Assembly (NCBI GenBank): GCA_020072565.1
Contig: JAIQGI010000004.1
Coordinates: forward strand, 124,001 to 188,000
Source of the DNA: Terriglobia bacterium
Lineage (GTDB): Bacteria > Acidobacteriota > UBA6911
Length of the DNA stretch: 64,000 nucleotides
Direction: 5' to 3'
Part shown: positions 1 through 64,000 of the stretch, piece after piece
How positions within the stretch are numbered: position 1 is the first letter of the stretch
Layout of the letters: every line of letters begins with the position of its first letter
Made by a program: the position numbers and the translations under genes
The notes under the pieces: generated by a model
Told to the model about the DNA's origin: nothing
Seen by the model: only the letters and a program-made list of their open reading frames with translations
Database searches by the model: none

Positions 1-69
1 AAAGCCCCCGGCCACATCCTTGAGCGTGCAGTTCTTCTGCCGGCTTGCGCTCAGCACGACGATTTTCAT
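1..69 (-). CDS. Partial protein (N-terminal 23 residues only)
   Basis: A reading frame runs off the left edge. It starts at an ATG (complement of 67-69) and encodes a peptide beginning MKIVVLSASRQKNC. An AAGG sequence lies six bases upstream of the ATG, a plausible ribosome binding site, so the start is probably genuine. A short hydrophobic beta strand followed by a Cys/Lys segment could be the opening of a Rossmann or B12-binding fold, as in some radical SAM enzymes, but 23 residues cannot establish a family. It is transcribed away from lepB. Confidence 0.45.
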   Translation of the reverse strand, partial: MKIVVLSASRQKNCTLKDVAGGF

Positions 70-477
70 AAGAGCCTTCGAATCTCGAGGCGGACCCTGA
101 ACGAGCGGGATTCGGAACCAGGCTTCAAATCCATGCTGCAAAAGGCCGCGCGCATGGCAAAATGCCTGGCGGACACGCCCTCCACCCTGAAACGACTGCC
201 GGCGAGGGCTCAATCCCGGCCGAATGCCCACCTCCATCCGGGAAATGCGATTATATCAGCTAACCGGCCTATTACAACCCTGTGGCAACGCCGGGGCAAC
301 TAGACGTTCGACACATGAGCCGGGCGACGCTGCACCGTCCGTGTCCGCATTCGATATTCTGTCACGGAGTTTCCGCGCGGCATAAATCAATTGTGTTTTT
401 CGGGCGTCTCTGTTACTTTGCTTTGTTGATGTCATGAGCCGAGCCTCCCAAAGGAAGCACGGACGCCGATTATACAG
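70..477. other. Intergenic region between divergent partial gene and lepB
   Basis: This 408-base stretch separates a leftward partial gene from rightward lepB and must carry promoters for both. I see no convincing coding frame and no RNA gene. A TTGTGT at 391 followed at 17 bases by TACTTT is a weak sigma70-like pair that could serve lepB. An AAAGGAAG at 450-457 lies rather far from the lepB ATG. Confidence 0.4.
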
Positions 478-1068
478 ATGGAACCAAAACTCGCCTCTCC
501 GCCGGAAGTTCCGAATCCGCCTGAAGGGACAAACGCGCCGGTTTCAGGCACGAATCTCTTTTCCGAATTGAGATCGTGGTTTCGGGATGTCCTCTTCGCA
601 ATTGCAACCGCAATCTTCATCGTCATTTTTGTAATCCAGCCCGTCAAAGTCGAAGGCACCAGCATGCAGCCGCGCCTGGTGGATCAGGAAAGGATCTTCG
701 TCAACCGCTTCATCTACCGTTTTGAGGACATCCACCGGGGCGACATCGTGGTCTTCTGGTATCCCAGAGACACGAACAAGTCGTTCATCAAGAGGGTGGT
801 GGCCGTTCCCGGCGACATGGTTGAGATCCTCAATGGCGTGGTGTTTGTAAATGGACATGAGGACAAGGAGCCGTACCTCAAACCTGAATTCCGGGATCAT
901 GAGTCCTATTCCAAGACCGTCATCCCGCCGGAGCAGTACTTTGTACTCGGTGACCACCGGAATTCCAGCAACGACAGCCGCAACTGGGGATTTGTTCCCA
1001 GAAACCTGATATACGGCAAGGCGATTTTCCGTTACTGGCCCGTGTCGCGCCTGGGCCTGGTAGAATAA
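478..1068 (+). CDS. lepB: Signal peptidase I
   Basis: Cleaves signal peptides from Sec- and Tat-exported preproteins at the outer face of the inner membrane. The 196-residue protein has a Pro-rich cytoplasmic N-terminus, a membrane segment at about 38-54, then the S26 boxes. The nucleophile is Ser62 in EGTSMQP and the general base is Lys105 in SFIKRVVAVPGD. The box E motif GDHRNSSNDSR follows near residues 158-168. The length is that of the compact LepB type with one membrane anchor. It sits 52 bases before carA, on the same strand, with no obvious functional link. Confidence 0.95.
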   Translation: MEPKLASPPEVPNPPEGTNAPVSGTNLFSELRSWFRDVLFAIATAIFIVIFVIQPVKVEGTSMQPRLVDQERIFVNRFIYRFEDIHRGDIVVFWYPRDTNKSFIKRVVAVPGDMVEILNGVVFVNGHEDKEPYLKPEFRDHESYSKTVIPPEQYFVLGDHRNSSNDSRNWGFVPRNLIYGKAIFRYWPVSRLGLVE

Positions 1069-1120
1069 TCCGGCAGCGCCGGCCTGACGGCGCCCGGGAT
1101 GCCTCTACTTCAAGTTCTGA

Positions 1121-2227
1121 ATGGCCCCAATGAAAGCAATACTGGCGCTTGAAGACGGCCGCACCTTCACGGGCTGTGCCTTTGGTGCCGAGGGGGAGGT
1201 CTGCGGAGAGGTGGTTTTCAATACCTCTCTTTCCGGCTATCAGGAGATCCTCACCGATCCGTCCTATGCCGGGCAGATCGTCGTCATGACCTATCCCCAT
1301 ATCGGCAACTATGGCATGAATCGCGAAGACGAGGAGTCGGGCAAGCCCTTCGTCCAGGGATTTGTCGCGCGCGAATTCAGTGCTTTTACCTCGAACTGGC
1401 GCGCCCTGGAATCGCTCGAGGAGTACCTCAAGCAGCATGGGATCGTGTCGATGTCGGAAGTGGACACCCGGGCGATCGTCCGGCACATTCGCAGCCGGGG
1501 AGCCATGCGCGGCATTGTCAGTTCGGTCGACCTGGACGGTCAGCGGCTCGCAGAGCGCGCCCGGCGGGAACCGGGAATGCTCGGCCAGGACCTGGCTTCC
1601 GCAGTCAGCTGCCAGGCGCCGTACGCGTGGCCGGATCCTCCCGGAGCCCCGCCCGATCGCTTCCGCGTCGTAGCCTACGACTTCGGCATCAAGAGGACGA
1701 TTCTGGCCAATCTGGCACGTTCCGGCTGCAGTGTCGTGGTCGTGCCCGCGCAGACGGGGGTGGATGAAACCCTATCATTGCGACCGGACGGGATTTTTCT
1801 CTCCAACGGTCCTGGTGACCCGGCCCCGCTCAGTTACGCTGCCGACACCGTGCGCGGGCTGCTGGGCAAGGTGCCGCTCTTCGGAATCTGTCTGGGCCAC
1901 CAGATTATGGGTCTGGCTTTAGGCGGGAAGACCTACAAGCTCAAATTCGGTCATCGCGGCGCCAATCAGCCGGTGAAGAATGCCAGGACGGGGCGCGTGG
2001 AGATCACGGCTCAAAATCATGGATTTGCCGTCGACGTGGACTCGCTCAACTTGAGACGCGTCGAGCCGACACATTTCAACCTCAACGATCAGACGCTCGA
2101 GGGGATCCGGCATCTTCAAGTGCCCGCCTTCTCGGTACAGTACCATCCCGAGGCTTCGCCCGGACCGCACGACTCACACTATCTTTTTACCGAGTTCAAG
2201 CGGCTCATGGCGGAGTTTCGCAGGTAG
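1121..2227 (+). CDS. carA: Carbamoyl-phosphate synthase small (glutaminase) subunit
   Basis: Hydrolyses glutamine and channels ammonia to CarB for carbamoyl phosphate, the precursor of pyrimidines and arginine. The N-terminal CarA domain ([14 protein letters not shown]) is followed by a class I glutamine amidotransferase domain. Its nucleophile is Cys257 in GICLGHQ, and the His342/Glu344 pair lies in [11 protein letters not shown]. The 368 residues match family length. A second in-frame ATG at 1130 gives the canonical start [10 protein letters not shown] and may be the true one; neither has a clear Shine-Dalgarno. The stop lies three bases before carB, so the two are co-transcribed. Confidence 0.96.
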
Positions 2228-2230
2228 CCC

Positions 2231-5200
2231 ATGCCCAAGCGCGCCGACATCAGGCGAATACTCATCATCGGCTCAGGCCCGATCGTCATCGGCCAGGCCT
2301 GTGAGTTTGACTACTCCGGCACCCAGGCCTGCAAGGCTCTGCGCGCGGAAGGATTCGAAGTGGTTCTGGTCAACTCCAATCCCGCCACCATCATGACCGA
2401 TCCGGACCTGGCCGACCGGACCTATATCGAGCCGCTCACCTGCGAATCGGTCAGCGCCATTATCGCGCGGGAACGTCCGGATGCTCTCCTGCCTACGGTC
2501 GGCGGGCAGACCGCGCTGAACCTGTCCGTGGCGCTGGCAAAGGCCGGCGTGCTGGCACAGTACGGTGTGGAGATGATCGGCGCGAAGCAGCGCGCGGTCG
2601 AAATCGCAGAGGATCGCCAGCTCTTCAAGAATGCCATGACCGAAATCGGGCTGCGGTCGGCACTGTCGCGGGTCGTGCGCACTCCGGATGAGGCGCGCAG
2701 TTTTCTCGAGCTGGCCGGCTTGCCTGTGATCACACGCCCGAGCTACACCCTGGGCGGATTTGGCGGCGGCATTGCTTACGAACAGGAGGAGTTCGAGAGC
2801 ATCGTCCGTCGCGGGCTGGACGTCTCGCCCGTCCATGAGGTGCTGGTGGAACAGTCGCTCATAGGGTGGAAAGAGTACGAACTGGAGGTGATGCGGGACC
2901 TCAACGACAACGTGGTCATCATCTGTTCGATCGAAAACTTCGATCCGATGGGCATTCACACGGGGGACTCGATCACCGTGGCTCCGGCCCAGACCCTGAC
3001 CGACAAAGAATATCAGCGCATGCGCGACGCCGCGATCCGCATCATCCGGAAGGTGGGCGTGGAGACCGGCGGATCCAACATCCAGTTTGCTGTGAACCCT
3101 CAAACCGGCGCGCTGATTGTCATCGAGATGAACCCCCGGGTCTCACGCAGCTCCGCGCTGGCTTCCAAAGCCACGGGGTTTCCCATCGCCAAGATCGCGG
3201 CCAAACTCGCCGTCGGCTATACTCTCGATGAAATTCCGAACGACATCACGAAGAAAACTCCCGCCTGCTTCGAGCCCAGCATCGATTATGTGGTAGTCAA
3301 GATTCCCAAATGGAACTTCGAGAAGTTCGCAGGGGCCGACCCGACATTGGGGACGCAGATGAAGTCGGTGGGAGAGGTGATGGCGATCGGCCGCACCTTC
3401 AAGGAGGCCCTGCTGAAGGGCGTGCGCTCGCTGGAAAGAGGAATGCTCCCGCAGGCGCTGGATCCTGAGAAGCTGCCCCGCAACCTGTTGACGCCGGTAC
3501 CCGAACGCCTTGACTATGTGCTTCTTGCCCTGATGAGAGGCCATACGGTCGAAGAGCTGCACGAGCTCACGCGCGTCGACCCCTGGTTCCTGAACCAACT
3601 GAAAGAGATCGTGGAGATAGAAAGGCGCTTGCAGGGATATTCGCTGGTTACGCTTCCCAGGGAAATGCTCCGTGAATCCAAGCGGGCGGGCTTATCGGAT
3701 CAGATGGTGGCAGGCCTGCTGCAGCCGGAAAACGGCTCGCCTGTTTTGCCCGAACAGGTCAGGCAGCGGAGACATGAACTGGGCCTCCGGCCGGTCTTTA
3801 AGCGAGTAGACACCTGCGCGGCCGAGTTCGAATCCTTCACTCCGTACCTCTATTCGACCTATGAAGACGAATGCGAGGCGGCGCCGACTCATAACAGGAA
3901 GGTCGTAGTCCTGGGCAGCGGGCCCAACCGGATCGGGCAGGGCATCGAATTCGACTATTGCTGCTGTCACGCCTCGTTTGCCCTCAGGGAAATCGGCTAC
4001 GAGACCATCATGGTCAACTGCAACCCCGAGACTGTCTCGACCGACTATGACACCTCCGACCGGCTGTACTTCGAGCCGCTCACTTTCGAGGATGTCATGG
4101 AGATTATGGCTGTCGAGAAGCCCGATGGGGTCATCGTTCAGTACGGTGGCCAGACCCCTCTCAATCTCGCCCTGAAGCTCCATGCGGCTGGAGTGCCCAT
4201 ACTGGGGACATCGCCCGAAAACATCGACCTCGCGGAGGACCGGGAACGGTTCGGCCGATTCCTGAGCGAACTCGGCATACCGCAGCCACGCAACGGGACG
4301 GCCCGATCGCCGCAGGAAGCCTCCGTGGTTGCTGCCGGCATAGGCTATCCTGTATTGGTCCGGCCTTCCTATGTTCTGGGCGGCCGCGCAATGTCCATCG
4401 TCTATGACGAAGAGTCGCTCGCGCGCTATATGACGACCGCCGTTCAGGCTTCGCCGGAGCGCCCGGTCCTGATCGATGAGTTCCTGGAAGACGCGTTTGA
4501 GTACGATGTCGATGCCCTGTGCGACGGCGAACGTGTGGTCATCGCCGGCGTGATGGAGCACGTCGAAGAGGCCGGGATTCACAGCGGCGACAGCACCTGC
4601 GTCCTGCCCCCCATAATGATCGAACCGGGTCTGCTCGCACGCATGAAGGACTTCACGCGCCGGCTGGGGCCGGCGCTCGGTGTAGTCGGACTCATGAACA
4701 TCCAGTTCGCCGTTAAGAACAGCGTCGTCTATGTGCTCGAGGTCAATCCGCGTGCGTCGCGAACCGTTCCCTACGTCAGCAAATCGACCGGCGTACCGCT
4801 CGCCAAGATTGCCGCGCGCCTGATGGTCGGTGAAAAACTGAAGGACCTCGGGCTGGCAGAGGAACTGCAGGTCCGTCGCTGCTTTGTGAAATCGCCGGTT
4901 TTTCCATTCAACAAGTTTCTCGGCGTAGATACTATCCTGGGGCCCGAGATGAAGTCGACGGGCGAAGTGATGGGCGTGGGGGCAAGCTTCGGCGTTGCAT
5001 TCGCCAAAGCCCAGATTTCCGCAGGCTCGCCTCTGCCGCGCCTGGGCACGGTCTTCCTGAGCGTAAACGATAACGACAAGGAAATGTTGCTCCCGATCGC
5101 CCGGGAGTTCGCAGCCCTGGGTTTCCGCCTGATCGCGACTTCGGGGACCCAGAAATTCCTGGTGTCCCGTGGGCTCGAAGCCGGCTTCGTCTATAAGGCC

Positions 5201-5437
5201 GGCGAAGGCACGCCCAGCGTGGTGGATGCCATCAGCAAGCGTGAAGTCGACCTGGTGATCAACACACCGCTCGGCTGTCAATCGCGTTTCGATGAAAAAG
5301 CCATCCGTCGGACATCCACCCAGTATCTCGTCCCCTGCATCACCACCCTCTCGGGCGCCCGCGCAGCCGCAAGCGCCATTCGCGCCCTCCAGCATGAACG
5401 CCTCACCGTGTGCAGCCTTCAGGAATACCACGGCTGA
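2231..5437 (+). CDS. carB: Carbamoyl-phosphate synthase large subunit
   Basis: Makes carbamoyl phosphate from bicarbonate, ATP and ammonia supplied by CarA. The 1068-residue protein has the expected duplicated architecture. Each half opens with a nucleotide-binding signature ([19 protein letters not shown] near residue 12, [17 protein letters not shown] near 560) and carries an ATP-grasp domain. A C-terminal MGS-like allosteric domain begins around residue 940. No domain is missing. It follows carA after only three bases. Confidence 0.97.
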
Positions 5438-5604
5438 AATCGGGCGGCAGGATACCCATTTCCCGGTTTCACATTCGATTCGACGGGCACTTGACTGGAT
5501 GGAAGTTGGTATCCTGTCGCCTAATTCAGAAAGCGTGAATTTATCGCAGGATTGATGATAGACTCCCACTTCAATTCAAGGCGCGGATAACCGAGGAGGT
5601 CGAC

Positions 5605-6120
5605 GTGGACTCACTGGACAACCAATTTCCGACTGATCAACATGTCGGACAGCAACCGCTACCGGCACCGCCGGCGCCGCCGGCGATTACCCCGGCGATG
5701 ATGGGGTATCTCAAGCAGACAAAACCCTGGGTGCGCTTTTTATCCATCATGGGATTTATTGGAACCGGGCTCCTGTTTCTGGTCGGCCTTTTGTTGATTT
5801 TCGGCGCTGGAATTCTGGCCAGGTTCACGAGCACGGCCATAGGCGGTCTTCCGCTGGTGCTGGCCGGATGCTTGTATGCAGCTTTAGGTTGCGTCTGTTT
5901 TTTCCCGGCCTTATACCTGTTCCGTTTTGCAGATGCGATCCAGAAAGCCCTGATACGCGATCAGGTAGGCGGGATGGAAGAGGCCCTCAAGCACCAGAAG
6001 AGCTACTGGACTTTCATGGGCATTCTGGTGCTGATTATCCTGATCATCCAGATTGTGGCTCTGATGCTCGTTGTCCTCGCGGCCATCGTGGGATTGATGG
6101 GAATGAGCGGCCGTCTGTGA
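5605..6120 (+). CDS. Small membrane protein, DUF5362-like
   Basis: Unknown function. The 171-residue protein starts at GTG behind a strong AGGAGG (5594-5599). A Pro/Ala-rich N-terminus of about 40 residues (PLPAPPAPPAITPAM) precedes roughly four hydrophobic segments, at about 44-70, 77-103 and a long pair at about 130-166. A charged loop (RFADAIQKALIRDQVGGMEEALKHQKS) separates the third and fourth. This layout resembles DUF5362 family membrane proteins. It is a monocistronic gene, convergent with the glmU operon. Confidence 0.75.
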   Translation: MDSLDNQFPTDQHVGQQPLPAPPAPPAITPAMMGYLKQTKPWVRFLSIMGFIGTGLLFLVGLLLIFGAGILARFTSTAIGGLPLVLAGCLYAALGCVCFFPALYLFRFADAIQKALIRDQVGGMEEALKHQKSYWTFMGILVLIILIIQIVALMLVVLAAIVGLMGMSGRL

Positions 6121-6124
6121 TTCG

Positions 6125-6192
6125 ATCTAAACCACCACACACACGAGGTATACAAAAGCCGATGCTTTCGTCTGTTTCGTGTGGTTCCTGGT
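6125..6192. terminator. Imperfect palindrome between convergent genes
   Basis: Inverted arms rich in CCACAC..ACGA and TCGTGTGG flank a short centre between the ends of the DUF5362-like gene and the Cys-rich gene. It may act as a bidirectional terminator. It belongs to the dispersed TTTCG/CGAAA intergenic repeats described in the findings. Confidence 0.4.
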
Positions 6193-6233
6193 TTTGGCTG
6201 ACAAAAGCCCCCTCGGGCATTTTCCTTGCGTTG

Positions 6234-6719
6234 CTAGACGTGCGGGTCTTCCGGACCTTCGTCGGCGCCCGGAGTCGTTTCGCATGAAGCGGATTCGGCT
6301 GCATCGAGGGTCCGGACTTTGTCTTTTTTCTCGCCGGGCATGCCCAGGATGGGGAAGAGATCGAAGGCCTGGTCCTGGTCGATCAGGTGCGCGCCTTCGG
6401 TGTAGAGACGGACGAAGTGAGTGCAGTATTTTCTTTGATCTCCGCCGATGCAATGGTCGACGCAGAACAGGTCGGTGTCGGTGCAGTTGACGCATTCTCC
6501 GAGAGAAACGCAGACCTTGGGCACCGTGATATGGCAGGTGTTGCAGATGGTGAACAGGTTCTCGCTCTCGGTATAGTACGGACAGTTCTCCAGAACCGTG
6601 TTCTCGCGGAAACCGTAGATGCGGCATCCCATGAAGATGTGGGATGTGGCGCCGGGGTCGGCCTCGATCTGTTCCAGACTCTCATCCACCCAGTTAATGC
6701 AATTGCGGCAGTTAATCAT
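6234..6719 (-). CDS. Cysteine-rich protein of unknown function
   Basis: I do not recognise a named family. The 161-residue protein has 13 cysteines. Twelve fall in the first 100 residues, many as CxxC-type pairs: C4/C7, C59/C62, C76/C79, with C70, C86, C90 and C99 nearby. This pattern predicts bound zinc or Fe-S clusters. There is no signal peptide, so it is likely cytoplasmic. The C-terminal 50 residues are acidic and low in cysteine. Its ATG overlaps the glmU stop (ATGA, 6716-6719), so it is translated with GlmU, as last gene of the TPR-yvcK-glmU operon. Confidence 0.75.
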   Translation of the reverse strand: MINCRNCINWVDESLEQIEADPGATSHIFMGCRIYGFRENTVLENCPYYTESENLFTICNTCHITVPKVCVSLGECVNCTDTDLFCVDHCIGGDQRKYCTHFVRLYTEGAHLIDQDQAFDLFPILGMPGEKKDKVRTLDAAESASCETTPGADEGPEDPHV

Positions 6720-8104
6720 TCAGACTGCTTGGATTCCTTCCGGCGCCGCGCCCAATCTTCTTTGATAGTTTGCCTCGACCGCGCAATTCCCAGGGCTCCC
6801 GGGGGGACGTCCTCGGTGATGGAGCTTCCTGCTGCGATATACGCCCCACGTCCGATCCGCACGGGCGCGATCAGCTGCGAATCGGTGCCGACGAAGACCT
6901 CGTCTTCGATAATGGTAGCATGTTTGCGGACGCCGTCATAATTGCAGGTGATGACCCCGGCGCCTATGTTGACATTGCGACCGATCGTGGCATCTCCCAG
7001 ATATGCCAGGTGGGCCGCCTTGGTGCCGTTGCCCAGACTGCTCTTCTTGATCTCAACGAAATTGCCGACCCGGCATTTTTCGCCGATAACACTGTGTTGC
7101 CTCAGATGGGCGCATGGTCCCACCGTGGTTCCCTTGCCGACCTCGGAATCGGTGATGAGGCAGGACTCCAGGATTTCAACCTCCTGCCCTATTACGGAAT
7201 TGGTGATGCGCGTGCCCGAATGGATGATGCTGCCCTCGCCGATGCGGGTCGCCCCCTCCAGGGTCACCATCGGATGGACCGTGACATCTTTTTCGATCAC
7301 CACATCCAGATTGATGTAGGTATTGTCCGGATCGATCAGAGTAACGCCTGCGGCCATCAGGTTCTGATTTTTTTGCGCCTGCATCGCCTTCGCGAGCTCG
7401 GCCAGCTCCCTGCGCGTGTTGATCCCGCGCAACTCCTCGAAGTCGGAGTGCAAGAGCGCCTCGACCCGCAACCCGCTGCGCTGCTGAATCGCGACGACAT
7501 CCGTGAGGTAGTACTCCTTCTGGGCGTTGCGATTGGAAATCTTCTCGAGCGCTTCGAGCAGGGGCGGGATCTGAAAACAATAAAAGCCGGCATTGATCTC
7601 GGTGATCTTTCTCTGCTCTGGTGTGGCGTCCTTTTCTTCCACGATGGCTTCGATTCGTCCGTCAGAGGTGTGCAGGATGCGGCCATAAGAAAGAGGATCC
7701 TCGTTTGCAGCAGTCAGCAGGGTGGTGGCTGCGCCGCTGCTCCGGTGATGCTCGATAAGCCTACGGAGCGTTTCCGGTTTCAGGCGGGGCGTGTCGCCGG
7801 AGAGTATCAGGATATCCCCCCGTTTTTTCCCGATTTCCGGGCGCGCCATCATGATCGCATGCCCGGTGCCGAGCTGTTCCGGCTGGAGGATGAAACGCGC
7901 CGGCAGACCTTCGAGGCCTGCCTGCACCCGCTCGGCATCCTGGCCGATCACCACGAGAATCTCCTCGGGATCAACGCCGGCCGCTGCGCGGTAAATCAGG
8001 CGCAACATCGGGGTGCCACAAAGCGTATGCAGGACTTTGGCGCGGTTGCTGACCATGCGGGTTCCCTTGCCTGCGGCCATGATGAGAACGCACAGATCTT
8101 TCAT
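6716..8104 (-). CDS. glmU: Bifunctional UDP-GlcNAc pyrophosphorylase / GlcN-1-P acetyltransferase
   Basis: Carries out the last two steps of UDP-GlcNAc synthesis for peptidoglycan and LPS. The 462-residue protein has the N-terminal nucleotidyltransferase loop LIMAAGKGTRM (residues 8-18). A C-terminal left-handed beta-helix of hexapeptide repeats begins near 250 and contains the acetyltransferase segment VEIKKSSLGNG...AAHLAYLGDA. Full length for the family. Its start overlaps the yvcK stop (ATGA at 8101-8104) and its stop overlaps the downstream Cys-rich gene. Confidence 0.97.
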   Translation of the reverse strand: MKDLCVLIMAAGKGTRMVSNRAKVLHTLCGTPMLRLIYRAAAGVDPEEILVVIGQDAERVQAGLEGLPARFILQPEQLGTGHAIMMARPEIGKKRGDILILSGDTPRLKPETLRRLIEHHRSSGAATTLLTAANEDPLSYGRILHTSDGRIEAIVEEKDATPEQRKITEINAGFYCFQIPPLLEALEKISNRNAQKEYYLTDVVAIQQRSGLRVEALLHSDFEELRGINTRRELAELAKAMQAQKNQNLMAAGVTLIDPDNTYINLDVVIEKDVTVHPMVTLEGATRIGEGSIIHSGTRITNSVIGQEVEILESCLITDSEVGKGTTVGPCAHLRQHSVIGEKCRVGNFVEIKKSSLGNGTKAAHLAYLGDATIGRNVNIGAGVITCNYDGVRKHATIIEDEVFVGTDSQLIAPVRIGRGAYIAAGSSITEDVPPGALGIARSRQTIKEDWARRRKESKQSE

Positions 8105-9150
8105 GCTTTTGCTGAAACCTCCTCCTGTGTACTCGCCCTTGCTCTCTTCCAGCAGCAGTATGCCTGATAGACCGCCTCGGCCAGCCTGTCGGGGTCGTGA
8201 CGGACGGCCCTCCCGCGTGCCAGTAAGGGTTTCTCGAAAATCCTGAGCCCCAATGCCGTGATGCGTTCGCGGTCTGTCGCGACGGGCGCGGATCCCTGCC
8301 GGCGGTACCGAGCCAGCACCGTAGGAGATATCGGCTGATCATTCAGAATGATCCAGTCGAACAGTTTGCCCCCGGTATGATTGTAGATCGCCGCCACATG
8401 GTCGGCTGCGGAGAAACCGATTGTTTCCCCGGGCTGGCTCATGAGGTTGCAGATAAAGATCTTCATGGCCGGCGATCTCCTCAACGCGCGCGCGATCCCG
8501 GGCACCAATAGATTGGGAAGGAGGCTGGTGAAGAGTGAACCTGGCCCTAACGTGATCAGGTCCGCCTTCCGGATCGCCTGAAGCACTGCCGGCACGGGCT
8601 TGCAGTCCGGTGGTGAAAGCGACAGAGAGGTGATGCGTGCCCGGCTCCTGGATATGAGGCTCTCGCCGAAGAGCCGGCTGCCGTCTTCGAGAACCGCTTT
8701 GAGGCGCACATCCTGGAGAGTGGCCGGATAGATTTTTCCCTTGATCGCCAGAACGTCGGAGCTGACTCGAATCGCTTCCAGAAAATCGCCGGTTACCCCG
8801 GTCAGCGCCGAGAGGAAGAGGTTGCCGAAACTGTGCCCGTGCAGTTGGCCGGTGCCCGCGAATCGATATTGAAACAGATGCGACAGCAGCGACTCGTCCG
8901 TGCTGAGCGCTACCATGCAGTTGCGGATGTCACCGGGAGGGAGCACCTGCAACTCCTCCCTGAGACGCCCGGAACTTCCACCATCGTCGGTAACGGTGAC
9001 AACCGCGGTCAAGCGCGTGATCCAAGGCTTGCGAGCGGGTGGTTCGATTATGGGGGGGTCGGAAACCCGGTGCTTCATTCCCTTCAGGAGACAGGACAGC
9101 CCGGTTCCACCCCCGATGGAAACGACGCTATGCAGATCTTGAGATGTCAT
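8101..9150 (-). CDS. yvcK: YvcK/GlmR (CofD-like) gluconeogenesis factor
   Basis: Member of the UPF0052/CofD-like family. In Bacillus subtilis the homologue (YvcK, renamed GlmR) binds UDP-GlcNAc and adjusts carbon flow to the cell envelope. The motif VVSIGGGTGLS near residue 9 is the glycine-rich nucleotide-sugar loop, and TVTDDGGSSGRLR lies near residue 50. I placed the start at the ATG at 9150 because the upstream gene's TAG ends one base before it (TAG-C-ATG); a longer open frame upstream would overlap that gene. This gives 349 residues, a normal length. Overlaps glmU. Confidence 0.92.
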   Translation of the reverse strand: MTSQDLHSVVSIGGGTGLSCLLKGMKHRVSDPPIIEPPARKPWITRLTAVVTVTDDGGSSGRLREELQVLPPGDIRNCMVALSTDESLLSHLFQYRFAGTGQLHGHSFGNLFLSALTGVTGDFLEAIRVSSDVLAIKGKIYPATLQDVRLKAVLEDGSRLFGESLISRSRARITSLSLSPPDCKPVPAVLQAIRKADLITLGPGSLFTSLLPNLLVPGIARALRRSPAMKIFICNLMSQPGETIGFSAADHVAAIYNHTGGKLFDWIILNDQPISPTVLARYRRQGSAPVATDRERITALGLRIFEKPLLARGRAVRHDPDRLAEAVYQAYCCWKRARASTQEEVSAKA

Positions 9151-9151
9151 G

Positions 9152-9886
9152 CTATGGCTGACCGCCTGAGGCAGGCTGGCTCCAGCCGACGAGGTCGCTG
9201 AATTCCTTCTTGCCATGGAGCGGGGTGAAGTCCGAGTCGTTCTTGGCATACACCCGGTTTTCCTCGTTCAGTTCGACTGCTCTCTGAAGATTCCGGACGG
9301 CCTCGGTCACATCGCCCTTCATCGCAAAGGACGCCGCCAAGGAGTAGTAGATGTGGTCGATATTTGGATTTCGCTCCAGGGACTGACGGAAATAGGAGAT
9401 GGCTTTCTCGTAGTCTCCCCGGTTGTGTTCGATGACTCCCAGGTTGTAAAGCTGGTCGTTGGCGACCACGGCCTTCTTGTGCGCACCTTCCTCGCGGTCG
9501 CAAATCTGCAGGTACGTGCGTGCCCGCGCCAGGATTTCCGGCTCAGCTTGATAGCTCTCGATGAGGGATTTCAATTCGGCGCGAGCTCTTTTCAGGTCTT
9601 TGTGATAAATCAGCTTTATCGCCTTTTCGAGCAGACCCAATGCAGCCGTCGTGGCTTTGGTGTCGCGCAGGAGCCGGGATGTTTCCGCTATGTTGCTGAT
9701 GGTGCTCGTTTTCTTGGATTCCGAGGGCTTCGTTTTCCTGGACTTGGCCCGAGCAGCGGGTTTCGCGATTTTTGCAGGCCTTTTGCTTTTCGGCTTCACC
9801 GAGGATCTTGCATGCGCATGGGCCGGCTTCATCGATGCTGCTTTGGCACTACCTTTAGGCTTTTTGCTGCTGCGTTTGCTTGCCAT
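9152..9886 (-). CDS. TPR-repeat protein with lysine-rich N-terminus
   Basis: First gene of the yvcK-glmU operon; function unknown. I chose the ATG at 9886 (MASKRSSKKPKG) because AAGGGG lies five bases upstream; longer in-frame extensions exist but look non-coding. Residues 1-65 are a Lys/Ala/Pro/Ser tail (KPKS, RPAKIAKP, RKTKPSE) resembling histone H1-like or AlgP-like tails. Residues about 80-225 form helical TPR-type repeats, clearest at YNLGVIEHNRGDYEKAISYF and YSLAASFAMKGDVTEAVRNL. No signal peptide. The basic tail may bind nucleic acid or polyanions, which is inference. Confidence 0.75.
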   Translation of the reverse strand: MASKRSSKKPKGSAKAASMKPAHAHARSSVKPKSKRPAKIAKPAARAKSRKTKPSESKKTSTISNIAETSRLLRDTKATTAALGLLEKAIKLIYHKDLKRARAELKSLIESYQAEPEILARARTYLQICDREEGAHKKAVVANDQLYNLGVIEHNRGDYEKAISYFRQSLERNPNIDHIYYSLAASFAMKGDVTEAVRNLQRAVELNEENRVYAKNDSDFTPLHGKKEFSDLVGWSQPASGGQP

Positions 9887-10018
9887 TGACCCCTTGCCTG
9901 AACCGCTCGCTTCCATTTCCCCAGGGCTCCCACCACAGCGCCCTGCCAGAACATTCGCTAAGCGCTTTAGAATCAGCCATCTGTACGCGACAGAAAGCGA
10001 ATGCAAGAATTGTGAGTT

Positions 10019-10048
10019 ATTATTAGGAGAATTCGGTCGATAAGTCAA
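10019..10048 (-). promoter_or_regulatory. Candidate sigma70 promoter for TPR-yvcK-glmU operon
   Basis: On the minus strand TTGACT (complement of 10043-10048) is followed after 18 bases by AATAAT (complement of 10019-10024), five of six matches at each box. The implied transcript start, near 10012, gives a leader of about 125 bases before the TPR gene. Confidence 0.45.
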
Positions 10049-10184
10049 GGGTAAGGTCGGCGAGGCTTGACTCATCCCCTCTTCCCGGTCTTGCCATTCG
10101 TTGTGAGGGTGCGCCAATCGCACGTATATCGTTTTATAATTTAACAACTTACACCGACATATGCCTGCTGGATGCCAACCGTTG

Positions 10185-10703
10185 ATGAACCCGAGCAATA
10201 TCGTTCTCTACGAGGCTGAGTATTTGCGCCTCAAGTCGATTCTGGCGATGACACAGAGGGATCTTCGGGCGGACCTGGTGTTATTGATCGATCGCAGCGG
10301 CCAGCAGATCGCCTCGGAGGGGCCGGCCCACGGCATTGACATGACGGCACTGTCCTCTCTTGCAGCCGCAAATCTTGCGGCCACCGACGGCTTAGCACGT
10401 CTGGTAGGGGAACCCGAGTTTTCGATCCTCTTCCACCAGGGTAGACGACGCAGCATTCAAATCTCGGACGTGGCGAAGCGATTCTCTCTGGTGGTCGTAT
10501 TTGACGACAGCGTCTCGCTCGGCATGGTTCGACTCAGAGTAAAGCGGGCGACGGCCTATCTGGAGGAGATCCTGCGCGGTTTCCTGCGCAAGAGGGAGAG
10601 CGCCGGCTCCGCCTCCAAAGCGGCTCCGGGATCGGTGTCACCCTTCTACTTCACGGACGAGGACATTGACAAGCTTTTCAGCTTCCTTAAGCCCGGCAGC
10701 TGA
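10185..10703 (+). CDS. Roadblock/LC7-domain protein, MglB-like
   Basis: Probably a GTPase-activating or scaffold partner for the MglA-type GTPase encoded next. I use the ATG at 10185 (MNPSNIVLYE), giving 172 residues; an ATG at 10161 is possible. Residues about 10-125 fit the roadblock fold (LVLLIDRSGQQIASEG, then alternating helix and strand to LVVVFDDSVSLGMVRLRVKRA). The C-terminal 45 residues end FTDEDIDKLFSFLKPGS and may be a docking tail. A TATAAT lies at 10135-10140 without a clear -35. It is 24 bases from mglA; in Myxococcus MglB is the GAP of MglA. Confidence 0.82.
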   Translation: MNPSNIVLYEAEYLRLKSILAMTQRDLRADLVLLIDRSGQQIASEGPAHGIDMTALSSLAAANLAATDGLARLVGEPEFSILFHQGRRRSIQISDVAKRFSLVVVFDDSVSLGMVRLRVKRATAYLEEILRGFLRKRESAGSASKAAPGSVSPFYFTDEDIDKLFSFLKPGS

Positions 10704-10727
10704 TTCTTTGAGCGAGAGGGGACGACG

Positions 10728-11315
10728 TTGACGTTCATAAACTACGTAGCACGCGAGATCAACTGCAAGATCGTTTACTACGGACCCGGCCTGGGCGGCA
10801 AGACCACCAATCTGCAGTACCTGTATGAGATCACCGGCGCGGAGAACAAGGGCAAGCTGGTGTCACTGGCCACGGAGACGGAACGCACCTTGTTTTTTGA
10901 TTTCCTCCCCATCGATCTCGGTCAAATCCGCGGTCTGCGCACGCGCTTTCACCTCTATACCGTTCCCGGCCAGGTGTTTTACGACGCCAGCCGGAAGCTG
11001 ATCCTGCGCGGGGTCGACGGCGTGGTTTTCGTGGCCGACTCGCAGGAAGAGCGCCTGGATGCCAACCTGGAATCCATCGCCAACCTGGATCAGAACCTGA
11101 AAGAGCACGGATTCGATCTGGGCAAGATCCCCTATGTGCTGCAGCTCAACAAGCGAGACCTGCCCAACGCGATGCCTGCGGAGCAGCTCAAGCGGCTTCT
11201 CTTGCTCAAAGGCGAGCCGGTCTTTGAAGCCGTAGCCAAGAACGGCTCGGGGATTCTGGAAACGCTGAAGGGAGTGGCCCGGCAAGTGCTCGTCGAACTG
11301 CGCAAGAGCGCTTGA
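10728..11315 (+). CDS. mglA: MglA-type small Ras-like GTPase
   Basis: A bacterial Ras-superfamily switch; MglA controls polarity and motility in Myxococcus. The frame opens at a TTG (10728) behind GAGAGGGG and begins [27 protein letters not shown], aligned with MglA N-termini, so the TTG start is well supported. P-loop at residues 19-27. The switch II motif is TVPGQ (Thr78, Gln82), with Thr where Ras has Asp, typical of MglA. NKRD at 141-144 is the guanine-specificity motif. The 195 residues are full length. Its target here is unknown; no pilus or gliding genes lie nearby. Confidence 0.95.
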
Positions 11316-11341
11316 CCTGGAGTTACCATAGTCGCGAATGA

Positions 11342-11380
11342 AGGGGACGCAGAGAAACAGTGGCATTCTCTGCGTCCTCT
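11342..11380. terminator. Strong bidirectional hairpin between mglA and permease
   Basis: A 15-base arm (11342-11356, core GGACGCAGAGAA) pairs with 11366-11380 with one G-T wobble across a nine-base loop. It lies between the convergent ends of mglA and the APC permease and is followed by a T-rich stretch, so it suits a bidirectional terminator. Its CGCAGAG/CTCTGCG core recurs at 56325-56402 and 63875-63913. Confidence 0.75.
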
Positions 11381-11394
11381 TTGCTTTCAGGACA

Positions 11395-12936
11395 TCACTT
11401 GGAGGGCAGGTTCTGCACGACACTGTGCTTCCGGCCATAGCCGAAGTAAACCGCCATGCCGATGACCAGCCAGATTATCAGACGCAGCCAGGTATCGAAA
11501 GGAAGGCTGAGCATCATCAGCATCGAAACGACAATGCCGAGGATCGGTACTAACGGCACCATCGGCGTCTTGAACGGCCGTTGAAGCTCCGGACGGCGGA
11601 CTCGAAGTATCCATACTCCTGCACAGACGATTACGAACGCCAGGAGCGTGCCGATGCTCACCAGCTCTCCCAGTACGCCAATCGGAACCAGCGCAGCAAA
11701 GCAAGCGACGAAGATCCCGACTGTGATAGATGAAATGTAGGGTGTGCGAAAACGAGGATGAACTCTGCCGGCCCACTTGGGCAGCAGTCCGTCGCGCGAC
11801 ATGGAGTAAAACACACGCGACTGGCCCAGCAGCATCACCAGCATCACGCTGCCCAAGCCTGCGATGGCTCCCAGCTTTACCAGAAAACTTCCGGCACGCA
11901 CCCCTGTGGCATCAATGCCGACCGCAACCGGATCAGGAACGTTCAGAGCGGTGTAAGGAACGACGCCGGTGAGCAAGCCGGCAACCAGGATGTACAGGAT
12001 AGTGCAGATGACGAGCGATCCCAGGATGCCGATGGGCATGTCCTTTTGGGGGTTTTTCGCCTCTTGGGCGGCCGTGGATACCGCGTCAAATCCGATGTAG
12101 GCAAAGAAGATCACAGCGGCTCCACGCGCAATCCCGGACCAGCCGTATTGGCCGAACGAACCGAGGTTTGGCGGAATGAACGGATTCCAGTGACGGGATG
12201 CGATGCTCGGGTTCTTGAAGACATAGACCGCCGCAATTCCGATGAAGAGCAGTACGATCGCGATCTTGATGATTACAATCGTGGAATTGACATTGGCCGA
12301 TTCTTTGATGCCGATCACCAGGACGATGGTCACAATTGCGATGGCACAGAAGGCCACGAGGTTGAAAATACCAACAGCGTGCGGTAACGTGGCGGGATCC
12401 ACCCCCTTCTCCGTCAGGGTCGGTAATACGGTTGCGAGTCGCTCCCAACGGTTACCGTAGAGCACCAACTCGGTCCAGGGTGACGCTGTCAACCCGGGCG
12501 GTATGTGGATACCCCAGTCCTGTAAAAAGCTAACCATGTACCCGCTCCAGCCCGAGGCGACCGTTGCCGCGCCGAAAGCGTACTCCAGGATGAGGTCCCA
12601 GCCGATGATCCAGGCGAAGATTTCACCCAAGGTTGCATAACCGTAAGTGTAAGCCGAGCCGGCGATGGGAATCAGTGAGGCAAACTCAGAGTAGCAAAGC
12701 CCCGCGAAGGCGCAAGCGATCCCCGCCAGGACGAAAGAAAGAACAATGGCCGGTCCCGCGTATTGGGCGGCCGCAGCGCCCGTGAGGACAAAAATGCCGG
12801 CGCCGATGATGGCGCCGATACCGAGCGTAATCAGGTTGAGTGGGCCAAGAGCACGCTTCAATGAGTGCTCACCCGACTCCTGCGCCTCTTGCGTAAGCAG
12901 GCTGAGCGGTTTTGTTATCAGCAATGAATTTCCCAT
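11395..12936 (-). CDS. APC-family amino acid permease
   Basis: Inner-membrane amino acid/polyamine/cation transporter resembling the YfnA/CAT group. The start at 12936 (MGNSLLITKP) has GGGGAG upstream, giving 513 residues. After a short cytoplasmic lead come about 12-14 hydrophobic segments. The first, LITLGIGAIIGAGIFVLTG, has the unwound GAIIGAGIF motif that binds the substrate amino group in APC transporters. A conserved GFDAVSTAAQEAKNPQKDMP segment lies near the middle. Substrate cannot be inferred. It stands alone, convergent with mglA. Confidence 0.9.
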   Translation of the reverse strand: MGNSLLITKPLSLLTQEAQESGEHSLKRALGPLNLITLGIGAIIGAGIFVLTGAAAAQYAGPAIVLSFVLAGIACAFAGLCYSEFASLIPIAGSAYTYGYATLGEIFAWIIGWDLILEYAFGAATVASGWSGYMVSFLQDWGIHIPPGLTASPWTELVLYGNRWERLATVLPTLTEKGVDPATLPHAVGIFNLVAFCAIAIVTIVLVIGIKESANVNSTIVIIKIAIVLLFIGIAAVYVFKNPSIASRHWNPFIPPNLGSFGQYGWSGIARGAAVIFFAYIGFDAVSTAAQEAKNPQKDMPIGILGSLVICTILYILVAGLLTGVVPYTALNVPDPVAVGIDATGVRAGSFLVKLGAIAGLGSVMLVMLLGQSRVFYSMSRDGLLPKWAGRVHPRFRTPYISSITVGIFVACFAALVPIGVLGELVSIGTLLAFVIVCAGVWILRVRRPELQRPFKTPMVPLVPILGIVVSMLMMLSLPFDTWLRLIIWLVIGMAVYFGYGRKHSVVQNLPSK

Positions 12937-13102
12937 GCGACTCTCCCCAGTAATATCAGTTATGCCAGATTGCACCAGCCAGGGTTTCCACAGGAGCCTG
13001 ACGGTCCCTAACCCATTGTCGGAAGCGTGAAGCCAGAAACTAGCACCGAAGGCACCCATCCTGCAAGCGCAATTGCGATGGGAATTTAGAGCAGCGTTTT
13101 GT

Positions 13103-13174
13103 AACCGCCAGGAAGCAGGGAGGCAAAGGCGCCAAGGAAGCCCGGAAACTCGGCATCCTGGCGTCTTGGCGGTT
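13103..13174. repeat. Palindromic intergenic repeat (CCGCCA/TGGCGG family)
   Basis: AACCGCCA at 13103-13110 pairs with TGGCGGTT at 13167-13174, with further partial complementarity inside (GGAAGC.., GCCAAG.., CTTGGCG). It lies in the gap between the permease start and the alpha/beta hydrolase end. No coding frame is convincing in 12937-13217. Confidence 0.5.
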
Positions 13175-13217
13175 TCCATGGCTTCCCGAATTGATCAGAT
13201 CAGGCTTATTCCCGGCG

Positions 13218-14078
13218 TCACAAATCCATCAGGAACTTTTTCGTTTCTTCGATGAAGGTGGCCGGCTGATCGTGGTGAACCCAATGGCCTGCGTTGGGGA
13301 TGTTGATCAGCCGATAGTCGGGGATGGCGTGGATGCGCCCGTCCTTTTCCGGGTCAACCGCCCAGCTGTCGAGGCCGCGGAATAGAAGCACCGGGCAGGT
13401 GATCTGGCGCCAGATCTCCTGCGCGTCCTCCATGTTGAAGCCATAAGGTGAAAAAGCCCGGACGTAGTTGTCGAATTTCCAGACCAGCGTGCCGTCGGGA
13501 TTCCAGTTCGCCCCCAGCAGGGTTAGATTGCGGGCTATGGCATCGGAGAGGTGTGGATTCTCTTCCTTCATGCGCGCCGCAGCCGCATCCAGGCCCGGAT
13601 AACGGTGGGGCGTACGTCTCTCGTAGTCGCGCATGTTTTCAATCCATTCCCTGAGCCGTTCGTGGGCTGGACGCGGAACTAGTTTCCCCGGGGCCGGACC
13701 GTAGCCTTCGATCGAGACCAGCTTCCGGACCCGAGCTGGGTAGACTCCGGCATACTGCATCACGATCGCTCCGCCGAGGGAATGCCCGATCAGGTAGACG
13801 GGATGCTGCCCGATGATGTCGACGAGGGCTGAGACGTCCAGCACATACTCGGGGATGCTGTACATGGCACCCGGAGCCCAACTGCTGTCGCCGTGGCCCC
13901 GCAGGTCAGGGGCCACGATGCGGAAGTGCTCGCCGAGCGCCCGGGCGACGAGGTCCCAGCTGCGCGCATGATCGCGGCTGCCGTGCACCAGAACCAGATT
14001 GGGTTTGCCGGTCCCTCCCCAGTCCCAGAAATGCAGCTTCAGCCGGTGCGAGTAGTAATATTCCGAAATCGGTTCCAT
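13218..14078 (-). CDS. Alpha/beta-fold hydrolase
   Basis: Soluble hydrolase of the epoxide hydrolase/esterase group; substrate unknown. The 286-residue protein shows the oxyanion-hole HG (VLVHGSRDHARSW, residues 29-41), strand motif VAPDLRGHGDS (55-65) and nucleophile elbow GHSLGG with Ser100. The acid is likely Asp in LLFRGLDSWAVDPE and the base His in NAGHWVHHDQP near the C-terminus. No signal peptide. The gene is single, divergent from aspA. Confidence 0.9.
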   Translation of the reverse strand: MEPISEYYYSHRLKLHFWDWGGTGKPNLVLVHGSRDHARSWDLVARALGEHFRIVAPDLRGHGDSSWAPGAMYSIPEYVLDVSALVDIIGQHPVYLIGHSLGGAIVMQYAGVYPARVRKLVSIEGYGPAPGKLVPRPAHERLREWIENMRDYERRTPHRYPGLDAAAARMKEENPHLSDAIARNLTLLGANWNPDGTLVWKFDNYVRAFSPYGFNMEDAQEIWRQITCPVLLFRGLDSWAVDPEKDGRIHAIPDYRLINIPNAGHWVHHDQPATFIEETKKFLMDL

Positions 14079-14225
14079 ACGGGTTTCTGCATTATAGAGG
14101 TCCCATTCCGTCCGAGAAAGGGGGAAAATAAAGAGTGTATTGAGAGCTCGACCAGGGATGCCACGGGAAAGAATTTTGTAAAACTTGTGAAATCCTCGAC
14201 CAGGCTTTCATAGGAGGTGACTGGT

Positions 14226-15617
14226 ATGGAGTATCGGACGGAGCGGGATTCTCTCGGGGAAGTCCAAGTTCCGGCATCCTCTTATTATGGTGCCCAGACG
14301 GCGCGCGCTCTCGAGAATTATCCCATCAGCGGGATGCGCGTCCATCCGGCCATGGTCGAGAACTATGTCCTGTTGAAGAAAGCTGCAGCCGAGGTGCTCC
14401 AGGAACTCGGGCTCCTGGACGCCGAACGGGGCAAGGCCATTGTTCAGGCCGCGGAAAAAATCATGGGCGGCGTCCTGCGTGATCAATTCGTGGTGGACGT
14501 TTTTCATTCGGGCGCCGGCACCTCCTTTCACATGAATGTGAACGAAGTCCTGGCCGGCTGTGCCAATGAAATCCTCACGGGGAAACGCGGCGGGAACTCT
14601 CCCGTGCATCCCAACGACCACGTAAACATGGCGCAGTCGACCAACGACACGTTCCCCACGGTCATGCGCATGGCTGCCCGCAGGCAGGTTCCCAGCCTCA
14701 CCCATGTTCTCAGCGGATTGAGTGACGCCATGGGCGAAAAGGCGGCGGAGTTCAAGGGCGTGGTTAAGGCCGGCAGAACTCATTTGCAGGATGCGGTTCC
14801 CATTACCCTGGGACAGGAGTTCGCCGCCTACGCCGAAACCGTTCGGCAGGCAAGCGAGGCCATTGCTTCCGCCTCTCGTGCTCTGGAGGAGTTAGGGATC
14901 GGCGGCAGCGCGGTGGGAACGGGACTGAACACTCCGCCGCGCTTTCGGTTCCGGGTTGTGGATAAGATCTCCCGTTATACCGGCATCGACTTTCGGCCGG
15001 CAGGCGACCTGCGGGCCGGCATGCAAAGCAATCTCCCGATCGTGCTCCTCTCTTCATCCTTGCGCGTCCTCGCCCTGGAGGTTTCCCGCATCTGCAACGA
15101 CCTGCGCCTGCTGAGCAGCGGCCCGGCCACAGGCCTGATGGAGATCAACCTGCCTGCGGCCCAGCCCGGCTCATCGATCATGCCCGGAAAGGTCAATCCC
15201 TCGATTCCCGAGATGGTGAACATGGTCTGCTTCCAGGTGATTGGGAATGACACCGCTTTGGTTTGGGCTGACGGCGCTGGCCAGCTGGAACTCAACGTGA
15301 TGATGCCCGTGATGGCGCACAACCTTCTGCAGTCTTTGCAGATTCTGACGAACTCGCTCCGGATCCTGACCTCGCGCTGCATCGCGGGCATCACGGCGGA
15401 TGCGGGGCGCTGCCGCCGCTTTGCCGAATCCAGCACAGCCCTGGCTACGGTGCTGAATCCGCGCATCGGGTACGACCGCGCCGCGGAGATCGTCAAGGAA
15501 GCGCTGGCAAGCGGCAGGACGGTGGTGGAGGTGGCACGCGAGAAGTCCGGGCTTTCCGAGGATGAACTGCATCGCCTCTTCGACATGGCGGCAATGACAG
15601 GCCCGGCGCAGCAGTAG
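14226..15617 (+). CDS. aspA: Aspartate ammonia-lyase (aspartase/fumarase superfamily)
   Basis: Probably deaminates aspartate to fumarate. The ATG at 14226 sits six bases after TAGGAGGTGA; the upstream GTG is part of that Shine-Dalgarno. Length 463 residues. The catalytic loop GSSIMPGKVNP is shared by all members. Several positions favour aspartase over class II fumarase: STND rather than SSND, DAVPITLGQEF rather than DATPLTLGQE, NDLRLLSSGP, and VNP followed by IPEMVNMVCFQVIGND rather than TQCEA. Fumarase activity cannot be fully excluded from sequence. Monocistronic. Confidence 0.82.
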   Translation: MEYRTERDSLGEVQVPASSYYGAQTARALENYPISGMRVHPAMVENYVLLKKAAAEVLQELGLLDAERGKAIVQAAEKIMGGVLRDQFVVDVFHSGAGTSFHMNVNEVLAGCANEILTGKRGGNSPVHPNDHVNMAQSTNDTFPTVMRMAARRQVPSLTHVLSGLSDAMGEKAAEFKGVVKAGRTHLQDAVPITLGQEFAAYAETVRQASEAIASASRALEELGIGGSAVGTGLNTPPRFRFRVVDKISRYTGIDFRPAGDLRAGMQSNLPIVLLSSSLRVLALEVSRICNDLRLLSSGPATGLMEINLPAAQPGSSIMPGKVNPSIPEMVNMVCFQVIGNDTALVWADGAGQLELNVMMPVMAHNLLQSLQILTNSLRILTSRCIAGITADAGRCRRFAESSTALATVLNPRIGYDRAAEIVKEALASGRTVVEVAREKSGLSEDELHRLFDMAAMTGPAQQ

Positions 15618-15649
15618 CCCATGCCGCATTCACGCCGGCCGCGCATTGC

Positions 15650-15874
15650 CTATTGGTTCATAGGGCAAGTGCCGCCCTGCATCCCCTGGCACCCTTCGCA
15701 CGGGCCGGCCTGCGGGGCCGCCTTGGCTGATTCGGCGCCGACGGCAAACGTGGAGAGAAGTTGCGCGACATCCGTACTCCCGCACTCACGGCAGACAATC
15801 TCAGCCGCCCGGTCAAACACTAAACGCTCGAACCGGGTCTTGCAGCCGCGGCATTCATATTCAAACAATGGCAC
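15650..15874 (-). CDS. FmdB-like zinc-ribbon protein
   Basis: Small putative regulatory zinc-ribbon protein of the FmdB family. I chose the GTG at 15874, eight bases after GGAGG, because it gives the family's canonical opening MPLFEYECRGC. The 74-residue product has one ribbon, CRGC and CREC (YECRGCKTRFE, IVCRECGSTD), then a Gly/Cys tail CEGCQGMQGGTCPMNQ that may hold a second metal. It follows the terC-like gene after 27 bases and may be co-transcribed with it. Confidence 0.85.
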   Translation of the reverse strand: MPLFEYECRGCKTRFERLVFDRAAEIVCRECGSTDVAQLLSTFAVGAESAKAAPQAGPCEGCQGMQGGTCPMNQ

Positions 15875-15901
15875 GACGATATTCCTCCCTGCTTCCAAAG
15901 C

Positions 15902-16894
15902 CTAGTCTTGCTCTGAATCGGATCTTACCAGCGGCTGAGCAGGAATTGAAGTGCCTGTCGCCGGTTTTTGGTGTTTCTGGGGCTTGACCAGCGAGAGAAT
16001 GACGGAGCCTGCCAGAATGACGGCGACCACGAGGAGGGATGCCTCGATGCCGATGGGGTAGAGATCGCTGAGAAGCATCTTTACCCCTATGAAAGACAAC
16101 ACGATCCCCAATCCCGTCCCCAGGTACACAAAACGATCGACCACGGCGGCAAGCAGGAAGTACATGGAGCGCAGCCCGAGAATGGCGCATACGTTGGACG
16201 TGTAAACGATGAATCGATCGGTGGTGATGCCGAAGATGGCCGGAATGGAGTCCAATGCAAAAACGAGATCAGTGGTCTCCACTGTAATCAGGACCAGGGC
16301 AAGCGGAGTCGCCACATATTTGCCCGCCTGCTTCAGAAAAAAGGAGCCGTCACCGTAGCTCGCAGACATCGGCATGAGGCGCTGAAAAAGCCGGACTACC
16401 GGGTTGTGCCCGGGCTCGACCTCGGTTTCCCCTTTCTGCAACAGAAGCTTGATACCCGTGAAAACGAGAAACGCTCCAAATATATACATTACCCAATGGA
16501 ATGCATGCAGAAGAGCGGTTCCGGCAAAAATGAAGCCGGCGCGCATAATGAGGGCACCCAGGATGCCCCAGAACAGAACGCGATGGTGCAGTCTGGACGG
16601 TACGGCGAAGTAGGAAAAGATCAGGATAAAGACAAAGATGTTGTCGACGCTCAGCGCGTACTCGATGAGGTAGCCGGCAAAGAATTCGAGCCCGTTCTTT
16701 GAGCCGAATTGGATGTAGATCCATGTGCCGAACAGAACTGAGAGCACCACCCAGACAATGCTCCAGCAGAGTGCCTCCTTCACGGTGACGGCGTGCGCCC
16801 TACGATGATAGACGCCGAGATCCATCGCCAGCAGCACGAGCACGACGGCGATGAAGGCGACGAAAAACCAGGGATTGTCAATGCTTTGCGTCAT
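15902..16894 (-). CDS. TerC-family integral membrane protein
   Basis: TerC/Alx family inner-membrane protein, linked in other bacteria to tellurite resistance, alkaline response and manganese export. I use MTQSIDNPW at 16894 (330 residues); an upstream extension of 26 residues is poorly supported. About seven to nine membrane segments are visible. Acidic family motifs are intact: LAMDLGVYHRR near residue 27, ALSVDNIFVF near 80, and ETTDLVFALDSIPA near 202, likely metal-binding positions. The extended cytoplasmic loop GETEVEPGHNP is typical. Confidence 0.92.
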   Translation of the reverse strand: MTQSIDNPWFFVAFIAVVLVLLAMDLGVYHRRAHAVTVKEALCWSIVWVVLSVLFGTWIYIQFGSKNGLEFFAGYLIEYALSVDNIFVFILIFSYFAVPSRLHHRVLFWGILGALIMRAGFIFAGTALLHAFHWVMYIFGAFLVFTGIKLLLQKGETEVEPGHNPVVRLFQRLMPMSASYGDGSFFLKQAGKYVATPLALVLITVETTDLVFALDSIPAIFGITTDRFIVYTSNVCAILGLRSMYFLLAAVVDRFVYLGTGLGIVLSFIGVKMLLSDLYPIGIEASLLVVAVILAGSVILSLVKPQKHQKPATGTSIPAQPLVRSDSEQD

Positions 16895-17004
16895 TTTTTC
16901 CCATTGGGGGAAGGCAGGGCGCGGGTAGCGGGAAGGCATCATATGCGGCCTGCCGCCCGCGGCCCGCGACACTGTGCATTCCGTACGACCCCATCGTATC
17001 CATC

Positions 17005-17505
17005 CTACAGGTCATGATTTGCCACTCTGCGTGATCCGCTCCGCAGCGCTTCCTCAAAGTTTTCGAGGATGTCCAGAGTAGGATTGCAATCGCGCCGGGC
17101 GGTCAGGTAATCACGCGCCTCGCGGGCTGGGGTGCCCCGCGATTTGATGAGAAAGCCTGCGGCCGTCGTGGCAGAGCGGTTGATGCCGGCTGTGCAGTGC
17201 AGGTAGAGCTTCGTCCAGGGAGGTGCAAGCGCGTCCTCCACCTGCGCCACCGCCTCCGGCAGGTTGCGCGCCAGTGCTTCCCGGTCGAAATCCAAAGTCG
17301 GCACGCGGCGCAACTCGATCCCGGAACTTTGATAAGCGAGGGCAAGCCTGTGCGGCAAGATGCCGTAAAGCAACAAATCCTCATCCGTCTGCAGGCTGAC
17401 GACGGTTGTGATTCCGATTCGCCTCAGCTCAGCCACATCTTCCTCACGGACATAGCCGCCCACCCACAGCCGGCCTGGTATGATTTCATTGAAGTCGAGC
17501 CCCAT
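17005..17505 (-). CDS. Dual-specificity protein phosphatase
   Basis: Cys-based tyrosine/dual-specificity phosphatase fold, cytoplasmic, 166 residues. The catalytic P-loop is HCTAGINRS with nucleophile Cys104 and phosphate-binding Arg110, preceded by LYLHC. The general acid is probably Asp72 or Asp74 in TLDFDRE. The N-terminal half (GRLWVGGYVREEDVAELRRIGITTVVSLQ) is the usual DSP lead-in. Substrate unknown. The gene is alone on the minus strand, about 200 bases downstream of the Sua5 gene. Confidence 0.9.
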   Translation of the reverse strand: MGLDFNEIIPGRLWVGGYVREEDVAELRRIGITTVVSLQTDEDLLLYGILPHRLALAYQSSGIELRRVPTLDFDREALARNLPEAVAQVEDALAPPWTKLYLHCTAGINRSATTAAGFLIKSRGTPAREARDYLTARRDCNPTLDILENFEEALRSGSRRVANHDL

Positions 17506-17587
17506 CAGTTCTGCCTCTATCTAAGCCCTTAACTTTAGCACGAGACCCGGCAATGGACGAGTTCGCAACCCGCTAAAACCACTCAAG

Positions 17588-17641
17588 ACACAAAACTCGC
17601 GAAGACCTCTTTCGTGTGTTTCGTGCCTTTCGCGGTTGCTG
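17588..17641. repeat. TTTCGTG-type palindromic repeat
   Basis: AACTCGCGAA near 17590 pairs with TTCGCGGTT near 17632 around a TTTCGTGTGTTTCGTG core. It lies beyond the 3' end of the Sua5 gene. It is one of several related intergenic copies (6125, 53730, 56455). Confidence 0.5.
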
Positions 17642-17715
17642 AATGGGGAGCGGTCGCCGGGCGGCGCCGCGGACTCCGCGCTGAGATTTTCGGATTGCCG
17701 GTCCGCTCAAGGCCC

Positions 17716-18726
17716 TTATCGGGCGGCGCAGCGCCGAAGACGATCCATGATAGCTATGCCGAGGCCATGTTCCGGCACGGGGTGTGCTACCAGGCGATCG
17801 AGGTGAAGAGTGTCGAGCCGGTGAAGCGCTGCGAAGAGATTCGCTGCTGCTTCGCGCAGGTCGCCCGACTGCGACAACACCTCCACCGCGGCATATCTCT
17901 TTGCATCTTTCTGTGCAATCAATGACAGCAGCCCGACGCGCTCTCCGGGCCGAGGCTCGGCCCTTCGATCGTCCGCCTTCAAAATTTCCATGGGCGTGCG
18001 CGTCGCATAGTGGCGGGTGAGCTGGCCGGGGGCCTCGGGGCGGCCCTGCGGGTTGGTGGACCATTCCAGCCTGCCGAGGATTTCCCTGAGTGCCTCCAGA
18101 GAAACGCCCCCCACCCTGAGAATGCGCGGGACGGCGCCAGCCAACGATAGGACCGTGGATTCAACGCCGACGACGCACGGGCCGCCGTCGAGGATCAGGT
18201 CCACGTGATCGGAGAGCTGCGCGGCCACATGACGCGCTTCGGTAGGGCTGATGCAACCGAAGATGTTGGCGCTGGGAGCCGCCAGGGCCCGGCCTGCCGC
18301 ATGGATCAGAGCCAGAGCTGCCGGATGGGCCGGCATGCGGATGGCAACGGTGTCGAGGCCGGCGGTGACGATGGGAGGAACCAAACCGGTTTTCGGAACC
18401 ACCACCGTCAGCGGCCCGGGCCAGAACCGTTGCAGCAGCAGTCCGGCTTCTTCAGGGAACCGGCCATAGAGCTGCGCGGAGACGGGGCTGGACACGTGGA
18501 CGATGATGGGGTCCATGCGGGGGCGCTGCTTGACCTCGAAAACGCGCGCCACCGCCAACGGATCGCAGGCATCCGCTCCGAGCCCGTACACCGTCTCGGT
18601 AGGGAATACGACCAGCCCGCCCTGGCGTATGACTGCGGCGGCCTCCTCAATTGCTGCCGGATCTGAAGCGTCGAGAATCTTTGCCGATTTCAATTCCTGG
18701 CCCTGCCTTCTAATGCAGTATGCCAT
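17716..18726 (-). CDS. Threonylcarbamoyl-AMP synthase, long (Sua5) form
   Basis: Makes threonylcarbamoyl-AMP for the t6A37 modification of ANN-decoding tRNAs. The YrdC/TsaC domain is clear: VVFPTETVYGLGADA, then KQRPRMDPIIVHV, FWPGPLTVV, and VAIRMPAHP with SANIFGCISPT. A C-terminal extension of about 110 residues (ending AIMDRLRRCAAR) marks the two-domain Sua5 type. The start is uncertain: ATG 18726 lacks a Shine-Dalgarno, while TTG 18693 would give an N-terminus closer to the family norm. Single gene. Confidence 0.92.
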   Translation of the reverse strand: MAYCIRRQGQELKSAKILDASDPAAIEEAAAVIRQGGLVVFPTETVYGLGADACDPLAVARVFEVKQRPRMDPIIVHVSSPVSAQLYGRFPEEAGLLLQRFWPGPLTVVVPKTGLVPPIVTAGLDTVAIRMPAHPAALALIHAAGRALAAPSANIFGCISPTEARHVAAQLSDHVDLILDGGPCVVGVESTVLSLAGAVPRILRVGGVSLEALREILGRLEWSTNPQGRPEAPGQLTRHYATRTPMEILKADDRRAEPRPGERVGLLSLIAQKDAKRYAAVEVLSQSGDLREAAANLFAALHRLDTLHLDRLVAHPVPEHGLGIAIMDRLRRCAAR

Positions 18727-18846
18727 GACCGGGCGACGATTGACGAATGGACTGCAAATGGGACCGGAGCCGCACGGCGGCATAAAGCGGCGCACCGGCC
18801 CCACCGGATTGCCGCTGAATCGTCCATCGTCATTCGGCTCTTGAGC

Positions 18847-18875
18847 TTGACACGGCCGGTAGGGATTATTATATT
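18847..18875 (+). promoter_or_regulatory. Strong sigma70 promoter for NusG-like gene
   Basis: A perfect TTGACA (18847-18852) is followed after exactly 17 bases by TATATT (18870-18875, five of six). This is the best promoter match I found in the window. The predicted start near 18882 leaves a leader of about 107 bases before the NusG-like ATG. Confidence 0.75.
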
Positions 18876-18988
18876 CCCTCGCAGGTCCGGCACTCGATCT
18901 CCGAGTATGCCAGATTCCATGAATTCCCTATCGTGCGCGGGCAGAGCAAGCAGCATGCCTGCAGCGCACGTGATTCAGGTACACGAGA

Positions 18989-19624
18989 ATGGAAATCGAA
19001 GGAATGGACGAAAAAGGGATCCCTGCCGCTCTATCCCAGCCTCCGGGCGAAGAATTCGGCGACGAATCTCTCATCGCGACTCCCAGTATCGAGCCGGTGT
19101 CTCCTTTGATCCTGACCTCCGCCGAGGGGCAGCCGGCATGGTACGCGCTCTACACGCGCAGCCGGTTTGAGAAAAAACTGATGAGCGAGCTTTCGGACCG
19201 ATCGATCGAGGTCTTCCTTCCCATGCGCGAGATCCTCAGCCGGTGGAAAGACCGGAAGAAACGCATCTGGATTCCGCTGTTTCCCGGCTATATCTTTGTC
19301 CACCAGGTCGACACGCCCGCCAATCGCTATCGGGTCCTGAACGTGCCGGGGGCTGTGCGCTTCGTCGGCTTCAACAGCCAGACCGTGCCGATTCCCCAAG
19401 AACAGATCGATGGTGTCCGAAGGTTTCTGGAAGCAAAGCTGGCGGTGGATCCCTATCCCTACATGAAGGTCGGACGGCGCGTGGAGGTGATCGCGGGTCC
19501 GCTCAAAGGAATTCAGGGAACGCTCGTGCAGAAGAAGGCTCGCTTCCGATTCGTAATCCGGGTCGATCTGATCCGCCAGGCGGTTTCGGTGGAGATCGAC
19601 GCTTCCGACGTTCGCCCCATCTGA
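18989..19624 (+). CDS. NusG paralogue (specialised transcription antiterminator, UpxY/RfaH-like)
   Basis: The 211-residue protein has a non-conserved acidic N-terminus of about 48 residues. A NusG N-terminal domain follows ([20 protein letters not shown], then [11 protein letters not shown] near 95-105) and a KOW domain ([20 protein letters not shown] near 160-180). The upstream pattern with [12 protein letters not shown] is that of UpxY/RfaH-type paralogues that act on selected operons, not housekeeping NusG, which normally sits with secE and ribosomal protein genes. Such paralogues usually precede polysaccharide clusters; none lies here. Confidence 0.88.
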
Positions 19625-19901
19625 CCACACCCCAAGGACCGCAACGCATTCCACTGAGTCAACGGGGGTGATCTATTGGGAAGGGGCCATCGAGGCGACC
19701 GGGAGCCGCATGGGCCGTCCGGCCCATGGACGTGGCTACCTTGAGATGACCGGCTACGCCGGCCCGGCCATGGGCAGCCTGTTCCGGTGAAAGCCGATTG
19801 GAGAAAAGTACAGATCGACGTCTGAGCTCAATCGCAAGGACTCGAGGACTCAAGGACTCCGGGAAAGCCCGATGATCCTTGAATCTGCGAGTCTGGGCGG
19901 T
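19625..19901. other. Non-coding region with perfect palindrome, between NusG-like gene and lon
   Basis: No credible coding frame. CATGGGCC-GTCC-GGCCCATG at 19709-19728 is a perfect eight-base stem with a four-base loop. It is followed by CCGGC-TAC-GCCGG near 19750, so a structured transcript 3' end is likely. From about 19838 a direct repeat of GGACTC appears three times (GGACTCGAGGACTCAAGGACTC). Confidence 0.5.
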
Positions 19902-22265
19902 TTACGCCTTGACGCCGACGGAGCTCATCGGGCACTCGGTAAGCAACGGGATGACTGCTTTCAGCAGGACACAGATGCTGTCGACGAACACAAATTCCAT
20001 TTCCGCGCGCACGTGCTCCGGCAGATCGCGCAGGTTGCGCTCGTTCTCGCGCGGCAGGATGATGCGACGAATGCCGGCGCGTCGGGCCGCGAGCATCTTC
20101 TCTTTGATGCCGCCGACCGGCAGGACCAGTCCGGCCAGGGTGATCTCGCCCGTCATGGCGGTGTCGCTGCGCACGGGGGACTTGGTATACAGCGATGCCA
20201 GAGCTGCGACGATCGTCGTGCCGGCAGAAGGCCCGTCCTTCGGTACCGCTCCCGCGGGCACATGGATATGGAGGCCTGAACCCTGGATCTGCTCGGGATC
20301 GATGCCGAGTTCCTCGGCGTGCGCCCAGATGTAGCTGCGCGCGGCTTGCGCCGACTCCCGCATGACCTCGCCCAATTGTCCCGTCAGGATCAGCTCTCGC
20401 CCCTTGGGCAGAAGCGCCGCCTCAACGTAAAGCACTTCTCCACCGGTTTCGGTCCAGGCGAGGCCCGTGGCGACTCCAGGCGGCAGCTCCTTGCGTGCCT
20501 GTTCCAGATATGCCTGCTCGGGCCCAAGCATCTCATCCAGCTGATCCGGTGTGACGGTCGTCGGATCCGTCTTCCCTTCGGCGAAGCGCAAGGCAACCTT
20601 GCGCGTGATTCGGCCGATGGCGCGTTCGAGTTGGCGCACGCCGGCCTCACGCGTGTAGCGGGAAATGATGTGCTTGAGGCTATCTTCGGGGATCATACAA
20701 TCTTCGGGTTTCAGCCCCGCCTGCGACAGCTGCCGGCCGATCAGGTAGCGCTCTGCAATCTGGATCTTCTCTTCTTCACTGTAACCCGGCAGCCTGAGCA
20801 GCTCCATTCGATCCAACAGCGCCCGCGGGATAGTGTCGAGCGTGTTCGCGGTGGTGATGAAGAAGATCTTGGAGAGGTCAAAGGGCAGGTCCAGGTAATT
20901 GTCGCGGAAGGCGCGGTTCTGCTCGGGATCGAGTATTTCCAGGAGCGCGGCAGCCGGATCGCCTCTGAAATCGCGCCCGAGTTTGTCGACCTCATCGAGC
21001 ATCAATACCGGATTATTCACACCCGTATGCCGGACTGCCTGGATGACGCGGCCCGGCAGGGCGCCAACATAAGTCCGGCGGTGGCCGCGGAGTTCGGCTT
21101 CGTCGTGCAGCCCGCCCAGGCTCATGCGTTCGAAACGCCGGCCCATGGCACGCGCGATCGACTGGCCGAGTGATGTTTTGCCCACGCCCGGCGGGCCGAG
21201 GAAACAGAGGATCGGCGCTTTGGCTGCGGGGTTGAGCTTGAGCACGCCGAGTTGCTCGAGGATGCGCTCCTTCACCTCTTTGAGGTCGTAATGGTCTTCG
21301 TCAAGGACGGTGCGGGTGCGGACGACATCGAGAATGTCCTCGGAACTCGTGTGCCAGGGAAGATCGAGCACCAGATCGAGATAGCCACGGGTCACGTTGT
21401 GATCCGGAGATGCGCTCGGGATCTTTTCGAGTTTGTTGATCTCGCGCTCGACCTCCTTGCGCACCTCCTCAGGCAACTGCGCCTTCTCCATGCGCTCACG
21501 GAGCTGATCGATCTCGGCCTGCTCCGGGCTTTGCTCGCCCAGCTCCTGCTGGATGGCGCGCAGCTGCTGGCGCAGCAGGTATTCGCGCTGCTGCTTTCCC
21601 ATCTCGCTCTGCGCCTCGCTGGCGATCTTGCTGCGCAGTTCGAGCACCTGGACTTCATAGCTGAGATATGTGTGCATCAGGCGCAGCGCATCAAGCACGG
21701 TTTCAGCCTGCAGCAGGGCCTGTTCCTTCTCCAGTTCCAGGCTGAGCATGGAGCCGATCAGGTAAACCACCCGCAGCGGTTCCCCCGTGTTCTCCAACAG
21801 CTGCCCCAGTTCGGTGGAAGCCTGCGGATTAGCCAGGGCAATCGCCCTGGCTGCCAGCTCCAGCACGGCCCGATAGAGAGCATCGACCTCCGCTCCCTTC
21901 TCGTGCGGCAAGGGCAGCGGGCGAATCCTGCCCTTCAGGTAGGGCTCGGTCTGCTCGAGCTTGAGCAGCACGACCCGTTCGGTGCCCTGGGCGATCAGCT
22001 CGATCAGGTCCCCGCGCGGGCGCGCCATTTTCTTGATTATGGCCTGCGTGCCGACGGGGAAAAGATCATCCGGCCCGGGGATCTCGACCGAAGCGTCCCG
22101 CTGAGTCAGAACGATCAGTTCCTTCTCCTCCGTCGCCAGAGCCGCCTCTACGGCAGCCACGGATGCCGGCCGGCCGACCGAGAGGGGCATGAGCACATAA
22201 GGAAACAGGACATTGTTTTTGATGGGCAGAACCGGCAGGCTTTTGATGCTCTCCTCTTCGCTCAT
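19902..22265 (-). CDS. lon: ATP-dependent protease La
   Basis: AAA+ serine protease that removes misfolded and regulatory proteins in the cytoplasm. The 787-residue protein has the full LonA order: an N-terminal substrate-recognition domain (SLPVLPIKNNVLFPYVLMPL), a coiled-coil middle, an AAA+ domain with Walker A GPPGVGKTSL and the LDEVDKLG Walker B, and a proteolytic domain. The catalytic dyad is Ser680 in KDGPSAG and Lys721 in VGGIKEK, at almost the same positions as in E. coli. The start overlaps the hsp20 stop (ATGA), so chaperone and protease are co-expressed. Confidence 0.97.
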   Translation of the reverse strand: MSEEESIKSLPVLPIKNNVLFPYVLMPLSVGRPASVAAVEAALATEEKELIVLTQRDASVEIPGPDDLFPVGTQAIIKKMARPRGDLIELIAQGTERVVLLKLEQTEPYLKGRIRPLPLPHEKGAEVDALYRAVLELAARAIALANPQASTELGQLLENTGEPLRVVYLIGSMLSLELEKEQALLQAETVLDALRLMHTYLSYEVQVLELRSKIASEAQSEMGKQQREYLLRQQLRAIQQELGEQSPEQAEIDQLRERMEKAQLPEEVRKEVEREINKLEKIPSASPDHNVTRGYLDLVLDLPWHTSSEDILDVVRTRTVLDEDHYDLKEVKERILEQLGVLKLNPAAKAPILCFLGPPGVGKTSLGQSIARAMGRRFERMSLGGLHDEAELRGHRRTYVGALPGRVIQAVRHTGVNNPVLMLDEVDKLGRDFRGDPAAALLEILDPEQNRAFRDNYLDLPFDLSKIFFITTANTLDTIPRALLDRMELLRLPGYSEEEKIQIAERYLIGRQLSQAGLKPEDCMIPEDSLKHIISRYTREAGVRQLERAIGRITRKVALRFAEGKTDPTTVTPDQLDEMLGPEQAYLEQARKELPPGVATGLAWTETGGEVLYVEAALLPKGRELILTGQLGEVMRESAQAARSYIWAHAEELGIDPEQIQGSGLHIHVPAGAVPKDGPSAGTTIVAALASLYTKSPVRSDTAMTGEITLAGLVLPVGGIKEKMLAARRAGIRRIILPRENERNLRDLPEHVRAEMEFVFVDSICVLLKAVIPLLTECPMSSVGVKA

Positions 22266-22609
22266 ACGTTGCCTCCCTCCGTCGCCACGTGGATCAGCAA
22301 CATTCCCTGATTGTACTCGCTCGAAATGAAAAACCCGCTGACGCCGGCCGGAAGCTGGATATCCCTTTCAAAGTGACAGTAAGAAATCTCCATCGAGTGG
22401 TGGCGCCAACCCTCCCGGACGATCCAATCCCGTCGAATTCCGCGAATCCTCAGCAGGGATCCGCTCGACTCAATCGCAACATCATTGGGATCGACGCCGG
22501 CAAGTTCCACTTTGACGGTCCACCCTTGAGGCGTGCGGTAGATGTCGACCGGCGGTTCCCAACGGGTCCCAGGGTGACTTCTCAATGATTTCGATAGAAG
22601 GATCGCCAT
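22262..22609 (-). CDS. Small heat-shock protein, Hsp20/alpha-crystallin
   Basis: ATP-independent holdase that keeps unfolding proteins soluble. The 115-residue protein begins MAILLSKSLRS at 22609; the longer open frame upstream lacks homology-like character. The alpha-crystallin domain starts at WEPPVDIYRTPQGW and continues through KVELAGVDPNDVAIE and ERDIQLPAGV. The C-terminus is short and lacks an obvious IxI anchor motif, which may limit oligomer size. Translationally coupled to lon by a four-base overlap, which suggests shared heat-shock control, though I see no CIRCE or sigma32 box. Confidence 0.88.
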   Translation of the reverse strand: MAILLSKSLRSHPGTRWEPPVDIYRTPQGWTVKVELAGVDPNDVAIESSGSLLRIRGIRRDWIVREGWRHHSMEISYCHFERDIQLPAGVSGFFISSEYNQGMLLIHVATEGGNV

Positions 22610-22890
22610 CAGTTTCCATTGCTGCGGCACCCAACCGGACCATCGCCGCGGTTTGTACCGCGACCCGGCAGGGGGCACACAGAGTACACACACCGACCTC
22701 CGGCAAGAACTTGAAAATACCGTTCCATGGACAAATTGTAGTGCTTCTGCGCGATAAGGCAAGATGCGGGAGATCCCGGCAAAGGCGATAGAGGTCGGGC
22801 AACGATCTTCCGGCTTTCGATCCCTATGTTATGTGCGCAGATCGCACCCGCACTCCGACGGATTTCACCCCATTGCGGCCGAATCGCAGA

Positions 22891-24360
22891 TCAGCGCGAA
22901 CCGCCGTTGTGGATCTGCAACTGGCTCAGGATCTGTGGGTTCTGCTCCTGGACTGCGAGGAGCGCATGGCAAGCTGAGCAGTCCTGGGTAATCTGCCGCC
23001 CGTCCTTGCCGGCATGGTTGCCGTCGTGGCAACGGAAACAGCCGGGTGAGTTCATATGCCCGATGTTGTTTGCATAGGTCCCCCAGGTGACTTTCATTTC
23101 AGGAAAGACATTCCGCAGGTAGATGTTCTTTACCTCTTCGACGGACGTTGCCAGCGCCCTTTTTTCCTTCTGATAAATATCCGGGTATTTGGCCCGGTAG
23201 AAGTCGTCGAGGGCCGATGATATCTGCCGCTCCGCGCTCTGGCTATCCGGGTACGACATCTGGAGCACCTCTACAGCCTTCTTCTTGATGAAGGGAAGGA
23301 TCGGATCAATGTGGCTCTCCGACATCGCACGATCCACGGCGTCCGCGGCGGGAAGGAATGTGTGCGTCGGCCTGTTGTGGCAATCCACGCAGTCCATGAT
23401 GCGGGGCGGCCTGGCCAGTTCCTCCGGGCTCGCTTTCGTGTCGCCGGCATTGAACTCCACGACTGTCCCGTCATCCTCAGTATATGAGATCCTCGGGATC
23501 ACCTGCCGGGCGCGGTCAGTCGCCCAGTACCGGACCCGGTTGGCCGTGGCCGGATCTGAGAGGTGACGTCCATGAATCCCGACGGATCGTTCCCAGGTTC
23601 TGCCGCCGATCTTCATCAGCAGCACGGTGGTCGCAGGTGTGTTCTTCTCATCATCGCCGAAGGAAGTGCGAATCAGCAGCTTGTCCCCCTGAAACATCTG
23701 GGGCCAGTGGCACTGCTCGCAGGTTTCCTGTGCCGGCCTGAGGTTTTCCACCGGTGTCGGGATGGGAGTTTCGTAGGTATGCAACATGACTGCGAATACC
23801 TGGCGTACGCCGCTCAACTTGGACCTCACGAACCAGGAGGCCCCTGGACCGATATGGCAGCTGACGCACTCGACGCGGGAATGGGGAGAGTTCCTGTAGG
23901 CTGTGTGCTCGGGCTGCATTACCGTGTGGCACGTCTGGCCGCAGAACGACACTGAGCCCATGTACTCCACGCCGCGATAGGATGCCGAGCCCACGATGAC
24001 CACGTTGAGAACCGTCAAGCACGCGACCCAGTACCCTGTCCGCCTGAGCATGGGATCATGGAAATCAATCTGCGGGTAGACGGCAGGCAGGGCTTTCCGG
24101 ATGAGCAGACTGTGGCGGCGCCACAGAGCGCCCAAGGGGATCAGGATTAACCCGAAGACGAACAAGGCCGGCAGGATGAGATAAAAGATAACCCCGAAGT
24201 AGGGAGGGATCCGGGCGTCGGTAATGATCTGAAAGGCCCAGAAGGACACGAGCGTGATACCCATGCTGGTCGTGATGACGGCGCCGATCAATGAAGCGAT
24301 ATTGCGCCCGAGGAAGACAAGCGGCCGAATCCAATGGATCAGTGTTTCCCGAAGTGCCAT
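22891..24360 (-). CDS. Membrane-anchored multihaem cytochrome c, NapC/NirT-like
   Basis: Likely quinol-oxidising or electron-transfer protein facing the periplasm. From the ATG at 24360 it has 489 residues. Three hydrophobic segments (about 20-46, 56-80, 108-128) precede a haem-rich domain. Five canonical CxxCH sites are visible: CVSCH (165), CEQCH (214), CVDCH (324), CFRCH (441) and CSACH (461). The first site is CGQTCH at 140-145, a CX3CH spacing. This is longer than classical tetrahaem NapC/NirT. A monohaem cytochrome c gene lies 170 bases upstream on the same strand and may be its partner. Confidence 0.9.
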   Translation of the reverse strand: MALRETLIHWIRPLVFLGRNIASLIGAVITTSMGITLVSFWAFQIITDARIPPYFGVIFYLILPALFVFGLILIPLGALWRRHSLLIRKALPAVYPQIDFHDPMLRRTGYWVACLTVLNVVIVGSASYRGVEYMGSVSFCGQTCHTVMQPEHTAYRNSPHSRVECVSCHIGPGASWFVRSKLSGVRQVFAVMLHTYETPIPTPVENLRPAQETCEQCHWPQMFQGDKLLIRTSFGDDEKNTPATTVLLMKIGGRTWERSVGIHGRHLSDPATANRVRYWATDRARQVIPRISYTEDDGTVVEFNAGDTKASPEELARPPRIMDCVDCHNRPTHTFLPAADAVDRAMSESHIDPILPFIKKKAVEVLQMSYPDSQSAERQISSALDDFYRAKYPDIYQKEKRALATSVEEVKNIYLRNVFPEMKVTWGTYANNIGHMNSPGCFRCHDGNHAGKDGRQITQDCSACHALLAVQEQNPQILSQLQIHNGGSR

Positions 24361-24530
24361 AACGTTTAGGGGTGGTCTCCCCGCGGCAGACAAACACGCC
24401 GCAGACATGCAGGGATCTTGCCCCCGCAATAATTTATGATGCGCAGCACAAACCTCTGGGACTCGAAGACTCCAGGATCCTCGCGTCTTCGTGCCTCAGG
24501 GTCTTTGCCGTGAACCAGCTTTGGCGATTA

Positions 24531-24866
24531 TTATTTTCCCGCGAAAGTGCGGACAAAGGCGACGACGTCGGCTGCCTCGACCTTGGAGAGTTTAACCGGT
24601 TTCATTTTGCCGCTGCCTTCCAGGATGGTCTTCATCAGCTGCTCGTCGCTCTTGCTCTGCGCTTCCTTGGAGCTGAGCGGCTGCATTTTGACACTGTACA
24701 GCTTTTCGATCGCGGCCTTTCCCTCGCCCTTCTCGCCATGGCACTGGACACAGCTCTTTGTGAACAGCTCCTTGCCTTTCTTGGCATCGCCAGATGCGGC
24801 AGCATACAGCAGCGAGAGGGAGAGCGCCAGTACAAGCACTAGTGCAAGTTTCAACATCAATTTCAT
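24531..24866 (-). CDS. Periplasmic monohaem cytochrome c (class I)
   Basis: Small soluble electron carrier. The 111-residue precursor has a signal peptide of about 25 residues (hydrophobic LALVLVLALSLSLLYAAA). The mature cytochrome has haem motif CVQCH (Cys39, Cys42, His43) and the sixth ligand Met88 in GKMKPV. Residues 97-111 (EAADVVAFVRTFAGK) are the C-terminal helix typical of the fold. The Shine-Dalgarno AGGAG lies six bases before the ATG. It precedes the six-haem membrane cytochrome and could shuttle its electrons. Confidence 0.93.
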   Translation of the reverse strand: MKLMLKLALVLVLALSLSLLYAAASGDAKKGKELFTKSCVQCHGEKGEGKAAIEKLYSVKMQPLSSKEAQSKSDEQLMKTILEGSGKMKPVKLSKVEAADVVAFVRTFAGK

Positions 24867-25204
24867 ACTTTCTCCTCAGTTTACGAAATAAGCTCGTTCA
24901 TTGCCGATATAGATTATCACAACCTCGGCCGTGTTGGGATTCCAGCTTTGATGATGCATCGGGGATGCTCTTGTTTCAGTGATTTTCGCAGCTGCGGCCA
25001 ACTCGCGGAATTCACGGAATACGGTCCCTCGATCCAGGGGCATCGATGCTGGTCGAGGCCGCAGCTCAGGGTTTGCCACCGTCGGTGCTGAGCAGATCGG
25101 GGTACCCGTACGGCAGGCGGGAAAATCTGACGTCTTCCATGAGAATTCCGTGACTCGGGCGGCAGGCGTTGCCTGGCGTCAGGCTCGCGGCTATTGCCCA
25201 GGCG
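24867..25204. other. Intergenic region with possible degenerate coding remnant
   Basis: This 338-base gap separates the HAD gene from the cytochrome c gene. On the minus strand a short open frame at 24876-25079 ends in a protein-like stretch (NTAEVVIIYIGNE) but has no good start. A second frame joins it near 25070. It may be a frameshifted remnant of a small gene, or chance. No promoter or RNA was recognised. Confidence 0.25.
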
Positions 25205-25834
25205 CTAACGGTCCGGCAACGACAGGCCCAGCCGGGACAGCTCCGCCCGTGTTGATTCAATTCCGGTATGGTGAATGCCGACAAGTCCCAGGCTGCACGC
25301 CACCTCGACAAACATGGGACGGTCCTCGATATAGGCAACCTGTTCAGGCCGCACCTGGGAAATGTCCAACGCGATTCGATAGATGTCCGGATCGGGCTTG
25401 CGGAAGTGAACGAAGCATGACGATATGAAGGCGTCGACGAATTCATTCAATCCGAATTCACGAATCCGGTATTCGTTCAGCTCTCTCCCCTCGTTGCTTA
25501 CCACGATCAGCTTGAGCCGATAGAGCGACTTCAGCTCACGAACCATACCGATCATCTTGGGAAACGGCTGGGATTGGGCAAACATGAAATTCTTGAATTC
25601 CTGCTTCGAGAACTGCCGCGGCCTGCAAAAAACCACACGATCCAGATACTCGTCGAGGCTCAGTTTGCCCTCTTCGTAGGTGTCGAAGGTCAGATGGTGG
25701 CGCTCGTTCAGCTCATCGCCATCCAGTCCGAATCTCTCAACCGCCCGACGGCGCGCGTGACTGTCCCAGCCATTGGTCAGCAGTACGCCGCCGATATCGA
25801 GGAACAGCGTGCTGATCCTGCCGGCTTTCTCCAT
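25205..25834 (-). CDS. HAD-superfamily hydrolase-like protein
   Basis: Haloacid dehalogenase fold, 209 residues, with cap domain at about 20-95. Motif I is FLDIGGVLLTNG: Asp13 is the usual nucleophile, but the second aspartate of DxD is replaced by Gly15. Motif II Ser113 (VVSNEG), motif III Lys146 (RKPDPDIY) and motif IV Glu170-Asp171 (YIEDRP) are present. Loss of the second Asp removes the normal acid/base for phosphatase action, so activity may differ or be weak. AGGAGG lies 13 bases before the start. Substrate unknown. Confidence 0.85.
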   Translation of the reverse strand: MEKAGRISTLFLDIGGVLLTNGWDSHARRRAVERFGLDGDELNERHHLTFDTYEEGKLSLDEYLDRVVFCRPRQFSKQEFKNFMFAQSQPFPKMIGMVRELKSLYRLKLIVVSNEGRELNEYRIREFGLNEFVDAFISSCFVHFRKPDPDIYRIALDISQVRPEQVAYIEDRPMFVEVACSLGLVGIHHTGIESTRAELSRLGLSLPDR

Positions 25835-26001
25835 AATCCACGCTCCTCCTTAACCTGAGTTCCTCATGATGCAGAACCGCACGCCCATGAAAAGCTCTTG
25901 CACGCCGACCATGACCGAACGGTCGGCGTTGGTCGGCGTTTTTCCGCGTCCAAAACTGCATTTTGGTCGCACATTCATGAAAAATCCAGGTTAGAGCAGA
26001 T

Positions 26002-26829
26002 CTATTTGATCTTGGCGATGCGTCCCTGGGTGGGAAAGCGCGTGAACAAGAGCGGATCGTGGCCGGGAATGACGCGCTCGCGCGCCCCGGCCAGTGACAC
26101 CATCCGGTCCAGCGCCTTGAGATTGGCTTCGCGGTCAGCGACCTCAAAGGTGGGAATCGGCATCCGGCTTTCCAGGTTGCGGTACAAGTAGCAGTTGTCG
26201 GATGCGAGCACGTAGCTCGGCGTGCCCTCGACGCGGATATATTGGGAGGCATAAGTGTGTCGAGCCCCCGTGAAGACCCGAATGCCGGGCATGATTTCAC
26301 GGTCGTCGCCGTCGATCAGCCGCAGCTTCCGTTGCGTGTTCCGGCGCAGCAAGTTCACCAGATCCTCGGGATCGATGCCGCCGCTCTGTCCCCCCTTCTG
26401 CCAGGCCGGCCCGGTGTAGTAAGCGAACTCATCCTTCTGCATCCAGATAGTGGCGCCGGGGAACAGGTCGATTCCACCCATGTGGTCCCAGTGGGCGTGG
26501 GACAGGATGATGTCGGTGATCTGGGCGGGATCGACCCCTGCCAGGCGGACCGCCTCGTCGGGACGGACATAATCGGTCACCCGGTACTGATCCATCCATG
26601 GCTGCCGGTGGAAACCTGTATCCAGCAAGATGTTGCGACCGTCACCACGCACGAGCCAAAAAATGAGGGCAATATCAAGCTTTTCCGACGCCGGCGCTCC
26701 CACGACCAGATTAGCTACCGAAAACTGCGGGATCGTACCGTAGCGGATCGCCTCGATGGTGTAGTCGGCCGCCGTGAGCCTGGTGACGCACGCTGCCAGC
26801 ACGCAAAACAGCAGAAAAAGATGTCTCAT
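26002..26829 (-). CDS. Exported metallo-beta-lactamase-fold hydrolase (lactonase-like)
   Basis: Zinc hydrolase of the metallo-beta-lactamase superfamily, 275 residues. I chose the ATG at 26829, which has GGGAGG upstream and opens a signal peptide (MRHLFLLFCVLAACVTRLTAADY), so it should be periplasmic. The dinuclear metal motif is HAHWDH (His111, His113, Asp115, His116), followed by GARHTYASQY, LASDNCYL and VIPGHDP for the remaining ligands. The layout resembles AttM/AiiA-type N-acyl-homoserine lactonases, but substrate is not proven. It is divergent from perR and may share its control region. Confidence 0.85.
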   Translation of the reverse strand: MRHLFLLFCVLAACVTRLTAADYTIEAIRYGTIPQFSVANLVVGAPASEKLDIALIFWLVRGDGRNILLDTGFHRQPWMDQYRVTDYVRPDEAVRLAGVDPAQITDIILSHAHWDHMGGIDLFPGATIWMQKDEFAYYTGPAWQKGGQSGGIDPEDLVNLLRRNTQRKLRLIDGDDREIMPGIRVFTGARHTYASQYIRVEGTPSYVLASDNCYLYRNLESRMPIPTFEVADREANLKALDRMVSLAGARERVIPGHDPLLFTRFPTQGRIAKIK

Positions 26830-26985
26830 CGCCTGCCTCCCGGGGAAACCTGATTCCCGGCGCCATTGTAGTTTCAACAGACCCTGAAATGCACGAAATA
26901 CTCAAAGACGTTTTCATCCGTTTTGCGTTTTTTCTTCTCGGGGCACGCTTGACCCATTCGGTTCCAGATGATAGTGTTTCCCATA

Positions 26986-27000
26986 TGATAATGAATGTCA
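26986..27000. promoter_or_regulatory. Fur/PerR-type 7-1-7 operator
   Basis: TGATAAT-G-AATGTCA matches the Fur-family consensus TGATAATnATTATCA in 12 of 14 arm positions, with a perfect left arm. It lies between the metallo-hydrolase and perR starts and overlaps a TATGAT at 26984-26989 that could be a -10. It sits 36 bases upstream of the chosen perR ATG, so autoregulation is likely. Confidence 0.6.
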
Positions 27001-27035
27001 CGAAGCGAGATCGGGCACAAGAAAGCGCATCAAGG

Positions 27036-27494
27036 ATGTCCGCTGACCTGGAGCGCCGGTGTGCCCGGTTCGAGGCAGAATGCCGCCGGCGCGGGCTAAG
27101 GGTCACGGCGCAGCGACTGGCCGTGTACCGGGCCCTGGCGGAGGACCCGACCCACCTGACCGCGGATTCCGTCTATGCCAGGCTGCGCGTCGGCATGACC
27201 GGTCTTTCGCTGGCGACGGTCTATCGGATCCTCGAGTCGCTCGAACGGGGAGGGTTTGTCCGCAGGGTGAGCACTACCGACGGCATCGGGAGATTTGATG
27301 CCAACCTGACTCCGCACCAGCACCTGGTTTGCCGACGCTGCGGGCGTATCGTGGATTCAGAAGTGGCGGCGTTTGCGCGACTGAGGCTTCCTCAGTGTTC
27401 CGTGGACTTTGTTCCCGAGACTTTCGACATTCGCATCGTTGGCACCTGCAGGCGGTGCCGCCGGCCGGGTGGACGGCGGACGAAATCGATATAG
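27036..27494 (+). CDS. perR: PerR-type peroxide-sensing repressor (Fur family)
   Basis: Metal-dependent DNA-binding repressor. Start chosen at 27036 (MSADLERR, 152 residues), downstream of the putative operator. The winged helix is at about 20-80 (TAQRLAVYRAL, LSLATVYRILESLE). The four Cys of the structural zinc site are C99, C102, C138 and C141. Putative regulatory-metal ligands are His40, Asp88, His94, His96 and Asp107, each offset by three from B. subtilis PerR His37, Asp85, His91, His93 and Asp104. Asp at the last position marks PerR rather than Fur, which has Glu. The next gene is rubrerythrin, a classic PerR target. Confidence 0.85.
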   Translation: MSADLERRCARFEAECRRRGLRVTAQRLAVYRALAEDPTHLTADSVYARLRVGMTGLSLATVYRILESLERGGFVRRVSTTDGIGRFDANLTPHQHLVCRRCGRIVDSEVAAFARLRLPQCSVDFVPETFDIRIVGTCRRCRRPGGRRTKSI

Positions 27495-27552
27495 GATCTG
27501 ATCCGGTCCGGGGCGGACCCCGCACCCGGGTTTCTGATAAAAGGAGGAGATG

Positions 27553-27972
27553 ATGGCCCAGCTAAAAGGCTCGAAAACTCATGAGAATCTCAAGTATGCA
27601 TTTGCCGGAGAATCTCAGGCGAACCGACGATACCTCTACTTCGCCAAGATCGCCGATGTGGAGGGCTATCCTGAGGTCGCAGGAAATTTCCGGGAGACCG
27701 CCGAAGGGGAAACCGGTCACGCCCACGGGCACCTCGACTATCTGAAGAAGGTAGGCGATCCGGCGACCAATCTGCCCATGGGACCGACGGTGGACAATCT
27801 CAAGGCGGCGATTGCCGGGGAAACGCATGAATACACCGACATGTATCCCGGGATGGCAAAAACCGCCCGTGATGAGGGATTCGCCGAAATAGCCGACTGG
27901 TTTGAGACGCTCGCCAAGGCCGAGAAATCCCACGCCGGTCGTTTCACCCAGATGCTGACGTCGATCAGCTAG
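27553..27972 (+). CDS. Rubrerythrin without rubredoxin domain
   Basis: Non-haem di-iron peroxidase of the ferritin-like superfamily, reducing H2O2 in the cytoplasm. At 139 residues it has only the four-helix bundle. Carboxylate/His iron ligands lie in [35 protein letters not shown] and [10 protein letters not shown]. The C-terminal rubredoxin-like Cys4 iron domain of classical rubrerythrin is absent, so an external electron donor is needed. AAGGAGGAG precedes tandem ATGs (27550, 27553); spacing favours the second. It lies between perR and the Fe-S protein gene. Confidence 0.93.
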
Positions 27973-28058
27973 CTTGTCAACCTGCCTGCCTTTCGGACAG
28001 TGGGGCACGGCACGCCGTGCCCCTGACGTCAGACTGGCCCTGGGCGAAGAGGAGAGCG

Positions 28059-29423
28059 ATGAGGGAAGGCGGGAAGAACATCTCCTACAAACCGACCGAG
28101 GCTTTGTCTTACGATCCGGTCGAAGAGAAGTACTGGGACAAGGTGGGGCTGGCACAGGAAGTCGTACGCGTGTTCGAGGTCTGCAACGGCTGCAGGCTCT
28201 GCTTCAAGTATTGCGACACCTTCCCCGGCCTCTTCCGCATGATCGACGGTGCGAAAGGTGGCGACGTCCGGAAGATCACGGGGGCGGAGGCCGGGGAGAT
28301 CCTGGATACCTGTTTCCAATGCAAGCTCTGCGAGGTGAACTGCCCTTACACGCCGCGCGATGGGCACGAATATCAGCTTGATTTCCCGAGGCTCGTTCAT
28401 CGTTTCCGGGCATTGCGCGCGCGGGACAAGGGGCTGCCTCTGCGGGATCGGCTTCTGGCCAATCCGGACGGCGCCGGGCGAATGGCGCGGGCCAGCTTCG
28501 GGCTGGCCAATCTTGCGAACCGGATGAGAATACCCAGGTGGTTCCTCGAGAAGACGATGGGAGTGCACCGCGACAAGCTGCTCCCGGATTTCGCGCGGCA
28601 GAACTTTGAGGCCTGGGCTGAAAAAACGGGCCGAATCACGCGGCAGCCGTCCTGCGAGGCAATCCTGTTTCAGACATGTTTTGTGGAACACAACGCTCCC
28701 GGGCTCGGGCAGGACACCATCGAGGTTTTCGAGAGAAACAAGGTCGACATCAAGTGTACCAAAGGGCTGTGTTGTTGCGGCATGCCGGCGTGGGAAAAAG
28801 GGGACCTCAAGGCGGTACAGGCGAAGGCAAGGAGGAATCTCCGAACGCTTCTCCCGTTTGTTGAGAAGGGTGCCAGGGTGGTGGTGATCAATCCAACCTG
28901 CGCGATGATGTTCCGTCGTGAGTACCCGAAACTGGTGGCCTCGGAGGATAGAGCGGCCGCAGCCAGACTCGCGGCTGCCACCGTGGATCCGAATGAGTTC
29001 CTCTGGTCGATCCGCGACGAAGCACGGTTCAACCTCGACTTCAAGAGCACTCCCGGAGGCCCGGTGGCCTGCCACGCGCCCTGCCACCTGCGCGCGCAGG
29101 CAATCGGCTTCCGCGGGCGGGACCTGCTGAGGAAGATCCCGGGTGTCCAGCCGGTGCTCGTTCAGGAATGCTGCGGGCACGACGGGACCTATGCGATGAC
29201 GGTCGCCGGCTTTGAGCCTTCGCGGCGCGTCGGCAGGAAAGCATTCGAGGAAATGAAGGAGGTGGGCGCATCCGTCTGGTCTTCCGAGTGCCCCCTGGCG
29301 GCATTGCAGTTCGAGCAGCATGCCGGCGTGAAACCGCTGCATCCCATGTCGATTCTGGCGCGTGCCTATCGTCCCGACGGCTTTGCAAAGAAGATTGAAA
29401 AGGCGGAGCCGAACAACACCTGA
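28059..29423 (+). CDS. Fe-S oxidoreductase with CCG domains (GlpC/HdrD-like)
   Basis: Probable electron-transfer subunit, 454 residues; start at ATG 28059 behind GAGGAGAG. Near residues 40-120 there are two ferredoxin-type [4Fe-4S] sites, CNGCRLCFKYC and CFQCKLCEVNC. The C-terminal half has two cysteine-rich CCG modules: the first around CTKGLCCCG and NPTCAMMF, the second around CHAPCHL, ECCGHDG and SSECPLA. This is the arrangement of GlpC and heterodisulfide reductase D-type proteins. There is no membrane anchor. Being sandwiched between rubrerythrin and DUF3501 suggests it could reduce rubrerythrin. Confidence 0.9.
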   Translation: MREGGKNISYKPTEALSYDPVEEKYWDKVGLAQEVVRVFEVCNGCRLCFKYCDTFPGLFRMIDGAKGGDVRKITGAEAGEILDTCFQCKLCEVNCPYTPRDGHEYQLDFPRLVHRFRALRARDKGLPLRDRLLANPDGAGRMARASFGLANLANRMRIPRWFLEKTMGVHRDKLLPDFARQNFEAWAEKTGRITRQPSCEAILFQTCFVEHNAPGLGQDTIEVFERNKVDIKCTKGLCCCGMPAWEKGDLKAVQAKARRNLRTLLPFVEKGARVVVINPTCAMMFRREYPKLVASEDRAAAARLAAATVDPNEFLWSIRDEARFNLDFKSTPGGPVACHAPCHLRAQAIGFRGRDLLRKIPGVQPVLVQECCGHDGTYAMTVAGFEPSRRVGRKAFEEMKEVGASVWSSECPLAALQFEQHAGVKPLHPMSILARAYRPDGFAKKIEKAEPNNT

Positions 29424-29566
29424 GCCGCGAATTTGTCTTGGGGTGCGGCAACTGGCTGCTGCTTTTAGAAAGACCAGTGCGTGCCAAGAAAGGACGTGAT
29501 GCAAACAAGCTTGCGCACCCCAGGGATGTCGTCACGCGTCGGGCCGGCCGGCAGATGGATTCAAGG

Positions 29567-30130
29567 ATGAGGATCGTACAACGCAGCGAAATCGTTGATT
29601 ACCAGACCTACGAGGAGATTCGGGAAGAATTCCGGAAGGTGGTCTTCGCCGTCAAGGCCCGGCGTCGGATCCACGTGGGTGATTGCTTTACCTTCCTTTT
29701 TGAAAACACCCTTACGATGCGCTACCAGGTGCAGGAAATGATGCGCGTGGAAAAGATGGTGAGGGAAAAAGACATCCTGCACGAACTCGATACCTACAAC
29801 GCGCTGCTCGGTGGCGCGGGCGAACTTGGTTGCACCCTGTTGATTGAAATTGACGATCCGGACGAGCGGGCCGCGAAGCTGCATGATTGGCTCGAGCTCC
29901 CCAGGCACATTTACGCTTTGCTTGCGGACGGTGCCGAAATCCGCCCTGTCTTCGATCCTGCCCAAGTCGGCGCAGAGCGTCTGTCTTCGGTTCAATACCT
30001 CAAATTCCCGGTTCGCGGCGCCGTGCCCGTCGCCCTAGGCATCGACCTCCCCGGAATCGAGACCCAAATCACCCTTACCGAAGTCCAAAGAACCGCCCTG
30101 GCCGAAGACCTTGGTGCCGGACCACGATAA
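29567..30130 (+). CDS. DUF3501 family protein
   Basis: Uncharacterised conserved protein, 187 residues from ATG 29567 (MRIVQRSEIVDYQTYEEIR); an ATG at 29555 is possible. Recognisable family segments are RRIHVGDCFTFLFENTLTMRYQVQEMMR, ELDTYNALLGGAGELGCTLLIEIDD and LSSVQYLKFPV. It is soluble, with no Cys cluster or known catalytic motif. Family members are, to my knowledge, found next to rubrerythrin and Fe-S proteins, as here, which ties it to oxidative stress. It follows the Fe-S gene by about 140 bases. Confidence 0.85.
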   Translation: MRIVQRSEIVDYQTYEEIREEFRKVVFAVKARRRIHVGDCFTFLFENTLTMRYQVQEMMRVEKMVREKDILHELDTYNALLGGAGELGCTLLIEIDDPDERAAKLHDWLELPRHIYALLADGAEIRPVFDPAQVGAERLSSVQYLKFPVRGAVPVALGIDLPGIETQITLTEVQRTALAEDLGAGPR

Positions 30131-30250
30131 ATCATTGATGTCAAACAGGTTAGTATGGTTGCGTGGCTCAGAGGAGGCTCGAGGTGTGGTTTATACCGGC
30201 AGTCTTTTCAATAGCTCTTCATTTTCACATGAATATTGTGGTCCGGCACC
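30113..30250. repeat. 13-base inverted repeat spanning two convergent gene ends
   Basis: GGTGCCGGACCAC at 30113-30125, inside the last codons of the DUF3501 gene, is exactly inverted at 30238-30250, inside the last codons of the NagZ-fusion gene. The arms are 112 bases apart. With the next bases (NATA) 16 of 17 positions match. Confidence 0.7.
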
Positions 30251-33114
30251 TCCAATTGCAGGGCGCGCAGGATTGACTCGGTCAGTGCCTGGCGTGCTGC
30301 CGTGATCTTGTTGTTCTCTCGGCTTGGGTGAACGCGATTGGTCAGCAGGACAATGAAGAGTTGCCGTTCGGGATCGATCCAGATTGACGTTCCAGTAAAG
30401 CCCGTATGGCCGAACGCTGCGGCAGAAAACGCTTTGCCGGTCCAGCTCGAAGCTGAAGGTTTTTGCCAGCCGAGAGACTCGACGCCAGATGCAAGTGCGC
30501 TCGTAAATCGATCCAGGGTTTCGGACTTGAAGTAGCGGCGATAGTCGTACATCCCGCGATAGAGCATCATCTGCGCGAACCGGGCGAGGTCGTAAGCGGT
30601 GCTGAACAGCCCCGCGTGGCCGGCAACCCCCCCCATCGCGTAAGCATTCTCGTCATGGACTTCGCCGCGCACGATGCGCTGGCGCCAGGGATCGTTCTCG
30701 GTAGGTGCGATGCGCTCCATCAGCTCCTTCGGCGGCCGGTAGAGGGTGGACTTCATGCCCAGTGGGCCGAATAACCGCTCCTGGAGATATTGATCGAGGG
30801 GGTGACCACAGGCTCGCGATATGATTTCGCCGAGCAGGATCATGCCGAGATCACTGTATCGGGTCCTGGTGCCGGGCATGAACTCCAGGGGCACGGCGTA
30901 CACCCTCTTCAAGAATTCCTGATATCCCTGAACATCCTTGTAGATCGGCAGCCAGGCGGGCAGCCCAGAGGAATGTTGCAGGAGATGCATCACCCGCACC
31001 TTCTCCTTGTCCGTACCTTGAAACTCCGGCAGGTAGTCCTGCACCGGCGCATCGAGAAGCAGCCTGCCCGAATCCACCAGCATCATGGCTGCGGATGTGG
31101 TGCCGACGACCTTGGACACGGATGCAAGATCGTAGATCGTGTCTCCTGTGACCTCTGCCCCCGAAGGTGTATAGTCGAGCCTGCCTGCAGAGGTGTCCAG
31201 GACCAGCGTGCCCCGATACCCTACTGCCAGCGCCGCCCCGGGAAAAGCGTGGTCATCAATGCAGGAAACGAGCAGTTGCCTGGTTTCGTCAAACGCAGCC
31301 GGCGCCAAATCCGCGCCTGTCGCAGCCGGCTTCAGAGTCATCTCGATCCTCGGCATTTGGAGGCCGTCTCCCACCTTGAAGTAGCCCGGGATCGATACCG
31401 GCGTTTTGCCGGTAACGGCGATTTCGCCTGACAGTGCCTTGGCAGCCGCGATGTAGGATCCCTCCGAGTAGCCGAAGGTGCACAGGTACGCAGATGCCTG
31501 CGGATAGAGCCGCAACAGGTAGGGATTGCCGAACGAGATCCAGATGACGGGCTTTTGTGCGGTCATGAGTTTATCGAGGAGAGCACGTTCGCTGTCCGGC
31601 AGGGTAATGGTCCCTTTGCCCGAGATGACCCGGACCAGGGTCGCGCACACTATCACATCCGCCTCTGCGGCGCTGCGTACTATGTTCTCCGCGACGTCAT
31701 CGGGAATTCGGGGATCAACGGCCTCGGTGCGCACGCCGGCGAATCGGCGACGCAACTCGGCCTGGAAGGTGGAAGCCGGGTTGGCGTCCGGTTCCGAGCT
31801 GAGCACCAGGCTGAAGATCTTCGGCGGATTGAGCGGATTGATCGGCAGCAGGTGCGCTTCATCCTTAAGCAGCGTTATCGAGCGGTCGGCCATTTCCTGG
31901 GCCAGCTTCTGGCTGTCCGGAGCGGCGATCACATCCTCGATGCGGTCGATCGGCACAGTACGCTCCTGATGCAGCCTTAGCCGGGTTTTGAGCATCAGAA
32001 TTCTCGCGACCGATTGATCGATGCGGGCCGTTGTGATCTCGCCGCGCTCTATAGCCCGCACCACCTCGTTGATTGCCACGTCCGCGTCCTGAGGCAGCAA
32101 CAGCATATCGGCGCCGGCCTCCAGGGCACGGATACAGGCCAAGCCCGTCCAGTAGCGATTGGTGACGCCTCCCATCTCGAGCGCGTCCGTGACCACGAGT
32201 CCCTGGAAGTGCAGTGTGCCGCGCAAGAGATCGGTCAGAATCTTCGAGGACAGTGTGGCCGGGATGTCGGATTCCCCCGTTACCTGCGGCACGGCCACAT
32301 GCGCCGTCATGACGGCATCGACGCCTGCGGCCACAGCACTCCGAAAAGGCACCATCTCGACGGCGTCCAGGCGGGACATGTCCGACGGGACCACCGCCAA
32401 GCCGATGTGTGAATCAGTTGCTGTGTCACCGTGACCGGGAAAATGCTTGGCTGTGGTCAACACGCCGTTATCGCGTGCGCCGCGAATGAAGGCCGTTCCC
32501 AGCCGGGCTACCAGCTGCGGGTCCTCGCCATAGGACCGGATGTTGATGACCGGATTGTCGGGATTGTTGTTGACGTCCAAGACGGGCGCGAAGACCCAAT
32601 GGACTCCTAGTGCGCGCGCCTCGCGTGCCGTGATCGCGCCTTCCTGGTAGGACAGGTCCTCCGAGCCCGTGGCCCCGATTGCCATATTCCAGGGGAACGA
32701 CGTGGTATCGCTGATGCGGAAGGAAGCCCCCCGCTCGAAATCGGCCGCAACGAAAAGCGGCAGATCCGACATCCTCTGCAGATCATTCAGGAGCAGAGCC
32801 GATTCGTAAACATCCCCTGCGAACAAGGTGACGCCTCCAATGTGGTTTCGCCGCACTGCGTCCGAGAGTTCCTGAAACTGGGGGCTTTCACGGTTGATGA
32901 ACCTGCCCGAGACGCGCACCTGGACAAGCTGTGCTACCTTGTCGCGCAACGACAGTCCTGCCATCGTCTCCGCCACCCACGCCGGGTCGGGATCAGAGAG
33001 CTTGTAGTTTGCTTCCGGATGAGGAACGTTCTGCCTTCCGTGCGGCCTCAAGAATGCCGCCGGCAGGCACAGAAAAAGGATGAGGATGACGCCGCGAATG
33101 CGCGCAGATTTCAT
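30208..33114 (-). CDS. NagZ-type GH3 beta-N-acetylhexosaminidase fused to serine beta-lactamase-fold domain
   Basis: Exported 968-residue fusion. After a signal-like N-terminus (VILILFLCLPAAFL) comes a GH3 domain with KHFPGHGDT (223-231), the NagZ Asp234-Ser-His236 general acid/base loop, and nucleophile Asp310 in VVTDALEMGG. Residues about 400-580 form the GH3 C-terminal alpha/beta domain. From about 605 a class C beta-lactamase/PBP-like domain follows with SxxK (Ser665-Lys668), Tyr753 (YSDLG) and the HTG triad (903-905). It likely strips GlcNAc from muropeptides and acts on peptide or ester bonds, in peptidoglycan turnover. Monocistronic. Confidence 0.93.
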   Translation of the reverse strand: MKSARIRGVILILFLCLPAAFLRPHGRQNVPHPEANYKLSDPDPAWVAETMAGLSLRDKVAQLVQVRVSGRFINRESPQFQELSDAVRRNHIGGVTLFAGDVYESALLLNDLQRMSDLPLFVAADFERGASFRISDTTSFPWNMAIGATGSEDLSYQEGAITAREARALGVHWVFAPVLDVNNNPDNPVINIRSYGEDPQLVARLGTAFIRGARDNGVLTTAKHFPGHGDTATDSHIGLAVVPSDMSRLDAVEMVPFRSAVAAGVDAVMTAHVAVPQVTGESDIPATLSSKILTDLLRGTLHFQGLVVTDALEMGGVTNRYWTGLACIRALEAGADMLLLPQDADVAINEVVRAIERGEITTARIDQSVARILMLKTRLRLHQERTVPIDRIEDVIAAPDSQKLAQEMADRSITLLKDEAHLLPINPLNPPKIFSLVLSSEPDANPASTFQAELRRRFAGVRTEAVDPRIPDDVAENIVRSAAEADVIVCATLVRVISGKGTITLPDSERALLDKLMTAQKPVIWISFGNPYLLRLYPQASAYLCTFGYSEGSYIAAAKALSGEIAVTGKTPVSIPGYFKVGDGLQMPRIEMTLKPAATGADLAPAAFDETRQLLVSCIDDHAFPGAALAVGYRGTLVLDTSAGRLDYTPSGAEVTGDTIYDLASVSKVVGTTSAAMMLVDSGRLLLDAPVQDYLPEFQGTDKEKVRVMHLLQHSSGLPAWLPIYKDVQGYQEFLKRVYAVPLEFMPGTRTRYSDLGMILLGEIISRACGHPLDQYLQERLFGPLGMKSTLYRPPKELMERIAPTENDPWRQRIVRGEVHDENAYAMGGVAGHAGLFSTAYDLARFAQMMLYRGMYDYRRYFKSETLDRFTSALASGVESLGWQKPSASSWTGKAFSAAAFGHTGFTGTSIWIDPERQLFIVLLTNRVHPSRENNKITAARQALTESILRALQLEVPDHNIHVKMKSY

Positions 33115-33290
33115 GGCTGCCCAGACAGAGTGGCAATAGGGAGTTCATTGGCATCGGGGTGCATGCGATTGCATATTACCATATTTCTGTAGACCGCTAC
33201 GGTGCGTGCTTGGCCGCCTTTTCTGCGGAAGTCGGGAAATGCATAGCCTGTTAGCGAGTTTCGTGGCACCTTATAAGTTTCGGAGGCTCT

Positions 33291-33812
33291 ATGGACAAGA
33301 CTTGTTACACATACATTCAGAGTCCTGTAGGGCAACTGCTGCTGGCAGGCAATGCCACCGAATTGAAGTTCATCGGCTTTCCGGAAGGGAAGGGGGCCAG
33401 AAGACCGGAGCCGGGATGGGAGGCCGACGCGGCTCCGTTCGGCGATGTGATCCGGCAGCTCGAAGCGTACTTTGCCGGCAACTTGCGCAGTTTTGACCTC
33501 GCGCTGGCGCCCGAGGGGACGCCCTTTCAGCGAACGGTCTGGGCGGCGTTGTGCGAGATTCCGTATGGCACCACGGTCAGTTATGCTTCGGTTGCGCGCA
33601 GAATCGGTAAACCTCAAGCGGTGCGGGCAGTAGGTGCGGCAAACGGCCGCAACCCGCTTCCTATCGTGATCCCCTGCCATCGTGTCATCGGCAGCGATGG
33701 CCGCCTGACGGGTTACGGCGGCGGCCTGCGAGTCAAAGAGGCGCTCCTCGCCCTGGAACAGGGCAAGGGGGAAACATTCCTCTATTTGGCGTCACTCGGC
33801 ACTGAAAGCTGA
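33291..33812 (+). CDS. ogt: Methylated-DNA--protein-cysteine methyltransferase
   Basis: Suicide repair of O6-alkylguanine. The 173-residue protein has an N-terminal Ada-like domain with low conservation. The DNA-binding helix-turn-helix is in YGTTVSYASVARRIGKPQAVRAVG, and the active-site motif is IPCHRV with acceptor Cys129. GGAGG lies five bases before the ATG. It ends 11 bases before pgm, so the two may share a transcript, with no obvious functional link. Confidence 0.95.
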   Translation: MDKTCYTYIQSPVGQLLLAGNATELKFIGFPEGKGARRPEPGWEADAAPFGDVIRQLEAYFAGNLRSFDLALAPEGTPFQRTVWAALCEIPYGTTVSYASVARRIGKPQAVRAVGAANGRNPLPIVIPCHRVIGSDGRLTGYGGGLRVKEALLALEQGKGETFLYLASLGTES

Positions 33813-33823
33813 CGGAGGCATGG

Positions 33824-35458
33824 ATGGTGCAGACAATTCCGACAACCCCGTTCCCCGGCCAGCGCCCCGGCACTTCGGGCTTGCGCAAGAGGACCCGGAT
33901 CTTCATGCAGGCGCATTACATTGAAAATTTCGTCCAATCGGTTTTCGATGCTGTGCGCGAAGGCTCCGGTGGTTTCAAGAACGAGACTCTCGTCGTGGGT
34001 GGCGATGGGCGCTACTACAACCGGACGGCGATTCAGACCATCGTGCGCATGGCTGCGGCCAACGGCTTCGGCCGTGTTCTGGTTGGACGGGGTGGCATCC
34101 TCTCCACTCCTGCAATGTCCGCCGTCATCCGGCGGCGCGGCGCGCTTGGCGGGCTTGTGCTCTCGGCGAGCCACAATCCCGGAGGGATAGACGCCGATTT
34201 CGGCATCAAGTACAACGTGCGCAATGGCGGCCCTGCGCCGGAGACCGTGACGGAAGAAATCTATGCCCACACCCTGAAGGTCACCCGCTACCTGACGATG
34301 CCGGCGCCCGATGTGGATCTCGATCGCGTGGATATCGCAACCGTTGGTGGCAGCGAGGTGGCTGTGTTCGACCCTCTGTCGGATTACACCTCATTGATGG
34401 AGGAGATTTTCGACTTCGAGTCCCTGCGTGCCCTGTTCCGCAGCGGCTTTCGGGTCGCCTTCGATGCCATGCACGGAGTCACCGGCCCCTACGCCCACCA
34501 CATACTGGAGCATTGCCTGGGTGCTCCCGAGGGAACGGTCCGGCGCGGCGCGCCGCTGGAGGATTTTGGCGGCCTCCATCCGGACCCCAATCAGGTGCAT
34601 GCTGCAGACCTCGTCGCGCTTATGAATCGGGCTGATGCCCCGGACCTGGGCGCCGCCTGTGACGGTGACGGGGACCGCAACATGATCCTCGGCCGCAGTT
34701 TTTATGTCGGGCCCGGCGATTCTCTGGCCGTGATCGCCGAACAGGCGCGCGCGTGCATTCCCCGGTACCGCGCCGGCCTTGCCGGTGTGGCGCGCTCGAT
34801 GCCGACCAGCACAGCCGTCGACCGTGTGGCCCGGAGCCTGGGCATCCCCTGCTTTGAAACCCCGACCGGATGGAAGTTTTTCGGTAACCTGATGGATGCC
34901 GGGATGTGCACCCTTTGCGGAGAGGAAAGCTTCGGCACCGGCTCGGATCATATACGCGAAAAGGACGGCCTGTGGGCGGTTCTGTGCTGGCTCTCCATCC
35001 TGGCATCGAACCGCATGCCGCTGGCGGCCGTGGTCGAAGGCCACTGGGGCCGGTTCGGTCGCAGCTACTATCAGCGTCACGATTTTGAAGGACTGGATCC
35101 GGATGTCGCCACCGGAATGATGGCGGATCTAAGCCGGAGGTTGCCTTCCCTGACGACAATGCCTCTGGCCGGCAGCGCGGTCGAACTCGCGGACGATTTC
35201 GGTTACATGGATCCCGTCGACGGAAGTGTCAGCACACAGCAGGGCCTCCGCATCCTGCTGGCAGACGGATCGCGGATGGTTTTGCGCCTCTCGGGTACAG
35301 GTACGGAAGGGGCGACGCTCAGACTTTACCTGGAAGGCTATCGGCCGGACGGCAGCCTGCCAATCGACCAAATTCTGGATCCCCTCCGTCGTGCTGCGCT
35401 TGACCTTCTCAAACTGCGTGACCGCACCGGCCTGGACAAAGCCACAGTGATCACTTGA
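33824..35458 (+). CDS. pgm: Phosphoglucomutase (alpha-D-glucose-1,6-bisphosphate dependent)
   Basis: Interconverts glucose-1- and glucose-6-phosphate for glycogen, trehalose and surface-polysaccharide precursors. The 544-residue protein begins with the eukaryote-like PGM pattern (FGTSGLRKRT-type opening at about 16-24, here PGTSGLRKRT). The phosphoserine is Ser116 in LSASHNPGG and the Mg loop is ACDGDGDRNM. The sugar-binding GEESFGTGSDHIREKDG and C-terminal LSGTGTEGATLRLY are intact. It belongs to the PGM1-like class, not the shorter PGM/PMM class. Confidence 0.95.
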   Translation: MVQTIPTTPFPGQRPGTSGLRKRTRIFMQAHYIENFVQSVFDAVREGSGGFKNETLVVGGDGRYYNRTAIQTIVRMAAANGFGRVLVGRGGILSTPAMSAVIRRRGALGGLVLSASHNPGGIDADFGIKYNVRNGGPAPETVTEEIYAHTLKVTRYLTMPAPDVDLDRVDIATVGGSEVAVFDPLSDYTSLMEEIFDFESLRALFRSGFRVAFDAMHGVTGPYAHHILEHCLGAPEGTVRRGAPLEDFGGLHPDPNQVHAADLVALMNRADAPDLGAACDGDGDRNMILGRSFYVGPGDSLAVIAEQARACIPRYRAGLAGVARSMPTSTAVDRVARSLGIPCFETPTGWKFFGNLMDAGMCTLCGEESFGTGSDHIREKDGLWAVLCWLSILASNRMPLAAVVEGHWGRFGRSYYQRHDFEGLDPDVATGMMADLSRRLPSLTTMPLAGSAVELADDFGYMDPVDGSVSTQQGLRILLADGSRMVLRLSGTGTEGATLRLYLEGYRPDGSLPIDQILDPLRRAALDLLKLRDRTGLDKATVIT

Positions 35459-35704
35459 ACCAGGCTGGCCGAATCTTTTTATGATCCCAGGCGCGCGCTT
35501 GCTCGCTCCACGACTGCCTTGCCGGCCCTGCGACTCAGACACTGCGGGCAAAATGCAGCCGCAAATGTCACGAAGAACACGAATGGGCTCTGGGCAAGCG
35601 CCTTCGCCGCGTACGCAGCAGCGTAGCTCTTCGCGCTGCAGCACTTGTGCGCAAGCCGTGCAGGTAAGCGCACCAGGATTTTCATGTCTACGGCAAACTG
35701 GAAA

Positions 35705-36847
35705 TTAAAGGGCTCCAGTGAGGTGATAGAAAAAAACAAAAAGATCGAAAGCGGCGGCCGTTTTTTTCCACCAGCTCAACGGTTTCTCCCACGGGTGGGT
35801 ATGAGTGAGGAAGGGGCTGATCAACAGATAGGATCTGGCCTGGACGATTTTCTCACGCAGCCTGCGGCTCTCCTCGGGCGGGATCAGATCGTCATAGGCT
35901 CCATGGGCCAGGAATACCGGGCAGCGAATCTCGGCAGCGGGCCGGCTGGTGGAAACGCCCGGGTACAGTATCTCAACCACGTGGTTTTCGATCTGATGCG
36001 CGAGCTCAGGGTCTGCCTGATCTTCGCGCATGAGCGCAAGCCTGTGCCAGCGCCGTCCCACGTCGGTTACCGCAACCGGGGGCGATGGAACGTCCTTTTG
36101 CAGGAGGAGGCTGCGTAGGACACTCTCAAGAAACTGGCGATCCCTTTCAGCCGGGAGCAAATCAACGGCCGCGAGCATGATGATCCACTTGGCGTAAAAG
36201 CGAGTCGGATAGTAGCCGGGGCCGACCGTCACCGGCCCGGCGTCGAACCAAAACGAGCTGCAGCGGACAAGGTCGTCGAAGGAGCCGATACCCAGGATGT
36301 AGGCAGCCTGGTCTCGATTCTGCGGCTGGGCGGCCGCGATCAAGGCGAGGGTTCCTGAGAACGAGATGCCGGCGAGCCCAACGCGACGGAGCCGTTGTCC
36401 GCCCTCAACCCTGCGCGCTTCGCGCAGCCAGAAAGAGATCTCATCCAACGGCGGAGGGTAGATCCGAAACTCGCGGAACATTCTGATGTCGGGGGTCAAG
36501 ACCAGGAATCCCGTGCCGGCGAGGGCGCGGGCCAGCGCGACCAGCCGAGGGTGGTTGCAGCCCAGTTCACTTATCCCCGGCACCAATACAACGCCGCTGG
36601 CGGGGGATGAGCCCGCAGGGCGATAGACGATCCCCTCCTGCTCAAATCCCCCTATGAGACGGACGATCTTCTCTTCGTGAACTGTCGGATTCTTCTCGAT
36701 ATCTCCAGATGCCACACGCCGGACCAACACGAGCAGGCGCACAGTTGTGATGACCCTGGAGGGCGGAACACACACCGCCAGCCCCAATACTCCCAGCGTC
36801 AGCAGAAGCAGCCAGAGCCGCTTTTTACTGCCCCACGGATATCGCAC
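35705..36847 (-). CDS. Membrane-anchored alpha/beta hydrolase
   Basis: The 380-residue protein starts at GTG (36847) with an N-terminal hydrophobic anchor (LWLLLLTLGVLGLAVCV, 11-27). The hydrolase fold follows: VVLVPGISELG (86-96), VLTPDIRMF, and nucleophile elbow GISFSG with Ser162. Asp in LAHGAYDDLIPPEE and His in THTHPWEK complete a probable triad. The presence of a membrane segment suggests a periplasmic esterase or peptidase-like role, substrate unknown. It stands alone on the minus strand. Confidence 0.82.
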   Translation of the reverse strand: MRYPWGSKKRLWLLLLTLGVLGLAVCVPPSRVITTVRLLVLVRRVASGDIEKNPTVHEEKIVRLIGGFEQEGIVYRPAGSSPASGVVLVPGISELGCNHPRLVALARALAGTGFLVLTPDIRMFREFRIYPPPLDEISFWLREARRVEGGQRLRRVGLAGISFSGTLALIAAAQPQNRDQAAYILGIGSFDDLVRCSSFWFDAGPVTVGPGYYPTRFYAKWIIMLAAVDLLPAERDRQFLESVLRSLLLQKDVPSPPVAVTDVGRRWHRLALMREDQADPELAHQIENHVVEILYPGVSTSRPAAEIRCPVFLAHGAYDDLIPPEESRRLREKIVQARSYLLISPFLTHTHPWEKPLSWWKKTAAAFDLFVFFYHLTGAL

Positions 36848-37059
36848 GCGCCTACCCTACAATCCCTGTTATTGGATGTCAACGATACCTGCCGTCAATG
36901 GCTCCCATGCGGGCTGCGACGGCCATGGCGCAGCATGGAGCAGGATAAAAATCTGAAAATCTGTCTTCTTCGTACTCTTCACAACGGTTTTTGAGCGATA
37001 ATCGGTCGTTCGTGTTTGCCCTTCGGGGGCACTTTTACCACAGGAGGGATTAAGAGCAC

Positions 37060-38088
37060 ATGCGCGCAGTCAGACTGTTTGAGCAAAAGCAGCCGTTGAA
37101 AATGCAGAAGATCGATGTCCCCCGCGTGGGCACGAAAGATGTCCTTGTCTGCGTCAAGGCAGCAGGTATCTGCCATTCAGATGCCCATTATCGGTCCGGC
37201 GTGACGAAGGTGGGGCCCATGCCCGTAACATTGGGCCACGAGGTCGCGGGATTGGTCGAAGAGGTTGGCTCGGAGGTATCCGCTTTCAAGCCGGGTGACC
37301 GGGTCTGCGTTCATTATCTGGTTTCTTGCGGGCAGTGTCATTACTGCAGCCGGGGTTGCGAGCAGTTTTGCGGCTCAGGAAAAATGATCGGCAAACATCG
37401 CGATGGCGGCTGGGCCGATTATATCAGCATGCCGGAACGCAGCATATTCCACCTGCCGCCTGAGATATCCATTGAGCAAGGCGCCGTCATGATGTGCTCA
37501 TCCTCCACCTCGCTCCATGCGCTGAAGAAGGCGCGAGTCAAGGGGGGTGAAACCGTCGCCGTTTTTGGAGTGGGAGGCTTGGGCGCCTCGGCGGTGCAAC
37601 TGGCAAAGGCGTTGGGTGCGCTTCAGGTGTATGCCGTGGACATCAACCCGGTCAAGCTGAGGCTGGCGGAGAGTTTTGGAGCGATCCCCATCGACGCCTC
37701 CAAGGGCGATCCCGTCAAGGAGATCCGGAGGCGGACTGAGGGCAGGGGTGTGGATGTGTCCGTCGAAGTGATTGGACTGCCACTGACCATGCGACAGGCT
37801 GTTCAATCGTTGGCAGTTCAGGGACGCGCTGCCATAGCAGGATTGAGCGACCGCACATTCGAGATCGCTTCCTATGGCGAGCTCCTGAGCCCGGAGGCCG
37901 AAGTGATCGGTGTGGCAGACCACTTGGCCCAGGAAATGCCGCTGCTCATCGAATTTGCGCAGCAGGGCAAGCTGAACCTGACCAATGTGATCACACACTC
38001 AGTGCCTCTTGATGCCGATGTGGTCAACGGGGTCCTGGATGAACTGGATCGGTACGGTGACCGCGTCCGCACGGTGATCGTGCCTTGA
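37060..38088 (+). CDS. Zinc-dependent alcohol dehydrogenase (MDR family)
   Basis: NAD(P)-dependent medium-chain dehydrogenase, 342 residues. The catalytic zinc motif is GHEVAG with Cys38 (AGICHSDAHY) as ligand. The structural zinc loop is SCGQCHYCSRGCEQFCG, and the cofactor Rossmann motif is VFGVGGLGASA near residue 170. VDINPVKLRLAESFGA ends in Asp after the second strand, suggesting NAD preference. GGAGGG lies about 13 bases before the ATG. Substrate unknown. The next gene begins within 31 bases. Confidence 0.92.
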   Translation: MRAVRLFEQKQPLKMQKIDVPRVGTKDVLVCVKAAGICHSDAHYRSGVTKVGPMPVTLGHEVAGLVEEVGSEVSAFKPGDRVCVHYLVSCGQCHYCSRGCEQFCGSGKMIGKHRDGGWADYISMPERSIFHLPPEISIEQGAVMMCSSSTSLHALKKARVKGGETVAVFGVGGLGASAVQLAKALGALQVYAVDINPVKLRLAESFGAIPIDASKGDPVKEIRRRTEGRGVDVSVEVIGLPLTMRQAVQSLAVQGRAAIAGLSDRTFEIASYGELLSPEAEVIGVADHLAQEMPLLIEFAQQGKLNLTNVITHSVPLDADVVNGVLDELDRYGDRVRTVIVP

Positions 38089-38118
38089 CTCTAGTAGCGG
38101 CTATTGCGGTGGGATCCC

Positions 38119-39615
38119 ATGTTGAGTTTGAGGGAAGTGCAGCGCGCCGCCAGGGTGACGGCAGCGCGACTTTCGGGAGCCAGGTTGCAGCGCCTTGTGC
38201 AGGCTGACAATCATCAGCTCATCCTGGAGTTCTACCGTCAGGCGGCGACGCATCTTGTGCTCTTGTCGTGCCGGCCGCGGTTCGCGCGCATCAGCGGTCT
38301 CCGGGAGATACCCAAGGCTCCGCCGGTTCCGCCGGCTTTCGCCCAGTTCCTGCGCGCTCATTTCAGCGGCGCTACCTTTGAGCACACCACAACCTCTCCG
38401 CACGACAGGCGCGTTGGAATCCGCCTGGGCTCTCACACCGGCGGATTCGAGATCGTTCTTTCCATCCTTGGCGCCAGGAGCAACATCTATCTGCTTGATG
38501 CGGACGGTGTCCTTCTGTACGCAATGCGCCCGCTGGCTGAAACCCGGCGCGCGTTGGTTATCGGGCGGCCCTGGATCGATCCGGAAGGGGGTCCGAAATC
38601 CGAAGGCGCCGATCGGTGGGAGCACATTCCCGACGACAGCTATCTGGAGGCCATCGAAGAAACCTATGCCGGCTTGGAGAGGATCGAAGATGCGGAGGTG
38701 CTCGGACGCCGGCTGGAATACGTCCTCAACAAGGAGGCGGAGTTTCTCGAGCGCAAGGCGGTGAACCTGCTCCAGGACCTAGGGGAGGCAGTTCAGGCAG
38801 AGGGCTACCGGCACAAGGGCGAACTGCTGAAACTGGCGCTGCACTCGATCCGGCCTGGTGCCGACTCCGTGACGGTCACCGATTTCGAGAGTGGAAGCCA
38901 GGTGGCGATTTCCCTTGACCCCAGATTGACGCCGGCAGAGAACCTGGCTGTCTACTTCAAGCGCTATCAAAAGGAGATCCGTGGGGCCAAAGCGCTTCAG
39001 GAACAGCTGCAAGTCTTGAGGGGGGCACAGGAGCAACTTGCCGATTTCCGGCGCCGGCTAAGCAGGATACCTGGGCTGCCGGCACCCGATCCTGCGGCAC
39101 TTGAGGCTCTGGCTGCCGAGCCGCGCATACGCAAGCTGCTATCCCGCGCCTACCCCGACCGGAAGCGGAGCGCACCCCGGACGGCGACGATTGAGCCGGG
39201 CAGAAAAGAAATCCCTGGCCGACTGCGCCCGAAGCGATACCGGACAGAGCAGGGGCTGGAGATATGGGTCGGGCGCAGCGAAGAGGGGAACGATTATCTG
39301 ACCACGCGGCTGGCACGCGGCAACGATCTCTTTTTTCATCTGGAGGGCTATCCCGGCAGTCACGTGATCCTGCGGACCGGAGGGAAAGGCGATCCGCCTG
39401 CCGAATCAATGCTCGATGCCTGCGAACTGGCGGTTCACTTCTCGAAGCTGAAGGACGCACGCCAGGCCGATGTTCACGTCGCCCCGGTCAAGAATGTCAG
39501 GAAGCCTAAAGGGGCGAAGCCGGGATTGGTGTATGTCACAGGCGGAAAGACGATCCACCTCAGGCGCGACGCGAAGCGCCTGGAGAACATCCTGGCGGCC
39601 CGGCTTGACGAATGA
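38119..39615 (+). CDS. rqcH: NFACT/RqcH-family ribosome quality-control protein
   Basis: RqcH recruits Ala-tRNA to stalled 50S subunits and adds C-terminal alanine tails. From ATG 38119 (MLSLREVQRAARV) it has 498 residues; an upstream ATG at 38104 is possible. The order is NFACT-N, helix-hairpin-helix, coiled coil (around LGRRLEYVLNKEAEFLERKAV and NLAVYFKRYQKEIRGAK), then NFACT-R (LEIWVGRSEEGNDYLTTRLA, DLFFHLEGYPGSHVIL). An Asp-Arg pair at 96-97 (HDRR) matches the functional D97-R98 of B. subtilis RqcH. The domain set is complete. Confidence 0.88.
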   Translation: MLSLREVQRAARVTAARLSGARLQRLVQADNHQLILEFYRQAATHLVLLSCRPRFARISGLREIPKAPPVPPAFAQFLRAHFSGATFEHTTTSPHDRRVGIRLGSHTGGFEIVLSILGARSNIYLLDADGVLLYAMRPLAETRRALVIGRPWIDPEGGPKSEGADRWEHIPDDSYLEAIEETYAGLERIEDAEVLGRRLEYVLNKEAEFLERKAVNLLQDLGEAVQAEGYRHKGELLKLALHSIRPGADSVTVTDFESGSQVAISLDPRLTPAENLAVYFKRYQKEIRGAKALQEQLQVLRGAQEQLADFRRRLSRIPGLPAPDPAALEALAAEPRIRKLLSRAYPDRKRSAPRTATIEPGRKEIPGRLRPKRYRTEQGLEIWVGRSEEGNDYLTTRLARGNDLFFHLEGYPGSHVILRTGGKGDPPAESMLDACELAVHFSKLKDARQADVHVAPVKNVRKPKGAKPGLVYVTGGKTIHLRRDAKRLENILAARLDE

Positions 39616-39706
39616 TCCGGATAAAGAGGCGGGGACGTCTGCCGGGAAATCCCTGCCGCTGTGCAGTCCCAGCGTCCTGTCATCTCGGCTGTTCCTGCTT
39701 TCAGGT

Positions 39707-39937
39707 CTAACTCACGTCCCGCGACTGGGGTTCGCCGCTTACGGCGGCACGCGGCTTCTTGGGGGCGTAAAGCTGGCATTCCAAGCCGGAGGCCTCGTAC
39801 ACCTGCAGTGAAGGACTCTTTTTAGATTTTAAGATGTGCGCCCGGCAGCCGTGAGGAAATTGGACATCCCAGGTAACGAGATAGTAGCGGCAATCGTGAC
39901 ATGCGACCGGCATGACTCGTGCGCAGGCTCGATTCAT
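39707..39937 (-). CDS. Small Cys-containing protein of unknown function
   Basis: A 76-residue protein, start uncertain (ATG 39937, ATG 39913 or TTG 39949). Characteristic CHDC followed by YYLVTWDVQFPHGCRAHILKSK and a Cys near the C-terminal third suggest a small metal-binding knuckle. I have seen similar short CxxC-TWD-PxGC proteins listed as hypothetical; no function is assigned. It follows the ATP-grasp gene on the same strand, about 120 bases downstream. Confidence 0.6.
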   Translation of the reverse strand: MNRACARVMPVACHDCRYYLVTWDVQFPHGCRAHILKSKKSPSLQVYEASGLECQLYAPKKPRAAVSGEPQSRDVS

Positions 39938-40057
39938 ATCGATGCTCAAAGCCCCTCAAACACTTATCGGGCATTCGCTCCCCCATGATTAGCGTATGCG
40001 GCAGCACAGGACGGTCCTCACGGGCCGGGGTTGGATTTCGGTTCAGATGCGGGTCAA

Positions 40058-41155
40058 TCAGTTGCCCCCGCGGGAGGGCTTCACGCGGCGCTTCTTCCTG
40101 CGCGCGAGTGCGAAGCCGACGATCTTGCCCAGGGTCTGGGAAAATGACATGCCGGCCCGTTCTGCGGATTCCATGAAGGAGACGCTTTCGGTGAGATCCG
40201 GGTTGGGATTGACTTCGAGCACACAGGGGGTGTCGGATTCGGTCAAGCGCATGTCGATCCGCGCGTAATCGCGGCAGAAGGTCGCCTGATAGGCCTGGAG
40301 CGCCTGTTCCCTCACTGTCTGCTCGACCTTCTTGGAAAGCTGAGCGGGACAGATGGCATGCACTTTGTGGTAGGCCTGATCCAGAGGATTCCATTTCACA
40401 TCGTAGGTGATAATGGCGGGATGGTCCTCCGGCAGGTCCGAAAAATCGAACTCAATGATCGGCAGCACCTGAGGCCGGTCATTGCCGAGGATTGCCACGT
40501 GCAGTTCTTTCCCCGGAATGAACTCTTCGATCAGCACGGGCGGATCGAACGACTCAAAAACAAGGTTGACACGGCTGACGAGCTGTCCGTAATCATATAC
40601 CACCGATCCAGCCTCGACCCCCAGGCTGGCATCCTCTTGCGCCGGTTTGACGATCAACGGGTATAGGAGACCATGCGCGCGCGGAACCTTGGGTGTGCGC
40701 AGGAGCCGATAGCCTGGTGTTGCGATCCCCTGCTTCATGAGGACTTGCTTTGTAATCGACTTGCGTTGGCAGAGATCGAGTGCAAAGGGCGCCGAGCCGG
40801 TGTACGGGATCTGGTAGAGGTCGAAAAGCGCGGCGATGGCCGACTCGAGCTGGGGATCGCTGTGGAACATCTCGACGAGATTGAAAATCACGTCGGGCGA
40901 GGTGTGGGCAAAGAGCCGCTGGAGTCGGGTGAGATCGTCTTCGATGTTGAGCAGAGTTACATGATAACCTTCTGTTTTTAGGGCGTTGACTATGGCATGG
41001 TATTCTTCCTGGACCGTCGCTACCTGGAGCGGGTATACGGGCGTGAAATCGAGAGTGGAGGGATCGATATCGCGCAGCTGCTCGTAATGGTCAACGCCGG
41101 TGTTGTTGTAAATGACGGCTACTGACGCCTGTTTGCTTTTGGAACGTCGGGTCAT
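40058..41155 (-). CDS. ATP-grasp ligase, D-Ala-D-Ala ligase-like
   Basis: Probable peptide- or amide-forming ATP-grasp enzyme. I start at ATG 41155 (MTRRSKSKQASVAVIYNN), giving 365 residues. Segments typical of the D-Ala-D-Ala ligase group are visible: DVIFNLVEMF, DLYQIPYTGSAPFALDLCQRK, PLIVKPAQEDASLGVE, LIEEFIPGKELHVAILG and the Mg-binding VLEVNPNPDLTE. The N-terminus and substrate loop differ from Ddl, and no mur genes are near, so it is unlikely to be the housekeeping Ddl. It is divergent from a C39-like peptidase gene, 156 bases apart. Confidence 0.82.
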   Translation of the reverse strand: MTRRSKSKQASVAVIYNNTGVDHYEQLRDIDPSTLDFTPVYPLQVATVQEEYHAIVNALKTEGYHVTLLNIEDDLTRLQRLFAHTSPDVIFNLVEMFHSDPQLESAIAALFDLYQIPYTGSAPFALDLCQRKSITKQVLMKQGIATPGYRLLRTPKVPRAHGLLYPLIVKPAQEDASLGVEAGSVVYDYGQLVSRVNLVFESFDPPVLIEEFIPGKELHVAILGNDRPQVLPIIEFDFSDLPEDHPAIITYDVKWNPLDQAYHKVHAICPAQLSKKVEQTVREQALQAYQATFCRDYARIDMRLTESDTPCVLEVNPNPDLTESVSFMESAERAGMSFSQTLGKIVGFALARRKKRRVKPSRGGN

Positions 41156-41311
41156 GAGAACATCAGCTCGGATTCCGGATGCGGGGCGTATCGCTGTATG
41201 CCCCGAAGGTTTTTTCGACGACAGGGTAGACGTACCTGCTATGCCTCGCGCATCGATTAAAGCAGAATTCTGCATTTTTGGGAAGGTTGGAAACCAATTA
41301 GGAGCCGATTC

Positions 41312-42187
41312 ATGGGATTTTCTCCGCAAACCAATCGCTGGCAGTGCGGGCCATTCGCACTGAAGCACGCTCTGATCATGCTGGGCATTCTTGCCGACGA
41401 AAGCGCCATCTCGAAGCTGTCGGGAGCGAACAGGCTCTCAGGCACGAACGAATTCCAACTGGCGCGGGCGGCGCGCAAGTTCGACTGCGATCTCCTGCTC
41501 GAGCGCAGCGAGGACTCAGGCGAGGCGCGGCGGGACCTGGTCGAGCACTTGCGCCTTGGCCTCCCCTGCCTGGTATGCATCAACGAGTGGAGTCATTGGG
41601 TGACGATTGTGAAGGAGGAGAAGGGCCGCTTTATCGTGCTCGACAGCCGTGACGTGGCGGTGCTGGTGATTCTCACCTGGAAGCAGCTTGAGAGCCGCTG
41701 GGTCTATCACCAGGAGGAGAAGGGCGAGGCAAAGACGCTGTATGACTTTCATCCCGTCATCCCTTTGTTCCGCACCCAGACGCGCGCTCGTGTGTCGCTG
41801 GCGCGCGCCCGGTTTTTGCGCCGACCCGAAAACAGGGATTTTGCCCGCCAGTGGGACAAGTACGTCGAAGACCTGCTGGCAATCTGCCGGGCCCGTACTC
41901 CCTTAAGCTCGAATATCCTTTCCCTCGGCGAGTTTCTCCGTCGCTATGGGGAGATGGTGCTGGACCAGGTGGCCTTCTGGCACGGATGGATCGAGCGCCG
42001 TCGGGCGGCGAAGGTGCTTGCGAACCTGCACTTTGTCGCAGACACCTATGGACTGGTCATTCACGAGGAAGATGAAAAGCGGGCGCTCGCGGGCATTACC
42101 TCACTCCTTACGCTCTGGGCTGGAGGGAGATACGGCGTGACCCCGGTCTATCCGGAGTCGCCGAGGAAGTCCCGCGCGAAAAACTGA
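41312..42187 (+). CDS. C39-like papain-fold cysteine peptidase
   Basis: 291 residues with a peptidase C39-like domain in the first 120. The predicted catalytic set is Gln11 and Cys12 (RWQCGPFALKHAL), His95 (EWSHWVTIV) and Asp111 (IVLDSRD). The remaining 170 residues are mostly helical and basic and resemble nothing I know. There is no signal peptide or transmembrane domain, unlike bacteriocin-exporting C39 ABC transporters, so it is probably cytoplasmic. AGGAG precedes the ATG. Divergent pairing with the ATP-grasp ligase suggests a joint job in making, trimming or removing a peptide tag. Confidence 0.75.
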   Translation: MGFSPQTNRWQCGPFALKHALIMLGILADESAISKLSGANRLSGTNEFQLARAARKFDCDLLLERSEDSGEARRDLVEHLRLGLPCLVCINEWSHWVTIVKEEKGRFIVLDSRDVAVLVILTWKQLESRWVYHQEEKGEAKTLYDFHPVIPLFRTQTRARVSLARARFLRRPENRDFARQWDKYVEDLLAICRARTPLSSNILSLGEFLRRYGEMVLDQVAFWHGWIERRRAAKVLANLHFVADTYGLVIHEEDEKRALAGITSLLTLWAGGRYGVTPVYPESPRKSRAKN

Positions 42188-42197
42188 AAAGGCGGCA

Positions 42198-42238
42198 ACT
42201 GCGAAACCCAAGAAAACCGCCCTCGCGGGTTTCGCAGT
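42198..42238. terminator. Bidirectional hairpin terminator
   Basis: A perfect 12-base stem, ACTGCGAAACCC (42198-42209) with GGGTTTCGCAGT (42227-42238), loop 17 bases. It sits between the convergent ends of the C39-like gene and the RND pump gene, so it suits both directions. Confidence 0.75.
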
Positions 42239-42248
42239 ATGGAACCCG

Positions 42249-45200
42249 TCAGCCGAGCGGCTCCGGCGGCGGCGCCGCAGCCGGAGCCTTGCCTGGCCGC
42301 CGCAGCCAGGCGAACAGGTGGGCCGGACGCCACTCCCGCAGATCGTCGAAGTAGGAATAGACCACCGGGGTGATCAGCAAGGTCAGCAGCAGGCAGAGAA
42401 TCTGTCCCCCGATGATCGTAACCGCCATGGAAGCCCGCGATCCGGCTCCGGCGCCTTTTCCAAACGCAATCGGGAGCATGCCCGCGATGATCGCGACGGT
42501 CGTCATCAGAATCGGCCGCAGCCGGACATGATTGGCGGCAATAATGGCATCATGACGTTCCATTCCCTGGGAGCGCAGCGTGTTGGTGTAGTCCACCTGA
42601 AGAATCGAGTTCTTCTTCACGATGCCGAACAACATCATCAGCCCGATGGCGCTGTAGACGTTGATCGTCATGCCGAACGCCATGAGTGCGAGCAGCCCTG
42701 CCGGCAGGCTGAGGGGCAAAGCCGTCATGATGCTCACCGGGTAGACGAAGCTGTTGAATTGGGAGGCGAGCACCATGTAGATAAAGGCTATGGCCAGTAG
42801 TATCGCTATTATGAAGTCATTGGAGGCCTCGGCGAGGGTCTTGGCGCTGCCGCCGAAAACCGCCATGTAGCCGGGCTTGAGATTGAGTTCCTCTACTTTT
42901 GTTTTGGTGGCATCGATGACCTGCATGAGCGGAACTCTGTCCAGATTGGCGTTCACTGAGATCTGGCGCTGGCGATTATAGCGATCGATGGAGGCGGGCC
43001 CGTTCTCCAGCGCCAGTTGTGCCACATCGCTCACCTTGACCGTGCCCAGATTGGACGGAATCAGCAACTCACCCATGAGTTTCGGGTTGTTGCGGAACTG
43101 CTCGTCGAGCCGCAGCTTCACCGAAAACTGGTCATCGCCCTCTTTGTATTTGGAGACTTCATTGCCCCCGACCAGCAGTCCGAGGCTGGAAGCGAGAGAG
43201 TCTATCCTCACGCCGAGGTCCGCGGCGCGCGCACGATCCACATTCACGCGCAACTCCTGCTGCGTCGGCTCGAAGTTGGTGTCGACGTCGACCACTCCCG
43301 GAATGGTTCTGACCTTGGCCATCAATTCCGTGACGTAGGCCTGGAGTTGCTCGATGTCGGGCCCCTGGATCAGCACATTGAGACGGTTCGCGCCCCCCCC
43401 GCCGCCGCCGCGGCCGCCGGCGCTTGACGCACCTGAAAGGTCAGTGCCGCCCGAAACACTGATGCGAGCTTGCCGGTATTTGCGGAGCACTATGCGCGCC
43501 CGGCGCATCATATCCTGCTGTGAGACCTTGCGGCTCTCGAGCGGCGTCAGGGCAACGTAAAAGTTCGCGCTGGCGGCGTTCACGTTGGTCAGGATCATCT
43601 GGACCTCGGGTCCCAGCCTTCTGAGGTCGGCTTCAATGGGGGTCACATACTGCTTGGTCCGCTCGAAACTGGTCCCTCTGGGCAACCTCACGTTTACGCT
43701 GAACTCGCTCTGATCATCGTCGGGCACGAGTTCCTTGCCGACCCTGGGAAACAGATAAGCGGCCGAAGCCGTGACGACAAGGGCGATGGCAACCATGACG
43801 ATGCGATGGCGCAGGGACCATCCGAGCATGTGCCCATAAACGCGGTCCACAAACGCATAAAGGCCGCGCGATTTCGATTTCTTCCCGTGTCCGCCGGCAT
43901 CCGCCGGCCGCAGCCAGGTCGCACAAAGCGCGGGCGTCAGAGTGAAAGAGATGAACATCGATATGAGGATTGCGCTGGCGGAGACGATGCCGAAACTGAA
44001 GAAATAGCGTCCGACCTGCCCGGTCATATACGCGACCGGCATAAAGATCACGACGAGCGACATAGTCGTCGCCATGACCGCGAGGCCGATTTCCGCGGTT
44101 GCCTTGGATGCTGCTTCCCGTGGCGGTGATCCGCGCTCCTCGACATAACGGAAGATGTTCTCCAACACTACGATGGCATCGTCGATCACGATTCCTGTGG
44201 CGAGCGACAGCGCCAGCATGGTCATGTTGTTCAAGGTGAAGCCGAGTGCCTTCATGACCGTGAAGGAGCCGATGATCGACGCGGGGATGGCGACAGCGGC
44301 AATCAGCGTGCTGCGGATGTTGCGGATGAAGACAAACACCACCACACTGGCCAGCAGGCCCCCCAAAATGAGGTGGAGCTGGATGTCCTCGAACGAGCGC
44401 CGGATAAAGCGCGACTGGTCGCGAATGGGGATCGCCCGTATGTCCGGCGGGAGGGAGGGTTTGAGCTTCTCCATCCGGTCCAGGACACGATCGACCACCT
44501 CAACAGTGTTGGTGCCCGACTGCTTCCGGATCATGAGCGAAACACACGGATTCCCTTCAAGGGTCGCCAGACTGCGGATCTCCTGGACCGTGTCGACCAC
44601 GCGCCCGATATCGGAGAAAGTGATCACGGACCCGTTCTTATACGCCATGATAATACGGTTGAAATCCGCCACGTTCTTGATGCGCCCCATCGTGCGCAGC
44701 GCGATCTCCGAGGGCCCGGCGATGAAGGTTCCCCCAGGTATCTCGACGTTCTGTCTCTCCACCGCTGACCGCACCTGGTCCACGGTCAGGCCGTAGGCGT
44801 TCAGGCGGTCGGCATTGAGCAGCAGCTGGATTTCCCGGTGCCGCTCGCCCATGAAAAGAACCTCGCCGACATCCTGCACCGTTTCGAGCACCTGCTTGAT
44901 CTTCTTGTCAACGATCTCGGTGATTTCCTTTTGGGAGCGCTGGCCCGAAATGACGAGCGTGAGGATCGGCGATGAATCCGGGTCCATTTTCTGGATTACC
45001 GGCGGCAGGGTGTCGCGGGGAAACTGGTTGACAATCGTCGCCACCTTGTCGCGCACATCCTGGGTTGCGGCCTCGATATCCCTTTCCAGGACGAACGTGA
45101 TGGTCACGCGCGAGGATCCCTGATCGGAGGTGGCACGCAATTCATCGATGCCGCTGATCGTGTTTACGACCTCTTCGATGGGCTTGGTGAGCTGGCTCTC

Positions 45201-45377
45201 GATCTCCTCGGCGCTTGCCCCCGGGAGACGGGTCATGACCGTGACCGTGGGATAGTCGGTCTTGGGCATCAAATCCAGACCAAGATTCCGGTAGGAGAAC
45301 AGGCCCAGCACCACGAGGGCGGTCGTCATCATGAAAGCGAAGACGGGTCGTCTGATGCTCACATCTGCCAACTTCAT
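42249..45377 (-). CDS. RND-family efflux transporter, HAE1/AcrB-like
   Basis: Proton-driven inner-membrane pump of a tripartite export system. At 1042 residues it has the duplicated RND plan: N-terminal helix (RRPVFAFMMTTALVVLG), large periplasmic loops (LPGASAEEIESQLTKPIEEVVNTI), and a TM4 proton-relay motif GIVIDDAIVVLENI carrying the paired Asp. A Gly-rich stretch (RGGGGGGANRL) lies in the second periplasmic loop. Its start overlaps the adaptor stop (ATGA at 45374-45377). No TolC-like outer-membrane gene is present here. Confidence 0.95.
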   Translation of the reverse strand: MKLADVSIRRPVFAFMMTTALVVLGLFSYRNLGLDLMPKTDYPTVTVMTRLPGASAEEIESQLTKPIEEVVNTISGIDELRATSDQGSSRVTITFVLERDIEAATQDVRDKVATIVNQFPRDTLPPVIQKMDPDSSPILTLVISGQRSQKEITEIVDKKIKQVLETVQDVGEVLFMGERHREIQLLLNADRLNAYGLTVDQVRSAVERQNVEIPGGTFIAGPSEIALRTMGRIKNVADFNRIIMAYKNGSVITFSDIGRVVDTVQEIRSLATLEGNPCVSLMIRKQSGTNTVEVVDRVLDRMEKLKPSLPPDIRAIPIRDQSRFIRRSFEDIQLHLILGGLLASVVVFVFIRNIRSTLIAAVAIPASIIGSFTVMKALGFTLNNMTMLALSLATGIVIDDAIVVLENIFRYVEERGSPPREAASKATAEIGLAVMATTMSLVVIFMPVAYMTGQVGRYFFSFGIVSASAILISMFISFTLTPALCATWLRPADAGGHGKKSKSRGLYAFVDRVYGHMLGWSLRHRIVMVAIALVVTASAAYLFPRVGKELVPDDDQSEFSVNVRLPRGTSFERTKQYVTPIEADLRRLGPEVQMILTNVNAASANFYVALTPLESRKVSQQDMMRRARIVLRKYRQARISVSGGTDLSGASSAGGRGGGGGGANRLNVLIQGPDIEQLQAYVTELMAKVRTIPGVVDVDTNFEPTQQELRVNVDRARAADLGVRIDSLASSLGLLVGGNEVSKYKEGDDQFSVKLRLDEQFRNNPKLMGELLIPSNLGTVKVSDVAQLALENGPASIDRYNRQRQISVNANLDRVPLMQVIDATKTKVEELNLKPGYMAVFGGSAKTLAEASNDFIIAILLAIAFIYMVLASQFNSFVYPVSIMTALPLSLPAGLLALMAFGMTINVYSAIGLMMLFGIVKKNSILQVDYTNTLRSQGMERHDAIIAANHVRLRPILMTTVAIIAGMLPIAFGKGAGAGSRASMAVTIIGGQILCLLLTLLITPVVYSYFDDLREWRPAHLFAWLRRPGKAPAAAPPPEPLG

Positions 45378-46684
45378 TTCTGCCGCCCTCCCCGACCCGG
45401 GCGTCCCGGTCCTCCCCGGCCCTCACCTTCAACGGAAGGGCCGGCTCCGCCCTTACCAACCGCAACTCGAACTCCCGTGGCCATTTCGCTCAGGCTGGTA
45501 GTTGCCAGAGTCTCATCCCCTTTGAGGCCGGAAATGATCTCGATACTGTCGCCTACGTGAGCCCCCAGAACCACAGACTGCTTTCTGACCACGTTCTTTT
45601 CAACCACGTATACCGAGGATTCTCCGGCCAAAGTAGACACCGCCGCTTCGGATACCGCGAGCACATTTTCGTCTTTCTGTGTGTGGATGACGCCCTTGGT
45701 GAAGAAACCGGGTTTCAACCGGCGATCATTGTTATCGACGAGGATCTCAACCGCGAAGGTGCGGGTTGTCTGGTCTACCGAGGGGCTGACGAAGGCCACC
45801 CTGCCCGGGAAGACCACATCCGGCAACGACTCCACCTTAAACTGCGCATTGAGGCCGGGTCGCATGAGCGCGGCATACCTCTCCTGGACCGCCGTTTTCA
45901 GCTTGAGCGGATTCATTTGCACTATGGTAACCACCGGCACATTCTGCGGAATGAACTCGCCGGGTTGCACCAGCCGCTCGCTGATCAGCCCGCCGATCGG
46001 AGCTCGAATCACCGCGTCGCTCAACTTCTTCTGCGCCAGCTCATATGCGGCGCGTCGCTGCTGCAGGGTGGCTTTCAGGCTCGCCACGGTCTCCACGGCC
46101 GCTTGATACGCGGCCTCGGTGACCTTGACTCTCGTCATAGCAGTGTCGTAGTCAGCCTTAGCGATCAGCCCTTTCTTGATCAGCTGGCCGGCACGCGCTG
46201 CCTGGGCGTGGGCGTCGTCGCGATTAGCGATGGCGGTGCGAATTGTTGATATCTCTTCGTCCGGCGGCGGATCATTCAAGCGCAGGCCGTCCATGCCCAA
46301 CTGCGCTTCGGTCTGGCGCAACAGGCCCTCGGCCTGACGAAGCGCCAGATCGAGCTCCCGTGGATCCAGTTTGACAAGTACCTGTCCAGGCTGCACTTCC
46401 TGCCCCATCTCCACCAGTATTTCCTGCACTCTCCCGGCGACTTCGCTGCTTACCTTGGCCTGATCAGGCGAAATCAGGGTGCCGGCAAGTTCCACCTGGC
46501 GCTGCACGGAGATGCGCTGGATGGAAGTGACTTCTACCCGAATGGGGGGTGGACCCTTAGGCGCCTGGGGCGTCTGCGACTCGCTCCGGTTGCAGCCGGT
46601 GGCCGCGACCGCGAGCGGCACCAGGACCGTCGTCACATACCAGATCAGGCGCTGGCCCGCCAATGTCCTTGGTCGTTCGGTCAT
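45374..46684 (-). CDS. RND periplasmic adaptor (membrane fusion protein), lipoprotein
   Basis: Links the RND pump to an outer-membrane channel. The 436-residue precursor has a hydrophobic signal and lipobox with Cys31 (VAATGC), so it is a periplasmic lipoprotein. A biotinyl-lipoyl half (GTLISPDQAKVSSEVAGRVQEILVEMGQEV), an alpha-hairpin (about 115-215), the second lipoyl half (GGLISERLVQPGEFI) and beta-barrel/membrane-proximal domains follow. The C-terminus is Gly-rich. First gene of the two-gene pump operon. Confidence 0.94.
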   Translation of the reverse strand: MTERPRTLAGQRLIWYVTTVLVPLAVAATGCNRSESQTPQAPKGPPPIRVEVTSIQRISVQRQVELAGTLISPDQAKVSSEVAGRVQEILVEMGQEVQPGQVLVKLDPRELDLALRQAEGLLRQTEAQLGMDGLRLNDPPPDEEISTIRTAIANRDDAHAQAARAGQLIKKGLIAKADYDTAMTRVKVTEAAYQAAVETVASLKATLQQRRAAYELAQKKLSDAVIRAPIGGLISERLVQPGEFIPQNVPVVTIVQMNPLKLKTAVQERYAALMRPGLNAQFKVESLPDVVFPGRVAFVSPSVDQTTRTFAVEILVDNNDRRLKPGFFTKGVIHTQKDENVLAVSEAAVSTLAGESSVYVVEKNVVRKQSVVLGAHVGDSIEIISGLKGDETLATTSLSEMATGVRVAVGKGGAGPSVEGEGRGGPGRPGRGGRQK

Positions 46685-47255
46685 GTCTAAAATCCATTGA
46701 AAGCCGTCTACGCGTGTGGCGGCAAGCCGGGGCAGAAGACGACATTAAATAGTACGCATAAAAGCGCGGTTTGTTATGCAGGACAGATGAATGAATATCT
46801 CTTTCCCACCTCTGGGCCGGAAATGCGGCTCAACACAGCCTGGCAAACCCGGTTCCGCGACAGGAGTGGGGCTCCTTGCGCATAACCTCTCAACTTAGCA
46901 AGGCACCTATTTACTAAAAGTTGCCCTGCATGATCAAGTTTTCTCTTACCCGGCTGCCACGCTACTCTTATCCCGCCTTTCTTTCAATAAAATAGGTGGG
47001 ATTTCTGCGGGCAGACGCCGACGTCCCGGCAGGGCCGGCCCCTCAGGAGTATCATGCTTTTTCTATCCCGGATAAGCCCTTGGCAACCGAAGAACATGCC
47101 TCCTAAGCGCCCGCTTTCGCGTGTGCTCGGAATCGTTGAGCCCCACCGGTGCAGCCCCAAGGTCGGGAGGTCGGAAGTCGGAGATCGAATTTCGGAGTTA
47201 TGTCTTGTCTCGCCTCCGGCGATGCCGTAAGATGATGTCGCGATAGGAATACTAG
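46685..47255. other. Intergenic region upstream of SRP RNA and the efflux operon
   Basis: This 571-base gap separates the leftward efflux operon from the rightward SRP RNA-dnaX-recR unit. No open frame looks coding. It should hold promoters for both sides, and none is convincing by eye. A short repeated GGTCGG-GAGGTCGG-AAGTCGG lies near 47160-47180. Confidence 0.45.
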
Positions 47256-47358
47256 CGGGCCTCGGGCCCTGTGCAATATAACCCTCGAACCATGTCAGGT
47301 CCGGAAGGAAGCAGCATTAAGAGGCCAGTTATATGTGCCGCAGGTTCCCCGGGGCCCG
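47256..47358 (+). ncRNA. ffs: Bacterial small signal recognition particle RNA (4.5S type)
   Basis: The universally conserved Ffh-binding domain is present: CATGTCAGGTCCGGAAGGAA with AGCAGCA following (about 47291-47317). Flanking arms CGGGCCTCGGG..CCCTG..ATATAAC (47256-47282) and GTTATAT..CAGG..CCGGGGCCCG (47328-47358) pair into one long hairpin of about 103 bases, as expected for 4.5S RNA without an Alu domain. It is followed by a short CCCTTTTC run. Location directly before dnaX is common in bacteria. Confidence 0.93.
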
Positions 47359-47370
47359 GCCCTTTTCTCT

Positions 47371-49107
47371 ATGCAATATCAAGTCCTGGCCCGCAAGTGG
47401 CGCCCGCAGACCTTTCATGAACTGGTAGGGCAGGATCACGTGTCGCGTACCCTGCTCAATGCGCTTCAGGGCGGCCGTGTCGCCCATGCCTTCCTCTTCT
47501 CCGGTCCGCGCGGAAGCGGCAAGACCACCACGGCGCGCATTCTGGCGAAGGCGCTGAATTGTCATGAAGGAACTACCGGAGAGCCCTGCGGAAAGTGCGT
47601 CTCCTGCATCGAGATCACGGCGGGCAACTGCATGGATGTCCTCGAAATCGACGCCGCGTCCAACACGGGTGTCGACAATGTTCGCGACCTGATCGAGGAG
47701 CTCCAGTACCGTCCGGCGCGCGACCGGAACAAGATCTACATCATAGACGAAGTCCACATGCTCAGCACGGCGGCCTTCAATGCCCTGCTGAAGACTCTCG
47801 AGGAGCCGCCGCCGCACGTGGCGTTCATCCTGGCGACTACCGAATACCATAAGATTCCGGCGACCATCCTGTCCCGGTGCCAGCAGTACAGCTTCAAACT
47901 GATCCAATTTCCGTTGATACTGGAACGCCTGCGCACGATTGCGCGCGCCGAGAACATCCAGATCAGCACCACCGCCCTGGAACAAATTACATTTTCGAGC
48001 GGCGGCAGCATGCGCGATGCCATGTCGGCTCTCGATCAGGTGATCGCCTTCAGCGGGCAGACCGTGCGTGATGAAGACGTCCCTATGCTGCTGGGTCTCG
48101 TCGAACCTGCGATTCTGGGGAACACGGTGCGGGCGATTTCCGCCAACGACGCGCAGAAGATCCTCAGTATCATAGGCGAACTTGCGGCCGCCGGCCAGGA
48201 TCTGCAGAACTTCTGCCGGTGCCTCCTGGGTCAACTGCGCGACCTGATGGTGTTGAAGGCGGGCGTTTCTGATCCCGCTGTTCTGGGAGTTCCGGAAAGC
48301 ATGCTGCCCGAACTGACCGGACAGGCCGCGCTTTTTTCACGGGAGGACCTGCTGCGGCTGTTTGACGCCCTGCTCAAAGTGGAAGCGGATCTGAGGCATG
48401 CTACGCAGACCCGCTTCCAACTGGAGATGGGACTCATCGAGCTGGCTTCGATTCCGAGAATGCGCTCTCTGGAAGAGTTGATCGCCGACTTCGCCCGGCT
48501 GGTGGAGGGCGGTGCACCTCAGAGGACATCAGGTCCCCGCCCAGGCTTGCCGGCGGCCCCTTCAAACCGCCCCGCAGGCCCCAGAAATGAAGCGCCGCCT
48601 CCCGAGCAAGATCGGAACCGGGCTGTCGCCCCTCCCGCCCGGGGTGCAAGCCCTGCGGATCCAGCACCTCCGCCACCTCCGGGAAATGCTGCGCCTTCTC
48701 CCCCGGCCCCGGGGAGCGGCGCCGGGACGCGCCGGTTGCTCGAGCGGATCGCGACGGCCGTGCCAAAGGAATCGCTGGAACCCATACTGCAGTCTCTCGC
48801 GGGTGCGCAACTCCGCGGGGATGTGGTCATCCTTGACCTGGGGCAGCCGCCCAACGAATTTCTGCGCCGGCAGCTGAAAGACAATCTGCCGGTGATCGCC
48901 CAGGCAGCTTCAACCGCCGTAGGCCGGACGGTTCAGGTTCTCCTCGATGATGTGCAGGCCGATGCGCCCAAACCTGAGGCGAGCCTTTCCAGTCCCGGGA
49001 AACCGGCCGAGGAGGACCTCCTGGAGAGGGCGAAACGGGAGCCCGCCGTGCAGGCCTTTCTTGACACCTTCCCGGGCCCCGTCAAGGCCGAGAAGTTAAA
49101 ACCATGA
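47371..49107 (+). CDS. dnaX: DNA polymerase III subunits gamma/tau
   Basis: Clamp-loader ATPase of the replisome. I start at ATG 47371 ([12 protein letters not shown]), the family's canonical N-terminus, giving 578 residues; the open frame upstream lies in the SRP RNA. Walker [11 protein letters not shown] (45-54), zinc-module Cys64, Cys73, Cys76 and Cys79, and Walker B IIDEVHML are intact. A Pro/Ala-rich linker (about 385-460) leads to a short C-terminal domain. No A-rich slippery site for gamma synthesis was noticed. There is no recognisable Shine-Dalgarno. Overlaps recR. Confidence 0.95.
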
Positions 49108-49703
49108 ACGACTACGCGGAGCCCATTGCCCGGCTGATCGATGAGTTGCGCAAGCTGCCCGGCATCGGGCACAAGACGGCGCAGCGCCTGGCCTACAGTC
49201 TGCTGCGCCGCCCGCGCGAGGACGCAGAGCGCCTCAGCCGCGCCATCCTCGATGTGAAGGAGAAGATCCGCTACTGCTCCCGCTGCAACAACTTTTCGGA
49301 CCAGGATCCCTGCAACTACTGCACCAGCGCCAGCCGCACGCAGGAGATCATCTGTGTCGTCGAGGAGCCCAACGACATTCTCGCGATCGAGAAGACCCGT
49401 GAGTACCACGGCCAATACCATGTTCTGCACGGAGTGCTCTCGCCGATGAACGGCGTCGGGCCGGAGGATCTCAAGCTGAAAAACCTGCTCGAAAGGCTGC
49501 GGGAAGGGAATGTGCGGGAGATCATCCTGGCCACGAACCCGAATGTTGAAGGGGAAGCTACAGCCATCTACCTGGCCAGGCTGCTCAAGCCGATCGGGGT
49601 TCGCGTCACCCGCATTGCGCTGGGGCTCCCCGTGGGAAGCGACCTCGAATTCGCCGATGAGGTGACCATGAGCAAAGCCCTCGAAGGCCGCCACGAACTC
49701 TGA
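49104..49703 (+). CDS. recR: Recombination mediator protein RecR
   Basis: Acts with RecO and RecF to load RecA on gapped DNA. The 199 residues show the helix-hairpin-helix ([17 protein letters not shown], 16-32), a Cys4 zinc finger ([16 protein letters not shown], 58-73) and a Toprim domain starting [15 protein letters not shown], with [10 protein letters not shown] near 145. The ATG overlaps the dnaX stop. The ybaB gene, often between dnaX and recR, is absent here. Confidence 0.96.
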
Positions 49704-49808
49704 ATCCGGACTGGCTGCAGAAGATGTGGGGGGTGCCAGTCGATCCTGCGACTCCAGCTTCGAGTTTTTTGTTCCAGGATCTTCAATCCACAATCCAGGA
49801 TCCGAGAC

Positions 49809-50219
49809 CTAGTCGGAGCCCTCAATCCAAACTTCGCCGTCTTCGTAAACTTCCTTCTTCCAGATGGGCACGGTCTGCTTGATGGCGTCAATGGCAAAGC
49901 GGCAGGCATCGAAGGCAGCGGCTCTATGCGCTGCGGTGACTACGATGGCGACGGAGCATTCGGTCGGGTTCATGCGTCCCAGCCGGTGGAAGATGGCGAT
50001 AGCGCGGATGTCGAACTCCCTCCGGGCGCGCGTCCCGATTTCCTCCAGCTTGTTCAGAGCCATTGCCTCATAGGAGTCGTACTCCAGGTAGCGAACCTTC
50101 TTGCCGTGCGCATGGTTGCGGACCACGCCTTCGAAAACCACCACGGCGCCATCCTCCGGGCGCAGCAGCGCGTTGCGCAGAGAAGCGGCGTCGATCGGTT
50201 CGCGGACAAGACGGAACAT
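49809..50219 (-). CDS. moaE: Molybdopterin synthase catalytic subunit
   Basis: Transfers sulfur from MoaD thiocarboxylate to precursor Z to form molybdopterin. The 136-residue protein runs from MFRLVREPIDAASLRN to VWIEGSD. Conserved features are VVFEGVVRNHAHGKKVRYLEYDSYEAMA, AIFHRLGRMNPTECSVAIVV, AHRAAAFDACRFAIDAIKQTVPIWKKE and the catalytic Lys in WKKE. Its start lies one base after the moaD TGA. GGAGGT within the moaD C-terminal Gly codons serves as its Shine-Dalgarno. Third gene of dacB-moaD-moaE. Confidence 0.94.
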   Translation of the reverse strand: MFRLVREPIDAASLRNALLRPEDGAVVVFEGVVRNHAHGKKVRYLEYDSYEAMALNKLEEIGTRARREFDIRAIAIFHRLGRMNPTECSVAIVVTAAHRAAAFDACRFAIDAIKQTVPIWKKEVYEDGEVWIEGSD

Positions 50220-50220
50220 C

Positions 50221-50466
50221 TCAACCTCCGCTGACGGGAGGGAAGAAGGCGACCTCATCTCCATCATGCACCGGCGAGTCAGGCCGCGCGAATTCCGAAT
50301 TCACTGCGCAAAGGACGGAAGGCCGCTGCGCTTCCAGCCGCGGGAATTCGCGCGCAAACCGCGCGTAGATCGAAGCGACGTCGGTACAGGCGGTTGCGTC
50401 CACCTCTGCCTCGCGTAGACCCGTTACGTCGGCAAGGGTGGCGAAAAAGAGGACCCGGATGCTCAT
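50221..50466 (-). CDS. moaD: Molybdopterin synthase sulfur carrier subunit
   Basis: Ubiquitin-fold sulfur carrier, 81 residues, ending in the essential Gly-Gly (AFFPPVSGG), which is adenylated and thiocarboxylated by MoeB-type enzymes. The N-terminal strand is MSIRVLFFATLADVTG. Its ATG overlaps the dacB stop (TGATG) and it is followed immediately by moaE, so production of the two subunits is coupled. Other moa/moe genes are not in the window. Confidence 0.93.
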   Translation of the reverse strand: MSIRVLFFATLADVTGLREAEVDATACTDVASIYARFAREFPRLEAQRPSVLCAVNSEFARPDSPVHDGDEVAFFPPVSGG

Positions 50467-51956
50467 CAGTAGAGGTTTACGAACAATGCGCAGATCTCAT
50501 CAATGGTCTTCCGGACGCGCGAAAGAGAGGCGCGCACGTTGTTGGCGAATATGCTGAAAATCAAACTGCGCCCCGACTTTGTGGTCATGTAGCCTGAAAG
50601 CGCGGCCACGTCGCCGAGCGTTCCCGTCTTGGCGTGAATAACCCCAGGAGTCGAGGCAAGGCGGTTCTTGAGCGTACCGTCGGTACCGCTGATGGCGAGC
50701 GTGTTGAGAAACAGTTCAAAATAGGGTCTCGTCGAGAGGAACATCAGCAATGACGTCTGAAACCTGGGAGTCACGAGATTGTCGCGCGATAGCCCGCTGC
50801 CGTCGTTGAGACTGATCTTGTCGTCGTCGCGGATCCCCGCGCCCTCGAGGAAATTCTTCACCACCCTCAAGCCGGCCTCATCCGTCCCCGCGCCGTCGAA
50901 TTCGGCGCCCAGCACCCGGAGCAGCATCTCCGCGTGCAGGTTGAGGCTGCGCTTGTTGATGATTTCCAGCGCCCGGATGAGCGGCGGCGATTGGTGTTCC
51001 GCAAGCAGACTCCAGTTGCGGCGCACTTCCGGCGACAGATCCCCGAGATGATTGACGCGGACGGAGCCGCTGACGATGATGCCGTTTTTGCGCAACTCCT
51101 CCTTGAACAGAGTGGCGGCCGCTTCTGCGGGACGCTCGAGAAGAATGTCCTGGCTATAACCGTGCGCGGCCGGCAGCACCCCGGAAACCACAAGGCGGGT
51201 GGTGCCCGGGATCACGCGGGCGGAAATCGTGCGCTGAGAGCGGGAACTTCCCGTCACCCCGAGATTCCGAATCTGGAAGTAGGATGTCGGCGGGTCGATG
51301 CTGACCTGCACCAACTGGTTGGCCTTTGTCGGCCGGACGTGCACCCAGAAGACGTTATTGTTGATGCTGAGAGCATTGATGGGAGCGCCGTATACCGACC
51401 TGAGATCGTGCGCGCTCCATCCCTTGCCGTGCGTCGTGAACTCGAAGTAACTGTCGTCACCGATCACATTCCCCTGGATCTTTCTTACTCCCAGATCTCG
51501 TAACTTCTCGGCCAGTTCCTGCAGAGCCGGTTTGTCCAGGAGTTCCCTGGCAGGATCCATCAGGTTGGGATCGCCGCGGCCTACGAGGATGACGTCGCCC
51601 GCAAGCGTCCCATCGGGCAGAACGGTTCCGTCGGTGTAGGCTCCGGTCCGGAAACGGAAATCGGGACCAAGTTTTTCCAGGGCTGCAGCGGTAGTTACCA
51701 CCTTCAGAACCGATGCGGGTTGAAAGGTCTTGTCGGGATTGACGGAAAGAACCACATTGTTGGTGGCCGGATCAAAGATCTCAATCCCCCAGGCGGCGGA
51801 TCGTACGCCGGGACGCTTCAGAAACTGTGCGATCTTAGTCTGAATTGTCTCGAGGGTGGTTCCCGCATAAGCAGGGAAGGAAAAAGCCGGAACCAGAACC
51901 GCAGCAAAAAGCAAAGCCGCACGTGCCTTACGCCCAGGGAAAGCCAATCGACTCAT
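50466..51956 (-). CDS. dacB: D-alanyl-D-alanine carboxypeptidase/endopeptidase (PBP4, S13)
   Basis: Periplasmic peptidoglycan hydrolase that trims pentapeptides or opens crosslinks. From ATG 51956 (MSRLAFPGRKAR) it has 496 residues with a signal peptide (ALLFAAVLVPAFSFPAYA, cleavage near 31). Active-site motifs of S13 are intact: Ser82-x-x-Lys85 (PASVLK), SxN in DGSGLSRDN, and HAKTGTL. The large insert between the first and second motifs is typical of PBP4. An in-frame TTG upstream (51986) is less likely. Stop overlaps moaD, an unusual pairing. Confidence 0.94.
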   Translation of the reverse strand: MSRLAFPGRKARAALLFAAVLVPAFSFPAYAGTTLETIQTKIAQFLKRPGVRSAAWGIEIFDPATNNVVLSVNPDKTFQPASVLKVVTTAAALEKLGPDFRFRTGAYTDGTVLPDGTLAGDVILVGRGDPNLMDPARELLDKPALQELAEKLRDLGVRKIQGNVIGDDSYFEFTTHGKGWSAHDLRSVYGAPINALSINNNVFWVHVRPTKANQLVQVSIDPPTSYFQIRNLGVTGSSRSQRTISARVIPGTTRLVVSGVLPAAHGYSQDILLERPAEAAATLFKEELRKNGIIVSGSVRVNHLGDLSPEVRRNWSLLAEHQSPPLIRALEIINKRSLNLHAEMLLRVLGAEFDGAGTDEAGLRVVKNFLEGAGIRDDDKISLNDGSGLSRDNLVTPRFQTSLLMFLSTRPYFELFLNTLAISGTDGTLKNRLASTPGVIHAKTGTLGDVAALSGYMTTKSGRSLIFSIFANNVRASLSRVRKTIDEICALFVNLY

Positions 51957-52170
51957 CCTGCTCTTTTGCCTCCGGAGATCGGTCAAGTTACCTACAGCCT
52001 GAATTCAGCATCTCCGGCATCCCGATAGCCGGATACCTCAGCATAATTCAGCATAGCACAATCGTTGAACGATGTTCGCCCTCCTTTTGGGGCGGATATG
52101 ATTCATACGCTTGGGCCGCAACGTCGTTGCCAAAAATGTCACCATAAGGGGATTTTCGGCTAAAACCGGC

Positions 52171-53025
52171 TTAAACTGCAGGGATTTCTGCCAGAAGGGA
52201 GTCGTTCAGCGAAGTGGCTCCGATCCGCGCTCCCACGCCGATCAGCACCGTGCCCTGCAGCTTACTCATGGGCTCGAGGCTCACCGGGTCCGCGACAAAG
52301 GCATATTCCAGCCTGGCCATCGGCTCGCTTCCTATCACCCGCATGATCTCATTGATCAGCTTTTTCGCCTGTCTCTCCCCGCGCGCAATCGCCTCCTCCG
52401 CCGCTCTGAGACTTCGATAAATCACGGGTGCGGCGGCCTTCTCCGCCTCGGTCAGGAAATAGTTCCTTGTCCCGTAAGCCAGGCCGGACGGGTGGCGTGC
52501 CACCGGGGTGATGACCACCTCGGTGCCGAGGTTAAGATCCTTGACCATCTTGCGCAAAATTGCGCCCTGGAGGGCATCTTTGAGCCCCAAGAAAAGAAAC
52601 GACGGCCGGACGATGTGGATCATCTTCAGGATGGTGGTGGTCATGCCGCGGAAGTAGGCTGGCTGCTGTATCCCCGGCAGCTTCTCGCCGAATTTCTCCA
52701 CCTGGACATACGTCGAAAAATCGCGCGGAAACATCTCCTCCTCGGCCGGGGAAAACACATAATCCACGTTCTGCTGGCTGAGCAGATCCACGTCTTTGGT
52801 GATGTCCCGCGGGTATTCCAGATATTCCTCGTTGCTCAGGAACTGGAGGCGGCTTACGAAGATCGAAACCACCACAAGATCCGTCATCTCGCGCGCCGCT
52901 TCGATGAGGCTGAGGTGCCCCGGGTGGATGACGCCCATGGTGGTAACCAGCCCGATCTGAACATCGCTCGAGATGAGCTTGGCACTTATGGCGGACATGC
53001 GTGAGACACGGTTGATGATCTCCAT
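52171..53025 (-). CDS. panC: Pantothenate synthetase, divergent
   Basis: Joins pantoate and beta-alanine via pantoyl-adenylate for coenzyme A. The 284 residues carry the nucleotide-binding HxGH (His34, His37 in TTMGVIHPGHLSL) and pantoate contacts Gln61, Lys149, Asp150, Gln153 and Arg187. Several normally invariant positions differ: SRLQF (Ser58) in place of NPxQF, GLKDALQG in place of GEKDxQQL, and AYGTRN in place of xSSRN. It is still full length and colinear. It lies 174 bases downstream of folK, plausibly one vitamin operon. Confidence 0.86.
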   Translation of the reverse strand: MEIINRVSRMSAISAKLISSDVQIGLVTTMGVIHPGHLSLIEAAREMTDLVVVSIFVSRLQFLSNEEYLEYPRDITKDVDLLSQQNVDYVFSPAEEEMFPRDFSTYVQVEKFGEKLPGIQQPAYFRGMTTTILKMIHIVRPSFLFLGLKDALQGAILRKMVKDLNLGTEVVITPVARHPSGLAYGTRNYFLTEAEKAAAPVIYRSLRAAEEAIARGERQAKKLINEIMRVIGSEPMARLEYAFVADPVSLEPMSKLQGTVLIGVGARIGATSLNDSLLAEIPAV

Positions 53026-53199
53026 AGGAGCGACATGATAATGGAAATCACCCTTCTTTCAACTCATTTCGGAACAGGGCTCTGATTCTCGGATCTTTCC
53101 GATTTCGGATTTTGGATTTTTGATTTTTGATTTCTCGCTCATGCCTGGTCTGAGGCTCCGTTTGTTTCAATCCCAATTCCCCCATCCAAAACTCTGGAT

Positions 53200-53703
53200 T
53201 CAAACGGCGAGCTCGGAATGGAACGTCACTCGCGAGGAGTCGGTGCATGAGGCCAACAAAGTGTGGATTGACTGTCCCAGCGTTGGATGCCGGACCTCAG
53301 GAGCCATCTGAGCGAGCGGTTCGAGGACGAATCGCCGTTGCGCCATTCTCGGGTGGGGAATCTGAAGGCCCGGCTCATCGATGACAAGGTCACCATAAAG
53401 AAGGATATCAAGGTCGAGCGTGCGCGGGGCTCCCGGGAAGGAACGAACCCGGCCGTGCTGGGATTCGACCTCCAGGCAGCAGGCGAGCAGCTGGCGCGGC
53501 GTGAGGCGTGTTTCCGCCTCCACGACAATATTCAGGAACCACGGCTGATTCAGAAAACCGACAGGCTCGGTTTCGAAAACGGACGATACCCGGAGCGCGG
53601 CAAGCCCCACGCTGCGCAGGCCGTCGATACCACTTCTCAGATGGGCCTTTCTATCGCCGAGGTTCGAACCGGCAGACAGATAGACAGTGCAGGCTTCAGT
53701 CAT
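53200..53703 (-). CDS. folK: 6-hydroxymethyl-7,8-dihydropterin pyrophosphokinase
   Basis: Transfers pyrophosphate from ATP to the pterin in folate synthesis. The 167-residue protein begins with VYLSAGSNLGDRKAHL and SSVFETEPVGFLNQPWFLN, and has the metal- and ATP-binding PRTLDLDILLYGD and IPHPRMAQRRFVLEPLAQM. All family motifs are intact. It is transcribed toward panC. Confidence 0.95.
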   Translation of the reverse strand: MTEACTVYLSAGSNLGDRKAHLRSGIDGLRSVGLAALRVSSVFETEPVGFLNQPWFLNIVVEAETRLTPRQLLACCLEVESQHGRVRSFPGAPRTLDLDILLYGDLVIDEPGLQIPHPRMAQRRFVLEPLAQMAPEVRHPTLGQSIHTLLASCTDSSRVTFHSELAV

Positions 53704-53729
53704 TCAACGCCCCTCAGCCAGGATGGGAA

Positions 53730-53756
53730 CCACGAAACACACCGCAGATTTCGTGG
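53730..53756. terminator. Palindrome between lptD and folK
   Basis: CCACGAAA (53730-53737) pairs perfectly with TTTCGTGG (53749-53756) over an 11-base loop, followed by GTTTCGTAG. It lies between the end of lptD and the start of folK on the minus strand and may terminate lptD transcription. Part of the TTTCGTG repeat family. Confidence 0.5.
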
Positions 53757-53845
53757 GTTTCGTAGTTGCTGATTTGCCTGCGGCGACGTCGCGCCCTGCC
53801 ATTTCTGGCTACCTTGACCCACATGGCCCGATCCAGAACTCGAAA

Positions 53846-56080
53846 TCAGAAGAGGTTTTCCGGCCGCTTGATGTTGCCGAAGTTCCCGATGCCTTTCAGA
53901 TTGAAGGAAAAACTGAACCGGCTCTCGGTCCGCAACCCAAGGTCGAACTGCTGAAACTGCAACGAGATCCCGCAACAATTCCACATATAGTTCAGCCGTG
54001 AGTTGCTGTTGAGAAGCGTTCCGGTTTGGATGTTGTAGCTCATCGTAAAGCTGCCGGAGAATCCCAGCGACCGCTGAGGGTCACCGTAGCCGATTTGCCC
54101 CTGTATGTGGTTGGCAGCGACCGCGCTGGGCTCGAGCGCGTTCGTTTTGACGTAGGTGCCCGCAAACAACAGCCTGGCATGCTGCCAGGTCGCCCAGAGA
54201 CTGGTATTGCGCAGCCGGTTGAGCTTGGTGTCATAGTCGGCGCGCACATCCCAGGAGATGCTGGGCCTGGGGGTTAGCCGCAGCCTTATGTTCACGGGAG
54301 ACAGTGCACGTTGGATGCCCGTCGATGAGAATCCGCTCAGCGTATTCAACGGGTAGAACAAGTTGGGCTGGTCGGGAACAAAGGCTCCGCCGAAGGTGGG
54401 ATCGAAGTAATACTTCTGCGCCAACTGGAAGGCCAGGAATTCGTAGTCTTCGCTGTATCCTGGTCTGGTTTCCCTCCTGCGCATGATGCGGTTCACAATA
54501 CCGTATTCCACTTCGTTGGTATCGGCGATGGCATCCTGGTCATCAAAGCGAATGGTTTCCGCCAGATGGGTGATGCCGTGGATCCTCCGATAGGTGATCA
54601 GAGGTTCGACGAGGTGCCTGAAGTCTCCGAACCGCGTTGAGTGGAATCTCCTCTCCAGCCCGGGGGTACGCAGCTCAACCTCGAAATCGGTATACTGCCG
54701 GCGCAGAGGGGACGTAATCACCGCCGGTTGGGCACCGTCGGACAGCCTTGCACTATAGTAAGTTTCCCGGATGCCGACAGACGGCAGAAGCGAGAAGCCG
54801 GCGAGGGAAGGGAGGCGCAGCGCCAGGCGCGGATGGAAATCAAGGCGTTGAACGATGCTCGGCGTCTCGATGGCGCTGTCGACCCGCGAGAGCCCCTCCG
54901 CGGCAGCGCGCAGGTAGAATATCAGGGGCAGCTTGCCCAGGGATCTTCCGAGCGAGACAAACTCCATTGAAGGCGATTTCCGGATTACCAGGGATCGGTC
55001 TGGGAAGAATACCTCGTTGCGTTCGAACGAGAAGTTGGTCGAAAAGCTGTCGAGGTTGCGTGTAGCGAACAGGAGCGCCTGCTCCTCAGGAATCGTAGCT
55101 GACCGCAAACCCTCCGAGAAAGTCTGCCGGAAGCGGAAATTGGTCGTGATGTTGACCTTGGCCGCTGCCCGGAAGCCGTTCTGGAATTGGGTGTCTGCAT
55201 CCACCAGCAGATGGGCTCCACCTTGGTCCTGCCTGTCGTTGACCCCATACGCATCTATGTGGAGGTGGGTTTGCTCGTTGGGCCGGGCGCGGAGAATGCC
55301 GCCCAGGCCAAATCCGCGCAGGCTAAAGTAATCGCCGTACAGCGTCATGTCCGCGCTCGAACCCAGGGTCTGATACCAACCGAGGTCGAATTGTCTCCCC
55401 TTCGTGGTCGAGTTCCCGGTGTGGAAAGGAAGGAAACCGCTGCTCCGCTTCTTGGCTTCCAGGGGGACAACCAGGTAGGGGAAATAGAGCACCGGCACGC
55501 CCTTGATCTCGAAAAGCACGCGGCGGATGTGCGCAGTCTGATCGAGATGAATGTTGGCGTCCCCGACGCTGAACGCCCATTTGGGACGCTTTTCCGGGCA
55601 GGCCGTCAGAGAGCCTCGCTCCACCTTGTAGGTATCACGCCCGGTCTTGAGAACCAGCCGCCCCTGGATCAGGAATTCCTGGTCCGTATAGCCCATCGCG
55701 TCATAGAACTTGGCCGTCTGCCGGGTGAGATCAAACTCGGCCCGCGAGCAGGTGAGCCACTGCTTGTTCTGGGTGAAACGGGTCAGTCCCGAGGTCGTGC
55801 CTTTACGTGTGACCTCATCAAACTCGGCGCTGTCGCAGGTGATCACTATTTCCTGATACGTGATGCGGACGTTCTCGCTCAGGCGATAAGTCGTCTTGCT
55901 GATCCTTTCCTGCCTGCCGGAAGTCAGCACGACGGTGCCGTCCTTGTAGGGAAGTGCAGTGCTGACCTGGTCGAACCCCTGGGCTGGGAGCTGGGTCTGG
56001 GCCCAGCTGAGCCCGGACGCCACGATCGCGGCGGCGACCAGCCGGGAAACGATATGTAGAAGCAGGCAGTGGTTCGACAC
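53846..56080 (-). CDS. lptD: LPS-assembly outer-membrane protein
   Basis: Outer-membrane barrel that, with LptE, inserts LPS in the outer leaflet. The 744-residue protein has a weak signal (IVSRLVAAAIVASGLSWA), an OstA N-terminal domain (about 45-160: LSENVRITYQEIVITCDSAEFD, SRAEFDLTRQTAKFYDA) and an LptD barrel (VPVLYFPYLVVP, KKRSSGFLP). Cys161 (TACPEKR) and the adjacent Cys702-Cys703 near the C-terminus parallel E. coli C173 and C724-C725, which form inter-domain disulfides. Presence implies LPS or related glycolipid. Apparently monocistronic. Confidence 0.93.
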   Translation of the reverse strand: MSNHCLLLHIVSRLVAAAIVASGLSWAQTQLPAQGFDQVSTALPYKDGTVVLTSGRQERISKTTYRLSENVRITYQEIVITCDSAEFDEVTRKGTTSGLTRFTQNKQWLTCSRAEFDLTRQTAKFYDAMGYTDQEFLIQGRLVLKTGRDTYKVERGSLTACPEKRPKWAFSVGDANIHLDQTAHIRRVLFEIKGVPVLYFPYLVVPLEAKKRSSGFLPFHTGNSTTKGRQFDLGWYQTLGSSADMTLYGDYFSLRGFGLGGILRARPNEQTHLHIDAYGVNDRQDQGGAHLLVDADTQFQNGFRAAAKVNITTNFRFRQTFSEGLRSATIPEEQALLFATRNLDSFSTNFSFERNEVFFPDRSLVIRKSPSMEFVSLGRSLGKLPLIFYLRAAAEGLSRVDSAIETPSIVQRLDFHPRLALRLPSLAGFSLLPSVGIRETYYSARLSDGAQPAVITSPLRRQYTDFEVELRTPGLERRFHSTRFGDFRHLVEPLITYRRIHGITHLAETIRFDDQDAIADTNEVEYGIVNRIMRRRETRPGYSEDYEFLAFQLAQKYYFDPTFGGAFVPDQPNLFYPLNTLSGFSSTGIQRALSPVNIRLRLTPRPSISWDVRADYDTKLNRLRNTSLWATWQHARLLFAGTYVKTNALEPSAVAANHIQGQIGYGDPQRSLGFSGSFTMSYNIQTGTLLNSNSRLNYMWNCCGISLQFQQFDLGLRTESRFSFSFNLKGIGNFGNIKRPENLF

Positions 56081-56640
56081 GCAAATTCCTTCGGGCGAAC
56101 AAGAGTCCCATTGAGGGTAGGGTCATCGGAGAGGAAGCAGCATACCCGACTCTCAGAGGCACTGGCTGCGTGCGCCATCCAGAGCCCCGACCACATTCAG
56201 AGCATTAAGTTATCAGGCGAGAGGGCTGACCTTCAATTTGTTTTTTGATTCACTGCTCGCGCGACCGTGGCCGGATCAGCAACCACAAAATACGCGGCGC
56301 GGAATATCCGCAACCTAAAGCCTCAACGCGGAGGGCGCAGAGGCCGCAGAGGATTTTCGCTTCTGCATGACTTTTCTCTGCGACCTCTGCGACCTCTGCG
56401 TTGATCTTTTGCTTTTCCTGCCTAAATCGCAGGGGTCTGTGGGTAAGTAGTACGGAACTCGCGAAGACCGGTTTCGACTGTTTCGGATATTTCGTGACTC
56501 CATTGTTGTTTGCCCGGCGCCCTCTGCGTAGATATTTTGCCTGGTCCCTCAATCGAAGCTGCGCGCAGACAGACGGCCGTGCTATGCTGTCTGCCCTGGG
56601 CACTCAGATGGGACACAACACTCCAGAGCCGGCACCGACG
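56081..56640. other. Intergenic region with large inverted repeat
   Basis: This 560-base gap lies between divergent lptD and the GHMP kinase gene. It holds the 28-base inverted repeat at 56325-56402 and a TTTCG-type repeat near 56455-56505. The open frame continuing upstream of the kinase ATG to 56401 runs through these repeats and is not likely coding. No clear promoter found. Confidence 0.5.
56325..56402. repeat. Large imperfect inverted repeat (CGCAGAG/CTCTGCG family)
   Basis: A 28-base arm at 56325-56352 pairs with 56375-56402 at about 24 of 28 positions, with a 22-base loop. Each arm holds two to three tandem nine-base units of the type CTCTGCGAC. Related shorter palindromes occur at 11342-11380 and 63875-63913. 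Confidence 0.7.
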
Positions 56641-57636
56641 ATGATTGAAACTTCTGCTCCGACGCGGGTTGATCTCGCGGGGGGAACCGTCGATATCTGG
56701 CCGCTCTATCTCTTCCACGAGCGGGCCGTGACTGTGAACTTTGCCGTGGACGTGCCGGCACGCTGCAGAGTCATACCCCGCAGCGACCGGAAATTCCTGC
56801 TGCGCTCGCTCGATACTCAGGAATCGGCCGAATTCGACGGGCCGGCACCTTTGCGAACGACGCCCTCGCTCAAGCTTCTGGCGCGGCTGATCTATTTTTT
56901 CCAGCCCCCCTGCGGCCTGGAGATGGTGACCGACTGCGCGGCACCGCCGGGGTCGGGTCTGGCGGGTTCGTCGGCCCTCAACATTGCGATCTGTTCGGCG
57001 CTGAATCACCTGACAGGCGCGAAGTTCAACCAGGGGGAATTGATCCGGATTGCGCGAAACGTGGAAGCGCAGGTGATCGACGTCCCCACCGGCGAACAGG
57101 ACTATTACCCTGCCGCTTATGGTGGACTGCAGGCCATTCACTTCTCACCGAGCGGGGTGCAGCGCGAGGTGATCGATGTGGATCTTGAGCGGCTGTCCGA
57201 GCGCATGATCCTGGTCTACTCGGGACGTTTGCGGAATTCCGGCATCAACAACTGGGACGTCATGAAACGCCACATCGACGGCGACCCGACGATCTATAGG
57301 GCTTTCGAAGGAATCGTTGACGCCGCCAACCGGGCCGTGGATGCGTTGCGCCGCGGGTCCTTCGACGAAATCGACGAGGTGCTGGCCGCGGAATGGGCCA
57401 ATCGCAGACTGTTGAGTGCCGGCATCACAACCCCCGAAATCGATGAAATCGTTGCCCTGGCGACATCCTTCGGTGCGCGCTCCGCAAAGGTGTGCGGTGC
57501 GGGAGGCGGGGGTTGCGTAGTGTTGAGTGTGCCGGAGGGCCGGCGAGCGGAGATTCAAGACAAGCTGAGAGAACGCCGCGTGCAGGTTATCGATTACCGG
57601 ATCGCCCGTCAGGGCGTGTCACTGGGAAATTGTTGA
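56641..57636 (+). CDS. GHMP-family sugar kinase
   Basis: ATP-dependent small-molecule kinase of the galactokinase/homoserine/mevalonate/phosphomevalonate group, 331 residues from MIETSAPTRVDLAGG. The ATP loop is PPGSGLAGSSALN (motif 2) and motif 3 is VCGAGGGGCVVL. The N-terminal TRVDLAGGTVDIWPLY and the overall form resemble D-glycero-D-manno-heptose-7-phosphate or fucose/galactose-type kinases; substrate not proven. Without a Shine-Dalgarno, start placement rests on family N-termini. It lies 128 bases upstream of gap. Confidence 0.85.
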   Translation: MIETSAPTRVDLAGGTVDIWPLYLFHERAVTVNFAVDVPARCRVIPRSDRKFLLRSLDTQESAEFDGPAPLRTTPSLKLLARLIYFFQPPCGLEMVTDCAAPPGSGLAGSSALNIAICSALNHLTGAKFNQGELIRIARNVEAQVIDVPTGEQDYYPAAYGGLQAIHFSPSGVQREVIDVDLERLSERMILVYSGRLRNSGINNWDVMKRHIDGDPTIYRAFEGIVDAANRAVDALRRGSFDEIDEVLAAEWANRRLLSAGITTPEIDEIVALATSFGARSAKVCGAGGGGCVVLSVPEGRRAEIQDKLRERRVQVIDYRIARQGVSLGNC

Positions 57637-57764
57637 GCTGCATTTTGCGCGCAGTGCCTGAATCGCAGTCATCCGTTTCATGGCGGATTGTTGCTCTCGA
57701 TCCGATAGGCTAAAATTGTCCGTTCGCATTTTCCATGCGAGTTCACTACCTTGGAGGAGCCATC

Positions 57765-58766
57765 ATGTCTGTCAAAGTCGCCATCAACGGTTTTGGCCGT
57801 ATCGGCCGCAATCTGATCCGTTGCTCGTATAAAAATCCCGAGGTCGAGTATGTGGGGGTGAACGACCTCACCAATCCCGAGGTGCTTGCGCACCTGCTCA
57901 AATACGACACCGTTCTGGGCCGGTTTGAAGGTACGGTCGAGGTCAAAGAGGGCAACATCGTCGTAGGCGGCAAACCGATGAGGGTGTTCAGCGAAAAGGA
58001 TCCCGGGAAGCTCAACTGGAGCGATCTGGGAGCCCAGATCGTCGTCGAGTCCACGGGATTGTTCACGGATGCCGACAAGGCCAAGGCCCACCTGAAGGGT
58101 ACGGTGAAGAAAGTCATCATTTCAGCTCCGGGCAAGAACGTCGACGGCACCTTCTGCATGGGAGTCAACATCGACAGCTACGACCCGGCCAGACAACACA
58201 TCATCTCCAACGCCTCCTGCACCACCAACTGCCTGGCGCCGGTGGCTAAGGTCCTCGATGAAAAATTCGGCATCGAATCGGGTTTCATGACTACGGTGCA
58301 CAGCTACACGAACGATCAAAACTTGCTTGATCTGCAGCACCGCGACCTGCGGCGCGCCCGCGCAGCTGCGCTCAACATCGTGCCCAGTTCGACCGGCGCC
58401 GCTAAGGCGATTGGCCTCGTTCTTCCCAAGCTCGCCGGCCGTTTGGATGGAATCGCGATTCGTGTCCCGACCCCGAACGTCTCGCTTGTCGATCTGGTCA
58501 TCCTGGCGCGTGCCAAGGCAACGAAGGAGGATGTGAATTTAGCCTTCAGAGCGGCCTCCGAAGGCGCCCTGAAAGGGATCCTCGGCTACTCTGAAGAGCC
58601 GCTGGTCTCTTCAGACTACATGCACAACCCGCTGTCCTCGATTGTCGATAGCCTGGAGACCAAGGTCAACGGCAACCTGATCAAGGTCCTCTCCTGGTAT
58701 GACAACGAGTGGGGCTACTCAATGCGGCTGTTCGATCTGACCCGTTACGTCGGAGCGCGCCTTTGA
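57765..58766 (+). CDS. gap: Glyceraldehyde-3-phosphate dehydrogenase
   Basis: Glycolytic oxidation of GAP to 1,3-bisphosphoglycerate with NAD. The start at 57765 (MSVKVAINGFGRIGRN) has GGAGGAG upstream; 333 residues. The nucleotide motif is NGFGRIGR, the catalytic Cys is in SNASCTTNCLAP, and the C-terminal motif is WYDNEWGYSMRL. First gene of gap-pgk-tpiA-secG, the usual bacterial order. Confidence 0.97.
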   Translation: MSVKVAINGFGRIGRNLIRCSYKNPEVEYVGVNDLTNPEVLAHLLKYDTVLGRFEGTVEVKEGNIVVGGKPMRVFSEKDPGKLNWSDLGAQIVVESTGLFTDADKAKAHLKGTVKKVIISAPGKNVDGTFCMGVNIDSYDPARQHIISNASCTTNCLAPVAKVLDEKFGIESGFMTTVHSYTNDQNLLDLQHRDLRRARAAALNIVPSSTGAAKAIGLVLPKLAGRLDGIAIRVPTPNVSLVDLVILARAKATKEDVNLAFRAASEGALKGILGYSEEPLVSSDYMHNPLSSIVDSLETKVNGNLIKVLSWYDNEWGYSMRLFDLTRYVGARL

Positions 58767-58768
58767 AA

Positions 58769-58817
58769 AAGTGATGAGTCCTATCACTCATCACCCGTGA
58801 CTCATGACTCATCACTT
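58769..58817 (+). repeat. Intercistronic hairpin between gap and pgk
   Basis: AAGTGATGAGTC (58769-58780) pairs perfectly with GACTCATCACTT (58806-58817). The 25-base loop repeats the same TCACTCATCA/TGACTCATGA words. It begins three bases after the gap stop. It could be an attenuator or an mRNA-stability element that makes gap transcripts more abundant than pgk. Confidence 0.65.
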
Positions 58818-58836
58818 CGTGGGGGAGCATTGCACC

Positions 58837-60027
58837 ATGGACAAGCTGGCGATCACTGATCTGAACATGAGGGGCAAGCGCGTCTTCATGCGCGTCGATT
58901 TCAACGTTCCCATCAGGGATGCGCAAGTCGGCGACGACCTGCGCATCCGCGCCTCTCTTCCCTCGATCCGCTATGCGGTTGATCAGGGCGCGATTTTGAT
59001 CCTGGCTTCCCATCTGGGGCGGCCTAAAGGCGGACCCGACCCAGCCTATAGCCTCGCGCCGGTGGCCAGGCGACTCTCGGTTTTGCTGGGCAGAGAGGTG
59101 AAGTTCGTTCCGGATTGCGTGGGTCCCGCAGTCGAGAATGCCGTGGCCGGCGCTCATCCCGGCGATGTGATCCTGCTCGAGAATCTTCGTTTCCACAAAG
59201 AAGAGGAAGCCAACGATCCGCTCTTCTCGAAAAAGCTGGGACTGCTGGCTCCGCTTTATGTGAACGATGCCTTCGGGACTGCGCATCGCGCCCACGCTTC
59301 GACCGAAGGGATCACTCATTTCGTTGAAAAGGCGGCCGCCGGATTCCTGATGGAGAAGGAATTGACCTACCTGGGCGGTGCGCTCGAGCATCCGCAACGC
59401 CCCTTCATTGCCATCATGGGCGGCGTCAAGATCTCCGACAAGATAGAGGTAATCGAGAATCTCCTGGGAAAGGTAGATCGCCTGCTGATCGGCGGCGCCA
59501 TGATGTTCACCTTCCTCAAGAGCCAGGGAAAGGAGATCGGCAAGTCACTCTTCGAGGAAGACAAGCTGGATCTGGCGCGCGATCTGCTCAGACGCGCCTC
59601 GGCAGGCGGCGCGTCTAAAATATTGCTGCCGTTGGATGCGATTGCCGCCATCGGCGTCGAGGGCGAGGCTTCGGCTCATCAGGTGCCTGCCGACCGGATC
59701 CCCGAAGGCGAGATGGGCCTGGACATCGGACCGAAGACGGTGGAACAGTATGTGGCTGTCATCCATGCCGCCAAGACGATTGTCTGGAATGGGCCGATGG
59801 GGGTGTTTGAAAAGGATGCCTTTGCCGCGGGGACCATGGCAATCGCCCGCGCCGTGGCCGAATCCAAAGCGGTTTCCGTGATCGGCGGCGGCGATTCGGC
59901 GGCCGCTGTCGCCAAGGCGGGTGTTGAAGATCGAGTCACTCACATCTCTACCGGTGGAGGCGCCTCGCTCGAGTTTCTAGCCGGCCAGGTCCTGCCGGGA
60001 GTGGCTGCTCTTACCGGCAAACGTTAG
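58837..60027 (+). CDS. pgk: Phosphoglycerate kinase
   Basis: Makes ATP from 1,3-bisphosphoglycerate. The start at 58837 ([16 protein letters not shown]) is preceded by GGGGGAG; 396 residues. Substrate-binding [19 protein letters not shown] and [15 protein letters not shown] and the nucleotide-binding GGDSAAAV near the C-terminus are intact. Second gene of the glycolytic operon. Confidence 0.97.
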
Positions 60028-60091
60028 CCGGCTGACCGCCAGAACGCCAGAAAGAGGGCCGCCTTCATGGCGCTCTGCAACGGGGGCATCA

Positions 60092-60841
60092 ATGAGAATT
60101 CCGGTGATTGCGGGCAACTGGAAGATGAACAAGACGCTCGCCGAAGCGCGTGAGCTCAGCCGGGCTATCCGCGATGGGGCCGCGACCGCGACACACTGCC
60201 AGGTTATTTTGGCTCCCCCCTACACGGCGCTTTCCACTGTGGCTGAGATGGTGCGGGGCTCCTCACTGATCCTGGCTGCCCAGGACGTGTTCTGGGAGCC
60301 ATCGGGGGCGTACACGGGCGAAATCAGCATCCCTATGCTGGAAGATGTGGGCTGCCAAGCGGTGATCATCGGGCACTCGGAACGCCGGCAGTATTTCAGC
60401 GAGACCGACCAGACGGTCAACCGGCGCCTGCATGCCGTGATGAAGTCTTCTCTGGTTCCAATCTTCTGTTTCGGCGAGACGCTGGCCCAACGGGAAGCCG
60501 GAAGCTATCACGACGCTATCTATCAACAACTTGCGGGTGGGCTCGATCGCTTGACACACCAGGACCTCTTGCGTATTATTCTCGCCTACGAACCGGTCTG
60601 GGCAATCGGAACGGGGCGCACAGCTTCACCGGAAATTGCCCAGGAGGTGCATCGTGCCGTCCGTGCCTGGCTTGCTAAGAACTTCGGTGACGAGACGGCG
60701 CGACAGGTTCGCATTTTATACGGCGGCAGCATCAAGCCTGAAAACATCTCCGACTTGATGCGCCAGCCGGATATTGACGGTGGGCTGGTTGGTGGTGCGT
60801 GCCTCGAGGCTAAGAGTTTCTTGCGCATCGTCCACTATTGA
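60092..60841 (+). CDS. tpiA: Triosephosphate isomerase
   Basis: Interconverts dihydroxyacetone phosphate and GAP. The 249-residue TIM barrel has Lys13 in GNWKMNK, the electrophilic His in IIGHSERR, catalytic Glu in AYEPVWAIGTG and the phosphate-binding YGGSIKPEN. It lies 64 bases after pgk and 37 before secG. Confidence 0.97.
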   Translation: MRIPVIAGNWKMNKTLAEARELSRAIRDGAATATHCQVILAPPYTALSTVAEMVRGSSLILAAQDVFWEPSGAYTGEISIPMLEDVGCQAVIIGHSERRQYFSETDQTVNRRLHAVMKSSLVPIFCFGETLAQREAGSYHDAIYQQLAGGLDRLTHQDLLRIILAYEPVWAIGTGRTASPEIAQEVHRAVRAWLAKNFGDETARQVRILYGGSIKPENISDLMRQPDIDGGLVGGACLEAKSFLRIVHY

Positions 60842-60878
60842 TATTTGCCTACCGGCGGAAGGCAGGTAACTACACCTA

Positions 60879-61337
60879 ATGTTACTCAACTACATAATTG
60901 TTGCTCTGCACGTGCTGGTTTGCTTTGTTTTGATTCTCGTCGTGCTCCTGCAATCAGGCAAGGGTGCCGACTTGGCGGGAGCTTTTGGGGGCGGAGGTAC
61001 GCAAACCGCTTTTGGCAGCCGGGGGCCGGCATCCTTTCTCTCCAAAGCGACAACGGTTGCCGCTGTTGTTTTCATGCTTACCAGCATCATGCTCTCCGGC
61101 GTGGGTGGTGGCGCCACCAGCAAATCGATTCTGGATGCCACCAAAGGGACTGCAGCTCCGGTTTCGAAAGCGCCTCCCCGCCCGGCCGCTAAGAGCGACG
61201 TAAAGGTGCTGACTCCGGAAGAGATCAAGAAGAGGCAGGAGGAGATCGAGTCAAAGCAGAAACAGGCTCCTGCGAAGACTCCCGAGCAGCCGGTGACTCC
61301 AGCCTCCCAGCAGGCGCCGGTACCGGTAAAAAAGTAA
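60879..61337 (+). CDS. secG: Preprotein translocase subunit SecG
   Basis: Accessory membrane subunit of SecYEG. The 152-residue protein has two membrane helices (about 3-24 and 52-72) around the conserved [23 protein letters not shown] loop. The C-terminal 75 residues are a Pro/Lys/Gln-rich cytoplasmic tail longer than in most SecG. Placement after tpiA and before tRNA-Leu is common in bacteria. Confidence 0.94.
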
Positions 61338-61402
61338 TTCCTCTTTGGCGGCGTCTCACCCCTGCGGTGACGGTTGCCGCTTCTTTGCAGCTCAGTTTCT
61401 AT

Positions 61403-61487
<85 letters not shown>

Positions 61488-61735
61488 ACGAAAAACTCAG
61501 TTACAGGCACCGAACTCCCTGATTTTTCTCACCTTGGCCCCCTCCAGTTTTCTGGAATCAGGTGCCTGTTGCCGAACTTTTCGAGTGTCCGATTTTGCGA
61601 CAGTACCGTCCCATATTCGGCCAGCGCGCAGCCGCCGGCTCCCGGCTCCGGGAGCCGGATCCCTCGTAAATGGTGGATCTTAGGACGGTAGCTCTAAGTG
61701 GCACGGCATTTGCAGCAATGCACGCGGAGGCACTC

Positions 61736-62995
61736 ATGGACATTCCGCGGAAATCTCAGGCACGCAAGCGCCGCATCCTTCGCACTTTATATGCAATTCT
61801 CGTCCTGGCCCTCGCCGCCGGGATTACGCTGGCTTTGAGGAGACTCAAGCCGGCTCCCCCCAGCGTAGAGTTCTCGACCGTCTGGGTCAGCACGGTCAAA
61901 CGCGGCAACATAAAGCGTGAGGTGAGGGGGCCGGGCACTCTGGTTCCCGAGGAAATACGCTGGGTTGCAGCGCAAGCCAGCGGCCGCGTCGAGCGCAGGC
62001 TGGTTCAGCCGGGAGCCTTTGTGAAGCCGGATACCGTCTTGATCGAGCTGAGCAATCCTCAGTTGGAGCAGGAAGTGCTGACCGCGCTAAGCGACTGGAA
62101 GTCCTCTGAGAGCGACTTTACCGACTATAAGGTGAAACTGGAAGTCGATGAGCTGAACACCGACGCTCGTCTTGCTCAGCTCGAGTCGGACTACAGCACA
62201 GCCAAGATGAGATCTGAAGCCCAGGATAATCTCGCCCTGTACGGTCTAACCACGGATCTGGACGTACGTCAAGCAAGGGAGACGGCAGCGAATACGGCCA
62301 GGCAGCTCGACCTTCAAAGGAAGCTCAAGGAAAAAAACAAGGAGTCGATCGTTGCGCAACTGGCCATCAGGCAGAGAGCGGTCGACAAACTGCACGCTGT
62401 GTATGACCTGAAAAACAGGGAACTCATGCAGCTCAAAGTGAGAGCCGGCGTCGACGGTGTGCTTCAGGAGATGAAGGTGGAAGAAGGCAAGCAGATCGGG
62501 ATCGGCACGGATGTGGCCCGAGTTGCCAATCCCAGGAAGCTCAAGGCTGAACTCAAGATCATGGAAACGCAGGCCAAGGACGTCCAGCTCGGCCAGATTG
62601 CTTCCATCGACATGCACGGGAACTCCTTGATCCCGGGGCGTGTCATCCGGAAGGATCCCACGGTGCTGAGCGGAACCGTAACGGTGGATGTCGCCCTCGA
62701 CGGGGATCTCCCTAAAGGAGCCATTCCCGATCTCAGTGTCGATGGAACAATCGAACTTGAGCGCCTGAATGACGTAGTATATGTTGAACGTCCGACGCAA
62801 GGCCAGGAGGGAAGCACGATCGGGCTTTTCAAGCTGACACCCGACGGCAAGGAAGCCTCTCGGGTTCAGGTCAAGATCGGTCGGGTTTCCGTGAGCACGG
62901 TTGAGATCCTGGGAGGTCTCAATCCAGGAGATCGGGTGATTCTGTCCGACATGTCTGCGCAGGATGCCTATGATCGTATCCGAATTATCTATTGA
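61736..62995 (+). CDS. HlyD/MacA-like membrane fusion protein
   Basis: Periplasmic adaptor for an ABC exporter. The start at 61736 (MDIPRKSQARKRR) follows GGAGG; 419 residues. A single N-terminal anchor (TLYAILVLALAAGITLAL) precedes the lipoyl half (ASGRVERRLVQPGAFVKPDTVL), a long coiled-coil hairpin (about 105-235), the second lipoyl half (VDGVLQEMKVEEGKQI) and a beta-barrel. Next is an ABC ATPase, so this is a MacAB-like arrangement. Confidence 0.9.
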   Translation: MDIPRKSQARKRRILRTLYAILVLALAAGITLALRRLKPAPPSVEFSTVWVSTVKRGNIKREVRGPGTLVPEEIRWVAAQASGRVERRLVQPGAFVKPDTVLIELSNPQLEQEVLTALSDWKSSESDFTDYKVKLEVDELNTDARLAQLESDYSTAKMRSEAQDNLALYGLTTDLDVRQARETAANTARQLDLQRKLKEKNKESIVAQLAIRQRAVDKLHAVYDLKNRELMQLKVRAGVDGVLQEMKVEEGKQIGIGTDVARVANPRKLKAELKIMETQAKDVQLGQIASIDMHGNSLIPGRVIRKDPTVLSGTVTVDVALDGDLPKGAIPDLSVDGTIELERLNDVVYVERPTQGQEGSTIGLFKLTPDGKEASRVQVKIGRVSVSTVEILGGLNPGDRVILSDMSAQDAYDRIRIIY

Positions 62996-63120
62996 AATTC
63001 CCGGAGCATGTCTTCCGGCCCCTCGGGGCGAGTGTTCGGACCGGCGCTGCTTCGGGCAACTTCACTCTGCAAGTGCCGGCGGCGAAAGGCGGGAAGCCCG
63101 CTGTTGGCGAAGGAGAAACG

Positions 63121-63825
63121 ATGACTGAAGCGGATCATTCTCTCATTCACCTCGAGGGTGTTAAAAAGATCTTTTTCACCGAAGAAGTCGAAACTCACGC
63201 TCTGGCCGGAATTCATCTGGATATCCAGAAAGGCGAGTACGTCTCGATCTCCGGCCCTTCAGGCTGTGGAAAATCGACCCTGCTTTCGATCCTGGGCCTC
63301 CTGGATTCTCCCACCGATGGGATCTATCAGCTCGACGACAAGCCGGTGGAAAAGCTCAACGCCTCCGAGCGCGCCCGCATACGCAACCGGCAGATCGGGT
63401 TTGTCTTCCAGAGCTTCAACCTGATCGGCGATCTCACGGTCTTCGAGAACGTGGAACTGCCGCTGACCTATCGCGGCATGAAGTCCTCGGAACGCAAGAC
63501 CCGCGTCAACGAGGCGCTCGAGAAGGTGGAAATGGCGCACCGCGCCAAACACCTGCCGAGCCAGTTGTCCGGGGGCCAGCAGCAGCGCGTCGCAGTGGCC
63601 CGCGCTCTGGTAGGCAGCCCCCTGATTCTGCTCGCCGACGAGCCGACAGGGAATCTCGACTCCAAGAATGGCGAGGCGGTCATGGAGCTGATGAGCAACC
63701 TCCACAAGGAGGGCGCAACCATTTGCATGGTGACCCATGACCCGCGCTATGCCCTGCACGCGGAGCGTACCATCCATCTCTTCGACGGCCGCGTGGTGGA
63801 AGAGGACGTCGCTGAGGCCAGCTGA
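63121..63825 (+). CDS. ABC transporter ATP-binding protein, MacB/LolD-like
   Basis: ATPase of the MacB/LolD/FtsE group, 234 residues from ATG 63121 behind AAGGAG. Walker A GPSGCGKST, Q-loop FVFQSFNL, signature LSGGQQQRVAVARAL, Walker B LLADEPTGNLD and the switch His in VTHDP are all present. It follows the membrane-fusion gene. The permease is expected beyond the right edge. Confidence 0.94.
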   Translation: MTEADHSLIHLEGVKKIFFTEEVETHALAGIHLDIQKGEYVSISGPSGCGKSTLLSILGLLDSPTDGIYQLDDKPVEKLNASERARIRNRQIGFVFQSFNLIGDLTVFENVELPLTYRGMKSSERKTRVNEALEKVEMAHRAKHLPSQLSGGQQQRVAVARALVGSPLILLADEPTGNLDSKNGEAVMELMSNLHKEGATICMVTHDPRYALHAERTIHLFDGRVVEEDVAEAS

Positions 63826-63874
63826 TAGAAGGCATCAGAAAAACACAAACCTGCATCTCTACCTGGCTTAGAAC

Positions 63875-63913
63875 GCAGAGAAGAGTGTTTTGAAAACACT
63901 TCATTTCTCTGCG
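63875..63913. repeat. Nested palindrome after the ABC ATPase gene
   Basis: The outer arms CGCAGAGAA (63875-63883) and TTCTCTGCG (63905-63913) enclose a perfect 17-base palindrome AGTGTTTTGAAAACACT (63884-63900). It lies 49 bases after the ABC ATPase stop and could be a terminator, which would separate that gene from a downstream permease. Its outer arms match the CGCAGAG family. The rest of 63826-64000 has no gene I can support. Confidence 0.65.
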
Positions 63914-64000
63914 ATCCCGGCGAACTCTGCATTGAGATTTTATGGCTGCGGCTAGGTCGCGCCGTGTCTTCCTTGCCCGTACCTGCAGGTACCTGCTGAT

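Follow-up and report, generated by a model that had tools for sequence, protein, structure and literature searches.

A glmR–glmU gene pair flanked by a TPR protein gene and a gene for a cysteine-rich protein, here called CYS, raises the question of whether the two flanking proteins take part in the control of UDP-GlcNAc. This sugar nucleotide is the common precursor of peptidoglycan and lipopolysaccharide; the Acidobacteriota, to which the genome belongs, are diderms, and to our knowledge UDP-GlcNAc control is less well known outside the Firmicutes. The stretch of DNA that we analyzed (the window, 64,000 nucleotides) carries the four genes on the minus strand in the order TPR–glmR–glmU–CYS, and all four are real. 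The first-pass annotation of the window had proposed both flanking proteins as possible players in UDP-GlcNAc control. We find partial support for this: the TPR protein is a conserved companion of the glm genes, while CYS goes with the TPR protein and is not supported as a partner of GlmR or GlmU.

The two enzymes of the locus are readily identified. GlmU (462 residues, 6716..8104) matches TIGR01173 (584.8 bits, cut-off 366.85) and NF010934 (586.9 bits) near full length and above their cut-offs, as the equivalog with both GlcN-1-P acetyltransferase and GlcNAc-1-P uridyltransferase activity. GlmR (YvcK, 349 residues, 8101..9150) matches TIGR01826 with 363.7 bits against a cut-off of 196, and its residues 8–330 match the structure of Bacillus halodurans BH3568 (2hzb, E 3.6e-86). 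Residues D55, D56 and N213 align with B. halodurans positions 37, 38 and 195, the places of the catalytic residues reported as D40, D41 and N198 in Listeria GlmR, a correspondence that relies on the Listeria numbers running steadily 3 ahead of those of B. halodurans rather than on a direct Listeria alignment. Likewise, Y282 and R317 align with positions 264 and 300, the places of the UDP-GlcNAc-binding residues that an excerpt of PMC7525490 gives as Y265 and R301 in B. subtilis, here through a constant offset of 1 rather than a direct B. subtilis alignment. By analogy with Firmicute GlmR, for which both properties are reported, the window's protein probably binds UDP-GlcNAc and adds a reserve uridyltransferase activity.

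The genes are closely packed, with a single base separating the TPR stop from the GlmR start. The annotated ATGA overlap of glmR and glmU is present, the GlmU start (8104) lying inside the GlmR stop, and a second ATGA that went unmentioned places the CYS start inside the GlmU stop. Of 23 adjacent glmR–glmU pairs at most 400 nt apart, a set that takes in the window's own pair and one with a glmR remnant, 9 have their nearest start at −4; the spacing of the others varies between an overlap of 52 nt and a gap of 270 nt. We therefore dropped the overlap as a special signal, being both frequent and variable. The gene order itself proved conserved. It recurs in two further genera within the family and is therefore not confined to the window's genome. 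The complete order is found in genomes G000, G149 and G151 (the G151 contig carries only the end of the TPR gene), and G150 retains it with glmR reduced to a remnant. In 49 of 118 glm regions from the phylum, glmS lies downstream of glmU, a frequent neighbor that had been overlooked.

The TPR protein (244 residues, 9152..9886, stop TAG; an in-frame TTG start would lengthen the frame to 10198) consists of a basic N-terminus (residues ~1–71) and a TPR core (~77–233). It matches Pfam TPR_1 (1e-15) and the TPR end-of-group model NF047558 (4e-23), and the joint presence of core and end-of-group segment places it in the family that we traced. An AlphaFold model has 137 residues with pLDDT of at least 90, with the N-terminus mostly below 50 and of low confidence; a fold search returned generic TPR proteins only, and a search of plasmids with the TPR core gave no match at 1e-8. 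The basic tail described earlier is borne out, with 21 lysines and arginines against one acidic residue in the first 59. This N-terminus matches no family, and no DNA-binding HTH was found in the window's protein. About 10 genera of the TPR family have HTH-like N-termini, most of which are the seeds of our profile and one of which was found independently (E 3.7e-14); sub-threshold Pfam HTH-type matches were obtained for 7 of 9 tested.

The distribution of this TPR family links it to the glm genes. In a phylum sample of one genome per genus, with 84 genera examined for TPR position, the gene lies directly upstream (<700 nt) of glmU or glmR in 64 genera and is missing from both places in 20; by a looser count, within 6 kb on the same strand, 82 of 104 genomes have a match upstream of one of these two genes. 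The 118 glm regions contain 67 TPR loci, 65 of which adjoin glmU or glmR, with the other two situated 2.6 kb upstream of glmR. Where glmR and glmU are apart, the TPR gene stands beside one or the other, never both within a genus. On a TPR gene tree based on ~150 residues, parsimony requires only 9 changes of neighbor type, compared with a mean of 19.4 for shuffled labels, which suggests that the TPR–glm link outlasted several rearrangements.

CYS (161 residues, 6234..6719) does indeed contain 13 cysteines, 12 of which do not vary among the 22 aligned members, the window's own protein being one of them. It has no match in Pfam, NCBIfam or PHROGs, and thus no profile match to a known cysteine-rich, zinc or Fe–S family, and PDB sequences gave nothing better than E 0.77; the AlphaFold prediction failed (pLDDT 43) and was left out of the fold search. 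Against three relatives its pN/pS is 0.29–0.38, at synonymous sites that are near saturation. The gene is rare, being found in 22 of 396 genomes and 10 of 210 genera. In 9 of 10 genomes of a sister genus, TPR and CYS are kept together although this GlmR and a recognizable GlmU are both missing; G062, from another family, has the pair in a different neighborhood; and in 6 of the 22 CYS genomes CYS lies apart from the TPR and glm genes within the DNA examined. Since TPR–CYS occurs without GlmU and GlmR, we lowered our estimate of CYS as a partner of these enzymes. Most likely, CYS is a lineage-specific metal-binding or redox-sensing accessory of the TPR protein, with metal binding suggested by the conservation of the cysteines alone. 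The sister genus, in keeping TPR–CYS without GlmU, also points to at least one TPR role that is independent of GlmU and GlmR. Its weak GlmU matches (27–29% identity) look, by eye and in three examples, like another kind of sugar nucleotidyltransferase, and a search for a UDPGP-type pyrophosphorylase as a GlmU substitute gave no match in any control genome and so carries no weight.

Two features upstream of the operon had been overlooked. A 30-bp promoter-like element, TTGACTTATCGNCNNNNTTNNCCTAATAAT (10019..10048, minus strand), lies upstream of the TPR gene and is present in all 12 family genomes whose available DNA covers this site, exactly in 11 and with 2 mismatches in one. With up to 3 mismatches allowed, nothing else in the window matches it (and nothing in 100 shuffles); in 466 kb of the window's genome it stands alone even when 6 mismatches are allowed. 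The same element precedes TPR–CYS in those genomes of the sister genus that lack this GlmR and a recognizable GlmU. This single conserved element is probably the operon's promoter in the window's family, and its conserved spacer suggests an operator. Divergent from the operon, on the plus strand, are genes for an MglB-like roadblock protein (10161..10703), which matches Myxococcus xanthus MglB (6izw, E 8e-34, residues 13–174) and scores below the cut-off of the NCBIfam model NF052242 (72.4 of 200 bits), and for the Ras-like GTPase MglA (10728..11315), which matches the solved MglA 6hjh over residues 1–194 of 195 (E 2.4e-88).

Taken together, the window may hold the local version of a UDP-GlcNAc operon of Acidobacteriota with the common plan TPR–(glmR)–glmU, often followed by glmS. 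In such an operon, GlmU makes UDP-GlcNAc, and the TPR core would bind a protein partner (GlmU, GlmR or MglA). The TPR N-terminus, which is a basic tail in the window but resembles an HTH in some other lineages, would probably contact nucleic acid, and CYS would be a lineage-specific add-on working with the TPR protein. Our best explanation, to which we give an even chance, is that UDP-GlcNAc supply has a dedicated regulator or scaffold in the TPR protein, with CYS as a metal or redox accessory of it in certain lineages. Yet the binding partners of TPR proteins are many and varied, and adjacency can outlive function. The locus might reflect ordinary operon packaging: the TPR gene would be a passive glm neighbor fixed long ago, CYS would lie downstream by chance and the overlaps would show no more than compact spacing. 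The commonness of −4 overlaps, the patchiness of CYS, and carB, which is likewise syntenic in the window's family and two further genera of the class, all fit this explanation. However, MglA and carB, present in 13 and 2 of the 118 regions, are kept far less often than the TPR gene, which follows one of glmU and glmR when they part and is so seldom found away from both; we consider packaging unlikely.

Two further explanations concern what the TPR protein works with. It is quite unlikely, in our estimation, that it is an MglA effector bringing GlmR and GlmU, or precursor supply, to an MreB-directed growth zone. MglA–MglB does lie beside TPR, GlmR or GlmU in those 13 regions, which come from 12 genera (9 regions have the divergent arrangement, 4 the co-directional one), as well as in the window's family, and excerpts of three papers report that the M. 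xanthus TPR protein SgmX binds MglA-GTP (PMC7519303), that MglA–MglB steer cell-wall assembly via MreB (PMC8144978) and that GlmR and MreB are functionally linked in B. subtilis (PMC13046274); yet MglA is missing from 105 of the 118 regions, and 5 of the 13 with MglA have no detected TPR gene. A broader and still speculative version, to which we attach a small probability, would make the MglA–MglB switch, a TPR effector, GlmR and GlmU one functional unit, in which the GTPase acts through the TPR protein to place or tune wall-precursor synthesis at the growth zone and, in some lineages, a metal or redox input comes from the 12-Cys protein. Finally, CYS and TPR could be a two-gene unit of their own, such as a metal or redox regulator, in whose operon glmR–glmU is merely embedded. 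Such a unit would agree with TPR–CYS standing behind the same element in the sister genus, with the pair lying elsewhere in G062, and with G152, where CYS is intact but the neighboring glmU is a remnant; since TPR genes at glmU or glmR are common and CYS is rare, we find this very improbable.

Because it has kept company with glmU or glmR across the phylum while gene orders were rearranged, the TPR protein is a testable candidate regulator of wall-precursor supply. The recurrent MglA–MglB neighbor raises the question of whether polarity is linked to that supply, and the sister genus that of where its UDP-GlcNAc comes from. In open-access PMC, among the matches listed, none dealt with a TPR protein together with glmU or glmR, or with MglA together with GlmR or GlmU; papers naming glmU, mglA and mglB together presumably concern other genes called mgl.

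We drew on excerpts of PMC7525490, PMC10128056, PMC13046274, PMC7519303 and PMC8144978. As in the yvcJ–glmR–yvcL operon of Firmicutes and Actinobacteria, glmR is operonic, tied to UDP-GlcNAc control and conserved in its key residues, but it is accompanied here by TPR and glmU instead. According to the excerpt of PMC7525490, glmR seems always to be associated with yvcJ (rapZ) in non-F420 producers; in the window's genome this usual neighbor is absent from glmR, with RapZ on contig C14 and glmR on C4. A RapZ/YvcJ homologue is present in 124 of 149 genomes, and no RapZ/YvcJ–glmR pair sharing one contig lies within 80 kb, as compared by eye from the coordinates. The Myxococcus MglA–MglB/SgmX system is similar in that relatives of MglA and MglB adjoin a TPR protein; SgmX, however, has 1,060 residues whereas the window's glm-linked protein has 244. 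The HTH-like N-termini found elsewhere in the TPR family, with their WTxxE...ELAxxL...Ki.rmGL-like pattern, we take to resemble GcrA. They recall GcrA-type or Myb-like HTH segments, with sub-threshold GcrA matches in 3 of 9, but no match reaches the Pfam cut-off and the window's protein carries a basic tail in their place. The E. coli K-12 glmU–glmS operon shares its order with the 49 acidobacterial glmU–glmS pairs, whereas the acidobacterial operon is headed by a TPR gene and, in the window's genome, glmS resides on contig C11 and CYS follows glmU.

All four genes of the locus were found as the first-pass annotation had described them. They lie on the minus strand in the order TPR (9886..9152), glmR (9150..8101), glmU (8104..6716) and a gene for a Cys-rich protein, CYS (6719..6234), with spacings of +1, -4 and -4 bases. 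GlmR and GlmU score above their NCBIfam cut-offs, and CYS is assigned to no family. An alignment to the B. halodurans structure, whose numbering differs from that of the GlmR papers by a constant offset, shows that the window GlmR retains the catalytic DD and N described in PMC10128056 and the UDP-GlcNAc-binding Y and R described in PMC7525490. The ATGA coupling of glmR and glmU, noted in the annotation, proved to be ordinary. Convergent to CYS, a small protein at 5605-6120 has a sub-threshold match to DUF5362; no match to it was found between CYS and carB in the sister-genus loci.

The titles of near relatives place the genome in Acidobacteriota, and among 149 genomes drawn over this phylum 104 have a TPR match at 1e-6. 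In 82 of these 104 the match is followed on the same strand, within 6 kb, by glmU or glmR. It precedes glmU with no glmR between in 57 of these, glmR with glmU elsewhere in 14, and glmR-glmU in 11; glmR itself lies within 8 kb upstream of glmU in 24 of the 69 genomes with both. We also sampled 118 regions outside the window's genome, each genus being represented by a single genome for glmU and likewise for separate glmR; TPR was detected by an iterated profile, and "directly upstream" means under 700 nt. By this definition 64 of the 84 genera have the TPR gene directly upstream of glmU or glmR, and a TPR fragment is present in 67 of the 118 regions, adjacent to one of the two genes in 65; no genus in this sample has it at both. 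For the 20 genera without an adjacent TPR, a contig end lies close upstream in some and another gene is there in others, by eye RsmI-like or HutI-like. The HutI-like amidohydrolase precedes glmR or glmU in several such genera (loci L156, L161, L163, L164, L166, L188, L190 and L195). On the TPR-core tree the neighbor type changes 9 times, a figure that is rough because the gene is short, versus a mean of 19.4 with shuffled labels. The position counts, taken with 49 pairs in which glmS follows glmU, therefore give a common plan of TPR-(glmR)-glmU, often with glmS. The earlier proposal that the TPR protein may take part in controlling UDP-GlcNAc is supported, on much stronger evidence than it was first given.

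The complete four-gene order is not unique to this genome. Among 15 genomes of the family it occurs in three, each of a different genus: the window's own (G000), G149 (locus L079) and G151 (locus L083, on a contig carrying only the C-terminal part of TPR). Genome G150 has TPR, a glmR remnant, glmU and CYS in succession, the remnant (L239, about 4267-4600) having DDGG changed to DAGE and most of the gene gone. G152, a member of the window's own genus, shows just a decayed end of glmU (L240, about 5147-5380; residues 384-461, 54% identity) ahead of an intact CYS, ~160 nt from a contig end. These two genomes apparently capture gene loss in progress within a conserved operon, and the complete order was found only in the window's family and is decaying there. 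In a sister genus, nine of ten genomes (G037, G085, G113, G122 and G153-G157; loci L004-L007, L062, L064 and L066-L068) carry TPR-CYS without this type of GlmR and with GlmU weakly similar at best; CYS gave no match in the tenth, which is 76% complete. Even so, GlmS scores above its cut-off in 8 of the 10 sister-genus genomes, and in 11 of the 15 across the family. Four genomes without this GlmR (G037:C3, G085:C40, G113:C233 and G122:C12) have open frames of ~760-840 aa that include a distantly CofD/GlmR-like part; these are perhaps, at a guess, of the GAK type.

Searches returned no family match for CYS, and 12 invariant Cys are common to the 22 aligned members. By profile search, 22 of 396 Acidobacteriota genomes, representing 10 of 210 genera, encode it, and a scan of GTDB contigs, pattern-based and so liable to miss distant relatives, gave 17 loci, all in Acidobacteriota. 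Its pN/pS against three relatives, 0.29-0.38 with synonymous sites close to saturation, is similar to that of GlmU and GlmR, and by this measure CYS appears to be a genuine gene under constraint. It follows TPR or GlmU in 16 of the 22 genomes, namely 14 of the window's family (including that with the glmU remnant), G062 (after TPR) and G131 (after GlmU); the DNA searched in the other six (G074, G016, G030, G043, G068 and G079, where it stops just past CYS) contains no TPR, GlmR or GlmU of these kinds. Genome G157 has a second, partial CYS (about residues 92-136) in tandem downstream of the full copy, at L064 1176-1310. The suggestion that the Cys-rich protein is a partner of GlmR or GlmU was not supported, as CYS travels instead with the TPR gene, persisting beside it in the sister genus.

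The promoter-like element TTGACTTATCGNCNNNNTTNNCCTAATAAT lies upstream of TPR in every family genome for which that DNA is covered (12 in all; 11 exact, G155 with two mismatches), at a variable distance from the presumed start of TPR and within DNA that otherwise aligns poorly. It is the sole match in the window at up to 3 mismatches and the sole match at up to 6 in 466 kb of the window's genome (about 6% of the genome); across the 118 regions from other genera, no site has fewer than six mismatches. A simple promoter scan recovers the site, with 1 promoter in the region versus 2.3 in shuffles, i.e., no excess. Conservation of the spacer points to a possible operator within a putative promoter.

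The AlphaFold model of the TPR protein has a core of confident helical repeats and an N-terminus mostly below a pLDDT of 50, and Foldseek returned only generic TPR proteins for this fold. The N-termini differ between genera: many, the window's among them, have K/R/A/P-rich tails, and about ten have a WTxxE...ELA...Ki.rmGL-like segment, eight of these being seeds of the search profile; G006, not a seed, was detected by the segment profile at 3.7e-14. Pfam gave HTH-type matches in 7 of nine N-termini, all sub-threshold, and none in the window's, and we therefore only infer that this region may contact nucleic acid.

The divergent pair adjoining TPR (10161-11315) is a MglB-MglA polarity module, identified by similarity to solved proteins, and it recurs in the phylum. 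The pair lies beside TPR, GlmR or GlmU in 13 of the 118 regions (12 genera; 9 divergent, 4 co-directional), with TPR undetected in 5 of the 13. A search of 466 kb of the window's genome at 1e-5 turned up no further MglA, MglB or related TPR gene. From this recurrence and the findings of three papers, a polarity reading linking MglA-MglB to this locus merits a test, and no more: SgmX, a TPR protein, binds MglA-GTP (PMC7519303), MglA and MglB act through MreB to restrict wall assembly (PMC8144978), and MreB is in turn tied to GlmR phenotypes (PMC13046274).

Follow-up and report, generated by a model that had tools for sequence, protein, structure and literature searches.

What does a D-Ala-D-Ala-ligase-like enzyme do when it is encoded away from the cell-wall genes and back to back with a soluble papain-fold protein? 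The question is posed by two genes within a 64,000-nucleotide stretch of an Acidobacteriota genome (a Terriglobia bacterium, contig JAIQGI010000004.1; hereafter the window), for which an earlier note had suggested that the two proteins build and trim a peptide or a protein tag. Both members of the divergent pair that it described are present, here called LIG and PEP (Table 1), and no mur genes adjoin them, so the ligase does lie outside a mur context, as the note had it. The minus-strand frame of LIG stays open as far as a GTG at 41368, and a start there would overlap PEP. Since the nearest relative, a 71% identical protein from the sister genome, begins at the aligned MTRR, LIG is assigned the interval given in the table; it probably starts at the ATG at 41155, with 156 bp separating the start codons of the two genes.

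Table 1. Features of the LIG/PEP locus, in positions of the window
Feature	Coordinates	Strand	Basis
LIG, Ddl-like ATP-grasp ligase, 365 aa	40058..41155	-	probable ATG start at 41155; Pfam Dala_Dala_lig_C 1.3e-34, AF2/Foldseek
Divergent intergenic region, 156 bp	41156..41311		sequence; putative shared promoter region
PEP, C39-like cysteine peptidase (predicted) with helical C-terminal region, 291 aa	41312..42187	+	C39 matches in homologues, AF2/Foldseek
Codon of PEP Q6, probable oxyanion Gln	41327..41329	+	invariant 24/24; pairs with PeiR Q84
Codon of PEP C12, predicted catalytic Cys	41345..41347	+	invariant 24/24; pairs with PeiR Cys90
Codon of PEP H95, predicted catalytic His	41594..41596	+	invariant 24/24
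Codon of PEP D111, predicted third triad member	41642..41644	+	invariant 24/24
PEP C-terminal region, residues ~155-291, mostly helical, of no known family	41774..42184	+	AF2 secondary structure, alignment

LIG shares with the Ddl enzymes (E. coli DdlB, the VanA family) the ATP-grasp fold and the residues that handle ATP and Mg, but differs from them in its D-Ala pocket, in scores below the family cut-offs, in forming a separate clade and in the absence of a mur operon. The AF2 model (pLDDT 84) finds Ddl proteins as its top Foldseek matches (E 5e-24), and the RimK model reaches LIG only at E 0.022, under the cut-off. Against the NCBIfam Ddl models, LIG scores 154.6 and 144.4 bits where 243 and 245.65 are required. 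Aligned to E. coli DdlB, it retains every one of the residues that we take to be ATP/Mg ligands (K97, K144, E180, E187, K215, R255, D257, E270 and N272). At the four positions that presumably form the D-Ala side, S150, Y216, G276 and S281, the window protein has A, W, D and V; all four are changed there and in each of the seven further LIGs of the alignment, with S150 going to A, Y216 to W, G276 to D and S281 to V or A, and one LIG linked to an amidase has G rather than A at the S150 position. Because the catalytic residues of Ddl are retained, LIG should still activate a carboxylate and ligate it, forming an amide via an acyl phosphate; because the acceptor pocket has been replaced, its substrates, judging from the sequence, are not D-Ala.

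Phylogeny agrees with the suggestion that this ligase is distinct from housekeeping Ddl. A tree of 91 ligase sequences, obtained by a quick search and containing some long branches, was used for its well supported parts alone. It groups the ligases linked to PEP in a single clade with full support, and the housekeeping Ddl sequences of these genomes lie outside it; a normal Ddl is encoded elsewhere in genomes that carry LIG. Ligases of this type resemble Ddl closely enough to be misidentified as D-alanine-D-alanine ligase. A Ddl homologue that works outside the wall is already on record in MysD, which attaches amino acids to a small molecule in mycosporine-like amino acid synthesis (PMC11983340). 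Like LIG it is a Ddl homologue, but it differs in substrate class and gene context, and the part of that source drawn on here describes no peptidase partner (PMC11983340).

The second protein is identified mainly through its relatives and its predicted structure. Window PEP passed no model in Pfam or NCBIfam; 15 of 24 close homologues match Peptidase_C39 (PF03412) at E values up to 1 (best 6e-8), with one, L105, reaching 25.0 bits against a cut-off of 22. The AF2 model of PEP (pLDDT 82) leads Foldseek to the peptidase domains of ComA and PCAT1 and to the endoisopeptidase PeiR, and the C39 fold is matched at E 9e-6 with a TM-score of 0.69-0.74 on the target. PEP has the same fold and the same Gln-Cys-His-Asp set as these enzymes; in contrast to the C39 domains of ComA and PCAT1, it is soluble, is not fused to an ABC transporter (the protein has neither a transporter domain nor a membrane segment) and adds its own helical C-terminal region. 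Many of the homologues end in a basic tail with a run of Lys and Arg, such as KRKRR (alignment A4).

The catalytic set had been read as Gln11-Cys12-His95-Asp111. The last three residues stand, invariant throughout the homologues, but Q11, though present in 23 of the 24, is not at the canonical oxyanion position, a place held by the invariant Q6, six residues ahead of the Cys. In an HMM alignment Q6 falls on Q84 of PeiR and C12 on Cys90, which is mutated in 8z4n; since Q84 likewise precedes Cys90 by six, the oxyanion residue is Q6 rather than Q11. From these residues, PEP should be a Cys-His-Asp amide hydrolase. A hydropathy scan detected no export signal in either LIG or PEP, as had been claimed, and with neither protein carrying one, the accompanying proposal that the pair and its substrate are cytoplasmic is plausible.

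The earlier note had also expected the two genes to be conserved together, and this holds over several phyla. Among 60 relatives searched, PEP occurs in four, all of the window's own family, with LIG adjoining in each; counting the window genome, all five PEP genomes of the family have the pair, and its flanks are of at least three kinds. When GTDB was scanned with the PEP alignment, 25 loci were returned, 23 of them with a full PEP, from Acidobacteriota, Ignavibacteria/Bacteroidota, Gemmatimonadota and Planctomycetota. An intact LIG adjoins 15 of the 23, seven have none, and in one (L020) LIG is missing its middle. At this last locus the LIG fragments (1437-1951) lie next to an intact PEP and the ATP-grasp middle, about residues 111-215, is gone, as in a decayed ligase. 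At L040, the Planctomycetota locus, LIG and PEP are co-directional, LIG first, rather than divergent, so the pairing has outlived a rearrangement.

Among 197 genomes sampled from a single class, with counts transcribed by hand from the search tables, full-length LIG-like matches occur in 54 and PEP in 61, with both in 50. Three apparent LIG-only genomes were rejected as such: in G298 and G369 the gene sits in the clade of AGB, a related ligase described below, and in G378 it adjoins AGA and was counted as AGB. After this correction both genes are found in 50 genomes, LIG only in one, PEP only in 11 and neither in 135, so that 50 of 51 genomes with LIG also have PEP; in the exception, G363, PEP is absent from an otherwise similar spot. 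Fisher's exact test on these counts, which ignores shared ancestry, gives 1e-34, and 2e-25 within AGA-bearing genomes. Most of the sample consists of metagenome assemblies, and some absences may therefore be assembly gaps. Directly divergent pairs account for 35 of the 63 PEP genes in the class, every adjacent pair being divergent, with gaps of 82-301 bp as measured on match coordinates; the other 28 have no directly adjacent LIG, and about a dozen genomes keep both genes though they are non-adjacent in the assembly. The coupling is not strict, since 11 of 61 PEP genomes in the class lack LIG and the LIG of L020 is broken. That said, the pair is kept across at least four bacterial phyla, and for this reason LIG and PEP very probably act on one and the same molecule.

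A clue to that molecule may lie in a second cluster, which nearly all pair-bearing genomes carry away from the pair and which comprises two tandem ATP-grasp ligases (AGA and AGB), a GNAT and a KamA-family radical SAM enzyme. The best model for this last enzyme is lysine 2,3-aminomutase, at 469 bits against a cut-off of 525. LIG is close to one of the cluster ligases, AGB, which has the same changed acceptor pocket; AGA retains S150, G276 and S281 of Ddl. AGA is present in 135 genomes of the class sample, and 133 of these have a KamA-type gene; it is found in 58 of 61 PEP genomes versus 77 of 136 without PEP, figures that carry no correction for ancestry. All 14 of the PEP-locus genomes that were searched whole hold additional ligases of the AGA/AGB kind. 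Since AGA is present in 10 of the 11 PEP-only genomes, PEP can have a substrate from these sister ligases. Most simply, LIG and PEP would act on a product of the cluster's pathway, a link that we infer, as the pair is not adjacent to the cluster and joint absence from some lineages could yield part of the association. The window's own genome has the cluster in L012 (G000:C14:70000-89900), at about 6768-10316, and Ignavibacteria and Gemmatimonadota have it too; its neighbours in several genomes are a RecG-like gene and a peptidase of M24 type, families that were named by eye.

From the genes, their catalytic residues and their co-conservation, which are observed, we infer the directions of the reactions and the substrate. 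Our preferred reading, a tentative one to which we give slightly less than an even chance, is a cytoplasmic module for the synthesis and hydrolysis of an amino acid conjugate with an amide link, a product of the aminomutase-cluster pathway that LIG would make and PEP would cut. LIG would use ATP to turn a carboxylate into an acyl phosphate and then couple an amine, and PEP would cleave the product of LIG or a closely related product of a sister ligase. The linked substrate would most likely be a small amino acid conjugate produced by the tandem ATP-grasp/GNAT/lysine-2,3-aminomutase-like pathway, for example a beta-amino-acid peptide, and the pair would set its level or length, much as the two halves of glutathionylspermidine synthetase/amidase (GspSA) do. 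In GspSA an ATP-grasp-type synthetase is countered by a papain-fold amidase that works in the opposite direction; GspSA differs from LIG/PEP in being a single fused protein, with a CHAP-type amidase and a ligase of another ATP-grasp branch. The initial idea of making and trimming is thus partly supported, by the co-conservation and by a ligase that groups apart from housekeeping Ddl and lacks its acceptor pocket, but it loses Q11 and the Cys protein proposed as substrate (see below).

Systems of an amidoligase and a peptidase are a type already known, and the present pair is a real and conserved one. Iyer et al. in 2009 reportedly described gene neighbourhoods with amidoligases beside peptidases and amino-acid-modifying enzymes, the same general theme. 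In the literature searched we found no description of this LIG branch, of PEP, of their link to the aminomutase cluster or of the ATP-grasp/aminomutase system itself, and the 2009 survey could already list the pair. A non-wall ligase branch with a dedicated cysteine peptidase would mark, in four or more phyla, an uncharacterised pathway for a peptide or amide, and the pair plus the aminomutase cluster offers a concrete enzyme set with a product class to seek, a beta-amino-acid conjugate. A more specific and more doubtful version would have LIG, PEP and AGA-AGB-GNAT-aminomutase form one undescribed pathway in Ignavibacteria, Acidobacteriota and Gemmatimonadota, making a beta-amino-acid conjugate (a cytoplasmic peptide cofactor, solute or protein tag) and reversibly attaching and removing it.

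The main rival to the hydrolase reading makes PEP a papain-fold amide synthase or acyltransferase of the sort represented by CtaG, BtrH and phytochelatin synthase; LIG and PEP would then produce one metabolite in two steps. The papain fold does cover such enzymes, BtrH among them (PMC10318531), and PEP might not hydrolyse at all, since Foldseek also matches it to the papain-like amide synthases CtaG and AziU3/U2. In addition, BtrH_N is weakly matched by 5 of 24 PEP homologues, and PEP exists in places without LIG. These synthases, however, rank beneath the C39 peptidases with low TM-scores of about 0.3, and the top and most abundant matches in both fold and sequence are true peptidases (C39, PeiR), which leaves a synthase unlikely.

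Writing and erasing on a protein is another way to employ such a pair: LIG would attach an amino acid or beta-amino acid at the end of a protein or on one of its side chains, and PEP would take it off again. RimK and RimB act in this manner on the polyglutamate of RpsF, and TTL and vasohibin on tubulin tyrosine. RimK/RimB couples an ATP-grasp ligase to a protease devoted to undoing its additions (PMC11957791), and PEP for its part resembles an endoisopeptidase. RimK/RimB differs from LIG/PEP, however, in its ligase branch, its aspartic protease and its ribosomal protein target, and LIG belongs to the small-molecule Ddl branch, not to that of RimK or TTL. A protein tag is also made less likely by the absence of a conserved small protein beside the pair, and overall we judge this alternative quite unlikely. 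The nearby Cys-rich protein that had been put forward as a conserved substrate, an 80-aa ORF at 39707-39949, was rejected in that role, as its 57% identical counterpart at the same place is confined to the sister genome. A search of 22 loci for a conserved small substrate protein found none, the other recurrent small ORFs near the pair overlapping LIG or PEP on the opposite strand. The NFACT/RqcH-like gene next to LIG (38104-39615) was likewise dropped as a functional partner, since it stays beside the pair in the sister genome alone. PADLOC defence models gave zero matches, and a reading as an anti-phage defence system was rejected.

To return to the proposed conjugate module, its substrate could instead be a wall peptide, which LIG would rebuild or alter and PEP, or an Amidase_2 protein of genus g3, would release in muropeptide tailoring or recycling. 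LIG is after all a Ddl relative and PEP resembles a pseudomurein endoisopeptidase, and in four g3 genomes LIG, without PEP, stands in line with an exported Amidase_2 gene directly upstream. But LIG has lost the Ddl acceptor pocket, a normal Ddl is present elsewhere, the pair has no adjoining mur genes, and Amidase_2 is a separate gene, apart from LIG, in the window's genome (G000), G001, G013 and others; we consider wall metabolism improbable. A swap of PEP for Amidase_2 in g3 was rejected on this last ground, and the g3 LIG-Amidase_2 association is recorded as a local arrangement. The four g3 genomes do count against a strict two-part LIG/PEP module. At L082:4408-5727 and L080:6876-8600, both without PEP, the Amidase_2 directly upstream of LIG has a Tat-like N-terminus.

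Adjacency without common function, through a shared divergent promoter or because neighbouring genes can stay linked by descent, would suit the 28 class PEP genes that lack an adjacent LIG, but is very improbable given a pair found in several phyla with varied flanks and two relative orientations, and kept by the dozen or so genomes in which the genes are apart.

In one Ignavibacteria group, an isochorismatase-family hydrolase gene often lies 3' of PEP (L102:3544-4053 and similar loci among L098-L114).
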